Positions 1 to 64,000 of a DNA stretch of 64,000 nucleotides are shown in pieces. Positions within the stretch are counted from its first letter, which is position 1; each line of letters begins with the position of its first letter. The notes under the pieces are model-generated. The model worked only from the letters and a program-made list of their open reading frames with translations. It was not told the origin of the DNA and made no database searches. Source of the stretch: Candidatus Eiseniibacteriota bacterium. GTDB taxonomy: Bacteria; Eisenbacteria; RBG-16-71-46. The stretch covers positions 1 through 64,000 of the forward strand of contig JACOSV010000045.1 of the NCBI GenBank assembly GCA_016178725.1, written 5' to 3'. The position numbers were made by a program, and so were the translations under genes.

Positions 1-174
1 GACGGGGCCGGCTCGGTAAACCCCACCTGGAGCAAGACCGCATAGAGGGGGAGGAGTGTGACCCGCTCCGTTACCACCCCAGGGTCGGTCGCACGAGGCG
101 TCCGGAAACGAACGCCCCAGATGAATGATCACCACGGAGTGATCCGACAGAATTCGGCTTACGGGAAACTCGGT
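1..174 (+). ncRNA. rnpB: RNase P RNA, 3' part (5' end outside window)
   Basis: This is the 3' portion of the catalytic RNA that trims the 5' leader of pre-tRNAs. The order of conserved pieces matches bacterial type A RNase P RNA: a GGTAAACCCCACC block (the loop that pairs with the tRNA CCA end), then GAGCAAGACC followed by ATAG near 31-47, then AGATGAATGATCACC at 119-133, and GACAGAATTCGGCTTA at 146-161. No open reading frame on either strand explains these blocks. The 3' end near 174 is estimated by comparison with the known E. coli RNA and could be off by several bases. A strong hairpin follows directly. A covariance-model search with more upstream sequence would settle the ends. Confidence 0.9.
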
Positions 175-180
175 GTTCGT

Positions 181-212
181 GCGCGCCCGGCGGTTCCACA
201 CGCCGGGCGCGC
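181..212 (+). terminator. Hairpin after rnpB, probable terminator
   Basis: There is a perfect 12-bp inverted repeat, GCGCGCCCGGCG at 181-192 and CGCCGGGCGCGC at 201-212, with an 8-base loop. No T-run follows, so it is an atypical intrinsic terminator or a 3'-end-protecting structure. Its place right after the RNase P RNA supports a role in ending that transcript. Confidence 0.6.
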
Positions 213-354
213 GTCGTTGAGCGCGTGGCGATGAGCGTCGCGTCGCGCGCACGGCGGCCGCGGTCCGCGGTCCGCCGTCTTGAACCGCATGGGGGCGCCT
301 GATAGCGTGCGATCGCGCCCGAACCAGGACCCCGGTTCGCGCCGCCCCGCCGCC

Positions 355-2066
355 ATGACGCAGACCCTGCCCGTCCCATCGCCCTGGGTGATCCATCCGC
401 GCTCGCAGCCCGCGCTCGCGCTGGATCTGGCGCGCTCGCTCGGGGCGCCGCCCGCGATCGGCCACGTGCTCGTGAACCGGGGGCTCGCCGACCTCGCCGC
501 GGTCGGCGAGTTCCTGCACCCGACGATCGACGCGCTCCACGATCCGTTCCTGCTGCTCGATCTCGATCGCGCCGTCGAGCGGATTGAACGCGCGCTCGCG
601 GGCGGGGAGCGCGTGCTCGTTCAGGGCGACTACGACGTCGACGGGATCACCTCGACGTACCTGCTGACGACGGCGCTCACCGAGCTCGGTGGACGGATCG
701 AAACCCGCATTCCGCACCGCACGCGCGACGGGTACGGTCTGACCGTGGCGGCCGTGGACGAGGCGGAGCGCCGCCGCTGCACGCTGATCGTCACGGTGGA
801 CTGCGGCATCATGGCGGTCGAGGCCGTGGCCGAGGCGCGCAGGCGCGGCATCGATACCGTGATCACCGACCATCACGAGCCCGCCGCGCGCCTGCCCGAC
901 GCCGCGGCGGTCGTCAACCCGCGCCGGCCCGGCTGCCCCTATCCGTTCAAGTCGCTGGCCGGCGTCGGCGTCACGTTCAAGCTCGTCGAGGCGCTGTTCC
1001 TGCGCCGCGGCAACCGCGCGCGCACCGAGGGATTCCTCGAGATCGTGGCGCTCGGCACGATCGCCGACGTGGTGCCGCTCGTGCGCGAGAACCGAGTGCT
1101 CGCCGCCCTCGGACTCGATCGCCTGCACCGCACGCGCCATCTCGGACTCCGGGCGCTGCTCGAGCGCGACGGTCTGGCCGGACGCCGGCTCACGAGCGGA
1201 CAGGTGGCGTTCGTGCTCGCGCCGCGCATCAACGCGGCGGGACGCATGGGCAATGCGGAGCAGGCGCTGCGCCTGCTCATGGCCCGCGACGAGGATGAGG
1301 CGCGCGCGTGCGCCGAGAGCCTCGAGGACGACAACGACCGGCGCCGCAGCTTCGACGAGCAGGCGGCCGCCGACGCCGCGGCCCGCGTCGAGGCCGAGCT
1401 CGACTGGCCGCGCTGCGCCTCGATTCTGATGTGGTCGGACACGTGGCACGCGGGCGTGCTCGGCATCGTCGCCTCGCGGCTGGTCGAGCGCTTCCAGCGT
1501 CCAACGATGCTCGTGGCGCTCGACGGCGACCGCGGACGCGGATCGGGCCGCAGCCTCGGCGGGCTCGACCTGACGCGCGTGCTCGACGGCTGCGCGGACC
1601 TGCTCGAAGCGTACGGCGGCCACGCGCTCGCGGCCGGGCTCACGGTGCATCGCGACCGGCTGCCGGAGCTGCGCGAGCGCTTCGAGAAGCTGGTCGCGGA
1701 ACGCGTCGACCTGGCGCAGCTCGCGCGTCCGCTCGAGATCGACGCCGATGTCGCCGTGGGCGACTGCGGCGACGCGCTCGTGGACTGGACCGAACGGCTC
1801 GCGCCGCACGGGCTCGACAATCCCGAGCCGGTGCTGCGCGTCGCGCGCGCCGAGGTGTTGAGCGTCGGCACCGCCGCGGGCGGCAAGCACCTGCGCCTCG
1901 TCGTGCGCGAGGGCACGGCGGTCGCCGAGGCGATCGGATTCGGCATGGGCGCCGAGATCGCGGGCGGGCGGCGCGCCCGCACCTGCGCGGTCGCGTTCGC
2001 GCCGATCCGCGACCGCTGGAACGGCGCGACCCGCATCCAGCTCAAGCTGAAGGGAGTGCGCTGGTC

Positions 2067-2070
<4 letters not shown>
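355..2070 (+). CDS. recJ: Single-stranded-DNA-specific exonuclease RecJ
   Basis: RecJ is a 5'-3' single-strand DNA exonuclease acting in recombination and mismatch or base-excision repair. The 571-residue protein has the usual length. The DHH phosphoesterase domain carries GDYDVDG (Asp92, Asp94, Asp96), a DCG motif and the signature DHH at 172-174. A DHHA1 domain with GGH and AAG lies near residue 420, followed by an OB-like C-terminal region. I chose ATG 355 rather than the in-frame ATG 280 because homology begins just after it and the upstream residues look non-coding. Its stop overlaps the start of rel by four bases, so the two are probably translationally coupled. Confidence 0.93.
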
Positions 2071-4282
<2,212 letters not shown>

Positions 4283-4286
<4 letters not shown>

Positions 4287-4741
4287 GGGCGCTGGTCCAG
4301 CGCGTGGCGCGCGCGCGCGTCACGGTGGACGGCGCAGGGCGCGGCGCGATCGAGCGCGGGCTGCTCGTGCTGCTCGGCGCGACGCACGCCGACGACGCGG
4401 CAGCGGCCGAGTGGCTGGCGCGAAGGGTCGCGGGGCTGCGCGTGTTCGCGGACGAGGCGGGCCACATGAACTTGGACCTCGCGGCGGCCGGCGGGCGCGC
4501 GCTGGTGGTCCCGCAGTTCACGCTCTACGGCGACGCACGGCGCGGCCGGCGCCCCGAGTTCACCGCCGCCGCCCCGCCGGAACAGGCCGAGCCGCTGTTC
4601 GAGCGCTTCTGCGCGGCGCTGGCGGGCGAGGGCGTCGCGGTCGAGCGCGGCGTGTTCCGCGCCCACATGCAGGTCGAGCTCGTGAACGACGGACCGGTGA
4701 CGCTGATGATCGAGAGCCCCGCGCCGGGTGCTGCGCCGTGA
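4283..4741 (+). CDS. dtd: D-aminoacyl-tRNA deacylase
   Basis: Dtd hydrolyses D-aminoacyl-tRNAs (and Gly-tRNA-Ala), protecting translation from mischarging. The 152-residue length is typical. The N-terminus MRALVQRVARARVTVDG and the C-terminal VELVNDGPVTLMIES, holding the Gly-cisPro active-site motif, are clear. The usual SQFTL motif reads PQFTL here, a change at a normally conserved serine. The ATG overlaps the rel stop (ATGA), and the gene's stop overlaps the maf start. The rel-dtd neighbourhood is common in many bacteria. Confidence 0.92.
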
Positions 4742-5328
4742 AGCCGCGGCGGGCACTGTTCTGGAACGGGGCGGGCGCGCTGGTGCTGGCGTCCGCCTCG
4801 CCGCGGCGGGTCGCGCTGCTGCGGCAGGCGGGGGTGTCGTTCACGGTCGTGGATCCGGGGCCCGATCGCGACTGGCCCGGTGCGGCGGAGCCGCGCGTCG
4901 GCGTGCGCGCGCTCGCGCTCGAGAAGGCGCGCCGCGTCGCGGCGCGGCGCCCGGATCGGGTCGTGATCGGGGCCGACACCGTGGTCGTGCTGCGTGGCCA
5001 GCGGCTCGGCAAGCCGCACGACGCCGACGAGTCGGCCGCGATGCTGCAGCGCCTGCACGGCCGGACGCACGAGGTGTGGACGGGCATCGCGGTCGTGCGC
5101 GGCCACGAGACGCGCACCGCGTCCGAGATGACGCGGGTTCAGTTCGCGCGCATGAGCCCCGCGGAGATCGAGGCCTACGTGCGGAGCGGCGAGCCGCTCG
5201 ACAAGGCCGGGGCGTACGGGATCCAGGGGCTCGCGGGCCAGTTCGTGCGCCGGATCGAGGGCGACTACGCGAACGTCGTCGGCCTGCCCGTCGCCCGCCT
5301 GCGCCAGATCCTGCGCGAGTTCGAGTGA
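4738..5328 (+). CDS. maf: Maf-family nucleotide pyrophosphatase
   Basis: Maf proteins hydrolyse non-canonical or methylated nucleoside triphosphates, such as dTTP, UTP or modified pyrimidines, to monophosphates. The 196-residue protein has the ASASPRR motif near its N-terminus, GADTVV in the middle, and the conserved SGEPLDKAGAYGIQG segment followed by ANVVGLPV. The GTG start at 4738 overlaps the dtd stop and is the last of three four-base overlaps in the recJ-rel-dtd-maf unit. Which Maf subfamily (YhdE-like or YceF-like) it belongs to cannot be told from these motifs alone. Confidence 0.9.
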   Translation: MKPRRALFWNGAGALVLASASPRRVALLRQAGVSFTVVDPGPDRDWPGAAEPRVGVRALALEKARRVAARRPDRVVIGADTVVVLRGQRLGKPHDADESAAMLQRLHGRTHEVWTGIAVVRGHETRTASEMTRVQFARMSPAEIEAYVRSGEPLDKAGAYGIQGLAGQFVRRIEGDYANVVGLPVARLRQILREFE

Positions 5329-5366
5329 GCCGGATTGCCGGTGAGGGGCGGGGCTCTCGCGAGTTT

Positions 5367-5393
5367 CGGACGTTCCCTGCGGGGACATGTCCG
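5367..5393 (+). terminator. Imperfect hairpin between maf and rplM
   Basis: CGGAC at 5367-5371 can pair with GTCCG at 5389-5393, and TCCC can pair with GGGGA inside it, giving an interrupted stem with a TGC loop. It lies after the recJ-rel-dtd-maf unit and before the rplM promoter. No T-run follows, so its role as a terminator is only suggested. Confidence 0.35.
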
Positions 5394-5419
5394 TCCTCCC
5401 TGCACTCACGCCGGCCTTC

Positions 5420-5449
5420 TTGACGCCCTTCGCGGCTTCGTGCTAGCGT
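5420..5449 (+). promoter_or_regulatory. Sigma-70-type promoter for rplM-rpsI
   Basis: TTGACG at 5420-5425 and TAGCGT at 5444-5449 are separated by 18 bases, and a TGC precedes the -10 as in extended -10 promoters. The leader to the rplM start would be about 130 bases long, enough for a ribosomal-protein autoregulatory structure, though I could not identify one. Confidence 0.6.
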
Positions 5450-5586
5450 GCCGCGTTTCTTGGGGATAGCAGCGGTATCGTGCGGCGCGCACGGGGGCCC
5501 GCGGCCCTCGCGCATCGGCGCCGTGTTTCGATGTGCCCGCCCGATCCGCGACGATCGCAGGCGGGGTCCCGACGGATGGAGGATGC

Positions 5587-6015
5587 ATGAAGACGTATTC
5601 CGCGCGGCCCGATGACATCCGGCGCCAGTGGTTCGTGGTGGATGCCTCGGGCAAGACGCTCGGTCGCCTCGCGACCGGTGTCGCGACCGTGCTCAAGGGC
5701 AAGCACAAGCCGATCTTCACGCCGCACATGGACACCGGCGATCACGTGGTCGTGATCAACGCGGCGAAGATCGCGCTCACCGGGACCAAGGCGACCGACA
5801 AGCGCTATTTCCGGCACACACTCTATCCGGGCGGCGCGCACTGGATCAGCATCCGCGAGCTGATGGAGAAGCATCCCGACCGCGTCCTGACGCAGGCGGT
5901 GCGCGGCATGATGCCCAAGACCAAGCTGGGACGGGCGATGATGAAGAAGCTCAAGGTGTACGGAGGCGCCGAGCATCCGCACGCGGCCCAGAGCCCGAGC
6001 CCCTGGCCCTACTGA
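5587..6015 (+). CDS. rplM: 50S ribosomal protein L13
   Basis: L13 is an early-assembling protein of the large subunit that binds 23S rRNA. The 142 residues match the family from [20 protein letters not shown] through [11 protein letters not shown]-like and [10 protein letters not shown] motifs to the end. The ATG at 5587 is preceded by GGAGG at 5579-5583; the in-frame ATG upstream at 5533 adds residues unlike L13. rpsI follows 26 bases later, the near-universal L13-S9 pairing. Confidence 0.97.
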
Positions 6016-6041
6016 AACCCGACGACGGAGATCCTCGCGAC

Positions 6042-6440
6042 ATGAACGTGACGCAGACCGTGAAGCCGCGCACCGGCCGGCGCAAGGAGGCCGTGGCGCG
6101 CGTGCGACTCACGGCCGGCACCGGCAAGCTGACCGTCAACGACCGCACGCCGCTCGAGTACCTGTCGCGGGCGACCCTGGTTCAGCACGCGGTCCACGCG
6201 CTGACGGTGACCAACACCGCCGGCAAGTACGACGTGGTCGCGCGCGTGCACGGGGGCGGCTTGAGCGGTCAGGCGGGCGCGCTGCGCATGGCGATCGCGC
6301 GCGCGCTGGTGGCCGAGGACGAGGCGCTGCGCGGGCTGCTCGGGCGCGAAGGCCTGCTCACGCGCGACGCGCGGATGAAGGAACGCAAGAAGTACGGACA
6401 GCCGGGCGCGCGCAAGCGCTTCCAGTTCAGCAAGCGGTAG
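6042..6440 (+). CDS. rpsI: 30S ribosomal protein S9
   Basis: S9 sits in the head of the small subunit with its C-terminal tail reaching the P-site tRNA. The 132-residue protein has the family core ([22 protein letters not shown]) and the typical basic end [17 protein letters not shown], finishing in Lys-Arg as required for tRNA contact. It starts with ATG behind a GGAG at 6027-6030 and forms an operon with rplM. The 139 bases to rpsB hold no clear promoter. Confidence 0.97.
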
Positions 6441-6579
6441 CCACGCAGGGTCGGCCGGTCCGGCGGCCCGCGATCACACACGCCCCGTTCGGTGACGCCG
6501 GGGGTCCCGTCCGATTCGACGGGGAAGGCGTCGCGGCACGGCGAGGGCGGACGACACAACCCCAGGGGGAGGCAACGCG

Positions 6580-7353
6580 GTGGCCGAGATCGGCATGAAG
6601 GATCTGCTCGAAGCGGGAGTGCACTTCGGGCATCAGACGCGGCGATGGAATCCGCAGATGAAGCGCTTCATCTTCATGGAGCGCAATGGCATCTACATCA
6701 TCGACCTGCAGAAGACGATCAAGTGCATCCAGGACGCGCGCGCCGCGATCGAGAAGGCCGTGCGCGGCGGCGGGCACCTCCTGTTCGTGGCCACCAAGAA
6801 GCAGGCCAAGCAGGTCGTGGCCGAGGAAGCGACGCGCTCGGGTATGTTCTACGTCACCGAGCGCTGGCTCGGCGGCATGCTGACCAACTTCAAGACCATC
6901 CGCAGCAGCGTCAAGCGGCTCAAGGATCTCGACCGCATGGCGACCGACGGCACCTTCGAGAAGCTCGCGAAGAAAGAGGTCGCGCGGTTGTCGCGCGAGC
7001 GCGCGCGTCTCGAGTTCGCCTTCGCGGGCATCAAGGAGATGCCGGGCCTGCCGGCGCTGGTGTTCATTATCGACACCAAGAAGGAGAAGATCGCGGTCGC
7101 CGAGGCCAACCGGCTGGGCATCCCGATCGTGGGCGTCGTCGACACCAACTGCGACCCCAACGTCATCGACTTTCCGATCCCGGGCAACGACGACGCGATC
7201 CGTGCCCTGCGGCTGTTCGCGCGGCTGGTCGCCGACACGGTCGGCGAAGCGCGGGCGACGGCGCTCGAGGGGCGCGACCAGGAGACGGTCTCGTTCGGGG
7301 GCGAAGGGGTCGAGGGCGAGAGCGAGACGGCGCCGACCGCAACCGTTCGTTAG
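6580..7353 (+). CDS. rpsB: 30S ribosomal protein S2
   Basis: S2 joins the small subunit late, near the S1 binding site. The 257-residue protein has the classic N-terminus ([27 protein letters not shown]), the [13 protein letters not shown] motif and the nucleotide-binding-like core ending at [21 protein letters not shown] 6580 is chosen because it follows a strong AGGGGGAGG at 6564-6572. A short acidic tail extends past the usual end. It opens the conserved rpsB-tsf-pyrH-frr order. Confidence 0.96.
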
Positions 7354-7422
7354 GCCCGTTGGCCGTCCACCATCGCCCGTTCGCGCCCGGCGCGCGAGCG
7401 GGCGTTCCAACACGGGAGTGAG

Positions 7423-8019
7423 ATGCCGATCACCGCGGATCAGGTCAAGCAGCTCCGGGACATGACCGGGGCAGGGATGATGGAGTGCAAGAAGGCGCTC
7501 GCCGACACCGGCGGCGACCTCGAGAGGGCGGTGGACGCGCTGCGCAAGAGGGGCGCCGCCAATGCTGAGAAGCGCAGCGGCCGTGCGGCGCAGGAAGGCC
7601 GCGTCGACAGCTACATCCACCCCGGCAACCGCGTCGGCGTGCTGATCGAGATCAACTGCGAGACCGACTTCGTCGCGCGCACCGACGAGTTCGGCGAGCT
7701 CGTGCGGAACATCGCCATGCAGGCCGCCGCCGCCGGCGCCGAGTACGTGCGCCGCGAAGAGGTGCCGGCCGAGCGCGTCGGCCGCGAGCGCGACGTCCTG
7801 GCGGGAGCGGCCGAGCTGAAGGGCAAGCCGGCCGCGATCCTCGACAAGATCGTCACCGGCAAGCTCGACAAGTTCTTCGCCGGGGTGTGCCTGCTCGAGC
7901 AGGCGTACATCCGCGACGACAAGCGCACGGTTGCCGACATCGTCCAGGAAGCGGCGACGAAGACCGGCGAGAACATCGTCGTGCGGCGGTTCGTGCGCTT
8001 CCGGCTCGGCCAGGACTAG
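7423..8019 (+). CDS. tsf: Elongation factor Ts
   Basis: EF-Ts recycles EF-Tu from GDP to GTP. The 198-residue protein is the short form common outside Proteobacteria: a UBA-like N-terminus ([20 protein letters not shown]), the invariant [15 protein letters not shown] motif that contacts EF-Tu, and a reduced C-terminal core. The ATG at 7423 follows GGGAGTG. It sits 69 bases after rpsB and two bases before the TTG of pyrH. Confidence 0.96.
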
Positions 8020-8021
8020 CC

Positions 8022-8744
8022 TTGGCGGCGCGCTACCAGCGCATTCTGCTCAAGCTCTCCGGCGAGATCCTCGCCGGGGAGGCGGGACACGGCATCGACG
8101 AGCCCGTGATCGACGGGCTCGCCGGCGAGATCCGCGACGTGCACGCGCTCGGCGTGCAGATCGGGATCGTGCTCGGCGGCGGCAACATCTTCCGCGGCCT
8201 CGCCGCGAGCGCACGCGGCATGGACCGCGTCGCCGCCGACTACATGGGCATGATGGCGACGGTCATCAACAGCCTCGCGCTGCAGCACTTCCTCGAAAAG
8301 CGCGGCGTCTACACGCGCGTGATGTCTGCGATCGAAATGGCGCGGGTCTGCGAGCCGTACATCCGGCGGCGCGCAGTGCGCCATCTCGAGAAGAACCGCG
8401 TCGTGATCCTCGCCGCCGGCACCGGCAATCCCTACTTCACGACCGACACCGCCGCCGCGCTGCGGGCGATCGAGACCGGCGCCGACGTGATCCTCAAGGC
8501 GACGCGCGTCGACGGCATCTACAGCGGCGACCCGCTCAAGGACGCCTCGGCCACCTTCTTTCCACGGATCAGCTATCTGGATATCCTGAACCGCGGACTC
8601 AAGGTCATGGATTCGACCGCCATCTCGCTGTGCATGGACAACCGGCTGCCTCTGGTCGTGTTCAACGTCGGCGTCCGCGGCAATCTGCTCAAGGTCGTGC
8701 AGGGTGAGGCGGTGGGGACCCGCGTGGGAGAGGCCGAAGCATGA
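8022..8744 (+). CDS. pyrH: UMP kinase
   Basis: PyrH phosphorylates UMP to UDP in pyrimidine nucleotide synthesis. The 240-residue protein belongs to the amino-acid-kinase fold family, with the LLKLSGE N-terminal lysine loop, [12 protein letters not shown], and the [11 protein letters not shown] motif. The start is a TTG at 8022, two bases after the tsf stop, because homology begins immediately after it and no ATG or GTG lies nearby. Its last four bases overlap frr (ATGA). Confidence 0.95.
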
Positions 8745-9295
8745 ACAGGATTCTGGTGGATGCCGAGGAGCGCATGAAGAAGGCGCTCGAGGGAACGCGC
8801 CGCGAGCTGTCGGGGCTGCGGACGGGCAAGGCGTCGCCGGCGCTGCTCGACATCGTCAAGGTCGAGGCGTACGGGCAGATGATGTCGCTCAAGGAGCTCG
8901 GACAGGTGAGCGCGCCCGAACCGCGGCTGCTGGTCGTGCAGCCGTACGACAAGGCCATGGTCAAGGCGGTCTCGCGCGGGATCGCCATGGCCGAGCTCGG
9001 GCTCAATCCCACCGACGACGGCACCGTCGTGCGGATTCCGATCCCCGCGCTCACCGAGGAGCGGCGCAAGGACATGGTGAAGCTGGTCGCCAAGTACACG
9101 GAAGAGGGCCGCGTCCACGTGCGCCAGGTGCGCCATGACGTCAACAAGGACGTGAAGCACCAGCAGGACGCGGGCACCCTCGCCGAGGACGACGGCAAGC
9201 GCCTGATCGCCGACGTGCAGAAGCTCACCGACAAGTACATCGCGCTGCTCGACGAGCTCCTCAAGAAGAAGACCGCGGAAGTGATGGAGGTCTAG
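8741..9295 (+). CDS. frr: Ribosome recycling factor
   Basis: With EF-G this factor splits the post-termination ribosome. The 184 residues match the family length of about 185, with [19 protein letters not shown] in the first third, [16 protein letters not shown], and the [10 protein letters not shown] motif of the three-helix bundle. The ATG overlaps the pyrH stop. uppS starts 16 bases further on. Confidence 0.96.
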
Positions 9296-9311
9296 CTTCC
9301 CGGGAGGACGC

Positions 9312-10043
9312 TTGCCCACCCGAACATTCACGCCCGAGCAGCTCAAGGCGCGCGGGGTCATCCCGCGTCACGTCGCGATCATCATGGACGGCAACGGGCG
9401 CTGGGCGAAGGCGCGCGGCGTGCCGCGCCTGATGGGGCACCGCGCCGGCCGCGAGTCGGTGCGCGAGGCGGTGAAGGGCTGCGTCGCGCTGGGCGTCGAG
9501 GTGCTGACGCTCTACACGTTCTCGACCGAGAACTGGAACCGGCCCCGGCGCGAGATCGCGGCGCTCATGACGATCCTCCGCCAGACGCTGCGCGCCGAGC
9601 GCCGCGAGCTGCGCGAGAACAACGTGCGCCTCGCGGTCATCGGCCGCGCCGGCGATCTGCCGCCCGAGGTCGTGCGCGCGATCGCCGAGACGCAGGAATA
9701 CCTGGCGGGCTGCGACGGCCTGCTGCTCAACCTCGCGCTCTCGTACAGCGGCCGCGCCGAACTCGTCGACGCCGTGCGCGCACTGATCGCCGAGGGCGTG
9801 GACGGCAATCCGCTCGACGAGGCGCGCGTGTCGGCACACCTCTACACCGCGGGCCTGCCGGACCCCGATCTCCTGATCCGCACCAGCGGTGAGATGCGCA
9901 TCTCCAACTTCATGCTCTGGCAGCTCGCCTACACCGAACTCTGGATCACCGACACGCTGTGGCCCGATTTCCGGCGCCGGCACCTCTATCAGGCGGTCGC
10001 CGAATTCCAGGGCCGCGAGCGGCGCTTCGGGCGGGTGGATTGA
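9312..10043 (+). CDS. uppS: Isoprenyl (undecaprenyl) diphosphate synthase
   Basis: This cis-prenyltransferase condenses isopentenyl units onto farnesyl diphosphate to make the undecaprenyl lipid carrier for peptidoglycan and O-antigen. The 243-residue protein carries the diphosphate-binding MDGNGRWAK motif, GHRAG, LTLYTFSTENWNRP, and the C-terminal DPDLLIRTSGEMRISNFMLWQ region. The start is TTG 9312, preceded by GGGAGGA at 9302-9308. The stop overlaps the TTG of cdsA (TTGA). Confidence 0.95.
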   Translation: MPTRTFTPEQLKARGVIPRHVAIIMDGNGRWAKARGVPRLMGHRAGRESVREAVKGCVALGVEVLTLYTFSTENWNRPRREIAALMTILRQTLRAERRELRENNVRLAVIGRAGDLPPEVVRAIAETQEYLAGCDGLLLNLALSYSGRAELVDAVRALIAEGVDGNPLDEARVSAHLYTAGLPDPDLLIRTSGEMRISNFMLWQLAYTELWITDTLWPDFRRRHLYQAVAEFQGRERRFGRVD

Positions 10044-10900
10044 CGCCGGCCGCGGCGCGGCCCTCGGCGTGGGCGCTGCGGCTGCGCGTCGCGAGCGCGG
10101 TGCTCTTCCTGCCGGTGCTCGTGCTGCTCGCACGCGCGGGCGGGTTCGCGTTCTGGGCGTTCGTCGCGGTGCAGGTGACACTCGGACTGATCGAGTTCTA
10201 CCGCATGATGCGCGGGATCGGTCTCCGTCCGTCCCGCCGGCTCGGCATCGTCGCGGCGCTCGGCCTGCTGTGGGTGTGCTGGCGGCCCGATACGCCGCAC
10301 GTCGGCTTCCTCGCCACGTTCGCGCTGCTGCTGGTGCTCGCGCTCGAGCTGCGCCGGCCCGAAGCGCATCGCCGCGTCGAGGACATCGCCGTCACGTCGT
10401 TCGGCGTGCTCTACGTCGGCTGGCTCTCGGCGCACCTCGTGCTGCTGCGAGAGCTGCCGTGGCGGGCCGGGACCGCCTATGCGCAGGGCGCCGCGTTCGT
10501 GCTGCTCGCATTCTTCCTCGCCTGGAGCTGCGACAGCGCCGCGTATCTCGTGGGCCGCCTCATCGGGCGCACGCGTCCGTGGGCGCGGATCTCGCCCGGC
10601 AAGTCGCTCGAGGGCAACGTCGCCGGGCTGGCGGCCGCGGTGGCCGCGGCGTTCATCGCGCGCCGCTGGTTCGCGCCGTTCCTCGGCGTCGCGGATGCGG
10701 CGGCGCTGGGCGTGCTGGTCGGCCTCTTCGCGCAGGTGGGCGATCTCGTGGAATCGCTGCTCAAGCGCGACACCGCGCACGGCGTCTCGTCGGATCTGAT
10801 CCCGGGCCACGGCGGCGTCCTCGACCGCTTCGACAGCCTCTACTTCGCCGCGCCGGTCGTCTACTACTACCTGGCGATCGTCGTGTTCCGGGTCCCGTGA
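10040..10900 (+). CDS. cdsA: Phosphatidate cytidylyltransferase
   Basis: CdsA makes CDP-diacylglycerol from phosphatidate and CTP at the inner membrane, feeding all phospholipid synthesis. The 286-residue protein has several hydrophobic segments and the C-terminal family signature GDLVESLLKR followed by PGHGGVLDRFDS. The metal-binding Asp of GD and the Asp residues of LDRFD are present. The Lys-Asp pair normally found between KR and PGHGG reads Gly-Val here. The TTG start at 10040 overlaps the uppS stop; no better start lies in frame before the first membrane segment. Confidence 0.9.
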   Translation: MTPAAARPSAWALRLRVASAVLFLPVLVLLARAGGFAFWAFVAVQVTLGLIEFYRMMRGIGLRPSRRLGIVAALGLLWVCWRPDTPHVGFLATFALLLVLALELRRPEAHRRVEDIAVTSFGVLYVGWLSAHLVLLRELPWRAGTAYAQGAAFVLLAFFLAWSCDSAAYLVGRLIGRTRPWARISPGKSLEGNVAGLAAAVAAAFIARRWFAPFLGVADAAALGVLVGLFAQVGDLVESLLKRDTAHGVSSDLIPGHGGVLDRFDSLYFAAPVVYYYLAIVVFRVP

Positions 10901-10902
10901 CG

Positions 10903-12072
10903 ATGCGCACGGTGGCGGTGCTCGGCGCGACCGGGTCGATCGGCGGGCAGGCGCTCGAGGTCGCGGAGGCGCATCGCGACCGCCTGCGCGTCACGGCGCT
11001 CTCGGCCGGATCTCGGCTCGACGCGCTGGAGGCGCTGGTGCGCCGCGTCGCGCCCGAATGGACGGCGCTCGAGCGCGCGGACGACGCCGATGCGGCGCGG
11101 CGCCGGCTGGAGGACGCGGCTCGCGCCGCGGGCGTGCGGCAGCCACGCGTCCTGGTCGGCGTCGGCGCCGGCGCCCGGCTCGCCGCCGAGAGCGGCGCGG
11201 ACATCGTGGTCAACGGCATCGTCGGTGCGGTGGGGCTCGAGGCCTCGCTCGCCACCCTCGCGCGCGGCGCGCGGCTCGCGCTCGCCAACAAGGAGTCGCT
11301 GGTGGTCGGCGGGCCTCTGGTGCGCGCGGCGCTCGCCCGGGGCGGGAGCCTCGTGCCGGTGGACAGCGAGCACAGCGCGGCGTGGCTCTGCCTCGGCGGC
11401 CGGCCCGCCGCCGAGGTCGCGCGGCTCACGCTCACCGCTTCGGGCGGGGCGCTGCGCGATCATCCCGACTGGCGGCGCGCGACGCGCGACGAGGTGCTCG
11501 CGCATCCGGTGTGGGCGATGGGGCAGCGGATCACGGTGGATTCGGCGCTGCTCTTCAACAAGGGTCTCGAGCTGATCGAGGCGCGCTGGCTGTTCGATCT
11601 CGACTGGCCGCGTCTCGAGGCGGTCGTGCACCGCGAGGCGCGCGTCCACGCGATCGCGGCGTTCACCGACGGCACGCTCATCGCCCAGGCGGCGCGTGCC
11701 GACATGCGCCTGCCGATCCAGCTCGCGCTGTCGTGGCCCGAGCACTGGCCGGGGCTCACGCCGGCGCTCGATCCGCGCGATCTCGCCGGGCTTTCGTTCG
11801 AGCCGATCCCGGCCGGCCGCCACCCGGCGTTCGACCTCGCGCTCGCCGCCGGCCGGGCCGGCGGCACGGCGCCGTGCGCGCTCAATGCCGCCGACGAGGT
11901 CGCGGTCGCCGCGTTCCTGGACGGGCGCGCGACGCTCGGCGAGGTGCCGCAGACGATCGCGCGCGTCATGGACGCGCATCGGCCGGAGCCGATCGAGTCG
12001 CTCGCGCAGCTGCGCGCCGTGGACGCCTGGGCGCGCGAGGCGGCGCGCGCGGCCGTGGCGCGGCGCGCATGA
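10903..12072 (+). CDS. dxr: 1-deoxy-D-xylulose 5-phosphate reductoisomerase
   Basis: Dxr commits deoxyxylulose phosphate to the MEP isoprenoid pathway, using NADPH. The 389-residue protein starts with the NADPH-binding GATGSIG motif at 8-14, has NKESLVVGG, and the substrate and metal site VDSEHSA with Ser155-Glu156-His157. I use ATG 10903; a GTG at 10897 overlapping the cdsA stop is possible and adds two residues. It supplies precursors for uppS just upstream. Its last four bases overlap the next gene. Confidence 0.95.
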   Translation: MRTVAVLGATGSIGGQALEVAEAHRDRLRVTALSAGSRLDALEALVRRVAPEWTALERADDADAARRRLEDAARAAGVRQPRVLVGVGAGARLAAESGADIVVNGIVGAVGLEASLATLARGARLALANKESLVVGGPLVRAALARGGSLVPVDSEHSAAWLCLGGRPAAEVARLTLTASGGALRDHPDWRRATRDEVLAHPVWAMGQRITVDSALLFNKGLELIEARWLFDLDWPRLEAVVHREARVHAIAAFTDGTLIAQAARADMRLPIQLALSWPEHWPGLTPALDPRDLAGLSFEPIPAGRHPAFDLALAAGRAGGTAPCALNAADEVAVAAFLDGRATLGEVPQTIARVMDAHRPEPIESLAQLRAVDAWAREAARAAVARRA

Positions 12073-12863
12073 TCCCGGCGGCGGTGATCGCGACGTTCGA
12101 TCAGCCGCGCGCGCTCGACCTCGCGCTCGCGGCGTGGGCGCGGCAGCGGACGATGCCGCGCGTCGTGATCGTCGCGGACGACGGGAGCGGAAACGAGACG
12201 GCCGAGGTCGTGCGGCGCCATGGCGCCGAGCACGTGCGGCTCGAGCGCGGCGCCGGCTTCGGCAAGTGCCGGACGGTGAACGCCGCAATCCTGAAGGCGC
12301 GGTCCCTCGGCGCGGACTGGCTGCTCTTCACCGACGGGGACTGCCTGCCGGCCGCGGATCTCCTCGCGCGCCACGCCGAGGAGAGCCGCCCGAATCGTTT
12401 CGTCGCGGGCGGCGTCATCCGGCTCGACCGCACGACGTCGGAAGCCCTCCGTCCCGACGACGTCGCGAGCGGCGCGTTCGAGAAGCTTGGCGGCAACAAG
12501 CCCCATTACGCATGGCCGCGCGCCGCGGGCCACGTGCTCGACCGCATCCAGTCGCGACGCGCGCCGTGGAAGGGCGGCAACAGCTCGGCATGGCTCGCCG
12601 ACCTGCTGCGCGTCGGCGGCTACGACGAGCGCTTCGGCTGGGGCTGGGAGGACAAGGAGCTCGGCGTGCGCCTCGAGCACGCCGGCGCTCGCGGGCACTC
12701 GATCCGCTACACCGCGCCGGTCTATCACCTGTGGCACGAGCGCCCATGGGCGGATCTCGAGGTGCTGGCGCGCAACGAGCGGATGCTCGCCGAAACGCGC
12801 GCGAGTGGCGCCGACCGCACCGATTACGGCATCCATCAAGCCGGGACGCCCGGGGACCGATAG
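12069..12863 (+). CDS. Family 2 glycosyltransferase
   Basis: A 264-residue cytoplasmic transferase of the GT-A fold, acceptor and sugar unknown. The N-terminal half has a nucleotide-sugar fold (IPAAVIATFDQPRALDLAL, then VADDGSGNET) and a DGD metal-binding motif within LLFTDGDCLP. The C-terminal part, with KGGNSSAWLADLLRVGGYDE followed by GWGWEDKELGVRL, matches the galactosyltransferase-type C-terminal domain. There are no membrane segments. The ATG overlaps the dxr stop, so it is co-transcribed with isoprenoid and lipid genes, an unusual place between dxr and rseP. A role in modifying an envelope glycan or lipid is plausible but not shown. Confidence 0.85.
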   Translation: MIPAAVIATFDQPRALDLALAAWARQRTMPRVVIVADDGSGNETAEVVRRHGAEHVRLERGAGFGKCRTVNAAILKARSLGADWLLFTDGDCLPAADLLARHAEESRPNRFVAGGVIRLDRTTSEALRPDDVASGAFEKLGGNKPHYAWPRAAGHVLDRIQSRRAPWKGGNSSAWLADLLRVGGYDERFGWGWEDKELGVRLEHAGARGHSIRYTAPVYHLWHERPWADLEVLARNERMLAETRASGADRTDYGIHQAGTPGDR

Positions 12864-12882
12864 AATGAGAGGTCGTCCCGGC
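12840..12882 (+). terminator. Inverted repeat spanning the glycosyltransferase stop codon
   Basis: GCCGGGACG at 12840-12848 is the exact reverse complement of CGTCCCGGC at 12874-12882, and GACC/GGTC can extend pairing inside. The glycosyltransferase stop codon (12861-12863) lies in the loop. It sits just before the rseP promoter and may end the rplM-to-glycosyltransferase transcript. There is no T-run. Confidence 0.45.
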
Positions 12883-12888
12883 GCGGTC

Positions 12889-12918
12889 TTGACGCTCTTC
12901 CGCGCCCCGGAGTAGGTT
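12889..12918 (+). promoter_or_regulatory. Sigma-70-type promoter for rseP
   Basis: TTGACG at 12889-12894 and TAGGTT at 12913-12918 with an 18-base spacer match the other promoters in the window. It gives the envelope block its own start separate from the upstream translation and isoprenoid operon. Confidence 0.5.
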
Positions 12919-12950
12919 CCGCAAGTGCTTGATCACCATAGGAGTTGCCT

Positions 12951-14321
12951 GTGATCGGGAACATGATCCTGCCGGGGCTGATCCTGCTCGGCATCGTGAT
13001 CTTCGTCCATGAGCTGGGCCACTTCCTCATGGCCAAGTGGCGCGGCGTGCGCGTGCTCAAGTTCTCGCTCGGGTTCGGCCCGGCCCTGTTCCGCTTCACG
13101 TCGGGCGAGACCGAGTACCGGATCTCGTGGATCCCGCTCGGCGGCTACGTCTCGATGGCGGGCGACAGTCCGAACGAAGACGGCTCGATGCCCGAGGGCG
13201 ACGACCAGTTCCTCTCGCATTCGTGGCAGGGGCGCGCGCTGATCGCGATCGCCGGCCCGCTGGCGAACCTGATCACCGCGTGCGTGATCATGATCGTGAT
13301 CGGGCTCGTCGGCGTGACCTATCCCGACTATCCCAACGTGCTCGGCGCCGTGCCCGACACGACCGTCGCGGCGCACGCCGGGCTGCGCGCCGGGGACCGT
13401 CTCACCGCGGTCGCCGGCAGGCCGGTCTCGAGCTGGGTGGCGTTCTTCGTCGCCGAGAAGCTGGTGCCCGAGCGCCGTCCGCTCGACGTCGAGGTGACGC
13501 GCGGCGTGACGAAGTTCACCGCCCACGTCGCGGCCGCCGACCGCCGCGCGTTCCTCAACGGCCTCGACCGCCCGCCCGATCCGCCCGTGATCGGCACGGT
13601 GATGACCGGCATGCCCGCCTACAAGGCCGGGCTCAAGGACGGTGACAGCATCCTCGCCGTCAACGGCCGGCCCGTGCGCGTGTGGGAGGACCTGCCGCGC
13701 GAGATCTCGAGCCAGACCGACCGCCCGGTCGTCATGCGCATCCAGCGCCACGGCAAGGCGTTCGATCTCACCGTGACGCCGGTCGATCCCGGCGGCGTCG
13801 GCGGCTCGAATGCCGGCCGCATCGGCATCGAGGCCCGGCGCCTGGGCAACTACGTCGAGCGCTATCCGCTGCTCCAGTCCATCCAGCTCGGATTCTTCGC
13901 AACCATCGACCTCGTCGGCAGCGTCTATCGTGGCATGTGGCTCACGGTGACCCGGCCGCTCTACTATCGCGAGTACCTGGGCGGGCCGATGTTCATCGCG
14001 CAGGCGGCGAGCGAGCAGGCGCGGCGCGGACTCGACGCGTATCTGCAATTCCTGGCGATGATCAACGTCGCCATCATGGCGTTCAATCTGCTCCCCATTC
14101 CGGTGCTGGACGGCGGCCACATCGCGCTGGCGCTGTTCCAGGCGGTGCGCGGCCAGAGCGTCTCGTACCGGTCCTACGTCCGATTCCAGAAGGTCGGCCT
14201 CGTGGTGATCGGCACGCTCTTCATCCTCATCCTGGCGAACGACCCGTTGCGCTGGCTGCAGAGGCAGCGCGCGCTCGACAAAGCTCCCCAGGAGGGCGAG
14301 GTTGCCCCGAACCCGCCCTAG
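12951..14321 (+). CDS. rseP: Site-2 membrane metalloprotease RseP
   Basis: RseP cuts transmembrane anti-sigma factors and leftover signal peptides inside the membrane. The 456-residue protein has the zinc motif HELGH at 20-24 in the first membrane helix, two PDZ domains in the middle (GLRAGDRLTAVAG and GLKDGDSILAVNG), and the second active-site motif PVLDGGHI in a C-terminal helix. I chose GTG 12951 because AGGAG at 12940-12944 lies six bases before it, whereas the TTG at 12945 directly abuts that sequence. Placement between dxr and an Omp85 gene is the common order. The 3' end overlaps the next gene by 20 bases. Confidence 0.93.
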   Translation: MIGNMILPGLILLGIVIFVHELGHFLMAKWRGVRVLKFSLGFGPALFRFTSGETEYRISWIPLGGYVSMAGDSPNEDGSMPEGDDQFLSHSWQGRALIAIAGPLANLITACVIMIVIGLVGVTYPDYPNVLGAVPDTTVAAHAGLRAGDRLTAVAGRPVSSWVAFFVAEKLVPERRPLDVEVTRGVTKFTAHVAAADRRAFLNGLDRPPDPPVIGTVMTGMPAYKAGLKDGDSILAVNGRPVRVWEDLPREISSQTDRPVVMRIQRHGKAFDLTVTPVDPGGVGGSNAGRIGIEARRLGNYVERYPLLQSIQLGFFATIDLVGSVYRGMWLTVTRPLYYREYLGGPMFIAQAASEQARRGLDAYLQFLAMINVAIMAFNLLPIPVLDGGHIALALFQAVRGQSVSYRSYVRFQKVGLVVIGTLFILILANDPLRWLQRQRALDKAPQEGEVAPNPP

Positions 14322-16281
14322 CGGCGAGCGTCGGACGTGGTGGTGGGGCCTCGCGCTGGTCGCCGCGCTGGTCGTGACGGCGAAGGCCGGCCGGGCCCAG
14401 GAAGATCTCTTGGGCGAGCTCAAGACCGTCGCCTCGGTGACGTTCGTCGGACGGCACCATGTCCCCGCGCGCGAGCTGGGCACGGTGATGAAGACCCGGG
14501 CGCCCTCGCTGTGGCCGTGGCACGAGCGTCCGGTGCTACGGCCGGACTTCCTGCGCTCCGACACCCTCGCGATCCGCGACCGCTACCGGCTGCACGGCTT
14601 CCTCGACGCCGAGGTCGGCGCCACGGTCGCCGCCACCCACGACTCGAACGCCGTCGCCGTGACGTTCCTGATCCGCGAGGGGCACCAGTCGCGGGTCGCG
14701 AGCGTCGCGTTCCACGGCGTCGAGCACTATCCGGTGGACGACATCCGCCGCAAGCTGCAGACGCGACGCGGCGTGCCGTTCGATCCCTACGTCCTGCAAC
14801 TCGACACGCTCAAGATCTCCGAGCTCTATCAGGAGCGCGGCTACCGGCCGTCGATCAGCGCGGTCGCGCGGCGCGGCGAAGGCAACGACTCGCTGCGAGT
14901 GCAGGTGGACTTCGAGGTCGTCGAGGGCACGCGCTACCGCGTCGGCCGCGTGTCGGTCGAGATCCAGGGCGACCGGCCCGTCGCGCCGTGGCTCGCGCGC
15001 CGCGAGGTGATGCTCAAGCCCGGTGACTGGTACCGGCGTTCGTTCCTGGTGCGGTCGTGGGAGCGGCTCTACGACACCGGGCTCTTCAGCTCGGTCCAGA
15101 TGACGCCGACCGTGGATTCGACCCGCGACAGCATCGACATCGACGTCACGGCGCTGCCGCGCAAGCCGCGCTGGATCGACGCCGGCGTCGGGAGCGGCAC
15201 CGCCGAGCGCTTCCGCGTCACCGGCGAGTGGGGTTACCGCAATCTCATGGGCCGCGGCATCCAGGGCGCGCTCGACTCGCGCATTGCGTTCAACGGGCAG
15301 GGCAAGTTCCTGCTCGCGCACACCGAGGGCTCGCTGCTCGCGCCGTGGATGTTCGGCAAGCGCATCCGCGGCGTGGTGACGCCCTACTACGAAAACAGCC
15401 ACGACCGCGCCGACCCGCGTTGGCTGGTGGTGCAGGACCTGCGCGGCGTGCGCTTCGAGCTGCGCCGCGACATCGACCGATTCAGCAGCATCGCGCTGTC
15501 GCAGGACAACGTCTGGGGGCATCAGGCGCTCACGCTCTTCACCGACACGCTCGCCGCGGCGACGCGCGACTCGCTCCAGCGCTCGGTGGTCTCGAGTTAC
15601 AGCACCCACAGTCTCTCGCTCGGCGCGCAGTGGGACTACCGCGACAATCCATTCAGCGCGACGCGCGGATCGTTCCACGTCGCGAACCTGGAGCTGGCGG
15701 GCGGTCCGCTCAAGGGCACGAGCAGCTTCCGCAAGTTCGCGGTGACGTCCTCGTGGTACACGCCGTTCCGCAACGGCTGGGTGCTGGCCACGCGCGTCGA
15801 GGCCGGCGCGATCGAGCCGATCGGCATCGCCCCGGCATTCTCGCTCGAGCCGAGCGTCGATCCGACGGTCGCCCGGGTGCCGCTCCCGGACCGCTTCCGC
15901 CTCGGCGGCGTCAACTCGATCCGCGGCTTCAGCGAGAACCAGGTGCCGCCCTCGGGCGGGCTCGCCATGCTGCTCGCCAACGTCGAGATGCGCATCCCGC
16001 TGGTCGGGCCGTTCGGGCTCGAGGTCTACGCCGACGCCGGGAATGTCTGGGCGCGGCCGCAGTACATCAAAGGGCACGACTTCCCGCTGCGGCTGAACCA
16101 CACGGTGCTGGGCCCCGGCGACGTGCGCTACGTGGTCGGGATCGGACCGCGGCTCAACCTGCCGATCGGGCCGCTGCGGTTCGATCTCACGTGGAGCTTG
16201 AGGCCGGTGCCGGATCCCGTGACCGGACAGGCCGTGTGGCTGATCCGCAAGGCCCAATTCGCGATCGGACCCTCGTTCTGA
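14302..16281 (+). CDS. Omp85 outer-membrane protein, BamA/TamA family (three POTRA domains)
   Basis: An outer-membrane barrel that inserts or exports proteins. The 659-residue precursor has a signal peptide ending near GRAQ (residue 32), about three POTRA repeats between 37 and 285, and a 16-strand-type barrel after that, with the loop-6 motif SIRGF and a C-terminal phenylalanine. The rseP-bamA order favours BamA, but three POTRAs, the size and the tamB gene directly downstream favour TamA; one protein might serve both roles. TTG 14302 follows GGAGG at 14291-14295 with a good spacing and lies inside the rseP end. Confidence 0.88.
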   Translation: MPRTRPSGERRTWWWGLALVAALVVTAKAGRAQEDLLGELKTVASVTFVGRHHVPARELGTVMKTRAPSLWPWHERPVLRPDFLRSDTLAIRDRYRLHGFLDAEVGATVAATHDSNAVAVTFLIREGHQSRVASVAFHGVEHYPVDDIRRKLQTRRGVPFDPYVLQLDTLKISELYQERGYRPSISAVARRGEGNDSLRVQVDFEVVEGTRYRVGRVSVEIQGDRPVAPWLARREVMLKPGDWYRRSFLVRSWERLYDTGLFSSVQMTPTVDSTRDSIDIDVTALPRKPRWIDAGVGSGTAERFRVTGEWGYRNLMGRGIQGALDSRIAFNGQGKFLLAHTEGSLLAPWMFGKRIRGVVTPYYENSHDRADPRWLVVQDLRGVRFELRRDIDRFSSIALSQDNVWGHQALTLFTDTLAAATRDSLQRSVVSSYSTHSLSLGAQWDYRDNPFSATRGSFHVANLELAGGPLKGTSSFRKFAVTSSWYTPFRNGWVLATRVEAGAIEPIGIAPAFSLEPSVDPTVARVPLPDRFRLGGVNSIRGFSENQVPPSGGLAMLLANVEMRIPLVGPFGLEVYADAGNVWARPQYIKGHDFPLRLNHTVLGPGDVRYVVGIGPRLNLPIGPLRFDLTWSLRPVPDPVTGQAVWLIRKAQFAIGPSF

Positions 16282-16291
16282 CGGTGGAGAA

Positions 16292-19200
16292 ATGACCGAG
16301 CCCCCGGATCACGAACCGCGCGACCCCGAATCGGGCGAGACGCCGCACGGCCTCGGCGAGGAGATCCGGCACGAGATCGCCGAGGTCCGCCACGAGATCG
16401 AGGAGGCGGTCGAGCACGTCCCGAAGCCGATCCGCTGGACGGTCGGCAAGCTGGTGCGGCTCGCCGTGCTCTCGGTCTTCGCGCTGCTGGCGATCGCGGT
16501 GGTGACCGCGATCCTCTACGTCGCGAACCGCACCCAGTGGGCGGCGCAGGAGCTGGCGCTGGTGGTGAACCAGACGCTCGCGGCGCGCACCGACGTGATG
16601 CTCGAGATCGGCGACCTCAAGGGGAATCCGCTGACGGGCGTGCGCATCCTCCGGCCGCGGGTGCGTTTCCGCGAGGGCAACGCGCCGCCGCTGCTCGAGG
16701 CGCCGTCGCTGACGCTGCGCTATTCGGCGTGGGCGCTCGCGACCGGCGGTCGCGGACCGATCGAGGTCGATATCGACCACCCGCGCTTCCAGCTCGGGCG
16801 CAAGCCGGACGGCTCGCTGCGGCTGCCGCTATGGCGGTCGGAGGGTCCGGGCCGCATCGGCGTCCACGCGCCCACGCGCGACTTCGTCGTGCGCATCCAC
16901 GATGGATCGCTCCTGACGCCGGACACGACGCTGCGCATCGCCGATCTCGACCTCGACGCGCTGGCGTCGGTGGGCGGGCCGACGCACGTCGAGGTGCGCT
17001 CCCTGCGCTGGCGCGCGGGGCCGTTCGGCAGCCGGCTCGAAGGCCTGCGCGCCGAGCTCGCGGGCGGCGACAGCACGCGACTCACCGTGCGCGAGGTCGC
17101 GACCCGCGATCTGCACCTGAGCGGGCGGGCGGCATGGAAGGAGGGCGCCGCCGACGCGAGCGTGCATGTGGATATCCAGCGCGTGCGCTGGCGCTGGCTG
17201 GCGCGCGTGTTCACCAACGACACGTTCGAGGTCCCGGGCGAGGGGAAGGTCGCGATCGACGCGCGCGGCTGGACGCGCTGGGCGGGGCGCTTCGCGATCA
17301 CCGCCGACTGGGACAGCCTGCCGGTCGACGCACACGGCGGGCTCGCGTGGGACGGCGCACGCCTCAAGCTCGATCCGATGATTGGACACTCGTCGGCGGG
17401 CGATCTCGACGGCGTGGTGCAGTGGAGCAAGCAGGGCTGGGAGGTGGGCGGCCTCGCGCGCCACGCCGATCCCTCGCGCTGGTTCGTGTTCGGACTCCAC
17501 GACTGGCCGGCGGGCGACCTCAACGGTCGTTTCCGGTACTGGGTGGACACGCGCGGCGTCTCGCATCCGCGGCTCGCCGCGCGGATCGTCGCGACCGAGT
17601 GGGCGCGCTGGCGCGCCGACAGCGGATCGGTGGCGATCGACTTCACGCCGGTCGGGCCCGACACGTTCCTCGTCCGCACGTTCCGGCGCGGCGGCGAGAT
17701 GACGCTGAAGGCCGCGACCCAGGCCAAGGGCTGGCGCGGTGACTACACGCTCTCGCGTTATCCGCTCGACGAGTGGCCGGACGGCCGCGCGAGCGGACTC
17801 AAGGGCACACTCGCGACCGGGCGCGGCACGGCCGAGGACGGGCCGGGCGGGCTGCGCGTCACCGGCGCGCTCGACGGCACGGTCACCGACTGGCTCGGCA
17901 TCCACGCCGCGCGCTGGCGGCTCACCGATCTCGACGGCACGCTGCTGCCGGTCCCGAACCTCACCGCGAACGCGCGGCTCTCCGATCTCTTCTTCCTCGG
18001 CGTCCACTGGGACAGCGCCGGCGTCGCATTCCACCTCGGCGACGGCACGGTGTCGCTGCCGCGCCTGCGCGCGACCGCCGCCGACACGGTGATGAGCCTC
18101 GACGGGCGCGTGGACTGGGGCAAGGAGGGCTGGCGCCTCGCAGCCGACAGCGCAGCGTTCGAGAGCAGCCGCTTCCACTGGACGGCGTCGTCGCCGCTGC
18201 GGCTCACGGGCGAGAGCGGCGGCGTGCGCTTCGACCGACTGGTCGCGTCCGACGGCGACGCGCGGCTCACGATGGAAGGGATGTGGGCGGTGCCGGGCGG
18301 GCATTACGACTGGACCGGCCGCGTCGAGCGTCTCGATCTCGCGCGCCTCGGCCTGCCGATGGACTGGGGGCTCGCCGGCACGGCCGACGTCGTGCTGCAC
18401 GTGAGCGGCGTCCCGGGCGACGCGCGCTGGACGCTGGAAGGCGCCGCGCGCGCGCCGGGCGTCCGCGGCCACCGCATGGATTCGCTCCGCGTCGCGGTCG
18501 GCGGCGGCCCGTCGCGCGTCGAGTTCTCGGACGTGACCGCGATGCTCGACGGCGGCCGGTTGAACGCGCACGGCGAGGTCTCGGCGATGCCCCGTGCCTG
18601 GCCCGACACGCTGACCGGCGAAGGCATCACCCGCTGGATCGCCGAGGCGGCGCGCTGGGACGGCGCGCTGCGCGCGGATCGCGTGCCGATCGACCGCCTC
18701 GAGCGGATGGCGCCGGCGGCCAAGGACTGGAAGGGCCGCGTGAGCGGAACGATGGACGTTCACGGCAGCCCGCGTGCGCCGGACCTTGCCTGGAACGTGA
18801 GCGCTCAGCCGCTCACGTGGGGCGATTACCGACTCGACGCGGCGAGTGGCCACGGGCTCTACCACGACCGCCGGCTCGAGGTGCCCGAGCTCAGGATGAC
18901 GCGCGGCGACGTGGTCTCGACCATCAGCGGCGCGATGCCGCTCGTGCTCGCGCTGGGCGAGGTCCCGACCGTGCCCGACACGCCGATGGAGTGGCGCATC
19001 GATCTGCCGAGCGGTGACCTCGCGGTGCTGCCGGTGTTCGTGCCGCAGATCGGCTCGGCCTCGGGCCGCCTCGACATGAACGCACGTCTCTCCGGCACGC
19101 CGCGGAGGCCGGATCTCTCGGGCCACGTGCGGATCCGCGACGGCAAGGTGCGCATGGCCGGCCGCGACGAGGTGATCGAGCAGGTGAGGGCCGATCTCAC

Positions 19201-20389
19201 CCTCAACCGCAGCCGCATCACGCTCGACAGCCTTTCGGGGCGCCAGATGGCGCGCAAGGGGGCGACCGGACGCGTCACCGCCACGGGCGCGATCGATCTC
19301 GACGGTCTCGCGCTCAAGGGTTACGCGTTCACGGTGGACATGCGGGACTTCACCGCGATCGAGACCGGCGTCTACGTCGCGGTGTTCGACGGGCGCTTCC
19401 GCGTCACCAATGGCCCGAAGGTCGGAGGGGCGTCGCTGCCGTTCGTCGAGTCGCTCGACAACGGTGTCGAGCTGCAGCGCGCGGTCGTGCTCTTCGACTT
19501 CGCCAACCAGAGCGAGGTGGATCAGGTCGCGGCGGCGACGCAGCCGCCCTACTGGACGTACCGCATCCACCTCAATGCCACCGACAAGCTCTACTGGCAG
19601 CCGCAGGACGCCAACATGGAATTCAGCGCCGACCTGCGCATCGAGCAGACGCGCGACGAGCTGATCATCTTCGGCGACATGGCCTCGCTGCGCGGCACCT
19701 ACTACTACCTGAGCAACAAGTTCGACGTGAACCGGGCCAACCTGACGTTCGACAACGTCGGCGGGCTCGATCCGAAGCTCGACATTGAGGCGGTGACGCA
19801 GGTGGCACGCGGGCGCGGGCCCGAGAACACCGCCACCGCGAGCAGCGGCAACGAGGGAATCACGGTCACGGTGTCGGGCCGGGCCAAGGAGCCGGCGATC
19901 ACGTTCGCCACCGACCCCGATTCGTGGGACCAGTCGGCCGTGCTGCGCGCGCTCACCACCGGGCAGGACCCCGGCGTGGGGGCGAGCAAGTACGCCGACA
20001 GCTACTTCACGCGCGCCATCAACCGGCAGCTCTCGTCCGACCTGTCGCGCGCGTTCCAGGGCTACATCAGCGAGCTCGAGCTGGCGCGCGAGTCGGGCGG
20101 CCTGCTGCAGGGGGAGGGCGGCGTGATCGTGCGCGTCGGCGTGCCCGTGAGCCGGAACGTGAGCCTGCGCTACGGCCAGCGTCTGCCGGGCACCTCGCGG
20201 GCGACCGGTCCGGGCACGACCACCACGATCACCAATCCGCTCGAGCGTGACGTCGAGGCCGAGTACCGGATCAACCGGTTCTTCTACTTCACGACGGCGC
20301 TCACGCAGCGCCGCGCCGGCACGACCCCGGGCGCGGCGGTGACGCCGCCGGAGTTCAACGTGAACCTCAAGGCGCGGTGGGAATACTGA
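16292..20389 (+). CDS. tamB: TamB-like translocation/assembly protein (DUF490)
   Basis: TamB-type proteins span the periplasm as a long beta-taco, anchored in the inner membrane and touching an Omp85 partner; they work in outer-membrane protein or phospholipid traffic. This 1365-residue protein has a charged cytoplasmic head with EEIRHEIAEVRHEIEEAVEH, one membrane helix at about 56-77, a very long repetitive beta-rich region, and a C-terminal DUF490 domain ending in LKARWEY. ATG 16292 follows a GGAG and lies ten bases after the Omp85 gene, so the two form a unit. The stop codon is part of the next promoter. Confidence 0.9.
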   Translation: MTEPPDHEPRDPESGETPHGLGEEIRHEIAEVRHEIEEAVEHVPKPIRWTVGKLVRLAVLSVFALLAIAVVTAILYVANRTQWAAQELALVVNQTLAARTDVMLEIGDLKGNPLTGVRILRPRVRFREGNAPPLLEAPSLTLRYSAWALATGGRGPIEVDIDHPRFQLGRKPDGSLRLPLWRSEGPGRIGVHAPTRDFVVRIHDGSLLTPDTTLRIADLDLDALASVGGPTHVEVRSLRWRAGPFGSRLEGLRAELAGGDSTRLTVREVATRDLHLSGRAAWKEGAADASVHVDIQRVRWRWLARVFTNDTFEVPGEGKVAIDARGWTRWAGRFAITADWDSLPVDAHGGLAWDGARLKLDPMIGHSSAGDLDGVVQWSKQGWEVGGLARHADPSRWFVFGLHDWPAGDLNGRFRYWVDTRGVSHPRLAARIVATEWARWRADSGSVAIDFTPVGPDTFLVRTFRRGGEMTLKAATQAKGWRGDYTLSRYPLDEWPDGRASGLKGTLATGRGTAEDGPGGLRVTGALDGTVTDWLGIHAARWRLTDLDGTLLPVPNLTANARLSDLFFLGVHWDSAGVAFHLGDGTVSLPRLRATAADTVMSLDGRVDWGKEGWRLAADSAAFESSRFHWTASSPLRLTGESGGVRFDRLVASDGDARLTMEGMWAVPGGHYDWTGRVERLDLARLGLPMDWGLAGTADVVLHVSGVPGDARWTLEGAARAPGVRGHRMDSLRVAVGGGPSRVEFSDVTAMLDGGRLNAHGEVSAMPRAWPDTLTGEGITRWIAEAARWDGALRADRVPIDRLERMAPAAKDWKGRVSGTMDVHGSPRAPDLAWNVSAQPLTWGDYRLDAASGHGLYHDRRLEVPELRMTRGDVVSTISGAMPLVLALGEVPTVPDTPMEWRIDLPSGDLAVLPVFVPQIGSASGRLDMNARLSGTPRRPDLSGHVRIRDGKVRMAGRDEVIEQVRADLTLNRSRITLDSLSGRQMARKGATGRVTATGAIDLDGLALKGYAFTVDMRDFTAIETGVYVAVFDGRFRVTNGPKVGGASLPFVESLDNGVELQRAVVLFDFANQSEVDQVAAATQPPYWTYRIHLNATDKLYWQPQDANMEFSADLRIEQTRDELIIFGDMASLRGTYYYLSNKFDVNRANLTFDNVGGLDPKLDIEAVTQVARGRGPENTATASSGNEGITVTVSGRAKEPAITFATDPDSWDQSAVLRALTTGQDPGVGASKYADSYFTRAINRQLSSDLSRAFQGYISELELARESGGLLQGEGGVIVRVGVPVSRNVSLRYGQRLPGTSRATGPGTTTTITNPLERDVEAEYRINRFFYFTTALTQRRAGTTPGAAVTPPEFNVNLKARWEY

Positions 20390-20416
20390 CGCGCCCGCGG
20401 GCGGCTGCGCTAGAAT
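20386..20416 (+). promoter_or_regulatory. Probable promoter for the metalloprotease-propeller-barrel gene
   Basis: CTGACG at 20386-20391 and TAGAAT at 20411-20416 are 19 bases apart. The -35 element contains the TGA stop of tamB (20387-20389). The spacer is slightly long, so strength is uncertain. Confidence 0.45.
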
Positions 20417-20520
20417 GCGCGAACCGCAGGCGACCGGCGGGCGTAGATTCCGGCGAAGAGGCGTCCTCCCACCCCTTCGGTGTCGCCGCACACGATCGGC
20501 CGAACGAAAGGGTGTTCCGC

Positions 20521-23500
20521 ATGCGCAGGAGTCCCCTCGCCTGGATGGCGCTCGGATGCGTGCTCCTCGCGTTCATGCCCCGGCCGGCCGCCGCGCAGTT
20601 CTTCGGCCAGAACAAGGTCCAGTACCGCCGGTACCACTGGCAGTCGATCACGTCGGACCATTTCGACGTCTACTACTCGACCGGCCTCGACAGCCTCGCG
20701 CGCCGCGTCCTCGACCTCGCCGAGAAGACCAACGCCTACCTGTCGGCGCGCATGGGGCATCAGCTGCGCCGCCGCGTCCCGATCATCGTCTACGGCTCGC
20801 ACAACGATTTCTCGCAGACCAACGTCACGCCCGAGATGATCGACGCCGGGACCGGCGGCTTCACCGAGGTGCTGCGCAACCGCGTCGTGATCCCGTTCAT
20901 GGGCTCGTACGACGACCTGCGTCACGTCGTGGTCCACGAGCTCACCCACGCGTTCATGTTCGACATGGTGTACGGGAACTCCGCGGCGTCGCTGATCGCC
21001 CGCGGCAGCTTCTTCCAGATCCCGCTGTGGTTCGCCGAAGGGCTCGCCGAGTACTACTCGCTCGGCGCCGACACCGAAGAGGAGATGGTGCTGCGCGACG
21101 GGGCGATCGCCGGCTACCTGCCGCCGCTCATGTACGCGGGCGGCTTCGGCGTCTACAAGGAGGGCCAGTCGGCGCTCGCGTATCTCGTCGCGCGTCACGG
21201 CGAGGACCGGCTGCGCTCGATCTTCCAGCGCATCCGCTCGATGCGGACCTTCGACCGCGCGTTCCAGCGCAGCCTCGGCGTCTCGGTCGAGCGCTTCGAC
21301 GAGCAGTGGCGCGAGGAGCAGCGCCGGACCTACTGGCCGACGGTCGCGACCAAGCAGAACCCCGAGGACTTCGCGCGACGGCTCACCGACCACCGCCGCG
21401 ACGAGAGCAACCTCAACACGTCGCCGGCGGTGTCGCCCCAGGGCGATCGCGTCGCGTTCTTCTCTGACCGCAAGCAGTACACGGACGTCTATCTCATGTC
21501 GGCGATCGACGGGAAGGTGCTGCGCCGGGTGATCCGCGGCGAACGCAGCGTCCGGTTCGAGACGGTGCCCTCGTTCCGCAGCGCGATCGCGTGGTCGCCC
21601 GACGGCCGCGAGCTCGCGATCACGCCCAAGTCGGGTGGCCACGACGTGCTGACCATCGTCTCGGCGCTCGACGGCTCGGTGCGCAAGCGCATCGATCTCC
21701 ACCTGGACGCGATGGCGTATCCGGCGTGGTCGCCGGTGTCGGACTCGATCGTCGTGGCGGGCTTGAAGGACGGGCGCTCCGATCTCTACCTCGTGGACGT
21801 GAAGAGCGGCGCCGCGAGCCGGCTCACGGACGACACGTGGGACGAGAAGGAGCCGGCGTGGAGCCCGGACGGCCGGCGCATCACGTTCACCTGCGACCGC
21901 GCGGCGCCGATGGTGCTGCAGCCGGTGCGCCGCGAACGCGGATTCGGGGGCTACGGGCTCTACGACCTCGATCTCGCGACCCGCGAGGTGATCCCGCTGC
22001 TCGACACGCACGGCGACGACCACTCGCCGGCGTGGTCGCCCGACGGTCGCCGTGTGGCGTTCATCTCCGATCGCAACGGGGCGGCGAACATCTATCTGTA
22101 CGATCCGGCCGACCGGTCGGTGACGCAGCTGACCGACGTGCTCGGCGGCGTGATCAGCCTTTCGTGGTCGCGCACCAATGACCGGCTCGTGTTCTCGGCG
22201 TTCAACCGGGGTGGCTTCGACATCTTCGCGGTCAAGGAGCCGCTCTCGCTCGACGCGGTGGTCGCGCGGCTCCGCCGCCAGGCGCCGCAGTCCGTGTTGA
22301 GCGTCGAGCGGGCCGGCAGCGCCGCGCCCTCCGATTCGGGCGCGCGCGCGCCGTCGCGCGGCGCGCTCGCCGGAGCGTGGCCGGACACGCTGACCGCGGC
22401 GCCGGACACGATGCGCTCGGAGCCGCGCGAGGTCGAGCCGGCGCTCACGGCGGGCGGGCACAGTGACACCACGCGCGTCGCGGGCGGCCGCCGGCTCGAG
22501 CCGCCGGCGTGGACGCAGGGGGCGCACCCCTATCCGGGTCCCGCGCCCGACACGGTCGCGCGCCTCCCGAACCGGACGCCGCTCTTCGAGCGCGGCGGCC
22601 CGTTCGCGCTCGCGGATTCGGTGCTGGCGCAGGCGCCGGCGCCGTACAAGGCGCACCTCGCGCCCGACTACGCGGGCGGAGGTTTCTACGCCGCCTCGAG
22701 CTTCGGATTCATCGGCAGCACGCAATTCCTGTTGAGCGATTTCCTCGGCGACCACAGTCTGTACATCGCGACCGACGTCTTCAGCACGTCGCTCGAGGAG
22801 ACCAACGCGCTGGTGCTCTACAACTATCTGCCGCGACGCTGGGACTTCTCGGGCGGGTTCTTCCACTTCAAGAACTACTACTCGTCGGCGGTCACCACGC
22901 TCGGCGACGCGCTCGGCAGCCCGCGGCTCTTCTCGGAGCGCAACTTCGGCGCGCTGGTCAACGCGTCCTACCCGTTCGACCGCTTCCGCCGCGTGGAGTT
23001 CGGCTTCACGCAGCTCTTCGCCGAGATCCGCTTCTTCGACCTGAACTTCGGCACGCTGGTCGGGCGCAAGTACCAGTCGGTCACCTCGCCGTCCGTTTCG
23101 CTGGTCGGGGACAACGCGCTGTTCGGCTACTACGGTCCGGTCAACGGCCACCGCTACAACCTGACCTACAGCCCGTCGCTCGCGCTATTCGACAACGGCC
23201 TCTCGTACCACACGATCACCGCCGACGTGCGTCACTACTGGGATCTGACCCACGGCTACACGCTCGCGCTGCGCGGGCTCGGCGCATACAGCACCGGCCG
23301 CGATCCGCGCTCGTTCTTCGTCGGCGGCTTCTCGACGCTGCGCGGCTACGCCGACTACTCGCTCGAGGGCCAACGGGTCGCGATCGGCACCGTGGAGCTG
23401 CGCTTTCCGTTCATCGAGCAGCTCGGGCTCGTCGGCCCGGTGCCGCTCGGCGTGTTCAACCTGCGCGGTGCGCTGTTCACGGACTTCGGCACCGTGTGGG

Positions 23501-23697
23501 ACGAGGGCGGATCGCCGCGGCTCTGGACGCAACCCGGCAACGGACCACGCCGGCTCGAGGACCTGCGTCTCTCGTTCGGCACGGGGATCCGCACCGCCGT
23601 CTATTTCCTGCTCATCAAGGTCGACGCCGCGTGGCGCACGGATCTCGTCTCGACGAGCAAGCCGCGCTGGCATTTCAGCATCGGCCCCGAGTTCTAG
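20521..23697 (+). CDS. Secreted metalloprotease fused to a beta-propeller and an outer-membrane barrel
   Basis: A 1058-residue three-part envelope protein. Residues 1-24 are a signal peptide ending in AAAQ. Residues 30-300 are a peptidase MA-like metalloprotease with HELTH at 139-143 and the likely third zinc ligand Glu173 in WFAEGLAEY. About 340-600 holds TolB-type propeller repeats (AWSPDGR, LSWSRTNDRLVFSA). A Pro/Ala-rich linker follows, then from about 740 an Omp85-like barrel with TLRGYADYS and a terminal Phe. No POTRA is seen. It would be surface-anchored with enzyme and propeller in the periplasm or outside. I chose ATG 20521 for the signal peptide that follows it. Substrate unknown. 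Confidence 0.85.
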   Translation: MRRSPLAWMALGCVLLAFMPRPAAAQFFGQNKVQYRRYHWQSITSDHFDVYYSTGLDSLARRVLDLAEKTNAYLSARMGHQLRRRVPIIVYGSHNDFSQTNVTPEMIDAGTGGFTEVLRNRVVIPFMGSYDDLRHVVVHELTHAFMFDMVYGNSAASLIARGSFFQIPLWFAEGLAEYYSLGADTEEEMVLRDGAIAGYLPPLMYAGGFGVYKEGQSALAYLVARHGEDRLRSIFQRIRSMRTFDRAFQRSLGVSVERFDEQWREEQRRTYWPTVATKQNPEDFARRLTDHRRDESNLNTSPAVSPQGDRVAFFSDRKQYTDVYLMSAIDGKVLRRVIRGERSVRFETVPSFRSAIAWSPDGRELAITPKSGGHDVLTIVSALDGSVRKRIDLHLDAMAYPAWSPVSDSIVVAGLKDGRSDLYLVDVKSGAASRLTDDTWDEKEPAWSPDGRRITFTCDRAAPMVLQPVRRERGFGGYGLYDLDLATREVIPLLDTHGDDHSPAWSPDGRRVAFISDRNGAANIYLYDPADRSVTQLTDVLGGVISLSWSRTNDRLVFSAFNRGGFDIFAVKEPLSLDAVVARLRRQAPQSVLSVERAGSAAPSDSGARAPSRGALAGAWPDTLTAAPDTMRSEPREVEPALTAGGHSDTTRVAGGRRLEPPAWTQGAHPYPGPAPDTVARLPNRTPLFERGGPFALADSVLAQAPAPYKAHLAPDYAGGGFYAASSFGFIGSTQFLLSDFLGDHSLYIATDVFSTSLEETNALVLYNYLPRRWDFSGGFFHFKNYYSSAVTTLGDALGSPRLFSERNFGALVNASYPFDRFRRVEFGFTQLFAEIRFFDLNFGTLVGRKYQSVTSPSVSLVGDNALFGYYGPVNGHRYNLTYSPSLALFDNGLSYHTITADVRHYWDLTHGYTLALRGLGAYSTGRDPRSFFVGGFSTLRGYADYSLEGQRVAIGTVELRFPFIEQLGLVGPVPLGVFNLRGALFTDFGTVWDEGGSPRLWTQPGNGPRRLEDLRLSFGTGIRTAVYFLLIKVDAAWRTDLVSTSKPRWHFSIGPEF

Positions 23698-23825
23698 CGC
23701 GCGACCGTCCCTCGTGCGGGCGGGCGATGGACGGGCCGCTGATCGACTCGAATGGCGGCGCCCCCGGACTTTCGGATAGATTGCGCGCGACCCCCGCAAC
23801 GATCCGCCACCGGAAAGCGAGTACC

Positions 23826-26030
23826 GTGTCCAGCCTGCCCGATCTCAACGAGGCGCAGCGCGCGGCCGTCGAGCACGGCGCGGGCCCGGCGCTGGTCATC
23901 GCCGGGGCGGGGAGCGGCAAGACCCGCGTCCTGACCGCGCGGGTCGCGCATCTGCTGGCGCGCGGGATCGCACCCGAGGCGATCCTCGCGTTCACGTTCA
24001 CGAACCGCGCCGCGCGCGAGATGCGGGCGCGCATCGAGCGCACGGTGGGCGAGGCCGCGCGGCGGCTGTGGGTCGGCACCTTTCACGCGACCGGCGTGCG
24101 CATTCTGCGCCGCGAGGCGCGCGGGGGAGCGCTCCCCGGGATCGGCCCCGACTTCGTCATCTACGACCGCGAAGATCAGGAGACGGTGGTCGCGGCCGCG
24201 ATCGCGGCGCTCGAGCTCCCCGAGGGGACGCTTCGCACGGGCGAGGTACTGCGCCGCATCTCCGACGCCAAGAACGCGCTGGTCTCGGTCGAGGCGTTCG
24301 AGCGCGCCGCGGTGAGTCCGCACGAGCGGCGGATCGCCGCGTGCTATCGGCGTTATCGCGACACGCTGCGCGGCCAGTCGGCGCTCGACTTCGACGACCT
24401 GATCGGCGACGTCGTGACGCTGCTGCGCGACCGACCCGAGATCGCCGAGCGCTATCGCCGCCGCTTCGTCCACGTGCTGGTGGACGAGTACCAGGACACG
24501 AACCACGCCCAGTTCCGGCTCGTCGAAGCGCTCGCCGCCGGACACGGCAACCTGTTCGTGGTCGGCGACGACGATCAGAGCATCTACCGGTTCCGCGGCG
24601 CCGACCTGACGAACGTGCTCGAATTCGAACGAGCGTTTCCCGGCGCCGCGGTGATCCGGCTCGAGCAGAACTACCGCTCGACCGCCAACATCCTGCGGGC
24701 GGCGAACGCGGTCATCGCCCACAACCGCGACCGCAAGGGTAAGACGCTGTGGTGCGACCGCGAGGACGGCGCGCGGCTGCGCTTCGTGCTCGCCGCCGAC
24801 GAAGCCGACGAGGCGCGCTGCGTGCGCGCGCGGCTCGAAGAGCACCGCCGGCGCGGCGGCCGGCTCGACGAGTGCGCGATCCTGTACCGCACCAACGCGC
24901 AGTCGCGCGCGCTCGAATCGGAGCTGCGCCTCCACGGCATCCGCTACGAGATGGTCGGAGGCGTCTCGTTCTTCGCCCGGCGCGAGGTGAAGGACCTGCT
25001 CGCGTATCTGCGCCTGGCGCTGAATCCCGCCGATCGCGTCGCGTTCTGGCGCGTCTGGAACACGCCGCGGCGCGGCCTCGGCGACGCGGTGCGGGCGCGC
25101 ATCGAAGCGCTTGGGGACGCGCCGCCGCTCGAGGCATTGCGGTCGCTCGCGGGCGAAGGCCTGCGCGGCGCGGCGCGCGGCGGCGCCGAATCGTTCATCA
25201 CGCTCATCGACGAGCTGCGTGCGGGGCTGAACGCACCGCCCGCCGAGCTGCTGCGCCTCGTGCTCGAGCGCACCGACTATCTCCGCATGCTCGACGACGA
25301 GCGTGACGGGACGTCGGCCGATCGCCGCGCCAACATCGAGGAGCTGCTGGTCGCGGCGTCCGACCACGCGAGCGCGCCGGCGGACGATGGGAGCGGGGAC
25401 GTGGCGGGATTCCTCGCCGAGGCGACGCTCGTGACGGACGCCGACCGCGTGGAAGAAGGCGCGGATCGCGTGCTCATGCTGACCGCGCACACCGCGAAGG
25501 GCCTCGAGTTCCCGGTGGTGATCGTGGCCGGCCTCGAGGAGGGTCTGTTTCCGCACGGCTCGTCGCTCGACGAGCCGGGGCAGCTCGAGGAGGAGCGCCG
25601 GCTGTTCTACGTCGCCGTGACGCGCGCCCGGAACGAGGTGCTCCTGACGGCGGCCGCGTATCGGCGGCGGTTCACGGCCGAAGGCGTGTTCGCGGCGCGG
25701 GGCGGGGCGGTGTCGCGGTTCGTCGACGAGATCCCGGCGGAGCTGGTCGACCGCGAGGAGACGCTCCAGCCGGCCGTTCGATTCCCGGCATGGGCGTCCC
25801 GCCGGCGAGCGGGAGCCGCGGGACCGGCCCAGAGCGACGGCCCGGCGTACCGTACGAGGGGCCCGCTCGCGCGCGTCGTCGGTAAGGAGGTCTATCACGA
25901 GACGTTCGGGCGCGGCGTCGTCGTGATGGCGGAGGGCGCCGGGCCCGACGCGCGCTACACCGTGCGCTTCGGCACCCAGCTCAAGAAGGTGATGGGGCGA
26001 TTCCTGACCGGAGGCGTGGATGTCGATTGA
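23826..26030 (+). CDS. pcrA: UvrD/PcrA-type DNA helicase
   Basis: A superfamily 1A 3'-5' helicase for nucleotide-excision repair and for clearing recombinase or stalled polymerase. The 734-residue protein has motif I GAGSGKT near residue 25, motif II DEYQDTN, motif III GDDDQSIYRFRGA, the ARREVKD region, motif V TAHTAKGLEF and motif VI RLFYVAVTRAR, then a Tudor-like tail (GREVYHETFGRG-like) that in PcrA binds RNA polymerase. GTG 23826 is picked from the start of homology, behind a GGAAAG; an ATG at 23727 would add an unconserved leader. A TAGATT at 23777-23782 may be the -10 of its promoter. The end overlaps gatC by 11 bases. Confidence 0.93.
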   Translation: MSSLPDLNEAQRAAVEHGAGPALVIAGAGSGKTRVLTARVAHLLARGIAPEAILAFTFTNRAAREMRARIERTVGEAARRLWVGTFHATGVRILRREARGGALPGIGPDFVIYDREDQETVVAAAIAALELPEGTLRTGEVLRRISDAKNALVSVEAFERAAVSPHERRIAACYRRYRDTLRGQSALDFDDLIGDVVTLLRDRPEIAERYRRRFVHVLVDEYQDTNHAQFRLVEALAAGHGNLFVVGDDDQSIYRFRGADLTNVLEFERAFPGAAVIRLEQNYRSTANILRAANAVIAHNRDRKGKTLWCDREDGARLRFVLAADEADEARCVRARLEEHRRRGGRLDECAILYRTNAQSRALESELRLHGIRYEMVGGVSFFARREVKDLLAYLRLALNPADRVAFWRVWNTPRRGLGDAVRARIEALGDAPPLEALRSLAGEGLRGAARGGAESFITLIDELRAGLNAPPAELLRLVLERTDYLRMLDDERDGTSADRRANIEELLVAASDHASAPADDGSGDVAGFLAEATLVTDADRVEEGADRVLMLTAHTAKGLEFPVVIVAGLEEGLFPHGSSLDEPGQLEEERRLFYVAVTRARNEVLLTAAAYRRRFTAEGVFAARGGAVSRFVDEIPAELVDREETLQPAVRFPAWASRRRAGAAGPAQSDGPAYRTRGPLARVVGKEVYHETFGRGVVVMAEGAGPDARYTVRFGTQLKKVMGRFLTGGVDVD

Positions 26031-26334
26031 CCGCGAGGACGTGAAGCGGATCGCCGAGCTCGCGCGGCTCGAGATCCCCGAAGACCGGATCGAGCGCACG
26101 GCGCGCGAGCTCTCGGCGGTGCTCGACTACGCCGCGGCGCTGCGGCGCCTCGACCTCGAGGGCTGCGAGCCGACCGTGTTCGCCGGGCTCGGCGCGGCCG
26201 GGCCGGCGCCGCTGCGCGCCGACGCGCTCGACGACGTGCGGCGGCTCACGCCCGAGACCGCGCTCGCCGCCGCGCCCGAGCACGAGGACGACGCGTTCCT
26301 CGTGCCGCCGGTGGTGGAGAACCTGAACCCGTGA
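26020..26334 (+). CDS. gatC: Asp-tRNA(Asn)/Glu-tRNA(Gln) amidotransferase subunit C
   Basis: GatC is the small belt-like subunit that holds GatA and GatB together. The 104-residue protein begins IDREDVKRIAELARLEIPED, the typical family start, and ends with the FLVPPVVE motif. It overlaps pcrA upstream and gatA downstream by four bases, forming a compact gatCAB operon. Confidence 0.94.
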   Translation: MSIDREDVKRIAELARLEIPEDRIERTARELSAVLDYAAALRRLDLEGCEPTVFAGLGAAGPAPLRADALDDVRRLTPETALAAAPEHEDDAFLVPPVVENLNP

Positions 26335-27830
26335 GCGGCGCCGACGTCTGGAGGCTCTCGGCCACCGCGCTGGCGGCGCGCGTGCGCGCGGGCGATCTCG
26401 CGGTGGCCGACGCCGTGGAATCGGGCTGGCGCGGGCCGGCCGCGGCGTGGGAGGCGGACGTGCACGCCGTCGCGCACACCGATCCCGGCGCTCGCGCCGC
26501 CGCGTCGTCCGCCGCCGCGCGCGACCGGCGCACCGCGCCGCTCGCCGGAGTGCCGGTGCTGGTCAAGGACAACCTCTGCACGACCGACTACCCGACCACG
26601 TGCGGATCGCGCATCCTCGCCGGCTACCGGCCGCCGTACGACGCGACCGTGATCGGGCGGCTGCGCGATCACGGAGCGGTCGTGATCGGCAAGGGCAACA
26701 TGGACGAGTTCGCGATGGGCTCGTCCACCGAGTTCAGCGCCTACGGTCCGACACGCAACCCCTACGATCTCGGGCGCGTCCCGGGCGGATCGAGCGGCGG
26801 GCCGGCGGCGGCCGTGGCGTACGGCCTGTGCCCCGTCGGCCTCGGCTCGGACACCGGCGGTTCGGTGCGGCAGCCCGCCGCGTTCTGCGGCGTGTTCGGC
26901 CTCAAGCCGACGTACGGACGTCTCTCGCGCTACGGGCTGGTCGCGTTCGGGTCGTCGCTCGATCAGGTCGGGATCTTCGCGCGCCATGCGGGCGACGTCG
27001 CCGCGACCTACGCGGCGCTCGCCGGCCCCGATCCCCACGACGCGACCACGCGGCAGACGCCGGCGCCGGATGTGTCGCGCTGGGATCGCGGCGTCGCGGG
27101 GCTCACGTTCGGATGGCCGGCCAATCTGTGGCGCGAGGGCGTCGAGCCCGACGTCGTCGAAGGACTCGAGATCGCGGCGGTCGCGCTCGAGCGCGCCGGC
27201 GCGCGGCGCGTGGCATTCGACTTCATGCCCGGCGAGTACGCCGTCGCCACCTACTACCTCGTCGCCACCGCCGAGGCGAGCTCGAACCTCGCGCGCTTCG
27301 ACGGCGTGCGCTACGGCTTCCGCCACGACGACGCGCCGGACGTGCGCGCGCTCTACACGCGCACGCGCAGCGCCGGCTTCGGGCCCGAGGTGCAGCGCCG
27401 CATCCTCCTCGGCACGTACGCGCTTTCGGCCGGCTACTACGACGCCTACTACCTCACGGCCCAGCGCGCGCGCACGCGCATCCGCCGCGAATACGAGGCG
27501 GCGTTCGCGCGCTGCGACTGCATGCTGATGCCGGCGTCGCCGACGCTGCCGTTCCGGCTCGGCGAGAAGACCGACGATCCGCTGGCGATGTACCTGAGCG
27601 ACATCTTCACGATCGGCGCCAACCTCGCCGGCATCCCGGGGCTCACGGTCCCGGTCGGGCTGACAGGGGCGAACGGCCGGCCGCCGCTGCCGCGCGCGGT
27701 GCAGGTGCTCGGGCCCGAAGACGCGGAGCCGGTGCTGCTCGCCGCGGGGCGCGCCCTCGAGGTCGGCGGCGACACGATCCGGCTCGGCGCCGCCCACGAC
27801 ACGGAGTTCGCGTGGCCTACGAAGCGGTAA
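26331..27830 (+). CDS. gatA: Asp-tRNA(Asn)/Glu-tRNA(Gln) amidotransferase subunit A
   Basis: GatA is the amidase subunit that frees ammonia from glutamine for GatB. The 499-residue protein shows the amidase-signature fold with the catalytic Lys in VLVKDNLC, the glycine-serine-rich GGSSGGPAAAVA and the SDTGGSVRQPA segment carrying the Ser-cisSer pair. GTG 26331 overlaps the gatC stop. Its 3' end overlaps gatB by 19 bases. Confidence 0.95.
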   Translation: MSGADVWRLSATALAARVRAGDLAVADAVESGWRGPAAAWEADVHAVAHTDPGARAAASSAAARDRRTAPLAGVPVLVKDNLCTTDYPTTCGSRILAGYRPPYDATVIGRLRDHGAVVIGKGNMDEFAMGSSTEFSAYGPTRNPYDLGRVPGGSSGGPAAAVAYGLCPVGLGSDTGGSVRQPAAFCGVFGLKPTYGRLSRYGLVAFGSSLDQVGIFARHAGDVAATYAALAGPDPHDATTRQTPAPDVSRWDRGVAGLTFGWPANLWREGVEPDVVEGLEIAAVALERAGARRVAFDFMPGEYAVATYYLVATAEASSNLARFDGVRYGFRHDDAPDVRALYTRTRSAGFGPEVQRRILLGTYALSAGYYDAYYLTAQRARTRIRREYEAAFARCDCMLMPASPTLPFRLGEKTDDPLAMYLSDIFTIGANLAGIPGLTVPVGLTGANGRPPLPRAVQVLGPEDAEPVLLAAGRALEVGGDTIRLGAAHDTEFAWPTKR

Positions 27831-29269
27831 TCGGCCTCGAGTGCCACATCCAGCTCGCCACGGTGAGCAAGATGTTCTGCGGCTGCCCGGCCGAGTTCGG
27901 CGCGCGCCCGAACAGCAACGTCTGCCCCGTGTGTCTCGGGCTCCCCGGCGCGCTGCCGGTCACGAACCGCGAGGCGATCGACGCCGCGATCCGGCTCGGC
28001 CTCGCGCTGGGCTCGACGATCCGGGACGTGAGCGTCTTCGCGCGCAAGCACTACTTCTATCCCGACATGCCCAAGAACTATCAGATCACCCAGTACGACC
28101 GGCCGCTGTGCGAGGGCGGCGCGCTGCCGGTACGGATCGGCGACGCGACACGGTCGTTCGCGCTGATCCGCGTGCACGCCGAGGAGGACACCGGCAAGTC
28201 GTTTCATCCCGAGCGCCACGGCGACCGCCAGGTTTCGCGCGTGGACTTCAACCGCGCCGGCGTGCCGCTGCTCGAGCTCGTGACGCAGCCGGTGTTCCGC
28301 GAGCCGGCCGAGTGCGCGGCGTTCCTCACCGCGCTGCGCCGACTGGTGCGCTGGCTCGGCATCTCGGAAGGCGACATGGAGAAGGGGCACCTGCGCTGCG
28401 ACGCCAACGTCAGCATCCGCCCGGCGGGCACGCAGGCGCTCGGCACCAAGTCCGAGCTCAAGAACCTGAACTCGATCAAGGGCGTCGAGAAGGGCATCAC
28501 CGCCGAGATCGCGCGGCAGGAGCGCGTGCTCGCTTCGGGCGGGACGATCGAGCAGGCGACGCTGCTCTACGACGCCGACCACGACAAGCTCGCCGTCATG
28601 CGCTCCAAGGAGCACGCCCACGACTACCGCTATTTCCCCGAGCCCGACCTGCCTCAGCTCGCGGTAGACGCGGCGTGGCTCGCCGCGGCGCGCGAACGGC
28701 TCGCCGAGCTGCCGTGGACGCGCGCGGAGCGATTCGCGGCCGAGTACGGCCTACCCGCCTACGACGCCGGCGTCCTGTGCGATCAGCGCGAGCTCGCCGA
28801 CTATTTTGAGGAGGTCGTCAAGGAAGCAGATCCGAAGAAGGTCAGTAACTGGATCATGACGGAGATGCTCAGACACCTTAAGGCCACGCAGCGTGGGGTA
28901 TCCGACTGGGCGCGAAATGTTCCACCCCACCACTTCGCATTCATCATAAGGAGCGTTGAAACCGCCCAGGCAACGGCGACGAGTGCCAAGAGCGTTCTCG
29001 ATGAGGTGTTCGCCAATGGCGGAGACCCGGCCTCGATATACGCTGAGCGCGGCATAAGAGCCCGGTCGTCTTCCGATGAGCTGCTCCCGCTGGTGCGCGC
29101 GGCGATCGAGGAGAACCCGGGACCGGTGGCGCAGTACCTCGGCGGCAAGACGGCGACGCTCGGCTTCCTCGTCGGTCAGGTGATGAAGAAGAGCGGCGGG
29201 CAGGCGGTGCCGCAGACGGTGAAGGACCTGCTCGAGGCCGAACTCGCACGGCGCGCGGCTGCGCGGTAG
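27812..29269 (+). CDS. gatB: Asp-tRNA(Asn)/Glu-tRNA(Gln) amidotransferase subunit B
   Basis: GatB binds the mischarged tRNA, activates the side chain with ATP and adds ammonia. The 485-residue protein has the family start YEAVIGLECHIQL, zinc-site cysteines in MFCGCPAEF and NVCPVCLG, HYFYPDMPKNYQI, and DYRYFPEPDL. The C-terminal part, residues about 331-485, is the helical and YqeY-like tail that recognises tRNA. Residues 331-426 are encoded with very different codons from the rest although the frame and fold are intact (listed separately). GTG 27812 lies inside the end of gatA. The pair GatA/GatB implies that Asn-tRNA, Gln-tRNA or both are made by transamidation. Confidence 0.94.
   Translation: MAYEAVIGLECHIQLATVSKMFCGCPAEFGARPNSNVCPVCLGLPGALPVTNREAIDAAIRLGLALGSTIRDVSVFARKHYFYPDMPKNYQITQYDRPLCEGGALPVRIGDATRSFALIRVHAEEDTGKSFHPERHGDRQVSRVDFNRAGVPLLELVTQPVFREPAECAAFLTALRRLVRWLGISEGDMEKGHLRCDANVSIRPAGTQALGTKSELKNLNSIKGVEKGITAEIARQERVLASGGTIEQATLLYDADHDKLAVMRSKEHAHDYRYFPEPDLPQLAVDAAWLAAARERLAELPWTRAERFAAEYGLPAYDAGVLCDQRELADYFEEVVKEADPKKVSNWIMTEMLRHLKATQRGVSDWARNVPPHHFAFIIRSVETAQATATSAKSVLDEVFANGGDPASIYAERGIRARSSSDELLPLVRAAIEENPGPVAQYLGGKTATLGFLVGQVMKKSGGQAVPQTVKDLLEAELARRAAAR
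28802..29089 (+). other. Compositionally foreign segment inside gatB
   Basis: In these 96 codons I count 30 ending in A or T, including three ATA, two AGA and one AGG; the 35 codons before have 3 and the 58 after have 5. The reading frame is unbroken and the protein still reads as GatB. Both borders are sharp. The segment could be a homologous replacement from a lower-G+C relative, or an assembly chimera. Confidence 0.75.
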
Positions 29270-29279
29270 AGTCCAGAGC

Positions 29280-30620
29280 GTGCATCGCATCCTCGTCATC
29301 GGAAGCGGCGGGCGTGAGCACGCGCTCGCGTGGCGCCTCGCACGCGATCCATCCGTCGAGCGCGTGCTGGTCGCCCCCGGCAACGACGGAATCGCCGGCG
29401 CCGCGACGTGCATCCCGGCGGATGAGCGCGACGCCCCGGCGATCGCCGCGATCGCGCGCCGCGAGCGCGTGACGCTGGTCGTCGTCGGGCCCGAGGGTCC
29501 GCTCGCCGCCGGCCTGGCCAACGCGCTCCGCGCCGAAGGGATCGCGGTCTTCGGCCCCGACCGCGCCGCGGCGGCGCTCGAGACCAGCAAGTGGGCCGCC
29601 AAACAGATCATGACCGAGGCCGGCATCCCCACCGCGCGCGGCCGCGCCGCCGGCACGGTCGCAGAGGCGATCGCCGCACTCGATGCGTTCCCGGCACCGT
29701 GGGTGGTGAAGGCCGACGGCCTCGCTGCTGGGAAGGTCGTGCTCGTTTCGTCCGTGCGGGCCGAGGCGGAGGCGTTCATCCGCGCGTGCCTCGAACACGG
29801 GCGCTTCGGCGTCGCCGGCGGCCGGGTCGTGATCGAGGAACACCTCGCGGGCGAAGAGGCGTCGGTGATGGCGGTGACGGACGGCGAGCGATTCGCGCTG
29901 TTGCCGCCGGCCCGCGACTACAAGCGCGCGCGGGACGGCGATCACGGCGCCAACACGGGCGGCATGGGAGCATACGCGCCGAGCGAGGCGGTGACGCAGG
30001 CGCTCGAGGACGAGGTCGCGCGCGCGATCGTCGCGCCGACGCTCGCCGCGATGCGGCGCCGCGGGACGCCGTTCCGCGGCACGCTGTACGCGGGCCTGAT
30101 GCTCACCGCGGCCGGCGCGAAGGTGATCGAGTTCAACGTGCGCTTCGGCGATCCGGAGACCGAGGCGGTGATGCCGCTGGTCGAGGGCGCGTTCGCCGAT
30201 CTGCTCGCCGGCGCCGCCGCGGGGAGGCTCGATCCGGGCGCGGTCGCGCGCGGCCGCGGCGCGGCCGTCTCGGTCGCGATCGTCGCCGAGGGCTATCCGG
30301 AATCGCCCGGCGGCGGCGGCGTGATCGTGGGGTTGGAGGCGCTCGCGGCGGACGAGGATCTCGCGGTGTTCCACGCCGGCACGGCGCGCGAGAACGGTCG
30401 CTGGGTCGTGCGCGGCGGTCGTGCGGCGCACATCGTCGCGCGCGGCGCCACGCGCGAAGCGGCGCGGCGGCGGGCGTACCAGGCGATCGCCTCGCTCGGC
30501 GGATCGGGCTGGCGCGTGCGCGGCGACATCGCCGTGCCGGCGGCGGGACCCGGCGCGGGCGGTGCGTCGCGCGGCGGCGCCGCGGCCGCGACCGCGACGG
30601 GAGGCGGATCGTGGAGGTGA
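29280..30620 (+). CDS. purD: Phosphoribosylamine-glycine ligase
   Basis: PurD joins glycine to phosphoribosylamine, the second step of purine synthesis. The 446-residue ATP-grasp protein begins HRILVIGSGGREHALAWRL, has PWVVKADGLAAGKVV, the NTGGMGAYAPSEAVT motif and EFNVRFGDPETE. The last 30 or so residues are a Gly/Ala-rich extension not typical of the family. GTG 29280 lies ten bases after the gatB stop. purM and purB are also in this window but in other units. Confidence 0.94.
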   Translation: MHRILVIGSGGREHALAWRLARDPSVERVLVAPGNDGIAGAATCIPADERDAPAIAAIARRERVTLVVVGPEGPLAAGLANALRAEGIAVFGPDRAAAALETSKWAAKQIMTEAGIPTARGRAAGTVAEAIAALDAFPAPWVVKADGLAAGKVVLVSSVRAEAEAFIRACLEHGRFGVAGGRVVIEEHLAGEEASVMAVTDGERFALLPPARDYKRARDGDHGANTGGMGAYAPSEAVTQALEDEVARAIVAPTLAAMRRRGTPFRGTLYAGLMLTAAGAKVIEFNVRFGDPETEAVMPLVEGAFADLLAGAAAGRLDPGAVARGRGAAVSVAIVAEGYPESPGGGGVIVGLEALAADEDLAVFHAGTARENGRWVVRGGRAAHIVARGATREAARRRAYQAIASLGGSGWRVRGDIAVPAAGPGAGGASRGGAAAATATGGGSWR

Positions 30621-31261
30621 TGAAGGTCGATCCGGCGAACCCGGATCCCGAGGTGTTGCTGGCCGCCGCGGAGGCGGTGCTGCGGGGCGGCATCATCGCG
30701 TTCCCGACCGATACGCTCTACGGCCTCGGCTGCTCGCTGTTCGACGTCTCGGCGGTCGAGATGGTGGCGCGGATCAAGCGCCGCGATCCCTCGCTGGCGG
30801 TGATCTCGCTGATCCCCGAGCCGCGCCAGGTGCACGGCCTCGCGCAGGAGGTCGGCGACGTCGCCGAGCGCCTCATGGCGCGGCACTGGCCCGGTCCGCT
30901 CTCGCTCATCTTCCTCGCCGCGCCGATCGTCCCTGCGCGCGTCCGCGGCGCCGGCGGCACCGTCGCGCTGCGCTGTCCGAAGGACACGCTGTGCGAGCGC
31001 CTGCTCGACCGGATCGGCGGCCCGGTGGTCTCGAGCAGCGCCAACCTCTCGGGCCGGCCGCCGGCCGAGACCGCCGACGAGGTTGTGCGCATCTTCGGCA
31101 ATCAGCTCGATCTGGTGATCGACGGCGGGCCGCGCCACGGCGGGCTGCCGAGCACGCTCGTGGACGTGAGCGGGCCGCGCCCGCGGCTCCTGCGCCGCGG
31201 CGTGATCGACGTGGGCGCCGACCTCGGCGACTTCGAGGATGCGACCGCGGGCGACGATTGA
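30611..31261 (+). CDS. tsaC: L-threonylcarbamoyladenylate synthase (TsaC/Sua5/YrdC)
   Basis: This enzyme makes threonylcarbamoyl-AMP, the donor for the t6A modification at position 37 of ANN-reading tRNAs. The 216-residue protein is the single-domain form, with AFPTDTLYGLGCS near the start, GPLSLIF, the SSSANLSGRPPAETADEV motif and STLVDVSGPRPRLLRRG. GTG 30611 is selected because GGGAGG at 30599-30604 is six bases before it; ATG 30620 is the alternative. It overlaps the purD end by ten bases. Confidence 0.92.
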   Translation: MEVMKVDPANPDPEVLLAAAEAVLRGGIIAFPTDTLYGLGCSLFDVSAVEMVARIKRRDPSLAVISLIPEPRQVHGLAQEVGDVAERLMARHWPGPLSLIFLAAPIVPARVRGAGGTVALRCPKDTLCERLLDRIGGPVVSSSANLSGRPPAETADEVVRIFGNQLDLVIDGGPRHGGLPSTLVDVSGPRPRLLRRGVIDVGADLGDFEDATAGDD

Positions 31262-31314
31262 GCGCGGCGTGGTGCAGCGCGCACGACGCGGACGGCCGCG
31301 ACCCGGCGGCGCGA

Positions 31315-31344
31315 TTGACGGGCGGTGGGACGCCCCTCTATCCT
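31315..31344 (+). promoter_or_regulatory. Sigma-70-type promoter for the ywlE-like gene
   Basis: TTGACG at 31315-31320, an 18-base spacer and TATCCT at 31339-31344 form a good promoter. The -10 lies only nine bases before the ATG at 31353, so transcription would begin at or very near the start codon, giving a leaderless or nearly leaderless mRNA if this start is right. Confidence 0.5.
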
Positions 31345-31352
31345 TGACCGGC

Positions 31353-31856
31353 ATGGCATCGAGCGATCCGTCCTTCCGCGTGCTCGTCGTGTGCACGGGG
31401 AATACCTGCCGGAGCCCCATGGCGGCGGCGGCGATGACCGCTGCGCTGGGTCCTGACGGTGAACGTATTGTCGTCGAGTCGGCCGGAACGGCGGCGTGGG
31501 AGGGTCAGCCCGCGACGCCGCACGCCGTCGAGGTCGCCGCGGCCGCGGGAATCGATCTCACCGCCCACCGCTCGCGCCGCGTCACACCCGCAATGGTCCG
31601 GGCGGCGGACGTCGTGCTGGTCATGGAGCGCGGGCACCTCGCCGCGGTCCGCACGCTGGGCGCCGACCCCGACCGCACGCACGTGCTCGGCGAGTGGCGC
31701 GCCGGCGGCGCGTCGGCGGGTGGATCGGGGCTCGAGGTCAGCGACCCTTTCGGCGCTTCGCGTGAGGCCTACGAGGAGTGCTGGCGCCGCATTCAACACC
31801 ATCTGGAACGCGTGCTCCCGGTGATCCGCGAGGCGTCACGCGCACGTTCGGCCTAG
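31353..31856 (+). CDS. Low-molecular-weight phosphatase, protein-arginine-phosphatase (YwlE) type
   Basis: A 167-residue phosphatase with the P-loop C14-T-G-N-T18-C-R20-S and the general-acid loop SDPFG. In this family Thr at the fifth P-loop position, as here, is the mark of YwlE-like protein-arginine phosphatases, while tyrosine phosphatases usually have Ile there. It may therefore remove phospho-arginine from proteins, but no arginine kinase (McsB) is visible in this window. The ATG at 31353 starts just before the first strand (FRVLVVCTGN). A tyrosine-phosphatase role is not excluded. Confidence 0.85.
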   Translation: MASSDPSFRVLVVCTGNTCRSPMAAAAMTAALGPDGERIVVESAGTAAWEGQPATPHAVEVAAAAGIDLTAHRSRRVTPAMVRAADVVLVMERGHLAAVRTLGADPDRTHVLGEWRAGGASAGGSGLEVSDPFGASREAYEECWRRIQHHLERVLPVIREASRARSA

Positions 31857-31883
31857 CCCGGAAGTCCAACCGCAGCGAGGTGG

Positions 31884-32870
31884 ATGATGGCTCTCACCAA
31901 AGTCAGCAAGATCTGGATGAACGGGAAGTGGGTCGCGTGGGACGACGCACGAATCCACGTCCTCTCGCACGTGGCGCACTACGCCTCGAGCGTGTTCGAG
32001 GGGATCCGCTGCTACGACACGCGCCGCGGCCCGGCGATCTTCCGCCTCGACGAGCACATCGAGCGGCTGATGAACTCGGCGCGCATCTATCGCATGGAGC
32101 TGCCGTTCACGCGTGAGCAGATCCGGCAGGCGTGCATCGACATCGTCGCGGTGAACGACCTCAAGGCGTGCTACCTGCGCCCGCTCATCTACCGCGGATA
32201 CGAGAACCTCGGCGTCAATCCGTTCGGCTCGCCGGTCGAGGTGGCGGTGGCGGCGTTTCCCTGGGGCAAGTACCTCGGCGATGACGCGCTGACCAAGGGC
32301 GTCGCGGTCAAGATCAGCTCGTGGTGGCGCATGGCGCCCAACACCCTCCCGGCGATGGCCAAGGCGTCGGCCAACTACATGAACTCGCAGCTCATGAAGA
32401 TGGAGGCGCTCGTCGACGGCTACGACGAGGCGGTGGCGCTCGACGTGAACGGCTTCGTGAGCGAGGGCAGCGGACAGAACCTGTTCGCCGTGGTGAAGGG
32501 CGAGCTCGTGACGCCGCCGCTCCACAACAGCATCCTCGCCGGGATCACGCGCTCATCGGTCATGACGCTGGCGCGCGAGATGGACGTCCCGGTGCGCGAA
32601 GAGATCCTGCCGCGCGAGATGCTCTATGTGTGCGACGAAGTGTTCCTGGCCGGCACCGCGGTCGAGGTGACGCCGGTCCACTCGGTGGACCGCATCCCCG
32701 TCGGCGACGGCAAGCCGGGCCCGATCACGCGCCGCATCCAGGAGGCGTTCTTCGCTCTCGTCAAGGGCGATCAGGCGGACCATCACCGCTGGCTCACGGC
32801 GGTGCCGCAGCCCGTCGTCGCGGCGAAGGGCGCGCCGACCGCCGCCGGCGCGGCCGCCCGGCGGCCGTAA
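31884..32870 (+). CDS. ilvE: Branched-chain amino acid aminotransferase
   Basis: IlvE transfers the amino group between glutamate and the keto acids of Leu, Ile and Val. The 328-residue fold-type IV PLP enzyme has VFEGIRCYDTRRGPAIFRLDEHIERL, the catalytic Lys in MAKASANYMNS, and the phosphate-cup motifs EGSGQNLF and GITRSSV. Two adjacent ATGs exist (31884 and 31887); GAGG at 31877-31880 is better spaced from the second. An Ala-rich tail of about 20 residues extends the usual end. Confidence 0.93.
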   Translation: MMALTKVSKIWMNGKWVAWDDARIHVLSHVAHYASSVFEGIRCYDTRRGPAIFRLDEHIERLMNSARIYRMELPFTREQIRQACIDIVAVNDLKACYLRPLIYRGYENLGVNPFGSPVEVAVAAFPWGKYLGDDALTKGVAVKISSWWRMAPNTLPAMAKASANYMNSQLMKMEALVDGYDEAVALDVNGFVSEGSGQNLFAVVKGELVTPPLHNSILAGITRSSVMTLAREMDVPVREEILPREMLYVCDEVFLAGTAVEVTPVHSVDRIPVGDGKPGPITRRIQEAFFALVKGDQADHHRWLTAVPQPVVAAKGAPTAAGAAARRP

Positions 32871-32883
32871 CCGCGCGGGAGCG

Positions 32884-33342
32884 ATGCGCGTCGCCCTCGG
32901 CAGCGATCACGCGGGCTACCCACTCAAGCAGCGGTTGATCGCCGAGCTCGAGCGCCTCGGCCACGCGGTCGAGGATCTCGGCACGTTCGCGGCGGAGCCG
33001 CCGGTGGACTATCCCGATTTCTGCTTCCCCGTGGCCGAGCGCGTGGCGGGCGGCCGCGCCGACCGCGGCATCGTCCTCGGCGGCAGCGGCATCGGCGAGG
33101 CGATCGCCGCGAACAAGGTCAAGGGGATCCGCGCGTCGGTCGTGACCAGCGACGAGACCGCGCGGCTCACGCGCCTCCACAACGATTCGAACGTGCTCGC
33201 CCTCGGCGCGCGCACGAACGCGCACGAGGATGCGGTACGCTGGCTCGGCATCTGGCTCGCGACGCCGTTCGAAGGCGGACGCCACGTCGCCCGCCTGCAG
33301 AAGATCGCCGCGTACGAGTCCTCCCACTTCCTGCGAAAGTAG
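32884..33342 (+). CDS. rpiB: Ribose-5-phosphate isomerase B
   Basis: RpiB interconverts ribose 5-phosphate and ribulose 5-phosphate in the pentose phosphate pathway. The 152-residue protein starts [14 protein letters not shown] and has [21 protein letters not shown]. The position of the catalytic Cys of E. coli RpiB is Gly66 here, and Glu72 occupies the place of the catalytic Glu used by mycobacterial RpiB, so it is the Glu-type enzyme. It sits 13 bases after ilvE and seven before glyA. An allose-phosphate isomerase role is less likely given this active site. Confidence 0.92.
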
Positions 33343-33349
33343 AGCCGGC

Positions 33350-34603
33350 ATGTCCGAGCTGCGCGACCGTGACCCCGTGATCTTCGACGCCATCGCCTCC
33401 GAGCGGCGCCGTCAGCTCGCGACGCTGGAGCTGATCGCGTCGGAGAACTTCGCGAGCGACGCCGTGCTCGAGGCGCTCGGCTCGGTGATGAACAACAAGT
33501 ACGCCGAGGGGCTGCCGCGCAAGCGCTACTACGGCGGCTGCGAGTTCGTCGACGTCGCCGAGGATGCGGCGCTCGAGCGCGTCGGCCGGCTGTTCGGCGC
33601 CGAGCACGCGAACGTGCAGGCGCACTCGGGCGCCACGGCGAACATGGCGGCGTACTTCGCCGTCGCCGACGCCGGAGCGACGCTGCTCGGCATGAGCCTC
33701 GCCCACGGCGGCCACCTCACGCACGGCCACGCGGTGTCGTTCTCGGGTCGGCTGTTCAAGGCGGTGCAATACGGCGTGCGGTCCGAGGACGGGCGTATCG
33801 ACTACGAGCAGATGGAAGCGCTGGCGCGCGAGCACCGGCCGCGCATCATCGTCGCCGGCGCGAGCGCGTATCCGCGGGTCATCGACTTCGAGCGCTTCGG
33901 CCGGATCGCGCGCGAGGTGGGCGCCGCGCTGGTGGTGGACATGGCGCACATCGCCGGGCTGGTCGCCGCCGGGCTACACCCGAGCCCGGTGCCGCATGCC
34001 GATCTCGTCACCAGCACGACGCACAAGACGCTGCGCGGTCCGCGCGGCGGGTTCGTGCTGTGCCGGAAGGCGCACGCCGAGAAGCTCGACAAGACGGTGT
34101 TCCCGATGCTGCAGGGCGGGCCGTTGATGCACGCGATCGCCGCCAAGGCGGTGTGCTTCGGCGAGGCGCTGACCGACGGCTTCCGCGCCTATCAGGGACG
34201 CGTGGTCGACAACGCGCGCGCGCTGGCGGCCTCGCTCGAGCAGCACGGCTTCGATCTGGTCTCGGGCGGCACCGACAATCATCTCGTGCTCGTCGATCTC
34301 ACGCGTCGCTCGCTCACCGGCAAGGTCGCCGAGGAGGCGCTCCACCGGGCGCGCATCCCGGTCAACAAGAACGCCGTGCCCAACGATCCGCAGAAACCGT
34401 GGGTGACGAGCGGCATCCGCGTCGGCACGCCGGCGCTCACGACGCGCGGATTCGGCGTCGAGGAGATGCGCCTGATCGCGGGCTGGATCGCGCGCGTCCT
34501 CGACCGCCCGGACGACACCGACACCGCACGCGCCGTCGAGCGCGAGGTCTCGGAGGTGGCGTCGAAGTTCCCCCTGTTCGCCTGGGAGCCGGCCCTGCGC
34601 TAG
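33350..34603 (+). CDS. glyA: Serine hydroxymethyltransferase
   Basis: GlyA converts serine and tetrahydrofolate to glycine and methylene-tetrahydrofolate, the main one-carbon source for purine synthesis. The 417-residue protein has [25 protein letters not shown], and the PLP-lysine motif [17 protein letters not shown] 33350 is chosen because homology begins right after it. The rpiB-glyA order is seen in many bacteria. A hairpin follows the stop. Confidence 0.96.
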
Positions 34604-34610
34604 GCGGTCG

Positions 34611-34631
34611 TGCGCCCTGCCGAGGGGCGCA
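34611..34631 (+). terminator. Short hairpin after glyA
   Basis: TGCGCCC at 34611-34617 pairs perfectly with GGGCGCA at 34625-34631 across a 7-base loop, eight bases after the glyA stop. No T-run follows. The rest of 34632-34799 shows no gene, tRNA or clear promoter. Confidence 0.4.
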
Positions 34632-34799
34632 GCGAAAGTTGCACGGCGACCGCCGCGCGGGGCTCGAAACCACGTTCGCCGGCCGCCCCGGGTCGCTGCC
34701 GCGCAACCACTTGGGCGGGGACCCGAGCACCCTGCCGTGGCACCGAATCTGCACTCCCGCGCCACGGCTTCTCTTTCGTTCCGACCCGAGGCGACCTCC

Positions 34800-35213
34800 A
34801 TGCTCGACACCCGCATCGTGTGCTGGATCGCCGGGCGCGTCCCCGGCGTGGTCCCGGGAACGCTGCTCCACCGCGCCGCGCTGCGCGCGATGCACGCCGG
34901 GGCGTACCCGCTCGCCGATGCGTTGTTCGAGCGCGCCGCCGATCGTTACCGGCTCGACCTCGAGGTCGAGCGCCTCGCGCGGCTGCGCGTCCATCAGTCC
35001 ATGGCGCGCGCGCTCGCGACCGGCGATCCGACGCGCGATCCCGCCGCCTGCCTCGAGATCGAGCAGCGCCTCGCACGGCTCCAGAGCATCGAGTCGCTGG
35101 AGCCGCCGTTCGACGTGCTGCCCGCGAGCCGCCTGCTCGCGACCTGGATCGCCGGCACGCACCGCGCCGAGCCCGCCGCGGGCGTCGCGGTTCCGGAGCA
35201 CGCCGCGGCCTGA
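34800..35213 (+). CDS. Hypothetical protein, helical
   Basis: A 137-residue protein I do not recognise. It is predicted to be mostly helical, with a repeated alpha-helical look in ALRAMHAGAYPLADALFERAADRYRLDLEVERLARLRVHQSMARAL split over its first half, reminiscent of a degenerate TPR, but no signature is firm. No signal peptide or membrane helix is evident. ATG 34800 follows a GAGG at 34787-34790. Third-position G/C bias in this frame supports real coding. It stands alone between glyA and the moxR promoter. Confidence 0.55.
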   Translation: MLDTRIVCWIAGRVPGVVPGTLLHRAALRAMHAGAYPLADALFERAADRYRLDLEVERLARLRVHQSMARALATGDPTRDPAACLEIEQRLARLQSIESLEPPFDVLPASRLLATWIAGTHRAEPAAGVAVPEHAAA

Positions 35214-35285
35214 ACCGGCGCCGCGCGCCGGTCCCAAGGCACGCCGAATCGCCGCATCGCGGCCCCCGTGCGCCGCTCGTCTTCG

Positions 35286-35314
35286 TTGGCCGGTCCGTTG
35301 CGCTTGGTTATACT
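35286..35314 (+). promoter_or_regulatory. Sigma-70-type promoter for the moxR/bat cluster
   Basis: TTGGCC at 35286-35291, a 17-base spacer and TATACT at 35309-35314, the closest -10 to consensus in the window. The leader to moxR would be about 90 bases. Confidence 0.6.
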
Positions 35315-35409
35315 CCGCCGGTTCCGCGCCGCACACAGGCGCGCCCATCGCGATCCGGCACGGGAACGCGAGGCCGCCGCGATCGATCGAGCGATGAGGC
35401 AGGGAGCCC

Positions 35410-36396
35410 ATGACCGTCGAGACCAAGGAAGCCGCGCGTCGGATCGAACAGGTCAGCGCCGTCCTCACCCGGGTGCGCACCGAGGTCGCGCGCGTCATCG
35501 TCGGCCAGCACGCCATGGTCGACCGCCTGCTGGTCGGTCTCCTCACCGGCGGCCATGTGCTGCTCGAGGGCGTTCCCGGGCTCGCGAAGACGCTCGCGGT
35601 CAGCAGCCTCGCCCAGGCGCTCGCGCTCAAGTTCCGCCGCATCCAGTTCACGCCCGACCTGCTGCCCGCCGACCTCACCGGCACGCTGATCTACAACCCG
35701 CGCGACGGTTCGTTCAGCACCAAGCGTGGACCGGTGTTCGCGCACCTCGTGCTCGCCGACGAGATCAACCGCGCGCCGGCCAAGGTGCAGTCGGCACTGC
35801 TCGAGGCCATGCAGGAGAAGCAGGTGACGCTCGGCGACGACAGCCACGCGCTCTAGGAACCGTTCCTCGTCCTCGCCACGCAGAATCCGATCGAGCAGGA
35901 GGGGACATATCCGCTCCCCGAGGCGCAGAGCGACCGTTTCATGCTCAAGGTGAAGGTCGGCTACCCCGAGCGCGCCGAGGAGAAGACCATCCTCCAGCGC
36001 GTCGGGCTCGCCACGCCGCCCGCGCTCACGCCGCAGGCATCGCGCGCCGAGGTGCTCGAGGCGCGGGCCGCGCTCGCGAGCGTCTACGTCGACGACAAGA
36101 TCCAGGAGTACGTGCTCGATCTGGTGACGGCGACGCGCCGGCCGCGCGACTACGGCCTGCCGCTCGACTCGCTGGTCGCCTACGGCGCCTCGCCTCGCGC
36201 GACGCTGTTCCTCGTCCGCGGCGCGCAGGCGCTGGCGGTCATCGAGGGCCGCCCGTACGTGCTGCCCGAGGACGTGAAGCAGATCGCCCCCGACGTGCTG
36301 CGCCACCGCATCCACGTGTCGTACGAGGCCGAGGCGGAAGGCGTGGACGGCGAAGAGGTGGCGAAGCGGATTCTCGAGCAGGTGCGCGTGCCCTGA
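35410..36396 (+). pseudogene. moxR: MoxR-family AAA+ ATPase interrupted by an in-frame amber codon
   Basis: MoxR ATPases act as chaperones for von Willebrand factor A proteins such as those encoded downstream. Read through the stop, the frame gives 328 residues, the normal length. Walker A (GVPGLAKT) and Walker B (LADEINRAP) lie before the break; sensor 1 ([19 protein letters not shown]) and the lid domain lie after it. Codon 149 (35854-35856) is TAG where relatives have a sense codon, and the next residues [11 protein letters not shown] continue the family without a frame change. TAG is an ordinary stop in rpsI, rpsB and tsf here, so recoding is unlikely. It is a nonsense mutation or a sequence error. 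ATG 35410 follows AGGGAG. Confidence 0.85.
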
Positions 36397-36445
36397 TGCC
36401 GGTGCGCGTGGCCGGCCACCCCGGAGTCGGATTCAGGACGGAACC

Positions 36446-37783
36446 ATGAGCCCATCCGGAGCGACGACCGAGCTTCCCGACCGCCTGACCGTCGACGAGC
36501 TGCGCGACACATGGTCGCTGCTCTCGCCCGAGGACCGCCTCCTCGCGTTCAAGATGGTCCCGTACGAGGACGCCGAAGAGTTCTTCCTCTCGCTCTCGGC
36601 CCGGGATCAGGCCAATCTGCTCGAGGCCCTGCCGCCGACCGAGCGGCGCGGCTGGGTACGGCTGCTGCCGCCCGATGACGCCGCCGACGCCGTGCAGGAG
36701 ACCGGCCCCGATCTGCGCGAGGAGCTGGTGCACCTCCTCGACGACGCGACGCGCAAGGAAGTGGTGGCGCTCCTGGCGTACAAGGAGGATCAGGCCGGCG
36801 GGCTCATGGACCCGCGCTTCGCGCGCGTGCGTCCCGACATGTCCGTGGACGAGGGGATCGGTTACCTGCGCAAGCAGGCGCGCGAGTACGTCGGCACGCT
36901 GCGCTATCTCTACGTGCTCGACGACCATCAGCACCTGCTCGGCGTCGTCACGCTGCGCGGCCTGTTTTCCTCGCCGCCCGAGAAGCGCGTGCAGGACATC
37001 ATGCGCACCGACGTGGTCACCGCGACGGCCGACATGGACCAGGAGGCGTTGAGCCGGCTCTTCGCCCAGCACAGCCTGAACGCGATCCCGATCGTGGACG
37101 GCGAGGGCCGCATGCAGGGCATCGTCACCGTGGACGACATCGTCGACGTCGTCCAGGAAGAGGCCACCGAGGACATCCAGAAGCTGGGCGGCATGGAAGC
37201 GCTCGACGCGCCCTACATGCAGGTCGGCTTCCTGAGCATGGTGCGCAAGCGCGGCAGCTGGCTCTCGGCGCTGTTCCTCGGCGAGATGCTCACCGCGACC
37301 GCGATGGGCTACTTCCAGGATGAGATCGCGCGCGCCGTCGTGCTCGCGTTGTTCGTGCCGCTCATCATCAGCAGCGGCGGCAACTCGGGCTCGCAGGCGA
37401 CGACGCTCGTCATCCGCGCGATGGCGCTGGGCGAGGTCACGCTGCGCGACTGGTTTCGCGTCATCCGCCGCGAGCTCATGGCCGGCCTCGCGCTCGGGAC
37501 GCTGCTCGGCACGATCGGCTTCCTGCGCATCGAGATCTGGCAGGCGTTCAGTCCGATCTACGGGCCGCACGCGATCCTGATCGCCTGGACGGTCTTCGTG
37601 AGCCTGATCGGCGTGGTCACGTTCGGAACGCTCGCCGGCTCGCTGCTGCCGTTCGTCCTGCGCCGGCTCAGGCTCGATCCCGCGAGCGCGTCGGCCCCGT
37701 TCGTCGCGACGCTCGTGGACGTGACCGGGCTCGTGATCTACTTCACGGTCGCGAGCATGGTCCTGCGCGGCCGGCTGCTGTGA
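36446..37783 (+). CDS. mgtE: Magnesium transporter MgtE
   Basis: MgtE is a Mg2+ channel gated by cytoplasmic Mg2+. The 445-residue protein has an N-terminal superhelical domain (about 15-130), two CBS domains (about 135-255, with NAIPIVDGEGRMQGIVTVDDIVDVV), a connecting helix, and five membrane helices from about 290, with SGGNSGSQATTLVIRAMALGE forming the conserved pore motif. It interrupts the usual moxR-DUF58 order; its stop overlaps the DUF58 start (TGATG), so it is part of the same transcript. Confidence 0.94.
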   Translation: MSPSGATTELPDRLTVDELRDTWSLLSPEDRLLAFKMVPYEDAEEFFLSLSARDQANLLEALPPTERRGWVRLLPPDDAADAVQETGPDLREELVHLLDDATRKEVVALLAYKEDQAGGLMDPRFARVRPDMSVDEGIGYLRKQAREYVGTLRYLYVLDDHQHLLGVVTLRGLFSSPPEKRVQDIMRTDVVTATADMDQEALSRLFAQHSLNAIPIVDGEGRMQGIVTVDDIVDVVQEEATEDIQKLGGMEALDAPYMQVGFLSMVRKRGSWLSALFLGEMLTATAMGYFQDEIARAVVLALFVPLIISSGGNSGSQATTLVIRAMALGEVTLRDWFRVIRRELMAGLALGTLLGTIGFLRIEIWQAFSPIYGPHAILIAWTVFVSLIGVVTFGTLAGSLLPFVLRRLRLDPASASAPFVATLVDVTGLVIYFTVASMVLRGRLL

Positions 37784-38667
37784 TGCAGACGTCGGATCTC
37801 CTCCGCAGGGTCCGCCGCCTCGAGATCCGCAGCCGCCATCTCGTCGAGGACCTGTTCGCGGGGCAGGCCGAGAGCGTCTTCAAGGGCCGCGGGATGGAGT
37901 TCGAAGAGGTGCGTCCCTACGTACCCGGCGACGAGGTGCGCGACATCGACTGGAACGTCACCGCGCGGCTCGGCCACCCGTACGTCAAGCGCTTCGTCGA
38001 GGAGCGCGAGCTCACGGTGCTGCTCGTGCTCGACGTCTCGCGCTCGATGCGCTTCGGCACGGCGGGGCCAGAGAAGCGCGAGCTCGCGGCCGAGCTGTGC
38101 GCGGTCCTCGGCTTCGCGGCGCTGCGCAACGACGATCGCGTCGGCCTCGTGCTCGCCGCCGGCCGCGTCGAGCATTTCGTGCCGCCCGCGCGTGGACGGA
38201 GCCACGTACTGCGGCTGCTGCGCGACGTGCTCGACGCGGAGCCGCGCTCGAGCGGCACGCGGCTGGGCGAGGCGGCGCGGTTCGTCCTGCGCACCGCGCA
38301 CCGCCGCAGCGTCGTGTTCTGGATCTCGGACTTCGAGGACGCGATCGAGCCGCGCGACTGGCGCGTGGTGGCGCGGCGCCACGATCTGACCGCGCTCGTG
38401 ACGCGCGATCCGCGCGACGAGGCGCTGCCGTCGGTGGGCTGGGTCGAGCTCGAGGATCTCGAATCCGGCGCGCGGCGCCTCGTGAACACGGGGAGCCGGC
38501 GCGCCCGCGAGCGCTACGGCGTCGAGGCGCGCGAGCGCCGCCGGCGCGTCGAGCAGGCGCTGCGCCGCGCGCGCATCGCGATGGTCGAGGTGCGCACGGA
38601 CCGGTCGTACCTGCCGGTGCTCATGCGTTACTTCTCGGCGCGGCGCCGCGGGCGGACGCAGGTGTGA
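37783..38667 (+). CDS. DUF58 (von Willebrand A-like) protein of the MoxR/Bat cluster
   Basis: A 294-residue cytoplasmic protein typical of MoxR operons. The family motif FKGRGMEFEEVRPYVPGDEVRDIDWN is at about 30-55, followed by a vWA-like fold with the metal-site LDVSRSMRF. It is expected to be a MoxR partner, though no biochemical role is established for this member. The ATG overlaps the mgtE stop; a GTG three bases earlier is possible. The stop overlaps the next GTG. Confidence 0.9.
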   Translation: MQTSDLLRRVRRLEIRSRHLVEDLFAGQAESVFKGRGMEFEEVRPYVPGDEVRDIDWNVTARLGHPYVKRFVEERELTVLLVLDVSRSMRFGTAGPEKRELAAELCAVLGFAALRNDDRVGLVLAAGRVEHFVPPARGRSHVLRLLRDVLDAEPRSSGTRLGEAARFVLRTAHRRSVVFWISDFEDAIEPRDWRVVARRHDLTALVTRDPRDEALPSVGWVELEDLESGARRLVNTGSRRARERYGVEARERRRRVEQALRRARIAMVEVRTDRSYLPVLMRYFSARRRGRTQV

Positions 38668-39662
38668 AGACGGGCGCCCGCGCCGCGCGCGGCATCGCCG
38701 TCGTGCTCGCCGGGATTGCGTGCGCCTCCGGGCGGGCCGCGTCCGCGGACGCGCCGCTCGCCGGTTCCAATCGCTATGCGCTCGACGTGATCGAGAGCCG
38801 GGCGAGCGTCGAGCCCGGCGTCGTTCACCTCGGCGAGCGCGCGGTCTATCGCGGCGCCGTCGTCGTCCGCGCCGGCGCCGACGTGCGCTGGCTCGCGCCG
38901 GAGGCGAACGATGCGCTCACGTGGGGCGAGCGCCGGGCGCGGCGCTCGTCGCAGTTTGGCGGGTACGCGAGCCATTCGCGAATCGCCGACACCGTCTCGG
39001 TGGAGATCCCGGTGCAGGCGTTCCAGCTTGGTCGGATCGTGGTGCCGGGGCTGGGCGTGGCCATCGCAGGCGCGAACGGCGCGCGGACGGCGAATCTCCC
39101 GGCAGCCCCGATCACGGTCGTTCCGGCGATCGCCGCCGACGACACCGCCGCCGACTTCCGCGCCGTGCACGGCCCGCTCGCGGCGCCGTGGTGGGGGCGG
39201 GTGCCGTGGACGTGGGTGATCGCGGCGCTCCTCACGATCGCGGCGATCGTGGCGTTCATGCGACGGCGGCGGCGGATGCCCGCGCCGGCCGCGGCGCCCG
39301 CGGCACTCGATCCGCTCGCCGAGGCGCTCGCTGCGGTGGCGGCACTGCGCGCGCTCCGCCTGCCCGAGCACGGACGGTTCGCCGAGCACGCGTTCCGACT
39401 CGGCCAGATCCTGCGCCGCTACCTCGAGGCCGCGACGCACGCGACGCGCCCCGGCGACACGACGCCCGAGCTGGTCCGCCATCTCGGCGAGGCGGGGCTC
39501 GGGGTCGACGATCTCGGCCGGCTCGCGGGGTTGCTGCGCGTCTGGGACCGGGTCAAGTTCGCCCGCGAGCCGTTCACGCTCGACGAGGCTGTGCGCGCCG
39601 AGCAGGCGGTCGAAGCGTTCCTGCGCCGGCCGCAGCCGGCCGCCGAACGGCGGGTGGCCTGA
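38664..39662 (+). CDS. Membrane-anchored Bat-cluster protein (BatD/DUF4381-like)
   Basis: A 332-residue protein with a signal-like N-terminus (AVVLAGIACASGRAASA), a beta-rich periplasmic region (about 30-170), one membrane helix near 183-200 (WVIAALLTIAAIVAF), an Arg-rich stop-transfer and a helical cytoplasmic tail with LRRYLEAATHATRPGDTTPELVRHL. Layout and place between DUF58 and BatA fit the DUF4381/BatD group found in these operons. The GTG overlaps the DUF58 stop. Sequence alone does not give a function. Confidence 0.65.
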   Translation: MKTGARAARGIAVVLAGIACASGRAASADAPLAGSNRYALDVIESRASVEPGVVHLGERAVYRGAVVVRAGADVRWLAPEANDALTWGERRARRSSQFGGYASHSRIADTVSVEIPVQAFQLGRIVVPGLGVAIAGANGARTANLPAAPITVVPAIAADDTAADFRAVHGPLAAPWWGRVPWTWVIAALLTIAAIVAFMRRRRRMPAPAAAPAALDPLAEALAAVAALRALRLPEHGRFAEHAFRLGQILRRYLEAATHATRPGDTTPELVRHLGEAGLGVDDLGRLAGLLRVWDRVKFAREPFTLDEAVRAEQAVEAFLRRPQPAAERRVA

Positions 39663-40642
39663 TGCGCTGGGACGCGCCCTGGGCGCTGGCGGCGGTCCTC
39701 GTCCTGCCGCTGCTGGCCGCGCGCGCGCGCCGCCCGCTCGCGCGGCGCGCAGCCGTGCTGTGGGTGCGTGTCGGCGGCCCGTGGTCGCGGAGTCGCATGG
39801 CGGTCGCGCTCAAGACCGTCGGTCTCCTGCCGTGGCTGGCCCTCGCGCTTGCGCTGCTGGCGCTGGCACGCCCGCAGCAGGGGCTGCGCCAGAGCGAGAC
39901 CGAGACGCGCGGCGTCGACATCGTGCTCGCGCTCGACATCTCGCCCAGCATGCGCGCCGAGGACTTCGTGCCGCGCAACAGGCTCTTCGTCGCGAAGGAG
40001 ACCGCGCGCGAGTTCATCCGCCAGCGCCCGCACGACCGGATCGGGCTCGTGGCGTTCGCGGCGACCGCGTTCACGCAGTGCCCGCTCACGCTCGATCACG
40101 GCGTGCTGATCGAGCTGCTCGACGGGATCGAGTTCGGCATGGCCGAAGACGGCACGGCGATCGGCATGGGTCTCGCGACCGCGGTGGCGCGGCTCAAGGA
40201 GAGCCGCACGCCGAGCAAGGTGGTCGTGCTCCTCACCGACGGCGAGAACAACCGTGGCGAGATCGATCCGCTCACCGGCGCCGAGCTCGCGCGCACGATG
40301 GGGGTGAAGGTGTACACGGTGCTGGTCGGGCGCGGCGGGATGGTGCCGGTGCCGGTGGACGATCCGATCTACGGCCGCCGCGTTCAGATGGAGCGCATGG
40401 ACGTGGACGAGGGCGCCCTGCGCGAGATCGCCGCGCGAACCGGCGGCCGCTACTTCCGCGCCGTCGACAGCGACGCGCTGGCCGGCATCTACGCCGAGAT
40501 CGACCGTCTCGAGCGCGCCCCGATCCGTTCGATCGAGTACCGCGAATACGACGACCTCGGCCCGCTGCTGCTCGGCGCCGCGGCGCTGCTGCTCGCGCTG
40601 CACGCGCTCTCGGGCGCCACCTGGGCGTTCCGCCTGCCATGA
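39662..40642 (+). CDS. batA: BatA-like von Willebrand factor A membrane protein
   Basis: The 326-residue protein has membrane helices near the N-terminus (around 52-68, LPWLALALALLALA) and at the end, and between them a vWA domain whose metal-ion site DISPSM sits in IVLALDISPSMRAEDF, with TDGE further on. Bat proteins were linked to oxygen and oxidative stress tolerance in Bacteroides and Leptospira, but the mechanism is unclear. ATG 39662 shares one base with the preceding stop; the end overlaps the next ATG by four bases. Confidence 0.88.
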   Translation: MRWDAPWALAAVLVLPLLAARARRPLARRAAVLWVRVGGPWSRSRMAVALKTVGLLPWLALALALLALARPQQGLRQSETETRGVDIVLALDISPSMRAEDFVPRNRLFVAKETAREFIRQRPHDRIGLVAFAATAFTQCPLTLDHGVLIELLDGIEFGMAEDGTAIGMGLATAVARLKESRTPSKVVVLLTDGENNRGEIDPLTGAELARTMGVKVYTVLVGRGGMVPVPVDDPIYGRRVQMERMDVDEGALREIAARTGGRYFRAVDSDALAGIYAEIDRLERAPIRSIEYREYDDLGPLLLGAAALLLALHALSGATWAFRLP

Positions 40643-42453
40643 GCTTCGCCGCCGCGCACTGGCTGCGGCTGCTGCTCGCCATTCCGCCGCTGCTTCTGCT
40701 GGAGTGGCGCGCGCGGCGGCGGGCCGACGCGGCGCTGCGCCGGCTGGTGGGCGAGCGCGCCGAGCATGCGCTCTTGAGCGAGCGGAGGCCGGGCCAGCAC
40801 CGGCTCGGGCTGCTGCTGCGGACGGGCGCGCTCGCGGCGCTGATCGTCGGCGCGTCGGGACCCGAGTGGGGCCGCGAGGTCGTGATGCGCACGGCGAGCG
40901 GGTCGGACGTCGTGTTCCTGATGGACGTCTCGGCGAGCATGGACGCGCGCGACGTGCCGCCGAGCCGGCTCGAGGAAGCGCGGCGCGAGGCGCTCGCGGT
41001 GCTCGACCGGCTCGCAGGGAGCCGCGTCGGCATCGTGGCGTTCGCGGGCGACGCGGTGCGGCTCTGTCCGCTGACACTCGACCGCGGCGCGGCGCGGCTG
41101 GTGCTCGAGTCCATCACCACCGCGTCGGTGAGCGAGCCCGGGACCGATCTCGGCCGCGGGCTGCGCACGGCGATGAACGTGCTCCCGGGCGGCCGCCGCA
41201 CCGAGCAGGTGATCGTGCTGTGGACCGACGGCGAGGATCTCGAGCACGGGGCGGGCGGCGGTGTGGACGCGCTCGCGCGCGGAGGATTCCACGTGCTCGC
41301 GGTCGGCGTGGGCACGCCCGCCGGCGACGTGATCCCGGTGCTCGACGACCAGGGCCGCGCGGTGGACGTGAAGCGCGACGAATCGGGCAGCGCGGTGCAC
41401 AGCCGGCTCGACGAGGGTCTGCTGCGGACCCTGGCGCGGCGCACCCGCGGCGCGTATTTCGCGGCCTCGCGCCCGGGCGGTGAGCTGCCGCGCCTGCTCG
41501 GTGCGCTCGGCGGCGTCGCGCGCAGCGCGCGCGGCTCGCGGCTGACCGAGCAGCCGGTGCCGCGCTTTCCGTGGTTCGCGGCGCTCGCGGCGCTGCTGCT
41601 CGCGATTGAGCTCGCGCGCGCTCACCGGCGCGCCGGGATCGCGGGCGTGCGCGACGCCGCGCGGGAGTCGGGCGCGGACGAGGCCGGGTCGCCGGGCGCC
41701 GCGGGCGCGGCGCCGGCCGATGGGCGCGTGGCGCGCGGGCGGAGGACGGCGCGCGCGGCATCGGCCGCGGCGGTCGTGCTCGCGCTCGGCGTGTGCGACA
41801 GGGCGGCGATCGCCGAGAGCGACTGGGCGCGCGGCGATCGCGCGTTCCGTGGTGGACGCTACGCTGCAGCGGAATCCCTCTACGCGCGGCGCGCGGCGCG
41901 CGGATCGCCCGCCGCGGTGCGCGTCAATCATGCGACGGCGCGCGCGCTCGCCGGTCGCGGCGCGGACGCCGAGAGCCTGCTCGCCTCGCTCGGGTCCGAG
42001 AAGGGCGCCGCGGGCCACACGGCGGCCTACAACCTCGGGACGCTCGAGGCCAGGCGCGCGGACTGGGACGATGCGGTCAAGACGCTGCGCAAGGCGCTCG
42101 AGTCCGACGCCGACGATCGTGACGCCCGCTACAACTACGAGCTGGCGCTGCGCCGACAGCGGCAGCAGCGCGGCGGCGGAACCCCACCGCCTTCGCCGTC
42201 GCCGAGCCGGCCGTCGCCGCACGCCGCCGGGGCGAATCCGAACCCCGGCGCGACCTCGCCGAATCCGCCGCCGCAGGTGCCGCCCGCGCCGCAGGCGAAC
42301 ACGCCCGAGGCGCAACCGGCGCCGAGTCCGGGCACGATGGACCGCCGCACCGCCGAGCAGCTGCTCGGCAGCCTGTCCGAGCTCGAGCGCATCGAGCAGC
42401 AGCGCCTCCACAAGGTGCGCGTCGTGCGCGAGCGCCGCGGGAGGGACTGGTGA
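40639..42453 (+). CDS. BatB-BatC fusion: vWA domain plus TPR domain
   Basis: A 604-residue protein combining two normally separate genes. The N-terminal part is BatB-like: membrane helix near 55-75, vWA domain with FLMDVSASMDARD and WTDGED, and a second helix at about 311-330. After a low-complexity stretch comes a hydrophobic segment near 370-390 resembling a signal or membrane anchor (AAAVVLALGVCDRAAIA), then TPR-like helices about 393-510 (GDRAFRGGRYAAAESLY, AYNLGTLEARRADWDDAVKTL) and a long Pro-rich tail, as in BatC. The ATG overlaps batA and the stop overlaps the next GTG. Confidence 0.82.
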   Translation: MSFAAAHWLRLLLAIPPLLLLEWRARRRADAALRRLVGERAEHALLSERRPGQHRLGLLLRTGALAALIVGASGPEWGREVVMRTASGSDVVFLMDVSASMDARDVPPSRLEEARREALAVLDRLAGSRVGIVAFAGDAVRLCPLTLDRGAARLVLESITTASVSEPGTDLGRGLRTAMNVLPGGRRTEQVIVLWTDGEDLEHGAGGGVDALARGGFHVLAVGVGTPAGDVIPVLDDQGRAVDVKRDESGSAVHSRLDEGLLRTLARRTRGAYFAASRPGGELPRLLGALGGVARSARGSRLTEQPVPRFPWFAALAALLLAIELARAHRRAGIAGVRDAARESGADEAGSPGAAGAAPADGRVARGRRTARAASAAAVVLALGVCDRAAIAESDWARGDRAFRGGRYAAAESLYARRAARGSPAAVRVNHATARALAGRGADAESLLASLGSEKGAAGHTAAYNLGTLEARRADWDDAVKTLRKALESDADDRDARYNYELALRRQRQQRGGGTPPPSPSPSRPSPHAAGANPNPGATSPNPPPQVPPAPQANTPEAQPAPSPGTMDRRTAEQLLGSLSELERIEQQRLHKVRVVRERRGRDW

Positions 42454-44643
42454 GGCGCGGCCTCGCGGCGTGCGGCGCGCTCGGGCTGCTCGCGTGCGCA
42501 TTCGGCGCGTCGCTCGCGGCGCCGGTCACGGTGGACGCGACGCTCGACCGCCGCAGCGTCACCGTCGGCGAAGCGGCGACGCTGCAGGTCATCGTGCGCG
42601 GCGCGCCGATCGGCGTGGACGCGCCGACGCTCGACCTTCCCTCGGGGCTCGACGTGCTCAGCACCGGGCGCGCGAACAACTTCACGTTCGTCGACGGGAA
42701 GAGCGCGGTCGAGGCGATCTTCCGCTATCAGATCGCCGCGAATGCCGCCGGGCGCTACGGCATCGGTCCGATCGCCGTGCACGTCGGGAAGGAGACGTTC
42801 CGCAGCCTCCTGGTGCATCTCGACGCGTCGGCGGCTCCCTCGCACCTGGGCGCGGAGCCCGCGAGCGCGGGCACGGCGGCGGCGCTGTTCGTCGACGTCG
42901 CCCCGGCGCGTCCGTGGGTGGGGCAGCCGTGCGTGATGCGCGTGCGGCTGGTCCAGCGCGCGCCGCTCGCCGAGGACCCGCAGTACACGCCGCCCGCGAC
43001 ACCGGGATTCTGGTCCGATCCTACCGGCGCGCCCGAGTCGTACTACGCCGACGAGCACGGGCGCCGCGTGCTCGTCACCGAAACGCGCGCACGTCTCTAC
43101 CCGCTGGCTCCGGGTCCGGCGACGATCGGCGAGGCGTCCGCGACGCTCGTGCTGGCGGTCGGACCGCGCGATCCGACGCCCTGGACATCGGCGCGCGCGC
43201 CGCGGCACGAGGTGGCGGTGCGCAGCGCTCCGGTCGCGGTGGACGTGCGGGCGCTGCCGCCCGGCGCGCCGCGGGGATTCAACGGCGCGGTCGGCGACTT
43301 CACGCCGGGCTGGACCGCTGATCGCGCGCGCACGTCGCTCGACGTTCCGGTGACCGTTCGCCTCGATGTGCGCGGACACGGCAACCTGCCGCTCCTGCGT
43401 CCGCCGGAGCTTGCGGCGCCGGACGCCGAGGTCTTCGCCGGCACGATGGACGACAGCCTCGCGAGCCCGGGCGGCGACGGCGTCGGCCGCAAGCGATTCC
43501 AGTGGTCGGCGCTCGCGCGTGGCGTGGGACGGCTCGCGGTCCCCGCGCCGCGCTTCGCGTGGTTCGATCCCGGGGCGGGCGCCTACCGCGTCGCGGATCT
43601 CCCCGCGGTCGCGATCGACGTCGGCCCGGCGCTGTTCGCGGGCGCCGCGGGCGGTCCCGGACTTCCTGCGGCGTTCGCCGCGGGGACGGATCCGGGAGCG
43701 CGCGCGCCGGCGCCGTGGGCTTGGGCCCTCGGTGGTCTGCTGATCGGCGCCGCGTTGGTGGTCGCGCGCGGCGGCGCGGATCCGCGCGCGGCGGTCGCGG
43801 CGCGCGCCCGGCCGCTCGAGTGGCTGCGCGCCGTGGGCCGGACGAACGGTCCGGACTTCTGGCGCGCCGCCGAGGACGCGAGCGCGTGGCTCGCGACCGG
43901 CGGACACGACGCCGAGTCGGTGCGCCGCGACATCGCCGCGGCGCGCTTCGGCGGCACCGGAATCGACGTCGAGCGCGTGCGCCGCGAGCTCGTGGAAGCG
44001 ATCTCGGCGGCGCTTCCCCCGCGGCGGCGATCGGCGGCGCGACGCGCGACGGCGGTCGTGCTCGTGCTCGCGGCGGCCGCGGTGATGACGGCGTTCGCTC
44101 CGCGCGCCGGCGACGCGCCGCTCGCCGCGCGGATGCGTGCGGCCGACGGGGCCGCGGCAGGCGGCGATCTGGGCGCCGCGCGCCGGGGGTGGGCGTCGCT
44201 CTGGAGCGACGGCGCGCGCGCGCCGGGCATCGCGGCGCGGCTCGCGTGGGCCGAGGTGCAGAGCGGCGCGATCGGGCCCGCCGCGGCCTGGGTCGTGCGC
44301 GCGGCGCTGGCCGATCCGGCCGCTCGAGTGGGCGATCGCCGCCGCGCTGCTGGGCGCGGCGGCGGGGAGCGTGTGGCCGCGACGGCGCTGGACGGTCCTG
44401 CTCGCGCTCGGCGCGGCGCTCGCCGGCGGGGCCGATCCGATCCAGTCGGCAATCGCAGCCCGCATCCCGCGCGCAGTCGTGCGCGAGAGCGTGGCGATCG
44501 AGGGCGCGGGTCTCGATCTCCAGCCGGGTCAGGTGGTGCGCGTGATCGAACACGCCGGCCCGCGCGCGCACGTGGCCGCAGGCGGCGGCGTCACGGGCTG
44601 GGTGCCGGCCGCGAGCCTCGACTCGGTGAACGCCGCACCGTGA
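42450..44643 (+). pseudogene. BatD-BatE fusion split by a frameshift near 44313-44325
   Basis: The first 621 residues have a signal peptide, Ig-like BatD domains, a membrane helix at about 423-443, a second at about 531-553 and a TPR-like stretch ending ALADP. At about 44313-44325 coding switches by one base: the original frame turns Arg-rich and meaningless, while the new frame reads two membrane helices (EWAIAAALLGAAAGSVW, WTVLLALGAALAGG) and an SH3 domain (LQPGQVVRVIEHAG, GGVTGWVPAASLDSV) ending at 44643. That is the BatE layout. An extra base, or a lost CG pair in CCGGCC, would explain it. No slippery motif for programmed shifting is visible. GTG 42450 overlaps the upstream stop. Confidence 0.75.
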
Positions 44644-45251
44644 TCGCGACGCACGGACGGGCGCCGGAGCGGCTGCTGGTCGGCGTCGCGATGGTGCTCT
44701 CGCTCCTCGGGTCGATCGACGCGTTCGATCGCGACGTCGCGCACGCGGTCCAGGCCTCGCGCATGCCCGCGGCCGAAGGCTGGATGCGCGGCGCGAGCGG
44801 TCTCGGCACACCGGCCCTCGTGCTCGGCGGCGTGCTCGCGATCGCGATCTTCGCCGGGCCGGCCGGCGTCCCGACCGCGCGGGCGATGATCGCGGTGCTC
44901 GCTCCGGTCAACGCCGTGGTCGAGCTCACCAAATTCGCGTGCGGCCGCGTGCGACCGGATGGAACCCGCGATCGCGCCAACTCGTCGTTTCCATCCAGCC
45001 ATGCGGCCAACGCCGCGGCCATCGCCCTGCTGCTCGCACGGCGCTGGCCCAGGGGGATCCCGGTCTATGTCGCCCTGGCGTCGGCCGTCGCCTACTCCCG
45101 GATGTACCTCAACCGCCACTTTCTGAGCGACGTCGTATGCGGTGTCGCCATTGGACTTGTCATGGCCGTCCTGGTGCTGAACCGGATTCGCGGGACGGCG
45201 TGGTCATGGGAGCGCAGCTTGGGCGTTGGCGGGTCGGGCACCCTCTGCTAG
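44640..45251 (+). CDS. PAP2-family membrane phosphatase
   Basis: A 203-residue integral-membrane phosphatase with the three family motifs in order: KFACGRVRP, FPSSHAAN and SRMYLNRHFLSDV. Possible substrates are undecaprenyl diphosphate or phosphatidylglycerol phosphate; the sequence does not decide. GTG 44640 overlaps the TGA that ends the corrected BatD-BatE frame, matching the four-base overlap style of this genome. Because this frame is the same as that of the batD N-terminus, an uncorrected reading gives a false 933-residue fusion. Confidence 0.85.
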   Translation: MIATHGRAPERLLVGVAMVLSLLGSIDAFDRDVAHAVQASRMPAAEGWMRGASGLGTPALVLGGVLAIAIFAGPAGVPTARAMIAVLAPVNAVVELTKFACGRVRPDGTRDRANSSFPSSHAANAAAIALLLARRWPRGIPVYVALASAVAYSRMYLNRHFLSDVVCGVAIGLVMAVLVLNRIRGTAWSWERSLGVGGSGTLC

Positions 45252-45283
45252 GCTTCGTGCGGTTGCGGAGGTGCCTCAACACG

Positions 45284-45751
45284 ATGACCCTCGGGACGAC
45301 GCTCTCGGTTCTCGACCCCTCGCTCTACATCCCGGACCTCAAGGCGCGAAAACGTGACGCGGCCCTCGCCGAGCTGGCGGAACTCGCGCAGCGGCAGGGC
45401 GTGGTGCGCGGCGCTTCGCTGCTGCTCGACCTCCTCCTCTTGCGCGAGCGTCTCGGCACCACCGCGGTCGGCAAGGGCGTCGCGCTTCCCGCCGCCCGCT
45501 CGCTGACGGTCGAGCGTCCGCAGCTCGTGATCGCGCGCTCGCGCCGCGGCATCGACTGGTCGGCGTTCGACGGCGAGCCCGTGTCGCTCGTGCTGCTCGC
45601 ATTGAGCCCGGCGGAATCGAGCGACGCCGCACACCACGCGTTCGTCGCCCGCGGCGCCGCGGTGGCGCGGCTGCAGCGCAACCGGCAGAAGCTGCTCGAG
45701 GCGCCCAACGTCGAGACGGTGATGACCGTGCTGCGCGAGGTGACGGCGTGA
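45284..45751 (+). CDS. PtsN-like (EIIA-Ntr fold) protein lacking the phosphorylated histidine
   Basis: A 155-residue protein with the EIIA type 2 fold: GTTAVGKGVALP, then a region with VSLVLLALSPAESSDAAHHAFVARGAAVARL. In active EIIA-Ntr proteins the loop reads IPHGK with the His that accepts phosphate; here it reads LPAAR, with Ala70 at that site. It therefore cannot be phosphorylated in the usual way and may act as a binding regulator. ATG 45284 is used, with GGAGG at 45267-45271 a little far upstream; TTG 45263 is an in-frame alternative. The zinc-ribbon gene overlaps its stop. Confidence 0.78.
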   Translation: MTLGTTLSVLDPSLYIPDLKARKRDAALAELAELAQRQGVVRGASLLLDLLLLRERLGTTAVGKGVALPAARSLTVERPQLVIARSRRGIDWSAFDGEPVSLVLLALSPAESSDAAHHAFVARGAAVARLQRNRQKLLEAPNVETVMTVLREVTA

Positions 45752-46089
45752 GCGGCGCGGCGCGGCTGGTGCACCTCACCGATCTCGATCTGCTGATCGG
45801 CGAGGCGTCGGACCGCGACGGACGCGCGCGCCTCGGCAAGCTCGGCTTCGACCTCGCCGGGCTCGCGCGGCTCGAGGCGGCGCGGGCGCGACTGGCCGCC
45901 CAGATCGAGCACCGCTGGATCGTCCTCTATGATCGCGCGCGCCGGCGCTATGGCCGCGGCATGACGGCGGTGCGTGACCGGGTCTGCCAGGGCTGTTTCG
46001 TCACGCTCCCCACGTCGGCCGGCTCGCGGCCCGAGGCGGACGCGCTCGCGCTCTGCGCCTCCTGCGGCCGTCTCCTCTACAAGGGCTGA
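45748..46089 (+). CDS. Short C4 zinc-ribbon protein (CdsZ-like C-terminal part)
   Basis: A 113-residue protein. The end carries two CxxC pairs, VCQGCFV and LCASCGRLLYKG, as in the zinc-ribbon family with a long N-terminal coiled coil. Here only a short helical stretch (GLARLEAARARLAAQIEHRW) precedes the ribbon, about half the usual length of about 240, so it is a reduced version. GTG 45748 overlaps the PtsN-like stop, implying coupled expression. Function unknown. Confidence 0.75.
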   Translation: MSGAARLVHLTDLDLLIGEASDRDGRARLGKLGFDLAGLARLEAARARLAAQIEHRWIVLYDRARRRYGRGMTAVRDRVCQGCFVTLPTSAGSRPEADALALCASCGRLLYKG

Positions 46090-46157
46090 GCCGGCCCCGC
46101 GCGCGCCGCGGCGCGCTGCGGTATGCTCGTCCCTGCCGCCGGGCGGAAGGGAGTTCC

Positions 46158-46577
46158 ATGATCACAGCGCATCGGGTCGTTCGGGCAGGCCTGGCCATGG
46201 TGCTGCTCACGACCGGCGGATGCACGTCGCTCCGCGAGATCCCGCGCGGGGAGTACGCCGCACGCGGCGAGCGCAAGAACGTCGCGGTCGACACGCGCGA
46301 GGGTCTTCACTACGAGTTCGAGCTCGTGCGCGTCAGCGGCGACACGCTGACCGGCTACCACCGCCGCGACACCGAGGGCTCGTTCGAGGAGTTCGACGCG
46401 GTGGCGCTGCCGCTCGACGGCATCACGAAGTTCTCGGGGCGACACGTCGACTGGTACCGCACCAGCCTCGTCGGCGGCGGCGCGCTCGGTGCGGCGGTCC
46501 TCGGCGCGATCGCCCGTCATCACGGCTCGGCCGGCACCACCAGCGACACCGGCGGCGGGCTCAAGGGCGGCCCCTAG
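46158..46577 (+). CDS. Putative lipoprotein
   Basis: A 139-residue secreted protein with a short N-terminal helix and lipobox LTTGGC, Cys at about residue 22, so it should be lipid-anchored after processing by Lgt and LspA and acylated by Lnt (encoded at 57895). The mature part is a small beta-rich domain (VAVDTREGLHYEFELVRVSGDTLTGYHRRD), a hydrophobic glycine-rich stretch (VGGGALGAAVLGAIA) and a Gly/Ser tail. No family recognised. ATG 46158 follows GGAAGGGAG. A TATGCT at 46122-46127 might be a -10, but no -35 is visible. Confidence 0.7.
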   Translation: MITAHRVVRAGLAMVLLTTGGCTSLREIPRGEYAARGERKNVAVDTREGLHYEFELVRVSGDTLTGYHRRDTEGSFEEFDAVALPLDGITKFSGRHVDWYRTSLVGGGALGAAVLGAIARHHGSAGTTSDTGGGLKGGP

Positions 46578-46633
46578 GCGTAGCCCCGCGCCGCGCCGGC
46601 CGGGGCGGGCGCCGCGACCGCCGGGGCGATGCG

Positions 46634-48088
46634 ATGAGTCCTCCGTTTCGACACCTGTGGCAGAACTGGACGCTGGGCGCCGCCGAGGCGGCCGCGCGCC
46701 GCGCGAGCGATCGGCTGCGCGCACACGCGTGGCCCGCGCCGCTGCCCGAGGTGCTCGCCCGACTGCGCGAAGGCGGGCACGCGGCGTTGATCGTCGGCGG
46801 CTCCGTGCGCGACGCGCTCCTCGGCCGGTCGCCCAAGGGACTCGCGGACGTGGCGACCGATCTCCATCCCGATGCGGTCGCCACGCGCTTCTCGCACGTC
46901 GCGCCCACCGGGCTCCGGCACGGCACGGTGACGATCATCACGGATGTCGGTGCGATCGAGTGCACGACGTTCCGCCGCGAGGGCGCCTACTCGGACGCGC
47001 GCCGGCCCGATCGCGTCGAGTTCACGGCCGACCCGCTCGAAGACCTGGCGCGGCGCGACCTCACCGTGAACGCCATGGCCTGGGATCCCGATCTCGGCAC
47101 GCTGCTCGATCCGTTCGACGGCGCCCTCGATCTCGAGCAGAGGACGCTGCGAGCGGTCGGCGAGCCGCTCGACCGGTTCCGCGAGGACGCGCTGCGCCCG
47201 CTGCGCGTCGCGCGCTTCACGGCGACGCTGGCGATGGAGCCGGACGCGGCGCTGCGCGCGGCGCTCGCCTCGCTCGCCGTCGAGGGGAGCGGCTATGCCG
47301 CCGAGGCGGTCGCGGTGGAACGCGTCTTCGCCGAGATCGCGGCGCTGCTCACCGCGCGCGAGCCCTCGCGCGGCTTCGAGGTGTTGCGTGAAGCGCGGCT
47401 GCTCGAACGCTGGCTGCCGGAGCTCGCGCGCTGCCGTGGCGTGCCGCAGAATCGTTTCCACGCCTACGACGTCTACTTCCACAGCCTCTACACCTGCGAC
47501 GCGGCGCCGGCGGAGAAACCCGCCGTACGCTGGGCGGCGCTGCTCCACGACGTCGGCAAGCCCGACACGCGGGTCGAGAAGCACGGCGAAGGGACGTTCT
47601 ACAACCATCAGTTCGTCGGCGCCGCGATGGCGGGCCGTCTGCTCGATCGGCTGCGCGCGCCGGCCGCGCTGCGGGACGACGTCGTGCACCTCGTGCGCGA
47701 GCACATGTTCGACTACCGGCGGGAGTGGAGCGACGCCGCGCTGCGGCGCTGGCTGCGCCGCGTCGGTCCCGAGCACGTCGCCGATCTCTTCGATCTGCGC
47801 ATCGCCGACATGCTCGGCAACGGGCTGAAGCAGGGATTCCCGGCCTACCTCGACGCGATGCGCCGGCGCATCGACGCGCTGCTCGCCGCCGAGCACGCGC
47901 TCGAGGTGACGGATCTCGCGGTGGACGGGCGCGACGTGATGCGCGAGCTCGCGATCCCGCCCGGGCCCGCCGTGCGCGAGGCGCTCGAGGCGCTGCTCGA
48001 AGAGGTGCTCGACGATCCCGTGCGCAATCGGCGCGAACACCTGCTCGAACGCCTGCGCACTCGCGCGGCGCCGGCCTCCGGCGCTTGA
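46634..48088 (+). CDS. cca: CCA-adding enzyme / poly(A) polymerase family with HD domain
   Basis: A class II nucleotidyltransferase that adds or repairs the tRNA 3' CCA or polyadenylates RNA. The 484-residue protein has GGSVRDALLGR, a carboxylate motif DVATD, RRDLTVNAMAWD, the RNA-binding REDALRPLRVARF, and a C-terminal HD domain with LLHDVGKPDTR and EHMFDYRREWS. Family members of this type can be CCA-adding or poly(A) polymerases; motifs alone do not separate them. ATG 46634 is taken from the start of homology. The stop TGA is part of the next -35 element. Confidence 0.88.
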   Translation: MSPPFRHLWQNWTLGAAEAAARRASDRLRAHAWPAPLPEVLARLREGGHAALIVGGSVRDALLGRSPKGLADVATDLHPDAVATRFSHVAPTGLRHGTVTIITDVGAIECTTFRREGAYSDARRPDRVEFTADPLEDLARRDLTVNAMAWDPDLGTLLDPFDGALDLEQRTLRAVGEPLDRFREDALRPLRVARFTATLAMEPDAALRAALASLAVEGSGYAAEAVAVERVFAEIAALLTAREPSRGFEVLREARLLERWLPELARCRGVPQNRFHAYDVYFHSLYTCDAAPAEKPAVRWAALLHDVGKPDTRVEKHGEGTFYNHQFVGAAMAGRLLDRLRAPAALRDDVVHLVREHMFDYRREWSDAALRRWLRRVGPEHVADLFDLRIADMLGNGLKQGFPAYLDAMRRRIDALLAAEHALEVTDLAVDGRDVMRELAIPPGPAVREALEALLEEVLDDPVRNRREHLLERLRTRAAPASGA

Positions 48089-48114
48089 CACCCTTCGTCA
48101 CCGGAACCTATTCT
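48085..48114 (+). promoter_or_regulatory. Strong sigma-70-type promoter for the prenyl synthase gene
   Basis: TTGACA at 48085-48090, 18 bases, then TATTCT at 48109-48114. The consensus -35 contains the stop codon of the upstream gene (48086-48088). Confidence 0.7.
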
Positions 48115-48166
48115 GCGCCGCGCAAAGGAGAAGGGGCTCTCCCTTCCGGCCCCGCATGAATCCCGG

Positions 48167-49147
48167 ATGACGATGTCCGCGGTCCAGAAACCGGTGCGGC
48201 GCGAGCTGGAGCGGGTGCAAACCCATCTCCGGGAACTCTTTCACACCCCGATTCCGATCCTGAATCAGGTCGGCGGACACGTTCTCGCCACCCGCGGCAA
48301 GCGATTCCGGCCGACGCTGCTGCTGCTCACCGCGCGGCTGCGCGGCAATCTCGGCCGCGAAGCGGTTCTGTGCGCGACCGTGGTCGAGATGGTGCACGCC
48401 GCGGCGCTTATCCACGACGACTCGGTGGACAAGAGCGACCTCCGCCGCGGGCTGCCGACCGTCAACGGCCTGTGGACCGACGAGATGGCGATCATCATGG
48501 GCGACTATCTCTATGCGCAGGCCATGTCCACGCTGGTCCAGCACAAGCTGGACACGCCGATGTCGATCCTGGCGCGCGTCGTGACCGAGATGTCGTGCGG
48601 GGAGGCGTTGGAGTTCCAGTACGCCTACGACCTCGATGTCACCGAGGCGCAGTACGAGGAGCTGATCCGCGCCAAGACCGGTTCGCTGATCGGCGCCGCG
48701 ACCGAGATCGGCGCCGGGCTGAACGGGGGCGCCAAGGACCGGCGCCGGCGCGCGCGCTACCGCGAGTTCGGCGAAACGGTCGGGCTGGCGTTCCAGATCG
48801 TGGACGATCTCTTCGACTACCTCGCCGATCCCGACGTGACGGGCAAGCCGGTCGGCTCCGACCTCGCCGACGGCAAGGTCACGCTCCCGTTGATCGCAGC
48901 CCTCCGGCTGGCGGGCCCGGCCGATCGTGAGCGGCTCAAGCGGCTCGCGCTGCGCAAACGCTGGACGCCGTCGCAATGGCGGCAGCTGGTCGCCCTGATC
49001 GAGCGCTGCGGCGGGTTCGAGTACGCGCGCGAGCGGGCGCGGGTCCACGCCGCCGCGGCGCGGCGCCTGCTCGGCGGCGAGCCCGACAACGCCGCGCGGC
49101 AGGCGCTCGACCGCGCCATCGACTACGCGGTCCGGCGCGATCACTAG
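48167..49147 (+). CDS. Long-chain all-trans polyprenyl diphosphate synthase
   Basis: It elongates an allylic diphosphate with isopentenyl units, probably to the side chain of menaquinone or ubiquinone. The 326-residue protein has the first aspartate-rich motif DDSVD in ALIHDDSVDKSDLRRG, GDYLYAQAM, GKTGSLIG-like lysine motif AKTGSLIGAATEIG, and the second motif DDLFDY. No bulky aromatic residue blocks the pocket right before the first motif, consistent with long products, but chain length is not certain. ATG 48167 or 48173 could start it. It has its own promoter. Confidence 0.92.
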   Translation: MTMSAVQKPVRRELERVQTHLRELFHTPIPILNQVGGHVLATRGKRFRPTLLLLTARLRGNLGREAVLCATVVEMVHAAALIHDDSVDKSDLRRGLPTVNGLWTDEMAIIMGDYLYAQAMSTLVQHKLDTPMSILARVVTEMSCGEALEFQYAYDLDVTEAQYEELIRAKTGSLIGAATEIGAGLNGGAKDRRRRARYREFGETVGLAFQIVDDLFDYLADPDVTGKPVGSDLADGKVTLPLIAALRLAGPADRERLKRLALRKRWTPSQWRQLVALIERCGGFEYARERARVHAAAARRLLGGEPDNAARQALDRAIDYAVRRDH

Positions 49148-49150
49148 GTC

Positions 49151-49576
49151 GTGCCGACCGGCGCCGACCGCATCCATCCCGATCCCGCATTGACCAGCCG
49201 CCACCGCGCGACGCCGCGCCCCGAAGCCCACGGCCTGCTGCTCGCCGCCGCCGCCGCTGCGGTGGGCAAGAAGGCGATCGACCCCATCGCCCTCGACCTG
49301 CGCAGCGTCGCCGGTGTCGCCGATTACTTCCTCATCTGCTCCGGCTCGAGCGAAGTCCAGGTCAAGGCGATCGCGGAGGCGATCGAGGAAGAGCTGGGCG
49401 GGCAGTCGGTGCGGCCGTGGCACGTCGAGGGCATGGAGGGCCGGCGCTGGGTGCTGCTCGACTACGTGGAGTTCGTCGTGCACGTGTTCCACGAGAAGAC
49501 GCGCGAGTACTACCTGCTCGAACGCCTCTGGGGCGACGCCTCGCGGGTGGATCTTGGTCTGGCCGACGCTGACTAG
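49151..49576 (+). CDS. rsfS: Ribosomal silencing factor RsfS
   Basis: RsfS binds L14 on the 50S subunit and blocks joining with the 30S, saving energy in starvation. The 141-residue protein has an unconserved N-terminus of about 25 residues, then VADYFLICSGSSEVQVKAIAEAIEEEL, WHVEGMEGRRWVLLDYVEFVVHVFHEKTREYYLLERLWGDA split over the second half, all typical. GTG 49151 begins three bases after the prenyl synthase stop. Its 3' end overlaps argS. Confidence 0.93.
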   Translation: MPTGADRIHPDPALTSRHRATPRPEAHGLLLAAAAAAVGKKAIDPIALDLRSVAGVADYFLICSGSSEVQVKAIAEAIEEELGGQSVRPWHVEGMEGRRWVLLDYVEFVVHVFHEKTREYYLLERLWGDASRVDLGLADAD

Positions 49577-51275
49577 GGGGCTCGCCGAGGCGCTGCGCGC
49601 CGCGGGCATCGACGTCGCGGACCGGGTGGAGCGGATCGAGCTCCAGATCCCGCGCGAGCCCGATCATGGTGACTGGACCACCAACGTCGCGCTGACGCTG
49701 GCGCGCGAGGCGAAACGGCCGCCGCGTGCGATCGCCGAGGCGGTGGCGAAGGCGTTCCCGCTCGCGGGCGGGCCGTTCGCGGCGGTCGAGGTCGCGGGCC
49801 CCGGGTTCCTCAACTTCCGCTACGGCGACGCGTTCCTCGCCGCCCTGCCGGCCCGGATCGCGTCCGACGGCACGACGTTCGGGCGCTCGGAGTTCGGCCG
49901 CGGCACCGCGTGTCTCGTCGAGTACGTGAGCGCCAATCCCACTGGCCCGCTCAACGTCGTCAACGCGCGCGCGGCCGCGGTCGGCTCGACGCTGGTGCGT
50001 CTGCTCGAGGCGATCGGCCACCGCGCCGAGGGCGAGTTCTACGTCAACGACGCCGGCCGGCAGGTGGATCTGCTCGGCGCCTCGCTCGCGGCGCGGTTCG
50101 CCGAGCGCGCCGGGATCGCCCGCGCATTCCCGGAAGACGGTTACCAGGGCGCCTACCTCCGCGATCTCGCCGCGGCGCTGCCCGAGGCGGAAGCACGCGC
50201 GGCGCTCGCGCGGCCGGACGGCACGGCGTGGTTCCGCGACGCGGCGCTCGAGCGCGTCATCGAGTGGCAGCGCCGCGACCTCGAGGCGTACGGCGTCACG
50301 TTCGCGCGCTGGTTCCGCGAGTCGTCGCTGCACGCGTCGGGTGCCGTGGACGAGACGCTGCGCGCGCTCGAGGCGCGCGATGTCGTCTACCGCGCGGCGC
50401 GGCCCGAGGTCGGCGGCGACGAGGACGAGCCCGAGGCGGCGCAGGGCGAGGCGACGTGGCTGCGCACCTCGCGCTTCGGCGACGAGAAGGACCGCGTGCT
50501 GGTCCGCGCCAACGGCGTGCCGACCTACCTGCTGCCCGACATCGCCTACCACCGCGACAAGCGCGCGCGCGGGTTCCGCCACGGGATCGACATCTGGGGG
50601 CCCGACCATCACGGCCACATCACGCGCATGCAGGCGGCACTCGCGGCGCTCGGCGCGGAGCCCGACTTCCTCGAGATCCTGATCGCCCAGCAGGTGAATC
50701 TCCTGTCGGGCGGCCAGCCGGTGAAGATGAGCAAGCGGGCCGGCGAGTTCATCACGCTGCGCGATCTGATGGACGACGTCGGCGCCGACTGCGCGAAGTT
50801 CTTCTTCCTCATGCGCTCGACCAGCGCGCACCTCGATTTCGATCTTGACCTCGCCAAGCGCCAGAACGACGAGAACCCGGCGTTCTACGTGCAGTACGCG
50901 CACGCGCGCATCGCCTCGGTGTTGCGCTACGCGGCCGAGCGCGGCCTCGCCGCCTCCGGCGAGGCGACGCCCTCGGCCGAGCTCGAGATCCCGGAGGCGC
51001 GGGCGCTGATCCGCAAGCTCGCCACCTTTCCCGAGCTCGTGCGCGGCGCCGCGGTCATGCGCGAGCCGCATCGCGTGCCGACGTATCTCGTCGAGACCGC
51101 GGCGGCCTTCCACCGCTTCTATCACGCGTGCCGCGTCGTGACCGACGACGCCGCCCGCTCGCGCGCGCGCCTCGCGATCGCCGCGGCGGCGCGGCAGGTG
51201 ATCGCGAACGGCCTCGCGCTGATGGGCGTCTCGGCGCCGGAGCGGATGGAGCGGGCCGCGGAGGCCGCGACGTGA
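49554..51275 (+). CDS. argS: Arginyl-tRNA synthetase
   Basis: ArgS charges tRNA-Arg. The 573-residue class I enzyme has an N-terminal additional domain, the HIGH-like site EYVSANPTGPLNVVNARAAAVG (no HIGH histidines, as PTGPLNVVNAR replaces the usual HPTGPLHVGH), EFYVNDAGRQ, ADIAYHRDK-like catalytic region, and the C-terminal DALR anticodon-binding domain. A KMSK-like MSKRAGEFITL stands where the signature usually lies. TTG 49554 within the rsfS end is chosen because it precedes the start of homology with a GGGTGG before it. The stop overlaps the next GTG. Confidence 0.93.
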   Translation: MVWPTLTRGLAEALRAAGIDVADRVERIELQIPREPDHGDWTTNVALTLAREAKRPPRAIAEAVAKAFPLAGGPFAAVEVAGPGFLNFRYGDAFLAALPARIASDGTTFGRSEFGRGTACLVEYVSANPTGPLNVVNARAAAVGSTLVRLLEAIGHRAEGEFYVNDAGRQVDLLGASLAARFAERAGIARAFPEDGYQGAYLRDLAAALPEAEARAALARPDGTAWFRDAALERVIEWQRRDLEAYGVTFARWFRESSLHASGAVDETLRALEARDVVYRAARPEVGGDEDEPEAAQGEATWLRTSRFGDEKDRVLVRANGVPTYLLPDIAYHRDKRARGFRHGIDIWGPDHHGHITRMQAALAALGAEPDFLEILIAQQVNLLSGGQPVKMSKRAGEFITLRDLMDDVGADCAKFFFLMRSTSAHLDFDLDLAKRQNDENPAFYVQYAHARIASVLRYAAERGLAASGEATPSAELEIPEARALIRKLATFPELVRGAAVMREPHRVPTYLVETAAAFHRFYHACRVVTDDAARSRARLAIAAAARQVIANGLALMGVSAPERMERAAEAAT

Positions 51276-52297
51276 CGGCGCACCGGCCGGCGCGGGGCCG
51301 GCCCGCGTCGGGAGCGAAGCCGCGCCCGGGGCGCGCGGCCGCGCCGCACCGCCCAGCGCCCGCGGACATCCTGGTCGTCGGCTCGGTGGCGCTGGATTCG
51401 GTGCGCACGCCCTACGGCGAGGCCGAGGAGGCGCTCGGCGGCTCGGCGTCGTACTTCGCCTTCTCGGCGAGCCACTTCGCGCCCGTCAAGGTCGTGGCGG
51501 TGGTGGGCGAGGACTTCCCGGACACGCACCGCCGGCGCTTCACCGCACGCGGCGTGGACCTCACCGGCCTCGAGACCGCGGCCGGCCGCACGTTCCGCTG
51601 GCGCGGCGAGTACATGGCCGAGCTCGGCCACGCCCACACGCTCGAGACGCAGCTCAACGTGTTCTCGACGTTCCACCCGCGCCTCGACGCGCGGCATACC
51701 GGCTGCCCGTTCGTGTTCCTCGCCAACATCGATCCCGATCTCCAACTCGAGGTGCTGGGGCAGATGCGCGCGCCAAAGCTGGTCTTGAGCGACACGATGA
51801 ACTACTGGATCGCGCGCAAGCCGGAACGCGTCGTGGACGTGCTGCGACGCGTCGACGTCGCGCTGCTCAACGAAGAGGAGGCCCGCGCGCTCTCGGGCGA
51901 GACGCAGCTCGCCGCGGCGGCGGACCGGCTCATCGAGGTCGGCGGCCGCGCGGTGATCATCAAGAAGGGCGAGCACGGCGCGCTCTTCCGCTCGCGCGAG
52001 GAGCTCGCGATCACGCCGGCGTTCCCGCTCGAGCGGCTGCGCGATCCGACCGGCGCCGGCGATTCGTTCGCGGGTGGGTTCCTCGGCTGGCTCGCGCGCT
52101 GCGGCCGCATGGACCGCGAGGCGGTGCGCCAGGGGCTCGCCTGCGGCGCGGCGATGGCGTCGCTGGCGATCGAGGCGTTCAGTCCCGAGCGGCTGATCAC
52201 GACGACACCGGAGGAGATCGCGCGGCGCGTGCGGGCGCTGCACGGAATGGTTTCGTTCGGTCTCGAGCCGCTATTCGACGATCGGAGCGGGGGATAG
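51272..52297 (+). CDS. PfkB-family sugar kinase
   Basis: A 341-residue ribokinase-fold enzyme, substrate unknown. After a Pro/Ala/Arg-rich leader of about 30 residues comes ILVVGSVALDSVRTP, then the sugar-binding GGSASYFAFSAS, KVVAVVGEDF, NEEEARALSG, and the ATP/anion-hole signature DPTGAGDSFAGGFLG with catalytic Asp. GTG 51272 overlaps the argS stop, though real translation could begin later given the low-complexity leader. Adenosine kinase-like and ribokinase-like members look alike at this level. Confidence 0.85.
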   Translation: MTAHRPARGRPASGAKPRPGRAAAPHRPAPADILVVGSVALDSVRTPYGEAEEALGGSASYFAFSASHFAPVKVVAVVGEDFPDTHRRRFTARGVDLTGLETAAGRTFRWRGEYMAELGHAHTLETQLNVFSTFHPRLDARHTGCPFVFLANIDPDLQLEVLGQMRAPKLVLSDTMNYWIARKPERVVDVLRRVDVALLNEEEARALSGETQLAAAADRLIEVGGRAVIIKKGEHGALFRSREELAITPAFPLERLRDPTGAGDSFAGGFLGWLARCGRMDREAVRQGLACGAAMASLAIEAFSPERLITTTPEEIARRVRALHGMVSFGLEPLFDDRSGG

Positions 52298-52345
52298 CCG
52301 GGTCCGCGAGGGGTGTGCTAGTCTGCCGACGTATCGCCCCCAGTC

Positions 52346-52354
52346 AAGGAGGTG
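52346..52354 (+). promoter_or_regulatory. Perfect Shine-Dalgarno sequence before a CTG start
   Basis: AAGGAGGTG is fully complementary to the 16S rRNA 3' end. It lies five bases before CTG 52360 and 26 bases before the next ATG in frame (52381), so it argues for the CTG as start. An extended -10-like TGCTAGTCT at 52316-52324 upstream could drive transcription; no -35 is evident. Confidence 0.65.
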
Positions 52355-52359
52355 CGGCC

Positions 52360-53142
52360 CTGACCCTCGATACCTCGCGCATGTCATGGACGACCCGGGC
52401 GGAGGCCGCGATCCGCGCCCTCCGCGACGTCGACGGAGCCACGATCCAGCTCGAAGGGGACGAGATCCGCGAGATCCACGTCCTGACCCATTCGAAGCGC
52501 CCGGCGAAGCAGATCGTCCGCGATGTCCAGACCGTGCTCATGACGCTGTTCAACCGCTCATTCGATTACCGCGTCGTCTCGGTCGCCTACACGAAGAGCG
52601 GTGAGGGCGGATCGGACCGCGCGCCCACCCCGGGCGGTGCGGCCGCTGCGAGTGACGCGCGCGTGATGGACCAACCGCGCGAGGCGCGCGGCGACTCCGA
52701 CTTCGAAACCGAGTCCGCCGAGCGCATCCGCTTCGCCAGCGTCAATCTGTTCGTCTCCGGGCCGCGCACGCAGGCGCAGGTCGAGCTCCGCTGGAAGGGG
52801 CTCGCGCGCATGGGCAGCGCCTCCGGATGGAGCTCGCGCGACGGCGCCCACCCGCTGATCGCGCAGGCGACGCTCGCCGCGGTCCAGGAGTTCCTCGCCG
52901 GTGAGACCGCGTTCAACGTGCAGGCGGTCGAGTTCGTGCGCATGGGCAGGCGCCGGGTGGCGCTGGTCGCGCTCGCGCTGCTCGCCGGCCGCGAAGAGCG
53001 TCCGCTCTTCGGCAGCTGCGCCGTGGAGCAGGACGCGCAGCAGGCCGTGGTGCTGGCGACGCTCGCGGCACTCAACCGCGTGATCGGCGGTCTGCCGACG
53101 CGCGAGCCGACCGAATACGTGTTGAGACCGACATCCAACTAG
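52360..53142 (+). CDS. Unrecognised two-part protein, probable CTG start
   Basis: About 260 residues from CTG 52360. The N-terminal part (AEAAIRALRDVDGATIQLEGDEI, then IHVLTHSKRPAKQIVRDVQTVL) looks like a small alpha/beta domain. After a Gly/Ala and acidic linker the C-terminal part (RIRFASVNLFVSG, GAHPLIAQATLAAVQEFL, GSCAVEQDAQQAVVLATLAALNR) has the look of the allosteric dimerisation domain of 2-isopropylmalate synthase-type proteins, but I cannot assign a family. No membrane helix or signal peptide. It precedes the small ORF and the HD-GYP gene. ATG 52381 would be the fallback start. Confidence 0.75.
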   Translation: MTLDTSRMSWTTRAEAAIRALRDVDGATIQLEGDEIREIHVLTHSKRPAKQIVRDVQTVLMTLFNRSFDYRVVSVAYTKSGEGGSDRAPTPGGAAAASDARVMDQPREARGDSDFETESAERIRFASVNLFVSGPRTQAQVELRWKGLARMGSASGWSSRDGAHPLIAQATLAAVQEFLAGETAFNVQAVEFVRMGRRRVALVALALLAGREERPLFGSCAVEQDAQQAVVLATLAALNRVIGGLPTREPTEYVLRPTSN

Positions 53143-53228
53143 GAGGAAGCGGAGCGAGCCATCCCATCCATTGATGCGAAGCGGACCCACCTGCAGGAGT
53201 CATACGTTTCCCAGCAGAATCCGTGAAG

Positions 53229-53237
53229 AAGGAGGTG
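53229..53237 (+). promoter_or_regulatory. Perfect Shine-Dalgarno sequence before a 17-codon ORF
   Basis: AAGGAGGTG, identical to the one at 52346, lies six bases before GTG 53244. Such full matches are rare in this window, so its repetition here points to deliberate translation of the short ORF. Confidence 0.6.
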
Positions 53238-53243
53238 GGCTCT

Positions 53244-53297
53244 GTGGACGATCTCATCATCGAGATCATCAACTTCCTGGGAAAGGCCGGCTGGTAA
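53244..53297 (+). CDS. Possible 17-residue amphipathic peptide
   Basis: GTG 53244 to TAA 53295-53297 encodes MDDLIIEIINFLGKAGW. Plotted as a helix, the Ile, Leu and Phe residues fall on one side and the Asp, Glu, Asn and Lys on the other, as in membrane-active or membrane-sensing peptides. It follows a perfect Shine-Dalgarno sequence with ideal spacing. The upstream in-frame GTG at 53223 has none. The surrounding 53143-53405 is less G+C-rich than its neighbours and holds no other convincing gene. Length is too short for coding statistics, so it rests on the ribosome-binding site and amphipathicity alone. Confidence 0.45.
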   Translation: MDDLIIEIINFLGKAGW

Positions 53298-53405
53298 TCA
53301 GGCCACCCTCGGAATGATGCGTTAGGGATCAGGCTCCAAGATGGGTGTCGGTCTCGTTTCTCTTTCCGAATCGTCCCTTCCGATCCTTCCAGGCGACAGG
53401 AGCTC

Positions 53406-54734
53406 GTGAGCGCATCGCTCGCCCCCCGCCACCCGCGCCTCTTCCGCGTCTACTACGCCGCGGTCGTCGCGGCCGCGGTGGTCGCCTTCGTCGCCTTCAC
53501 GCCGTCCGCCGGTCGCGTGCCGCCGGCGACCGCGATCGTCGTCCTCCTGCTCATGGGGTTCAGCGAGGCCACCGCCGTGCCGCTGCCGGGCGGCGGCTAT
53601 GTCTCGGTCGGCGCCGTGCTCGACCTCGCGTGCCTCATCATCCTCGGCCCGGTCGTCACCGCGTGGCTCAACGTCGTCGCGACGCTGCTCACGCAGCTCG
53701 TCGTGCTGCGGAAGCCGCTGGTCAAGGTCGTCCACAACATGGCCATCTTCGGCCTCACGGCTTTCGCGGCCGGGTTCGCGTTCATCGCCGCCGGGGGCCG
53801 GCCGGGATCGCTCGATCTGCGCCGCGACCTGCCGGCGCTGCTGGCCTGCGGCGCCGTCTACTTCCTCTGCAACTCGGTGTTCGTCTCGACGGTCATCGGC
53901 CTCACGACCGGCCCGAGCATCTGGCGCTCGTGGCAGCGCACGTTCCTGAACGGGCTGCTGCACCACCTTTCGTTCATCGCGCTCGGCACGCTGATCGCCG
54001 TCGTCTATCTGGGCGCCGGGCCGGTCGCCCTCGTGCTGTTCGCGATCCCGTTCCTCGTCGCCCGCCACTCGTTCCAGCTCTACGTCGAGATCCGCACCGA
54101 CCTCAAGGACTTCGTCCGCGCGCTGGCCGAGGTGCTCGAGGAGGTCGATCCCTACACGCGCCAGCACTCGGTGCGCGTCTCGGTCTACGCCGTGCGCATC
54201 GCGCGCGGGCTGCGCATGAGCGAACGCGAGGTGGACGAGGTCGAGTACGCGGCGCTGGTGCACGATCTCGGCAAGATCGGCCCGCATCACCAGCACATTC
54301 TTCAGAAGCCGGGGTCGTTGTCGCACGAGGAGCAGCGCACGCTGCGCGGCCACCCGGCGGCGGGCGCCGAGATCGTGTCGCGCGTGCGGGCGCTGCGGCG
54401 CCCGGCCGAGATCGTGCGCAGCCACCATGAGCGCCCGGACGGGCGCGGTTATCCGTTCGGTCTCATGAGCCGCGACGTGCCGCTCGGCGCCCGCATCCTG
54501 AACGTCGCCGACGCGTTCGACGCGATGACGTCGGACCGTCCGTACCGCCGCGCGCTCTCGGTGGACTCGGCGCTGCGCGAGCTGAAGCAGGGGGCGGGCA
54601 CGCAGTTCGACCGCGATGTGGTCGAGTGCGTGCTGCGGCTCCAGGCCGCGGGACAGTTCCCGCTCGTCCCGAGCCCGAGCAGCGAGGAGTTGCGGCTGCT
54701 GCGGCTCCACCCGCGCAAGGCGCAGCGCGCCTGA
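53406..54734 (+). CDS. Membrane HD-GYP phosphodiesterase-like protein
   Basis: A 442-residue protein with about six hydrophobic segments in the first 235 residues (a MASE-like sensor region, with FVAFTPSAG and ILGPVVTAWLNVVATLL), then an HD-GYP domain. The domain has the metal-binding HDLGKIG and the signature HHERPDGRGYP, plus ILNVADAFDAMTSDRPYR, all intact, so cyclic-di-GMP (or a related cyclic dinucleotide) hydrolysis is expected. GTG 53406 follows AGGAG. It shares one base with purM (TGATG), an odd pairing with a purine gene. Confidence 0.88.
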   Translation: MSASLAPRHPRLFRVYYAAVVAAAVVAFVAFTPSAGRVPPATAIVVLLLMGFSEATAVPLPGGGYVSVGAVLDLACLIILGPVVTAWLNVVATLLTQLVVLRKPLVKVVHNMAIFGLTAFAAGFAFIAAGGRPGSLDLRRDLPALLACGAVYFLCNSVFVSTVIGLTTGPSIWRSWQRTFLNGLLHHLSFIALGTLIAVVYLGAGPVALVLFAIPFLVARHSFQLYVEIRTDLKDFVRALAEVLEEVDPYTRQHSVRVSVYAVRIARGLRMSEREVDEVEYAALVHDLGKIGPHHQHILQKPGSLSHEEQRTLRGHPAAGAEIVSRVRALRRPAEIVRSHHERPDGRGYPFGLMSRDVPLGARILNVADAFDAMTSDRPYRRALSVDSALRELKQGAGTQFDRDVVECVLRLQAAGQFPLVPSPSSEELRLLRLHPRKAQRA

Positions 54735-55759
54735 TGCGCTACCGCGACGCCGGCGTCGACGTGGCGCGCGCCGACCGGCTGAAGCGGGGGATCGGCGCGG
54801 CGATCCGCGCCACCTGGGGGCCCGGGGTACGGCCGATCCCGGGTGGCTTCGCCGGCGTGACGACCTGGCCCGCGGCCGACGGCGCGCTGCTCGCCGCGAC
54901 GATGGACGGCGTCGGCACCAAGCTCCACGTCGCGATGGCGGCGGGCCGCGTCGGCGACGCGGCGGCGGACCTCGTCTACCACTGCGCGAACGATCTTCTC
55001 GTCCACGGCGCCCGTCCGCTCGCGTTTCTCGACTACGTCGCGCAGGCGCGGCTCGAGCCCGGAGTGATCGAAGCGGTCGTGGCCGGGCTCGCCCGAGCGT
55101 GCGGCGACGTCGGGGCGGCGCTCCTCGGCGGCGAGACGGCGGAGATGCCGGACACCTACGTCGCCGGCGTCGTCGACGTCGCCGGCTGCATGATCGGCGT
55201 CGCCGATCCGCGTCGATTGCTCGACGGAAGCGCCGTGCGCCCCGGCGACGCGCTGCTCGGGCTCGCGTCGGCGGGCCTCCACACCAACGGGTTCTCGCTG
55301 GCCCGCCGCGTGCTGGAGACGTCGGGCCTGACGCTCGACAGCCCGCTCCCGGGCGGCGCGGGCGAGACCGTAGGCGAGGCCCTGCTCGCGCCGCATCGCT
55401 GGTACGGCCCGGCGCTCACGCCCGTGATCGCGGCGGGGCGCGTGCACGCGCTCGCGCACGTCACCGGCGGCGGCATCGCCGGCAACGTCGTGCGCATCCT
55501 CCCCGAAGGCTGCCACGCGCGTGTCGTCGCGCGCGCATGGGCGAGGCCCGCGCTCGTGCGCTGGATCGTCGAGGCGGGCGCCGTGCCCGAGGACGACGCG
55601 CGCGAGGCGCTGAATCTCGGCATCGGCATGGTGCTGGTGTCGGCTCGCGAAGGGAAGGACGCGCTCACGCGCGACCTCGAGCGCGCCGGCGAGCGCGTGT
55701 TCGCGATCGGCGAGGTCGTGAGCGGCGCGCGCGGCGTGACGTGGACGGAGGGGGCATGA
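54734..55759 (+). CDS. purM: Phosphoribosylformylglycinamidine cyclo-ligase
   Basis: PurM closes the imidazole ring to give AIR, step five of purine synthesis, using ATP. The 341-residue protein starts MRYRDAGVDVARADRL, has DGVGTKLHVA, HCANDLLVHGARPLAFLDY, the LLGGETAEMP motif and HVTGGGIAGNV, all typical of the PurM/SelD fold. ATG 54734 shares one base with the preceding stop. purN is not next to it; instead a sigma-54 activator follows after 18 bases. Confidence 0.94.
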   Translation: MRYRDAGVDVARADRLKRGIGAAIRATWGPGVRPIPGGFAGVTTWPAADGALLAATMDGVGTKLHVAMAAGRVGDAAADLVYHCANDLLVHGARPLAFLDYVAQARLEPGVIEAVVAGLARACGDVGAALLGGETAEMPDTYVAGVVDVAGCMIGVADPRRLLDGSAVRPGDALLGLASAGLHTNGFSLARRVLETSGLTLDSPLPGGAGETVGEALLAPHRWYGPALTPVIAAGRVHALAHVTGGGIAGNVVRILPEGCHARVVARAWARPALVRWIVEAGAVPEDDAREALNLGIGMVLVSAREGKDALTRDLERAGERVFAIGEVVSGARGVTWTEGA

Positions 55760-55777
55760 GCCCCGGAGGACGACGCG

Positions 55778-56812
<1,035 letters not shown>

Positions 56813-56843
56813 ACTGCGCCGCCGACCCCATCAGGGAGGACGC

Positions 56844-57857
56844 GTGGCGCGAAAGAATCTGCGCATCGGTCTCGTCGGCGTGGGCGCCGCCGCCCAGATC
56901 AGTCACATCCCGGCACTGCAGAAGACCGAAGGGGTGGAGCTGGTCGCCCTCTGCGACCGCGATCCCGAGAAGGCGGCGCGCGTCGCGCAGAAGTTCCAGG
57001 TGCCGCGCGCCGTGTCGCGCATCGACGAGCTGCTCGGCGACGATTCGATCGACGCCGTCGACATCTGCACCCCCAACTTCCTGCACGCGCCGATGGCGGT
57101 CGCCGCGCTCGAGGCCGGCAAGCACGTGCTGTGCGAGCGGCCGCTCGCCCGCAGCGCCGTCGAGGCGGCGCAGATGGTGAAGGCGGCGCGCAAGGCCGAC
57201 CGTACGCTCGCCTGCGCGGTGCAGCACCGCTTCCGCGCCGACGCGCAGCTGCTGCGCACGTTCGTCGCCAAGGGCGAGCTGGGCGAGATCTTCTACGCCA
57301 AGGCCGGGTGGCTGCGGCTGCGCACGGAGTGGGACTCCGAGGAGTGGCGCCGGCAGAAGCGCGAGGCGGGCGGCGGCGTGGTGCTCGACCTCGGCTTCCA
57401 GATGCTCGACCTCTCGCTATGGGTGATGCAGGGCGTGAAGGTCGAATCGGTGAGCGCGAGCGTCCACCGGCCGCGGAAGGGCGACGTCGAGGACAGCGCG
57501 ACGGCGCTGCTGCGGCTCGACAACGGCGCGACCCTGACGCTCGAGCTCACGTGGGGCCTGCTCATGGAGAAGGACTTCGCCTACCTCAACCTGTTCGGGT
57601 CGGGCGGGGCCGCGCTGCTCAATCCCTTCCGCGTCCACAAGGGCATGCACGGGACGCTGGTCAACGTGACGCCGGAGCTGGACACGCAGCGCAACCAGTA
57701 CAAGGCGGCGCAGGAGGCGCAGGTCGCGCACTTCGTCGAGTCGCTGCGCAAGGGCACGCGCCCCTGGGGCGACGCCGAAGAGATCGTGCCGGTGATGGAG
57801 CTGATGGACGCGATCTACCGCTCCGCCGAGCAGGGCGGCGAGGTGAAGCTCGGTTAG
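56844..57857 (+). CDS. Gfo/Idh/MocA-family oxidoreductase
   Basis: An NAD(P)-dependent sugar or amino-sugar dehydrogenase-like protein, substrate unknown. The 337-residue protein has the Rossmann start IGLVGVGAAAQISHIPAL, ALCDRDPEKA, and ICTPNFLHAPMAVAALEAGKHVL, followed by a C-terminal beta-sheet domain (DLGFQMLDLSLWVMQG). The family Glu-Lys-Pro catalytic motif is CERPLA here, with Arg replacing Lys. GTG 56844 follows AGGGAGGA at 56833-56840. Its own promoter overlaps the upstream gene. Confidence 0.85.
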   Translation: MARKNLRIGLVGVGAAAQISHIPALQKTEGVELVALCDRDPEKAARVAQKFQVPRAVSRIDELLGDDSIDAVDICTPNFLHAPMAVAALEAGKHVLCERPLARSAVEAAQMVKAARKADRTLACAVQHRFRADAQLLRTFVAKGELGEIFYAKAGWLRLRTEWDSEEWRRQKREAGGGVVLDLGFQMLDLSLWVMQGVKVESVSASVHRPRKGDVEDSATALLRLDNGATLTLELTWGLLMEKDFAYLNLFGSGGAALLNPFRVHKGMHGTLVNVTPELDTQRNQYKAAQEAQVAHFVESLRKGTRPWGDAEEIVPVMELMDAIYRSAEQGGEVKLG

Positions 57858-57894
57858 CCGTCCCCGCGCCGCGCCGCTGGCTGCCCTTTCGGGC

Positions 57895-59409
57895 GTGCTC
57901 CTCGGCCTCGCGTTCTTTCCGCTGCCGCTCGGCTTCCTCGCCTGGTTCGGGTTCATCCCCCTGCTCGCGGCGCTCGATCGCAAGCTGCGTGACGGCGAGC
58001 CGCTCGGCGCGATCTTCGGCCTCGGCTACACGTTCGGTTTCGTCTTCTATCTCATCGGCACGCACTGGATCGCGCTGCTCTCGGACGTCGCGATCACCGT
58101 GCCGTGGCTCAAGTATCCGGCGTGGGTCGCGGCGGCCGCGTACCTCGCGCTCTACGCGGGGCTGACCACGACGCTCGCGGGCTGGCTCGCGCGCCGCGCC
58201 CGTGTGCCGCTCGCGCTCACGTTCCCCCTCGCGCTGATCGCCGTCGAGGAGCTGCGCGCCTCGGGCGAGATGGGCTTCCCGTGGTTCCAGCCCGGCTACA
58301 CGCAGCACGCGTACGCGCCGATCCTCCAGCTCGCGAGCCTCGGCAGTGTGAGCCTCGTGACCCTGTGGATCGCCGCGCTCAACGTGCTCGCGTGGCGTGC
58401 GCTCACGGGCGGGGCGCGGCTGCGCGCGGCGCTCGGCGCGGCGCTGCTGCTCGCGCTCCCCTGGGCGTGGGGGACGCGCGTGCTCGACGCGGCGCCGAAG
58501 CGGCCTGGCCCGGTCGTTGCGCTCATCCAGGGCAACGTCGCCGGCGAGATCAAGTGGTCGGGGCACCATCAGAAGGAGATCCTCGACACGTTCGTCCTGC
58601 TCTCGGAGCAGGCGGCCGGGCACGTGCCGCGGCCGGCGATCACGATCTGGCCCGAGACCGCCACCGGCAGCTATCTGCGCAAGCAGCTCGATCAGGCGCT
58701 GACCGTCGCCGCGCTCGCCTCGCGCACGAGGATCCCGGTGTTCAGCGGCTTCGCCGACTACGCGTACGACGCCGCCGGGCACGCGCATCCGCTCAACGCC
58801 GCGGGACTGTTCGCGCCCGACGGCGCAATGGGCGAGGTCTACGCCAAGCGCCATCTCGTCCCGTTCGGGGAGCGCATGCCGTTCGAGTCGCTGTTCCCGG
58901 GCCTCGCGAAGATCGAGCTCGGTCAGGCGGAGTGGACGGCGGGCGCGGGGCCGGTGCTGTTCCCGAGTGCCGCCGGGCCGTTCACGTGCCTCATCTGCTT
59001 CGAGTCCATCTTTCCCGACCTCGCGCGCGAGGACGTGCGGCGTGGCGCGCGCTGGCTGGTCAACATCACCAACGACGAATGGTTCGGCGACGGCGCCGCG
59101 CTCTACCAGCACGCGGCGATGGCGCCGTTCCGCGCCGTCGAGAACCACGTGCCGCTCGCACGCTGCGCCAATACCGGACTCACGCTGATCGCCGACGCGA
59201 ACGGTCGCGTGACGCAGCGCATCGCCGTGTGGCGGCCGGGCGTACTGATCGCGGCGCTCGGCTCGCCCGGGATTCCGACGTTCTACACCCGCTTCGGCGA
59301 CTGGCCGGGCATGGGCTGCATGATCGCGGTCGCGGCGCTCGCGCTATGGAGCTTCATTGGCGGCCGTCGCGGCACGCGCGACGCGGCGGCGGCGACCGCG
59401 GCGCGTTGA
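57895..59409 (+). CDS. lnt: Apolipoprotein N-acyltransferase
   Basis: Lnt adds the third acyl chain to lipoproteins in the inner membrane of Gram-negative cells. The 504-residue protein has six or so N-terminal membrane helices, the nitrilase domain and a final helix. The catalytic triad is Glu254 (WPETATG), Lys318 (YAKRHLVPFGERMPF) and Cys368 (ICFESIFP). The usual SGLLLALSFPP-like first helix begins at SGVLLGLAFFPLPLG, so GTG 57895 cuts the very N-terminus slightly; in-frame CTG 57877 is the only nearby upstream option. The stop is part of the asd -35. Confidence 0.92.
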   Translation: MLLGLAFFPLPLGFLAWFGFIPLLAALDRKLRDGEPLGAIFGLGYTFGFVFYLIGTHWIALLSDVAITVPWLKYPAWVAAAAYLALYAGLTTTLAGWLARRARVPLALTFPLALIAVEELRASGEMGFPWFQPGYTQHAYAPILQLASLGSVSLVTLWIAALNVLAWRALTGGARLRAALGAALLLALPWAWGTRVLDAAPKRPGPVVALIQGNVAGEIKWSGHHQKEILDTFVLLSEQAAGHVPRPAITIWPETATGSYLRKQLDQALTVAALASRTRIPVFSGFADYAYDAAGHAHPLNAAGLFAPDGAMGEVYAKRHLVPFGERMPFESLFPGLAKIELGQAEWTAGAGPVLFPSAAGPFTCLICFESIFPDLAREDVRRGARWLVNITNDEWFGDGAALYQHAAMAPFRAVENHVPLARCANTGLTLIADANGRVTQRIAVWRPGVLIAALGSPGIPTFYTRFGDWPGMGCMIAVAALALWSFIGGRRGTRDAAAATAAR

Positions 59410-59435
59410 CAGTGCTCGCGGGCCGCCCGTAGGAT
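59406..59435 (+). promoter_or_regulatory. Sigma-70-type promoter for asd-ecfT-truA-htrA-purB
   Basis: TTGACA at 59406-59411, 18 bases, TAGGAT at 59430-59435. The -35 contains the lnt stop (59407-59409). Transcription should begin near 59442, which excludes the ATG at 59434 as the asd start. Confidence 0.65.
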
Positions 59436-59493
59436 GCGGCCGAGGTCCTTCCCCCATCATCGCGTGGAGACTCGGAGCGGTGTCCCGCCTCCC

Positions 59494-60552
59494 ATGAGCA
59501 CGAGCCTCATCGTTCTCGGCGCCACGGGCCTGGTGGGCCGCACCATGCTCCGCGTCCTCGAGGAGCGCCAGGTCCCGGTCGGCGACCTGCGCCTGCTCGC
59601 GGGCGAGAGTGCCGCCCTGCGCACGATCGAGTTCCGCGGCCGCGCGATCCCCGTGCGGCCGGTCGCCGCCGAGGCCTTCGCGGGTGCCGACCTCGCGCTT
59701 TTCGCCTGCAAGAATCCGGTCGCCCAGCGCTGGGCGCCGGTCGCGCGCGCCGCCGGCGTCACGGTGGTCGACGCCAGCAGCGCCTTTCGCTACGACGACG
59801 CCGTGCCTCTGGTCGTTCCGGAGGTCAACGGCCTGCTGCTCGCGGATCACCCGCCGCTGGTCGCGAATCCCAACTGCTCGACGATCGCGATCGCGGCCGT
59901 GCTCGCGCCGCTCGCGCGCGCCGCCGGGCTCGAGCGCGTCGTGGTCTCGACCTACCAGTCGGTCTCGGGGGCGGGGCGCGAAGCGCTCGAGGAGCTCGAG
60001 CGCGGCATCCGCGGCGGCCTCGACGGGCCGCCGCCCGCGCGGCGCGACGGCGGGCCGCCGTTCGCGTTCAACGTCATCCCGCACATCGACCGCTTCGAGG
60101 CGAACGGCTACAGCCGCGAGGAGATGAAGGTGGTGTGGGAGACGCGCAAGATCCTCGGCCTGCCGACGCTCGCGATCACCGCCACGGCCGTGCGCGTGCC
60201 GGTGCGGGTCGGCCATACCGCCGCGATCAACGTGATCCTCGACCGCGCGATGGATCCCGACGAGGCGCGCGCGCTGTGGGCCGCGACGCCGGGGATCACC
60301 GTCGTGGACGATCCTGAGAGCGGACGCTACCCGACGACGCTCGCCGCGGCCGGGCGCGACGACGTGCTCGTGGGACGGGCGCGCCGCGACGTGTCGCATC
60401 CGCGTGGGCTCGAGTGCTTCGTCGCTTCGGACAATCTGCGCAAGGGCGCCGCGACGAACGCCGTGCAGATCGTCGAGGCGCTGCTCGCCGTCCCGGGAGG
60501 ATTGCGGCGGGCGGGCCCGCCGCCGGCCGGCGCAGCGGCGGGCTCGCGATGA
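59494..60552 (+). CDS. asd: Aspartate-semialdehyde dehydrogenase
   Basis: Asd reduces aspartyl phosphate to the semialdehyde at the branch to Lys/diaminopimelate, Met and Thr. The 352-residue protein has the NADP loop VLGATGLVGRTMLRVLEER, the active-site VANPNCST with Cys128, VVSTYQSVSGAG, and the second catalytic region RVPVRVGHTAAINV with His. A Gly/Ala-rich tail of about 20 residues follows. ATG 59494 is supported by the promoter position. The stop overlaps the next ATG. Confidence 0.94.
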   Translation: MSTSLIVLGATGLVGRTMLRVLEERQVPVGDLRLLAGESAALRTIEFRGRAIPVRPVAAEAFAGADLALFACKNPVAQRWAPVARAAGVTVVDASSAFRYDDAVPLVVPEVNGLLLADHPPLVANPNCSTIAIAAVLAPLARAAGLERVVVSTYQSVSGAGREALEELERGIRGGLDGPPPARRDGGPPFAFNVIPHIDRFEANGYSREEMKVVWETRKILGLPTLAITATAVRVPVRVGHTAAINVILDRAMDPDEARALWAATPGITVVDDPESGRYPTTLAAAGRDDVLVGRARRDVSHPRGLECFVASDNLRKGAATNAVQIVEALLAVPGGLRRAGPPPAGAAAGSR

Positions 60553-61301
60553 GCCGCGAGGTGCGAGTCCGGCCCTCGCACCTCGGCCCGCTGCTGGTCG
60601 GCGCGCTGCTCGGCGCCATGATCGCCGGCCGGATCGAGACCGCGGCGGCGTGCCTCGCGATCGCGCTCGTCGCCGCGGCGGTCGCCGGCGCGCGCGCGCC
60701 CGGACCGCGATGGTTCGCGATGCTCGCGGTGGGGATCGCGCTCGCCTGGGCGCTCAACATCTATCTCACGCCGGGACGGCCGCTGCCCGCACCGTGGCCG
60801 CGCCTCCTTGGCCGCAGCCCGACACGCGAGGGGCTCGCGCACGGTCTGCTGCTCACGCTGCGGATGGCCGGCGCGCTGGCGGCACTCCAGGGCCTGCGCT
60901 CGGCGTGGCCGGGCGAAGTCGCGGCGGACGTCGCGGCGCGCGCCCTCGCGCCGCTCCAGCGCCTGCGCGTCCCGATTCTCGAGACACGCGCGATGATCGG
61001 CCTCTCACTGCGCTTCATGCCGCTGCTGGAATCCGAAGCACGGCGCATCGCGCGGGTGCAGGATCTGCGCGCGGGGCGAGCGCCGCGCGGCCTCGCCGAG
61101 CGCCTGCGGCGCCGGCGCGCGGCGATCGTGCCCGCGCTGGTCGGGGCGCTCGAGCGTGCCGAGCGCGTGGCGATGGCGCTCGAAGCACGTCACCACGGCC
61201 TGCGCCCGATCGCGCCGCCGGCGGACGCGGCGCGCACGCCGCGTGCCTGGGCGGTCGCCGGCGCGGGCACGGCGCTGGTCTCGGCGCTGTGGCGGTCGTG
61301 A
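60549..61301 (+). CDS. EcfT/CbiQ-family membrane protein without adjacent ATPases
   Basis: The 250-residue protein has about four to five hydrophobic helices in its first 130 residues (LLVGALLGAMIAGRI, ACLAIALVAAAVAG, FAMLAVGIALAWAL) and two coupling motifs of EcfT in the C-terminal part, RVQDLRAGR and ALEARHHG. EcfT links two ABC ATPases to a substrate-binding membrane partner in energy-coupling-factor vitamin transporters. No EcfA or S component lies nearby, so it may work with ones elsewhere or be repurposed. The EcfT-truA order is seen in Firmicutes, where rplM-rpsI follow. The ATG overlaps asd. Confidence 0.75.
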   Translation: MSREVRVRPSHLGPLLVGALLGAMIAGRIETAAACLAIALVAAAVAGARAPGPRWFAMLAVGIALAWALNIYLTPGRPLPAPWPRLLGRSPTREGLAHGLLLTLRMAGALAALQGLRSAWPGEVAADVAARALAPLQRLRVPILETRAMIGLSLRFMPLLESEARRIARVQDLRAGRAPRGLAERLRRRRAAIVPALVGALERAERVAMALEARHHGLRPIAPPADAARTPRAWAVAGAGTALVSALWRS

Positions 61302-61311
61302 GGTGCGCACC

Positions 61312-62046
61312 GTGAAGCTCACGGTCGCCTACGACGGCACGGCGTTCCATGGCTGGCAGCGCCAGCCCGACCGGCGCACTGTGCAGGGCGTGCTCGAAGA
61401 GAGCCTCGCCGCGATTCTCGGCGAATCGATCGGGATCACCGGCGCCGGCCGCACCGACGCCGGATGCCACGCCCGCGGCCAGGTGGCCAGCTTCGTCACC
61501 GGCTCACGGCTGCCGGTGTACGCGCTGCCGCCGACGCTCAACCGGGCGCTTCCGGGCGACGTGCGCGTGCGCGCGGCCGAGGAGGCGGGTGAAGGCTTCA
61601 ACGCGCGGCGCTCGGCGATCGCGCGCCGCTATGCGTACCGACTCCTGAACGAGGACGATCTCCTCCACGAGCGCTACGCCTGGCATCCGCGCCGCGCGGT
61701 CCGGCCCGACGCGCTCGAGCGCGCGACGCGCGTGCTCGAGGGCGAGCACGACTTCTCGGTGTTCCGCGCCACCGGGAGCACGCCGGCCGAGCCGCGCTGC
61801 GCCGTGAGTCGCGCGACGTGGCGCGCGTGGGAGGGCGGCGTCCAGCTCGACATCGTCGCCGACCACTTCCTCTACCACATGGTGCGCGGCATCGTCGGCA
61901 CCGCGCTCGCCGTCCAGGACGAGCGCGATCCCGCCGCGGCGATGCGCGAGCGGGTCGCCTCGCGCGACCGCGCGCGATCGGGCGCGACGGCGCCGCCGCA
62001 GGGGCTGACGCTGGAAGAGGTCTTCTATCCCGAGGAGGCGCGATGA
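61312..62046 (+). CDS. truA: tRNA pseudouridine synthase A
   Basis: TruA converts U38-40 of the tRNA anticodon stem to pseudouridine. The 244-residue protein starts MKLTVAYDGTAFHGWQRQ, has the catalytic aspartate motif GAGRTDAGCHARGQVASF (Asp49), FNARRSAIARRYAYR and DHFLYHMVRGIVGT. GTG 61312 is chosen since GAGGTG at 61300-61305 is six bases before it; GTG 61303 would add three residues. The end overlaps the htrA start. Confidence 0.94.
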   Translation: MKLTVAYDGTAFHGWQRQPDRRTVQGVLEESLAAILGESIGITGAGRTDAGCHARGQVASFVTGSRLPVYALPPTLNRALPGDVRVRAAEEAGEGFNARRSAIARRYAYRLLNEDDLLHERYAWHPRRAVRPDALERATRVLEGEHDFSVFRATGSTPAEPRCAVSRATWRAWEGGVQLDIVADHFLYHMVRGIVGTALAVQDERDPAAAMRERVASRDRARSGATAPPQGLTLEEVFYPEEAR

Positions 62047-63188
62047 GGAAACGCATCCTGCGCCGCGCCGCCGCGGCCTTCGTGGCGATGATCGGTCTGG
62101 CGGTCTGCGGCGGCGCGACGTCCGCCGCGAGCGCGCCCGCGAGCGCCCCGGCGATCAGCGCCTCGCGCCGGACCGCGATCGTCACCGCCGCCGAGCGCGT
62201 GAGCCCGGCCGTGGTGTCGGTGAGCGTGGTCGCGACCCGCACCGTGCGCGCCGATCCGTTCCCGGGGATGTTCCGCGACGAGTTCTTCCAGCGCTTCTTC
62301 CCGCCGACCGAGTACCAGGAGAAGGGGCCGGGTCTCGGCTCGGGCGTGATCGTGGACCGCTCGGGCCTCGTGCTCACCAACGAGCACGTCGTGCGAGACG
62401 CCGACGAGATCGCGGTGACGCTGCCCGACGGACGGCAGATCCCGGCGAAGGTGCTGGGCTCCTCCGCGCCGTACGACCTCGCGGTGATCAAGATCACGGG
62501 CGAGAGCCTGCCGGTCGCGCCGCTCGGCGACAGCGACCGCCTCGTCGTCGGCGAGTGGGCGATCGCGATCGGCAACCCGTTCGGCTACCTGCTCAACGAT
62601 CCCCAGCCGTCGGTGACGGCGGGCGTGATCAGCGCCACGCATCGCGACGTGAAGTCCGAGGCGTCGAGCGGCGGCGGCGTGTACAAGAACATGATCCAGA
62701 CCGACGCCGCCATCAATCCCGGCAACAGCGGCGGGCCGCTGGTGAATGGCGACGGCGAGGTGATCGGCATCAACACGTTCATCTTCACGCAGAGCGGCGG
62801 CTCGATCGGCCTCGGCTTCGCGATCCCGATCAACCTCGCGAAGAAGATCCTCGACGAGACGCAGCGCTACGGCCGCGTGCGCGCGGCGTGGCCCGGCATG
62901 GCGGTGCAGCCGGTGACGCCGTATCTCGCCCAGCGGCTCGGATACACCGACCTCGGCGGCCTCATCGTGACCGAGGTCGTGCCGGGCGGGCCCGCGGCGA
63001 AGGCGGGACTCAAGGTCGGCGACAGGATCCGCAAGGTGAACGGGCAGGCGATCCATTCGCTCGAGGACGCGCGGCGCGGGATCTACGGCGCCGGCGTCGG
63101 TGACCGCATGGCGCTCGGCATCGAGCGCGACGGCCGGCCGCTCGAGGTGGCGTTCATCCTGATCGAAGCGCCGCGGGGCGCACAGTGA
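62043..63188 (+). CDS. Periplasmic serine protease, HtrA/DegP/DegS type with one PDZ domain
   Basis: The 381-residue precursor has an N-terminal signal or anchor (AAAAFVAMIGLAVCGG), a trypsin-like domain with triad His115 (NEHVV), Asp145 (YDLAVI) and Ser229 (INPGNSGGPLV), and one C-terminal PDZ domain (GGLIVTEVVPGGPAAKAGLKVGDRI). DegP has two PDZ domains, DegS one, so it could be a DegS-like regulatory protease; the RseP gene in this window would fit such a cascade, but no anti-sigma factor is present here. ATG 62043 overlaps the truA stop. The stop overlaps purB. Confidence 0.92.
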   Translation: MRKRILRRAAAAFVAMIGLAVCGGATSAASAPASAPAISASRRTAIVTAAERVSPAVVSVSVVATRTVRADPFPGMFRDEFFQRFFPPTEYQEKGPGLGSGVIVDRSGLVLTNEHVVRDADEIAVTLPDGRQIPAKVLGSSAPYDLAVIKITGESLPVAPLGDSDRLVVGEWAIAIGNPFGYLLNDPQPSVTAGVISATHRDVKSEASSGGGVYKNMIQTDAAINPGNSGGPLVNGDGEVIGINTFIFTQSGGSIGLGFAIPINLAKKILDETQRYGRVRAAWPGMAVQPVTPYLAQRLGYTDLGGLIVTEVVPGGPAAKAGLKVGDRIRKVNGQAIHSLEDARRGIYGAGVGDRMALGIERDGRPLEVAFILIEAPRGAQ

Positions 63189-64000
63189 TCGAGCGCTACG
63201 CGCGGCCGGCGATGCTGCGCGTGTGGAGCGATGCGCACCGGCTCGAGCGCTGGCTCGACGTCGAGCTGGCGGTGACCGCGGCGCGCGAACGGCGCGGCGA
63301 CGTGCCGGCAGGCGTGACGCGGCGGCTGCGCGCCGGGGCGCGGATCGATCCCGCGCGGATGGCGGCCATCGAGGCCGAGGTCGGCCACGACGTGATCGCG
63401 TTCCTCTCCATGCTCGCGGAGAGCGCAGGCGACGACGCGCGCCACGTGCACGCCGGGCTCACGTCGTCGGACGTGGTGGACACGGCGCTCGCGCTTCAGA
63501 TAGGCGAGGCGGGGGTGGTGCTCGGCGCGACGGTCGCGGACCTGCGCCGCGCGGTGTGGACGCAGGCCGAGCGTCACCGCGCGACGCCGATGGTCGGCCG
63601 CACCCACGGGATTCACGCCGAGCCCATCACGTTCGGCCTGAAGTGCCTGACGTGGAGCGAGGAGCTGGGCAGCGACTCGCGCCGGCTGGACGCGGCGCTC
63701 GCCGACTGCGCGGTGGGGAAGACGTCGGGCGCGGTCGGGACGCTCGCCCATCTCGATCCCGCGATCGAGATCGAATCGCTCGCGGCGCTCGGGCTCGTCC
63801 CCGAGCCGGTGGCCTCGCAGGTCGTGCAGCGCGACCGCCACGCCGCGCTGCTCGCGGCGCTCGCGGTGCTCGGCGGCACGCTCGAGCGAATCGCGGTCGA
63901 GGTGCGCCACCTGCAGCGCAGCGAAGTGCGCGAGGCCGAGGAGCCGTTCGGCGGCAGGCAGAAGGGATCGTCGGCAATGCCGCACAAGCGCAACCCGGTG
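63185..64000 (+). CDS. purB: Adenylosuccinate lyase, N-terminal part (window ends)
   Basis: PurB cleaves SAICAR and adenylosuccinate in purine synthesis. The first 272 residues are present and the frame is still open at 64000. It starts IERYARPAMLRVWSDAHRLERWL, has the HVHAGLTSSDVVDTALALQ motif, TPMVGRTHGIHAEPITFGLK, and the signature GSSAMPHKRNPV with the catalytic serine region of the fumarase/aspartase superfamily. GTG 63185 overlaps the htrA stop (GTGA). Third purine gene in the window after purD and purM. Confidence 0.95.
   Translation, partial: MIERYARPAMLRVWSDAHRLERWLDVELAVTAARERRGDVPAGVTRRLRAGARIDPARMAAIEAEVGHDVIAFLSMLAESAGDDARHVHAGLTSSDVVDTALALQIGEAGVVLGATVADLRRAVWTQAERHRATPMVGRTHGIHAEPITFGLKCLTWSEELGSDSRRLDAALADCAVGKTSGAVGTLAHLDPAIEIESLAALGLVPEPVASQVVQRDRHAALLAALAVLGGTLERIAVEVRHLQRSEVREAEEPFGGRQKGSSAMPHKRNPV

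Follow-up and report, generated by a model that had tools for sequence, protein, structure and literature searches.

A gene at positions 20521-23697 of the forward strand encodes a protein of 1058 residues (plus stop) that joins a zinc-protease domain, a TolB-like beta-propeller, and a C-terminal Omp85-type barrel in one chain without a POTRA. Its zinc motif is invariant among the aligned members of the family, it occurs throughout the sampled Candidatus Eisenbacteria genomes, and its gene belongs to a conserved cluster with a TamA-like Omp85 gene and tamB. On balance, we read the protein as an outer-membrane-anchored zinc protease that would act on the periplasmic side in the biogenesis or quality control of outer-membrane proteins. 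The window, as the term is used here, is the whole stretch of DNA that was analyzed, 64,000 nucleotides in length.

Domain Architecture

The protein begins with a Sec signal peptide (residues 1-25, 20521..20595), predicted to be cleaved between AAA and Q and aligning with the signal peptides of relatives; inspection of its sequence shows no lipobox Cys for a lipid anchor. The mature N-terminus, QFFGQNKVQY (20596..20625), contains the motif FGxNKVxY, which is conserved among 84 aligned family members: G29 and N31 are found in 84/84, K32 in 83/84, and F28 in 82/84. The zinc-protease domain, a Peptidase_MA_2 match with similarity to M9 collagenases by profile, covers residues 72-265 (20734..21315; Pfam 37.0 bits, cut-off 32.4). 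It is followed by a TolB-like PD40 beta-propeller at residues ~297-572 (21409..22236; PD40 86.8 bits) and by a disordered, poorly conserved Ala/Pro/Gly-rich linker at residues 575-705 (22243..22635). The Omp85 barrel, with its LRGY loop motif and terminal Phe, occupies residues 706-1058 (22636..23694), and the Omp85 Pfam match itself spans residues 789-1058 with 61.4 bits against a cut-off of 24. All of these features lie on the forward strand.

No POTRA is present among the Pfam matches of the 1058-residue protein. The linker between propeller and barrel, ~131 residues long here and modeled with pLDDT <30 over most of its length, is reduced to ~22-30 residues in several relatives, which is too short for a POTRA. 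Pfam and sequence analysis thus agree with the first-pass annotation, which had read a signal peptide, an MA-type protease, a TolB-like propeller, and a C-terminal barrel and had claimed the absence of a POTRA. A chance open reading frame or frame artifact is ruled out because full-length homologues down to ~30% identity retain all domains.

Zinc Site of the Protease Domain

The protease domain carries the zinc motif HELTH at residues 139-143 (20935..20949) and a second motif, EGLAE, which includes E173 and the conserved E177 (21037..21051). Among the aligned members, H139, E140, H143, W170, E173, and G174 are invariant (84/84), and E177 is kept in 83/84. The best PDB match for the protease-part profile is the microbial M9 collagenases (E 6e-5), which align through HExxH and EGxAEY. 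The same HExxH ... EGxAEY arrangement occurs in PF04450 basic secretory proteins. The similarity to the collagenases, however, is weak and confined to the catalytic half, and collagenases have no barrel. In such collagenases, the second motif provides the third zinc ligand through its first Glu, and the alignment supports E173 as the corresponding putative ligand. With HExxH, a downstream Glu, and a Peptidase_MA_2 match above its cut-off, the domain belongs to the Peptidase MA clan (gluzincins).

The zinc site formed by H139, H143, and E173, as proposed earlier, is a prediction that homology and the invariance of all three residues support. The protease part of the full-length AlphaFold2 model is too poor to show zinc geometry. 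At the motif level, a dead enzyme is rejected, as the predicted catalytic residues are invariant in 84/84 members.

Propeller and Barrel

The full-length AlphaFold2 model was built from six sequences, has a pLDDT of 40, and is usable for the propeller only. It shows strands for six blades, and its first PDB match is TolB, which is also matched by the sequence profile and is the closest propeller by both sequence and fold. The equivalog level for TolB (Tol-Pal) was not reached (138 bits versus a cut-off of 343, for the propeller part only).

An AlphaFold2 model of residues 691-1058 contains ~15-16 antiparallel strands at low confidence (mean pLDDT 56, pTM 0.52). All 50 PDB matches listed for this model belong to the Omp85 superfamily and comprise BamA from several species, TamA, and the chloroplast TOC barrel. 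The final stretch of Fusobacterium BamA (9ccg; E 3.5e-17) is matched by the last 339 positions of the whole-family profile. Pfam, profile, and fold searches therefore support an Omp85-type barrel as the C-terminal domain, in line with the barrel that had been expected after residue 740. The protein does not reach the equivalog level of either BamA (48 bits versus 297) or TamA (9.5 versus 625). Across the 84 aligned members, a GG...LRG loop motif and an aromatic C-terminus are conserved in the barrel, and no barrel residue is more strictly conserved than those of the protease.

Gene Neighborhood

Upstream of the gene, the window contains rpsI, rpsB, tsf, pyrH, frr, and dxr, followed on the forward strand by genes for an RseP-like M50 protease with PDZ domains (12945..14321; Peptidase_M50 194 bits), a TamA-like/BamA-like Omp85 protein with POTRAs (14302..16281), and TamB (16292..20389; Pfam TamB 118 bits). 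Downstream lie a forward-strand gene for a UvrD-type helicase (23844..26030; UvrD-helicase 284 bits), which forms the end of the conserved cluster, and then gatB and purD. Pfam matches of the neighbors bear out the earlier statement that the gene comes right after an Omp85/TamB pair. The promoter of its own that had been attributed to the gene is not supported: the 131-bp gap after tamB contains no terminator and no consensus promoter in a scan for sigma-70-type sites, and orthologues likewise lie a short distance after tamB in eleven loci where the spacing was measured.

The BamA equivalog cut-off of 297 bits is passed in this genome only by an Omp85 protein on another contig, C83 (469 bits), whereas the neighboring Omp85 in the window scores 229. 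The C83 gene encodes the main BamA, with five POTRAs, and is followed by OmpH/Skp, LpxD, LpxC, and LpxA-like genes (L142 7958-14496). The rseP-Omp85 pair was accordingly rejected as the bamA locus. TamB was found only in the window in a search of this genome, which is ~89% complete. With the main BamA on C83 and the only TamB found located in the window, the protease-propeller-barrel gene sits with the TamA-like/TamB pair. The genome thus has two separate Omp85 loci, one (14302-20389 of the window) with a POTRA-poor Omp85 and TamB in the rseP position and one on C83 with the true BamA; the place of the E. coli-type rseP-bamA order is occupied here by the TamA-like/TamB pair.

The order rseP-Omp85-tamB-gene recurs in thirteen other loci within the phylum. 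In 12 of these, uvrD comes next, four times after a gap of ~2.4-3 kb, and the thirteenth stops at a contig edge. Outside the phylum, one genome (G181) has the complete dxr-rseP-Omp85-tamB-gene-uvrD cluster, and four have parts of it: tamB-gene-uvrD (G318), tamB-gene (G253), dxr-rseP-gene-uvrD (G256), and dxr-rseP-gene (G104). Adjacency to tamB was observed in 3/67 genomes checked outside the phylum, where we estimate that chance would give ~0.1 at most, assuming ~3000 genes per genome. This number is far above chance, and shared descent would explain the cluster as well as shared function. In several other Eisenbacteria families, the gene has no tamB link.

Distribution and Relatives

All 47 sampled Candidatus Eisenbacteria genomes have a match (47/47, E <1e-30). 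Outside the phylum, 94/338 genomes match at E <1e-40, mostly over the protease and propeller, in open frames of ~1000 residues. Pfam analysis of 38 diverse full-length members detects PD40 in 38/38, Peptidase_MA_2 in 31/38, and Omp85 in 24/38. Taken together, these results indicate that the architecture is widespread and not a one-off fusion. The view that such proteins are rarely described is right for the literature and wrong for genomes, in which the architecture is common. A scan of viral contigs found no relatives.

The same genome has three copies, namely the gene in the window and one each on contigs C9 and C80. In a quick tree with long branches and an uncertain deep order, the window's clade is separate both from a group of shorter proteins (~925-1010 residues) that includes the C80 copy and from the group of the C9 copy. 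In four genomes of different families (L101, L103, L104, L107), a second-clade paralogue directly precedes, on the same strand, a gene for a BamB-fold (PQQ_2) propeller, which was checked by Pfam in three of the four loci. In two genomes outside the phylum, the genes that follow the family member on the same strand (L083 5796-7247 and L084 5339-6859) are homologous to each other, and the L083 copy matches the peptidoglycan-binding SPOR domain. In one Eisenbacteria family (L128, L129, L131, L133), two paralogues with the same orientation are separated by ~7 kb, and the intervening genes include one of the DHHA1/alanyl-tRNA-editing type. One member (L131 5355-8754) is seemingly divided between two overlapping frames, possibly through a frameshift or an assembly error.

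A 633-residue protease-propeller relative without a barrel is encoded on plasmid pSR116 of Salinibacter ruber (NZ_CP030365.1, L144 4914-6815). It has a signal peptide, is annotated by NCBI as "basic secretory protein-like protein", and lies among unrelated genes. The FGxNKVxY motif right after the signal peptide persists in it with one substitution. A split gene, with the barrel encoded next door, was rejected, since the gene there is homologous to Peptidase_S10.

Comparison with Known Systems

BepA and DegP of E. coli are soluble proteins that have neither a barrel nor a TolB propeller. BepA, an M48 zinc peptidase, acts in the periplasm on LptD at the BAM complex (PMC8423444). The job that the present protein is proposed to share with BepA (PMC8423444) and DegP is the periplasmic clearing of failed outer-membrane proteins at BAM, although the protease families of both differ from that of this protein. 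BamA and TamA, which the fold search retrieves, have the Omp85 barrel in common with it, and its gene lies beside tamB as that of TamA does; BamA and TamA, however, have POTRAs. As a member of the Omp85 superfamily, the protein has the barrel and lacks the usual POTRA (at least one), which is also absent from several described subfamilies.

One of these is the WD40-Omp85 subfamily, which the main text of Heinz and Lithgow (2014, PMC4104836) describes as an uncharacterized combination of an N-terminal TolB-like propeller and a POTRA-less Omp85 barrel. The present protein has the same TolB-like propeller before an Omp85 barrel, again with no POTRA. It may differ in its zinc-protease domain, which the main text of PMC4104836 does not mention for the subfamily. 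Judged from that main-text description, the protein overlaps the WD40-Omp85 subfamily and would be set apart by the zinc protease.

Pfam family PF00149 is that of the calcineurin-like metallophosphoesterases and not one of HExxH proteases. In the main text of PMC4104836, PF00149 is the domain given for a "Metallo" Omp85 subfamily, which is presented there as an Omp85 barrel with a metalloprotease attached, and the label "metalloprotease" may be a misnomer as used there. Membership of the present protein in this class was rejected because the class rests on PF00149, which is not among its Pfam matches.

The patatin-Omp85 protein PlpD likewise has an enzyme domain fused ahead of an Omp85 barrel, and this domain stays in the periplasm, contrary to earlier belief (PMC11116518). 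PlpD is a lipase with a POTRA and no propeller, whereas the present protein is a predicted protease with a propeller and no POTRA. The same 2024 paper still calls these Omp85 subfamilies not well characterized (PMC11116518). Among open-licence papers, none was found on the triple architecture of protease, propeller, and barrel.

Proposed Function

In the proposed mechanism, the POTRA-less Omp85 barrel would anchor the protein in the outer membrane. The TolB-like propeller would hang from its periplasmic side and serve as a platform for docking or substrate capture, in the place held by POTRAs or BamB in other Omp85 machines. The gluzincin-type protease domain would be kept close to the outer membrane on the periplasmic side, where H139, H143, and E173 would bind zinc and E140 would activate water. 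There, beside the TamA-like/TamB pair, its task would be either the cleavage of barrel precursors that have stalled or misfolded or the trimming of those still maturing, presumably TAM or BAM substrates, in a role that resembles those of BepA and DegP.

The N-terminal domains of Omp85 barrels lie in the periplasm. Together with the periplasmic location of the PlpD lipase, this leads us to assign both the protease and the propeller to the periplasmic side of the outer membrane. The TAM gene neighbors, the presence of the gene in all sampled genomes of the phylum, and the invariant active site make cleavage of outer-membrane proteins its most likely task. A role in outer-membrane quality control had been guessed in the first-pass annotation; it is favored by the conserved rseP-Omp85-tamB-gene-uvrD neighborhood, and the location, the activity, and the substrates are what we infer. 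The BamB-fold propeller gene that adjoins paralogues in four genomes is also in favor of quality control. A link to TAM is weakened by most members outside the phylum and by several families within it, in which the gene is not next to tamB. The barrel-less Salinibacter relative also counts against the proposal, as it suggests that the protease-propeller unit can work without a barrel.

In a rival reading, the protein would be one more Omp85 insertase or translocase: its barrel, folding proteins or carrying them across the outer membrane, would do the main work, the propeller would replace the POTRAs and BamB, and the protease would be auxiliary (e.g., in trimming or self-processing). This seems unlikely for a protein that lacks the POTRA, the usual substrate-handling part of Omp85 proteins, and keeps its protease residues at least as strictly as any in the barrel. 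The retention of protease and propeller in the barrel-less form also argues against it. It would fit the conserved GG...LRG loop motif and aromatic C-terminus, the TamA/TamB neighbors, and the interpretation of WD40-Omp85 by Heinz and Lithgow as a BamA-BamB fusion, as given in the main text of PMC4104836.

A cell-surface or secreted protease is quite improbable. The barrel would then be a translocator that exports the protease and propeller for the digestion of external proteins or of the cell's own surface proteins, the latter being the shaving role suggested earlier. Three copies per genome would suit nutrient gathering, the closest proteases with solved structures, the microbial collagenases, are secreted, and the Salinibacter relative, with its signal peptide, may be exported. 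However, the domains ahead of Omp85 barrels are periplasmic, for PlpD itself, export was assumed for a long time until a periplasmic location was demonstrated (PMC11116518), and the presence in 47/47 genomes of the phylum and the dxr, rseP, and tamB setting are more in keeping with a housekeeping role. A Tol-Pal-like or cell-wall-linked envelope protein, whose propeller would bind Pal or peptidoglycan-linked partners and position the protease at the junction of wall and outer membrane, is very unlikely, because the resemblance of the propeller to TolB concerns PD40 repeats that are shared with unrelated enzymes, S9 peptidases among them, and the SPOR-matching neighbor and its homologue, the other point in its favor, are confined to two genomes.

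We return to the reading as a periplasmic-side protease, under which the protein is probably an uncharacterized but widespread outer-membrane quality-control enzyme. A bolder and tentative extension of this reading is a third kind of Omp85 machine, protease-bearing and POTRA-less, that might form one working unit with the TamA-like Omp85 and TamB, its partners in the conserved rseP-tamA-tamB-gene cluster. If so, the insertion and the destruction of outer-membrane proteins would be coupled within a single membrane complex across several phyla. The propeller-plus-barrel subfamily, as so far described, may include zinc enzymes. The disposal of failed outer-membrane proteins is little understood in most bacteria outside the Proteobacteria, and for such bacteria this protein is a candidate quality-control enzyme whose predicted catalytic residues can be named exactly.

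Follow-up and report, generated by a model that had tools for sequence, protein, structure and literature searches.

A structured RNA carrying a micropeptide ORF recurs between the same two genes in Eisenbacteria, Krumholzibacteriota, Gemmatimonadota and Clostridia

What fills the 263-base gap (53143-53405) between an unnamed gene and a membrane HD-GYP gene in this 3.07 Mb draft genome, and is the short ORF that it houses a gene? The window, by which we mean the whole stretch of 64,000 nucleotides that was analysed, carries the ORF on its forward strand. An earlier note had described a perfect ribosome-binding site, six-base spacing, a GTG start, a 17-residue ORF and a TAA stop, and all of these are present: AAGGAGGTG occupies 53229-53237 within the Shine-Dalgarno (SD) sequence AAGGAGGTGGG (53229..53239, + strand), whose core is invariant in alignment A1; GTG follows at 53244 after a six-base spacer; and the micropeptide ORF (53244..53297, + strand), encoding (M)DDLIIEIINFLGKAGW, closes with the last base of TAA at 53297.

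The orthologous place in relatives was located via the HD-GYP gene. Within the family (Candidatus Eisenbacteria), 18 genomes have an ORF of 16-18 residues at the same place behind GGAGGTGG, encoding, for example, MDFDIIIEIINILGKAGW, VDLILELVTFFGRAGW, MDLLIEIIELFGKAGW and MDDVVKVIITFLGKGGW. The SD and a homologous peptide are present in 18/18 family genomes having an intact locus, and the two family genomes that do not contain the unit have no intact locus, the HD-GYP gene being missing or cut by a contig end. The comparison with relatives that the earlier note proposed therefore revealed no frame breaks and no loss of the start or the SD in intact family loci. The family peptides mostly have an acidic N-terminus and end in G[KR]AGW or a slight variant of it (TKAGW, GRASW, GKGGW), substitutions among them are mainly from one hydrophobic residue to another, and a classical signal peptide is absent from these 16-18 aa sequences. 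The earlier note called the peptide strongly amphipathic; it is amphipathic, to a moderate degree when the hydrophobic moment is judged against shuffles, as a fraction of 0.0445 of shuffles reaches the moment of the window peptide, and 12/17 family peptides exceed 95% of theirs.

The pN/pS of the family peptide is 0.58 (bootstrap 0.40-0.85) versus 0.83 and 3.3 for the two remaining frames, a measure limited by saturation, since synonymous sites are near saturated with a pS of 0.52. Some close pairs display a synonymous excess (synonymous to changed, 9:3, 8:2 and 12:5), and other pairs are even or reversed. Remoter Eisenbacteria keep the layout but their peptides differ: LIALWIAAIYVVLNGGRAGW, MEFLQLVVLATLLKWITVNSRGHW, MPKLIYTIIAALLSYITVSGGQSNWW, MSFINLDLLELVGVLLIGFYRAGWGPGGP and MPKVIHSILAALLTYTISGGHAWWANGGHAWWMSGGHAWW. 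In the last of these (locus L030, genome G026) the GGHAWW tail occurs in triple tandem, and the third copy has four synonymous differences and no others, consistent with the tail being maintained by selection as a protein unit. Comparison across genomes thus shows the micropeptide ORF to be a gene, and indicates that the peptide is under selection at the protein level. A chance ORF, for which the very short length speaks and which a single genome would not suffice to exclude, is ruled out, its probability being negligible, because about 90 loci from several phyla conserve the peptide pattern along with its SD, start and stop.

The assertion that nothing else explains the gap proved wrong, because a structured RNA containing the ORF fills most of it. 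In the gap alignment, the conserved DNA exceeds the needs of a 17-codon ORF. The whole element is 232 nt long (53124..53355, + strand), is described by covariance model R1, has no Rfam match, and folds better than 200/200 shuffles (z-score -3.5). It is enclosed by the long-range helix GAGACCGACATC/GATGTCGGTCTC (P1), whose 5' arm GAGACCGACATCCA (53124..53137, + strand) is embedded in the final codons of the upstream gene here and lies downstream of that gene in other genomes, and whose 3' arm is TGGGTGTCGGTCTC (53342..53355, + strand); 7/14 P1 pairs are changed on both sides in the family, and in a further test of the helix matched arms outscore mismatched ones. Inside the element are a hairpin and two copies of one motif (AGCGNAGC, AGCGNAGCG). 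The first conserved motif, AGCGGAGCG (53148..53156, + strand), contains an AGCGNAG that is invariant in 23 loci, and the second, TGCGAAGCG (53175..53183, + strand), is predicted to pair with it through GC/GNA/GC. The hairpin P3 (53191..53217, + strand) pairs CTGC (53191-53194) with GCAG (53214-53217), and 3/4 of its pairs have both-side changes.

The anti-SD segment CCCACCT (53186..53192, + strand) pairs with AGGTGGG (53233-53239), the 3' side of the SD-masking helix, so that CCCAC faces GTGGG of the peptide's SD, and 94% of cells are paired in the family. For the whole structure, 91.5% of cells in the family alignment are paired, and this falls to 29-48% when partners are slid by 1-3 columns. 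By ungapped helix scores, the SD pairing is not above chance within Eisenbacteria alone, and SD masking in Eisenbacteria consequently rests on the family pair counts together with the other clades. RNAalifold proposed a different partner for the SD, the G[KR]AGW codons, but this pairing was dropped as it displays no two-sided changes and the codons vary across clades. Searched with model R1, 18/20 family genomes yield one copy each, and further families yield single copies; three extra members beyond its matches (L030, L033, L065) were identified by eye, and a false positive arose in genome G035 (L064, L066). In the window region, neither a promoter nor a terminator consensus was detected. Sequence comparison shows that the RNA is structured, that its pairs covary and that the SD is paired; the "perfect" ribosome-binding site is predicted to be paired and hidden.

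With the upstream gene as a second anchor for the locus search, the unit was found in combination with different hydrophobic peptides of 14-40 residues, which usually have an aromatic residue near the C-terminus, in Krumholzibacteriota, Gemmatimonadota and Clostridia. The Krumholzibacteriota element encodes 14-residue peptides, e.g., MIEFILGLFSKWEW and MLDFIMKLFFRWEW, one Gemmatimonadetes genome encodes MITIWTAVIGAILAGANWGGRNDW, and in Clostridia, where the upstream gene is present in 37/291 genomes, the peptides after it include MKKIVAILMTILSLVLAGGANLSWW and MARVITVLISLLSLVLAGGAGWNWR. The last residue is Trp in 32/33 peptides outside Clostridia, and 26/27 Clostridia peptides have an aromatic residue within the last five. 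The C-terminal patterns, G[KR]AGW in Eisenbacteria, [KR][WF]EW in Krumholzibacteriota and GGAN[FY]xW-like in Clostridia, are conserved within but not across clades. Other clades mask the SD with different sequences (GATATAGCC/GGCTATATC, GTTTGCC/GGCAAAC, GAATACAGCC/GGCTGTATTC), and these helices contain compensatory changes. P1 is kept as well, with unrelated sequences, e.g., AAGCCAAAACATCG/CGATGTTTTGGCTT, and the Clostridia arms have a median score of 34 when matched and 20 when mismatched. In one Clostridia subgroup (L109, L110, L114, L115) the SD is seemingly masked by another segment, CCCTATTATT-like and 3' of the hairpin, as if selection acted on masking itself.

We searched 398 Firmicutes genomes with a Clostridia core model (R2) in which the start codon is the only peptide sequence. 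It gave 29 matches, one per genome, two of which are in genomes (G099 and G168) that contributed sequences to the model. The upstream gene precedes the RNA in 29/29 matches and the HD-GYP gene lies downstream in 28/29, the 29th being at a contig end. The peptide ORF is intact in all 29, those missed by the script having been read by eye.

The reverse relationship was assessed from the gene pair, in a context sample of 385 genomes around the window's lineage. Among newly fetched upstream genes adjoining an HD-GYP gene, the peptide is present in 6/7 by rule and 7/7 by eye, versus 0/23 for upstream genes with no adjoining HD-GYP gene, and in genome G1057, which has three copies of the upstream gene, the RNA is found only at the copy adjoining HD-GYP. 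The generalization that the RNA occurs wherever the upstream gene adjoins HD-GYP failed in the Krumholzibacteriota-phylum sample, where RNA and peptide are present in 4/22 loci with both genes by rule and absent from 18/22. One further RNA locus of that phylum (L257) was recognized by eye. Loci of Latescibacterota and one of Krumholzibacteriia (L078, L080, L082, L083, L092) likewise have the gene pair and no RNA; at the gene-pair junction of L080 there is a very small overlapping ORF, MIDRVTALSLEW. What stands is that every RNA found adjoins the upstream gene and then HD-GYP unless the contig ends, and that the gene pair often occurs on its own. By sequence comparison, then, the RNA has a fixed context between the same two genes, and the many Krumholzibacteriota with both genes and neither RNA nor peptide identify the unit as an accessory part.

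Pfam assigns the five genes around the micropeptide to PfkB, an unknown protein, HD-GYP, AIRS (purM) and a sigma-54 activator. The unknown is the upstream gene, which has no Pfam or NCBIfam match. Its ORF spans 52315-53142, with a possible GTG start at 52315, but the start is probably CTG 52360, since a perfect AAGGAGGTG lies six bases before it (52345-52362) and it aligns with the start in relatives, giving a gene at 52360..53142 on the + strand. Its AlphaFold2 model (pLDDT 82) and fold matches suggest an N-terminal ferredoxin-like domain, with middling scores only, and a C-terminal domain of the LeuA/citramalate synthase regulatory type, which matches the LiCMS (citramalate synthase) regulatory domain with Z 9.6 over 112-115 residues and that of LeuA with Z 8.2 (Foldseek E 5e-6). 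It therefore shares the fold of the LeuA regulatory (dimerisation) domain but not a sequence match to the Pfam model. The family of upstream genes with this fold occurs in many phyla, with or without an adjoining HD-GYP gene.

The downstream gene (53406..54734, + strand; Pfam HD_5 1.6e-35, MASE9 2.9e-7) encodes a membrane HD-GYP c-di-GMP phosphodiesterase. The catalytic residues H286 D287, H340 H341, G348 Y349 P350 and D369 are invariant in 30 sequences, and the membrane half (53406-54050) matches MASE9. In the predicted model (pLDDT 87) the membrane half resembles the ECF S-component fold (RibU, FolT), with a TM-score to target of up to 0.65 and weak E-values, and this modeled likeness suggests a ligand-binding sensor. 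Loci with and without the RNA could not be told apart by any residue of the membrane half, a result that speaks mildly against a dedicated receptor.

We tentatively favor the reading that the unit is an SD-locked mRNA whose micropeptide product is membrane-active or exported and would act with the neighboring HD-GYP sensor. The RNA of about 230 nt between the two genes holds one short ORF, and with its SD paired the micropeptide would be made only once the RNA opens, so that the mask would limit peptide synthesis until some cue opens it. The product, a hydrophobic or amphipathic segment followed by an aromatic, mostly Trp, C-terminal tail, would then enter the membrane or be exported, and the tail may be its active part. 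Its most likely target would be the neighboring membrane HD-GYP protein, with c-di-GMP hydrolysis altered as a result, and the upstream LeuA-domain-like protein would be a likely third partner, perhaps as a metabolite sensor. Counting against this reading are the absence of a classical signal peptide from the family peptides, the lack of a promoter or terminator consensus in the window region, and the 18/22 Krumholzibacteriota-phylum loci and several Latescibacterota loci in which both genes occur and the RNA does not, where the HD-GYP protein would work without the RNA and peptide. An extended version, in which an aromatic-tailed peptide from an SD-locked RNA is sensed directly by the S-component-like phosphodiesterase, as an ancient, hitherto undescribed RNA-encoded peptide signaling system that couples peptide signals to c-di-GMP in a three-gene locus extending from Clostridia to Eisenbacteria, is speculative and on the whole unlikely. 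The earlier note had listed signaling, membrane-sensing and leader roles, a fair list for a genuine, conserved peptide of hydrophobic or amphipathic character that experiences protein-level selection, but one that missed the structured RNA, the predicted hidden SD and the recurrence in several phyla.

The unit could instead be a cis-acting leader, a reading that we consider plausible but doubtful: a ribosome translating the short ORF, or stalling at its end, would disrupt P1 and alter translation of the downstream HD-GYP gene. The unit does lie directly 5' of HD-GYP nearly always, and in several Clostridia (L110, L128, L131) just a few bases separate the P1 3' arm from the HD-GYP SD that follows it. 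The median distance from the stop codon to that arm, 13 nt in Clostridia and 12 nt in Krumholzibacteriota/Gemmatimonadota, would bring a ribosome that terminates there into collision with P1; in Eisenbacteria, however, this median is 39 nt, and in the window the HD-GYP start is about 50 nt beyond the arm. The conserved C-terminus sits at the stop codon and G[KR]AGW recalls the RAGP terminus of SecM, which, like TnaC, is a short ORF in a structured leader with conserved residues next to the stop. The present unit differs from both in that no arrest motif common to the clades is evident, the C-terminal sequences vary among clades, some peptides have residues beyond the Trp (L033, L205, L210), and the GGHAWW tail repeated in one species would be unnecessary for a last-codon stall. 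The peptide-signal and leader-peptide models may also both be true.

Other readings give the peptide a different role or none. A ligand-sensing (riboswitch-like) or trans-acting RNA with an incidental peptide would account for the near-invariant, unpaired-looking AGCGNAG motifs, two per RNA, but it is improbable given the intact ORF in every one of the RNA-only Firmicutes matches, the synonymous excess in several pairs and the conserved tail. It is also very unlikely that the unit is a type I toxin-like mRNA, that is, one whose product is a small, hydrophobic toxin of the membrane and which has paired 5' and 3' ends, a masked SD and control by antisense RNA. The small hydrophobic peptide, the masked SD and the long-range 5'-3' helix are indeed common to this unit and to hok and aapA mRNAs, whereas toxicity and antisense RNA are features of hok/aapA-type loci. 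Unlike those patchy mobile loci, the unit is present as a single copy per genome, fixed between the same two genes across phyla and adjoining HD-GYP, and several family peptides are acidic and merely 14-18 residues long.

The SD-locked micropeptide that we favor has further counterparts among known systems. The streptococcal SHP and ComS precursors are likewise short, hydrophobic and devoid of a classical signal peptide, and ComS also carries a C-terminal Trp pair. The present unit differs from SHP/Rgg and ComS/ComR in that Pfam detects no Rgg/ComR-type (RRNPP) gene among the five local genes, the neighbor being a membrane HD-GYP gene, and in having a structured RNA with a masked SD. The downstream gene belongs to the MASE-HD-GYP c-di-GMP phosphodiesterases, with catalytic residues intact, and no RNA or peptide partner for these enzymes was found in the literature searched.

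The unit falls short of the full definition of every family tested. Masked SDs, small ORFs in leaders and small hydrophobic peptides are already known as general ideas, and the open-access literature searched contains nothing on this locus. Searches of Pfam/NCBIfam with the peptides of at least 20 aa gave weak, chance-level matches only (the best Phr-like, E 0.08). The locus may yet correspond to an unnamed entry in large lists of candidate RNAs. This RNA-and-micropeptide family, absent from the family libraries searched, spans several phyla and extends to gut Clostridia such as Flavonifractor, and it provides a testable handle on the control of one group of membrane c-di-GMP phosphodiesterases. 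Genes of 14-18 residues that are overlooked by gene finders become recognizable through comparison of the surrounding RNA. Like Rfam families, the unit is a structured, covarying bacterial RNA, but it is below every gathering score: a permissive Rfam 15 search of window positions 53050-53500 gave chance matches only, and the elements of 6 Eisenbacteria, 8 other-phyla and 10 Clostridia loci did not reach an Rfam 15 gathering score. In one Clostridia genome, a raiA RNA (RF03072, 173 bits; L109:201-401) is located about 1 kb upstream of the gene and element.
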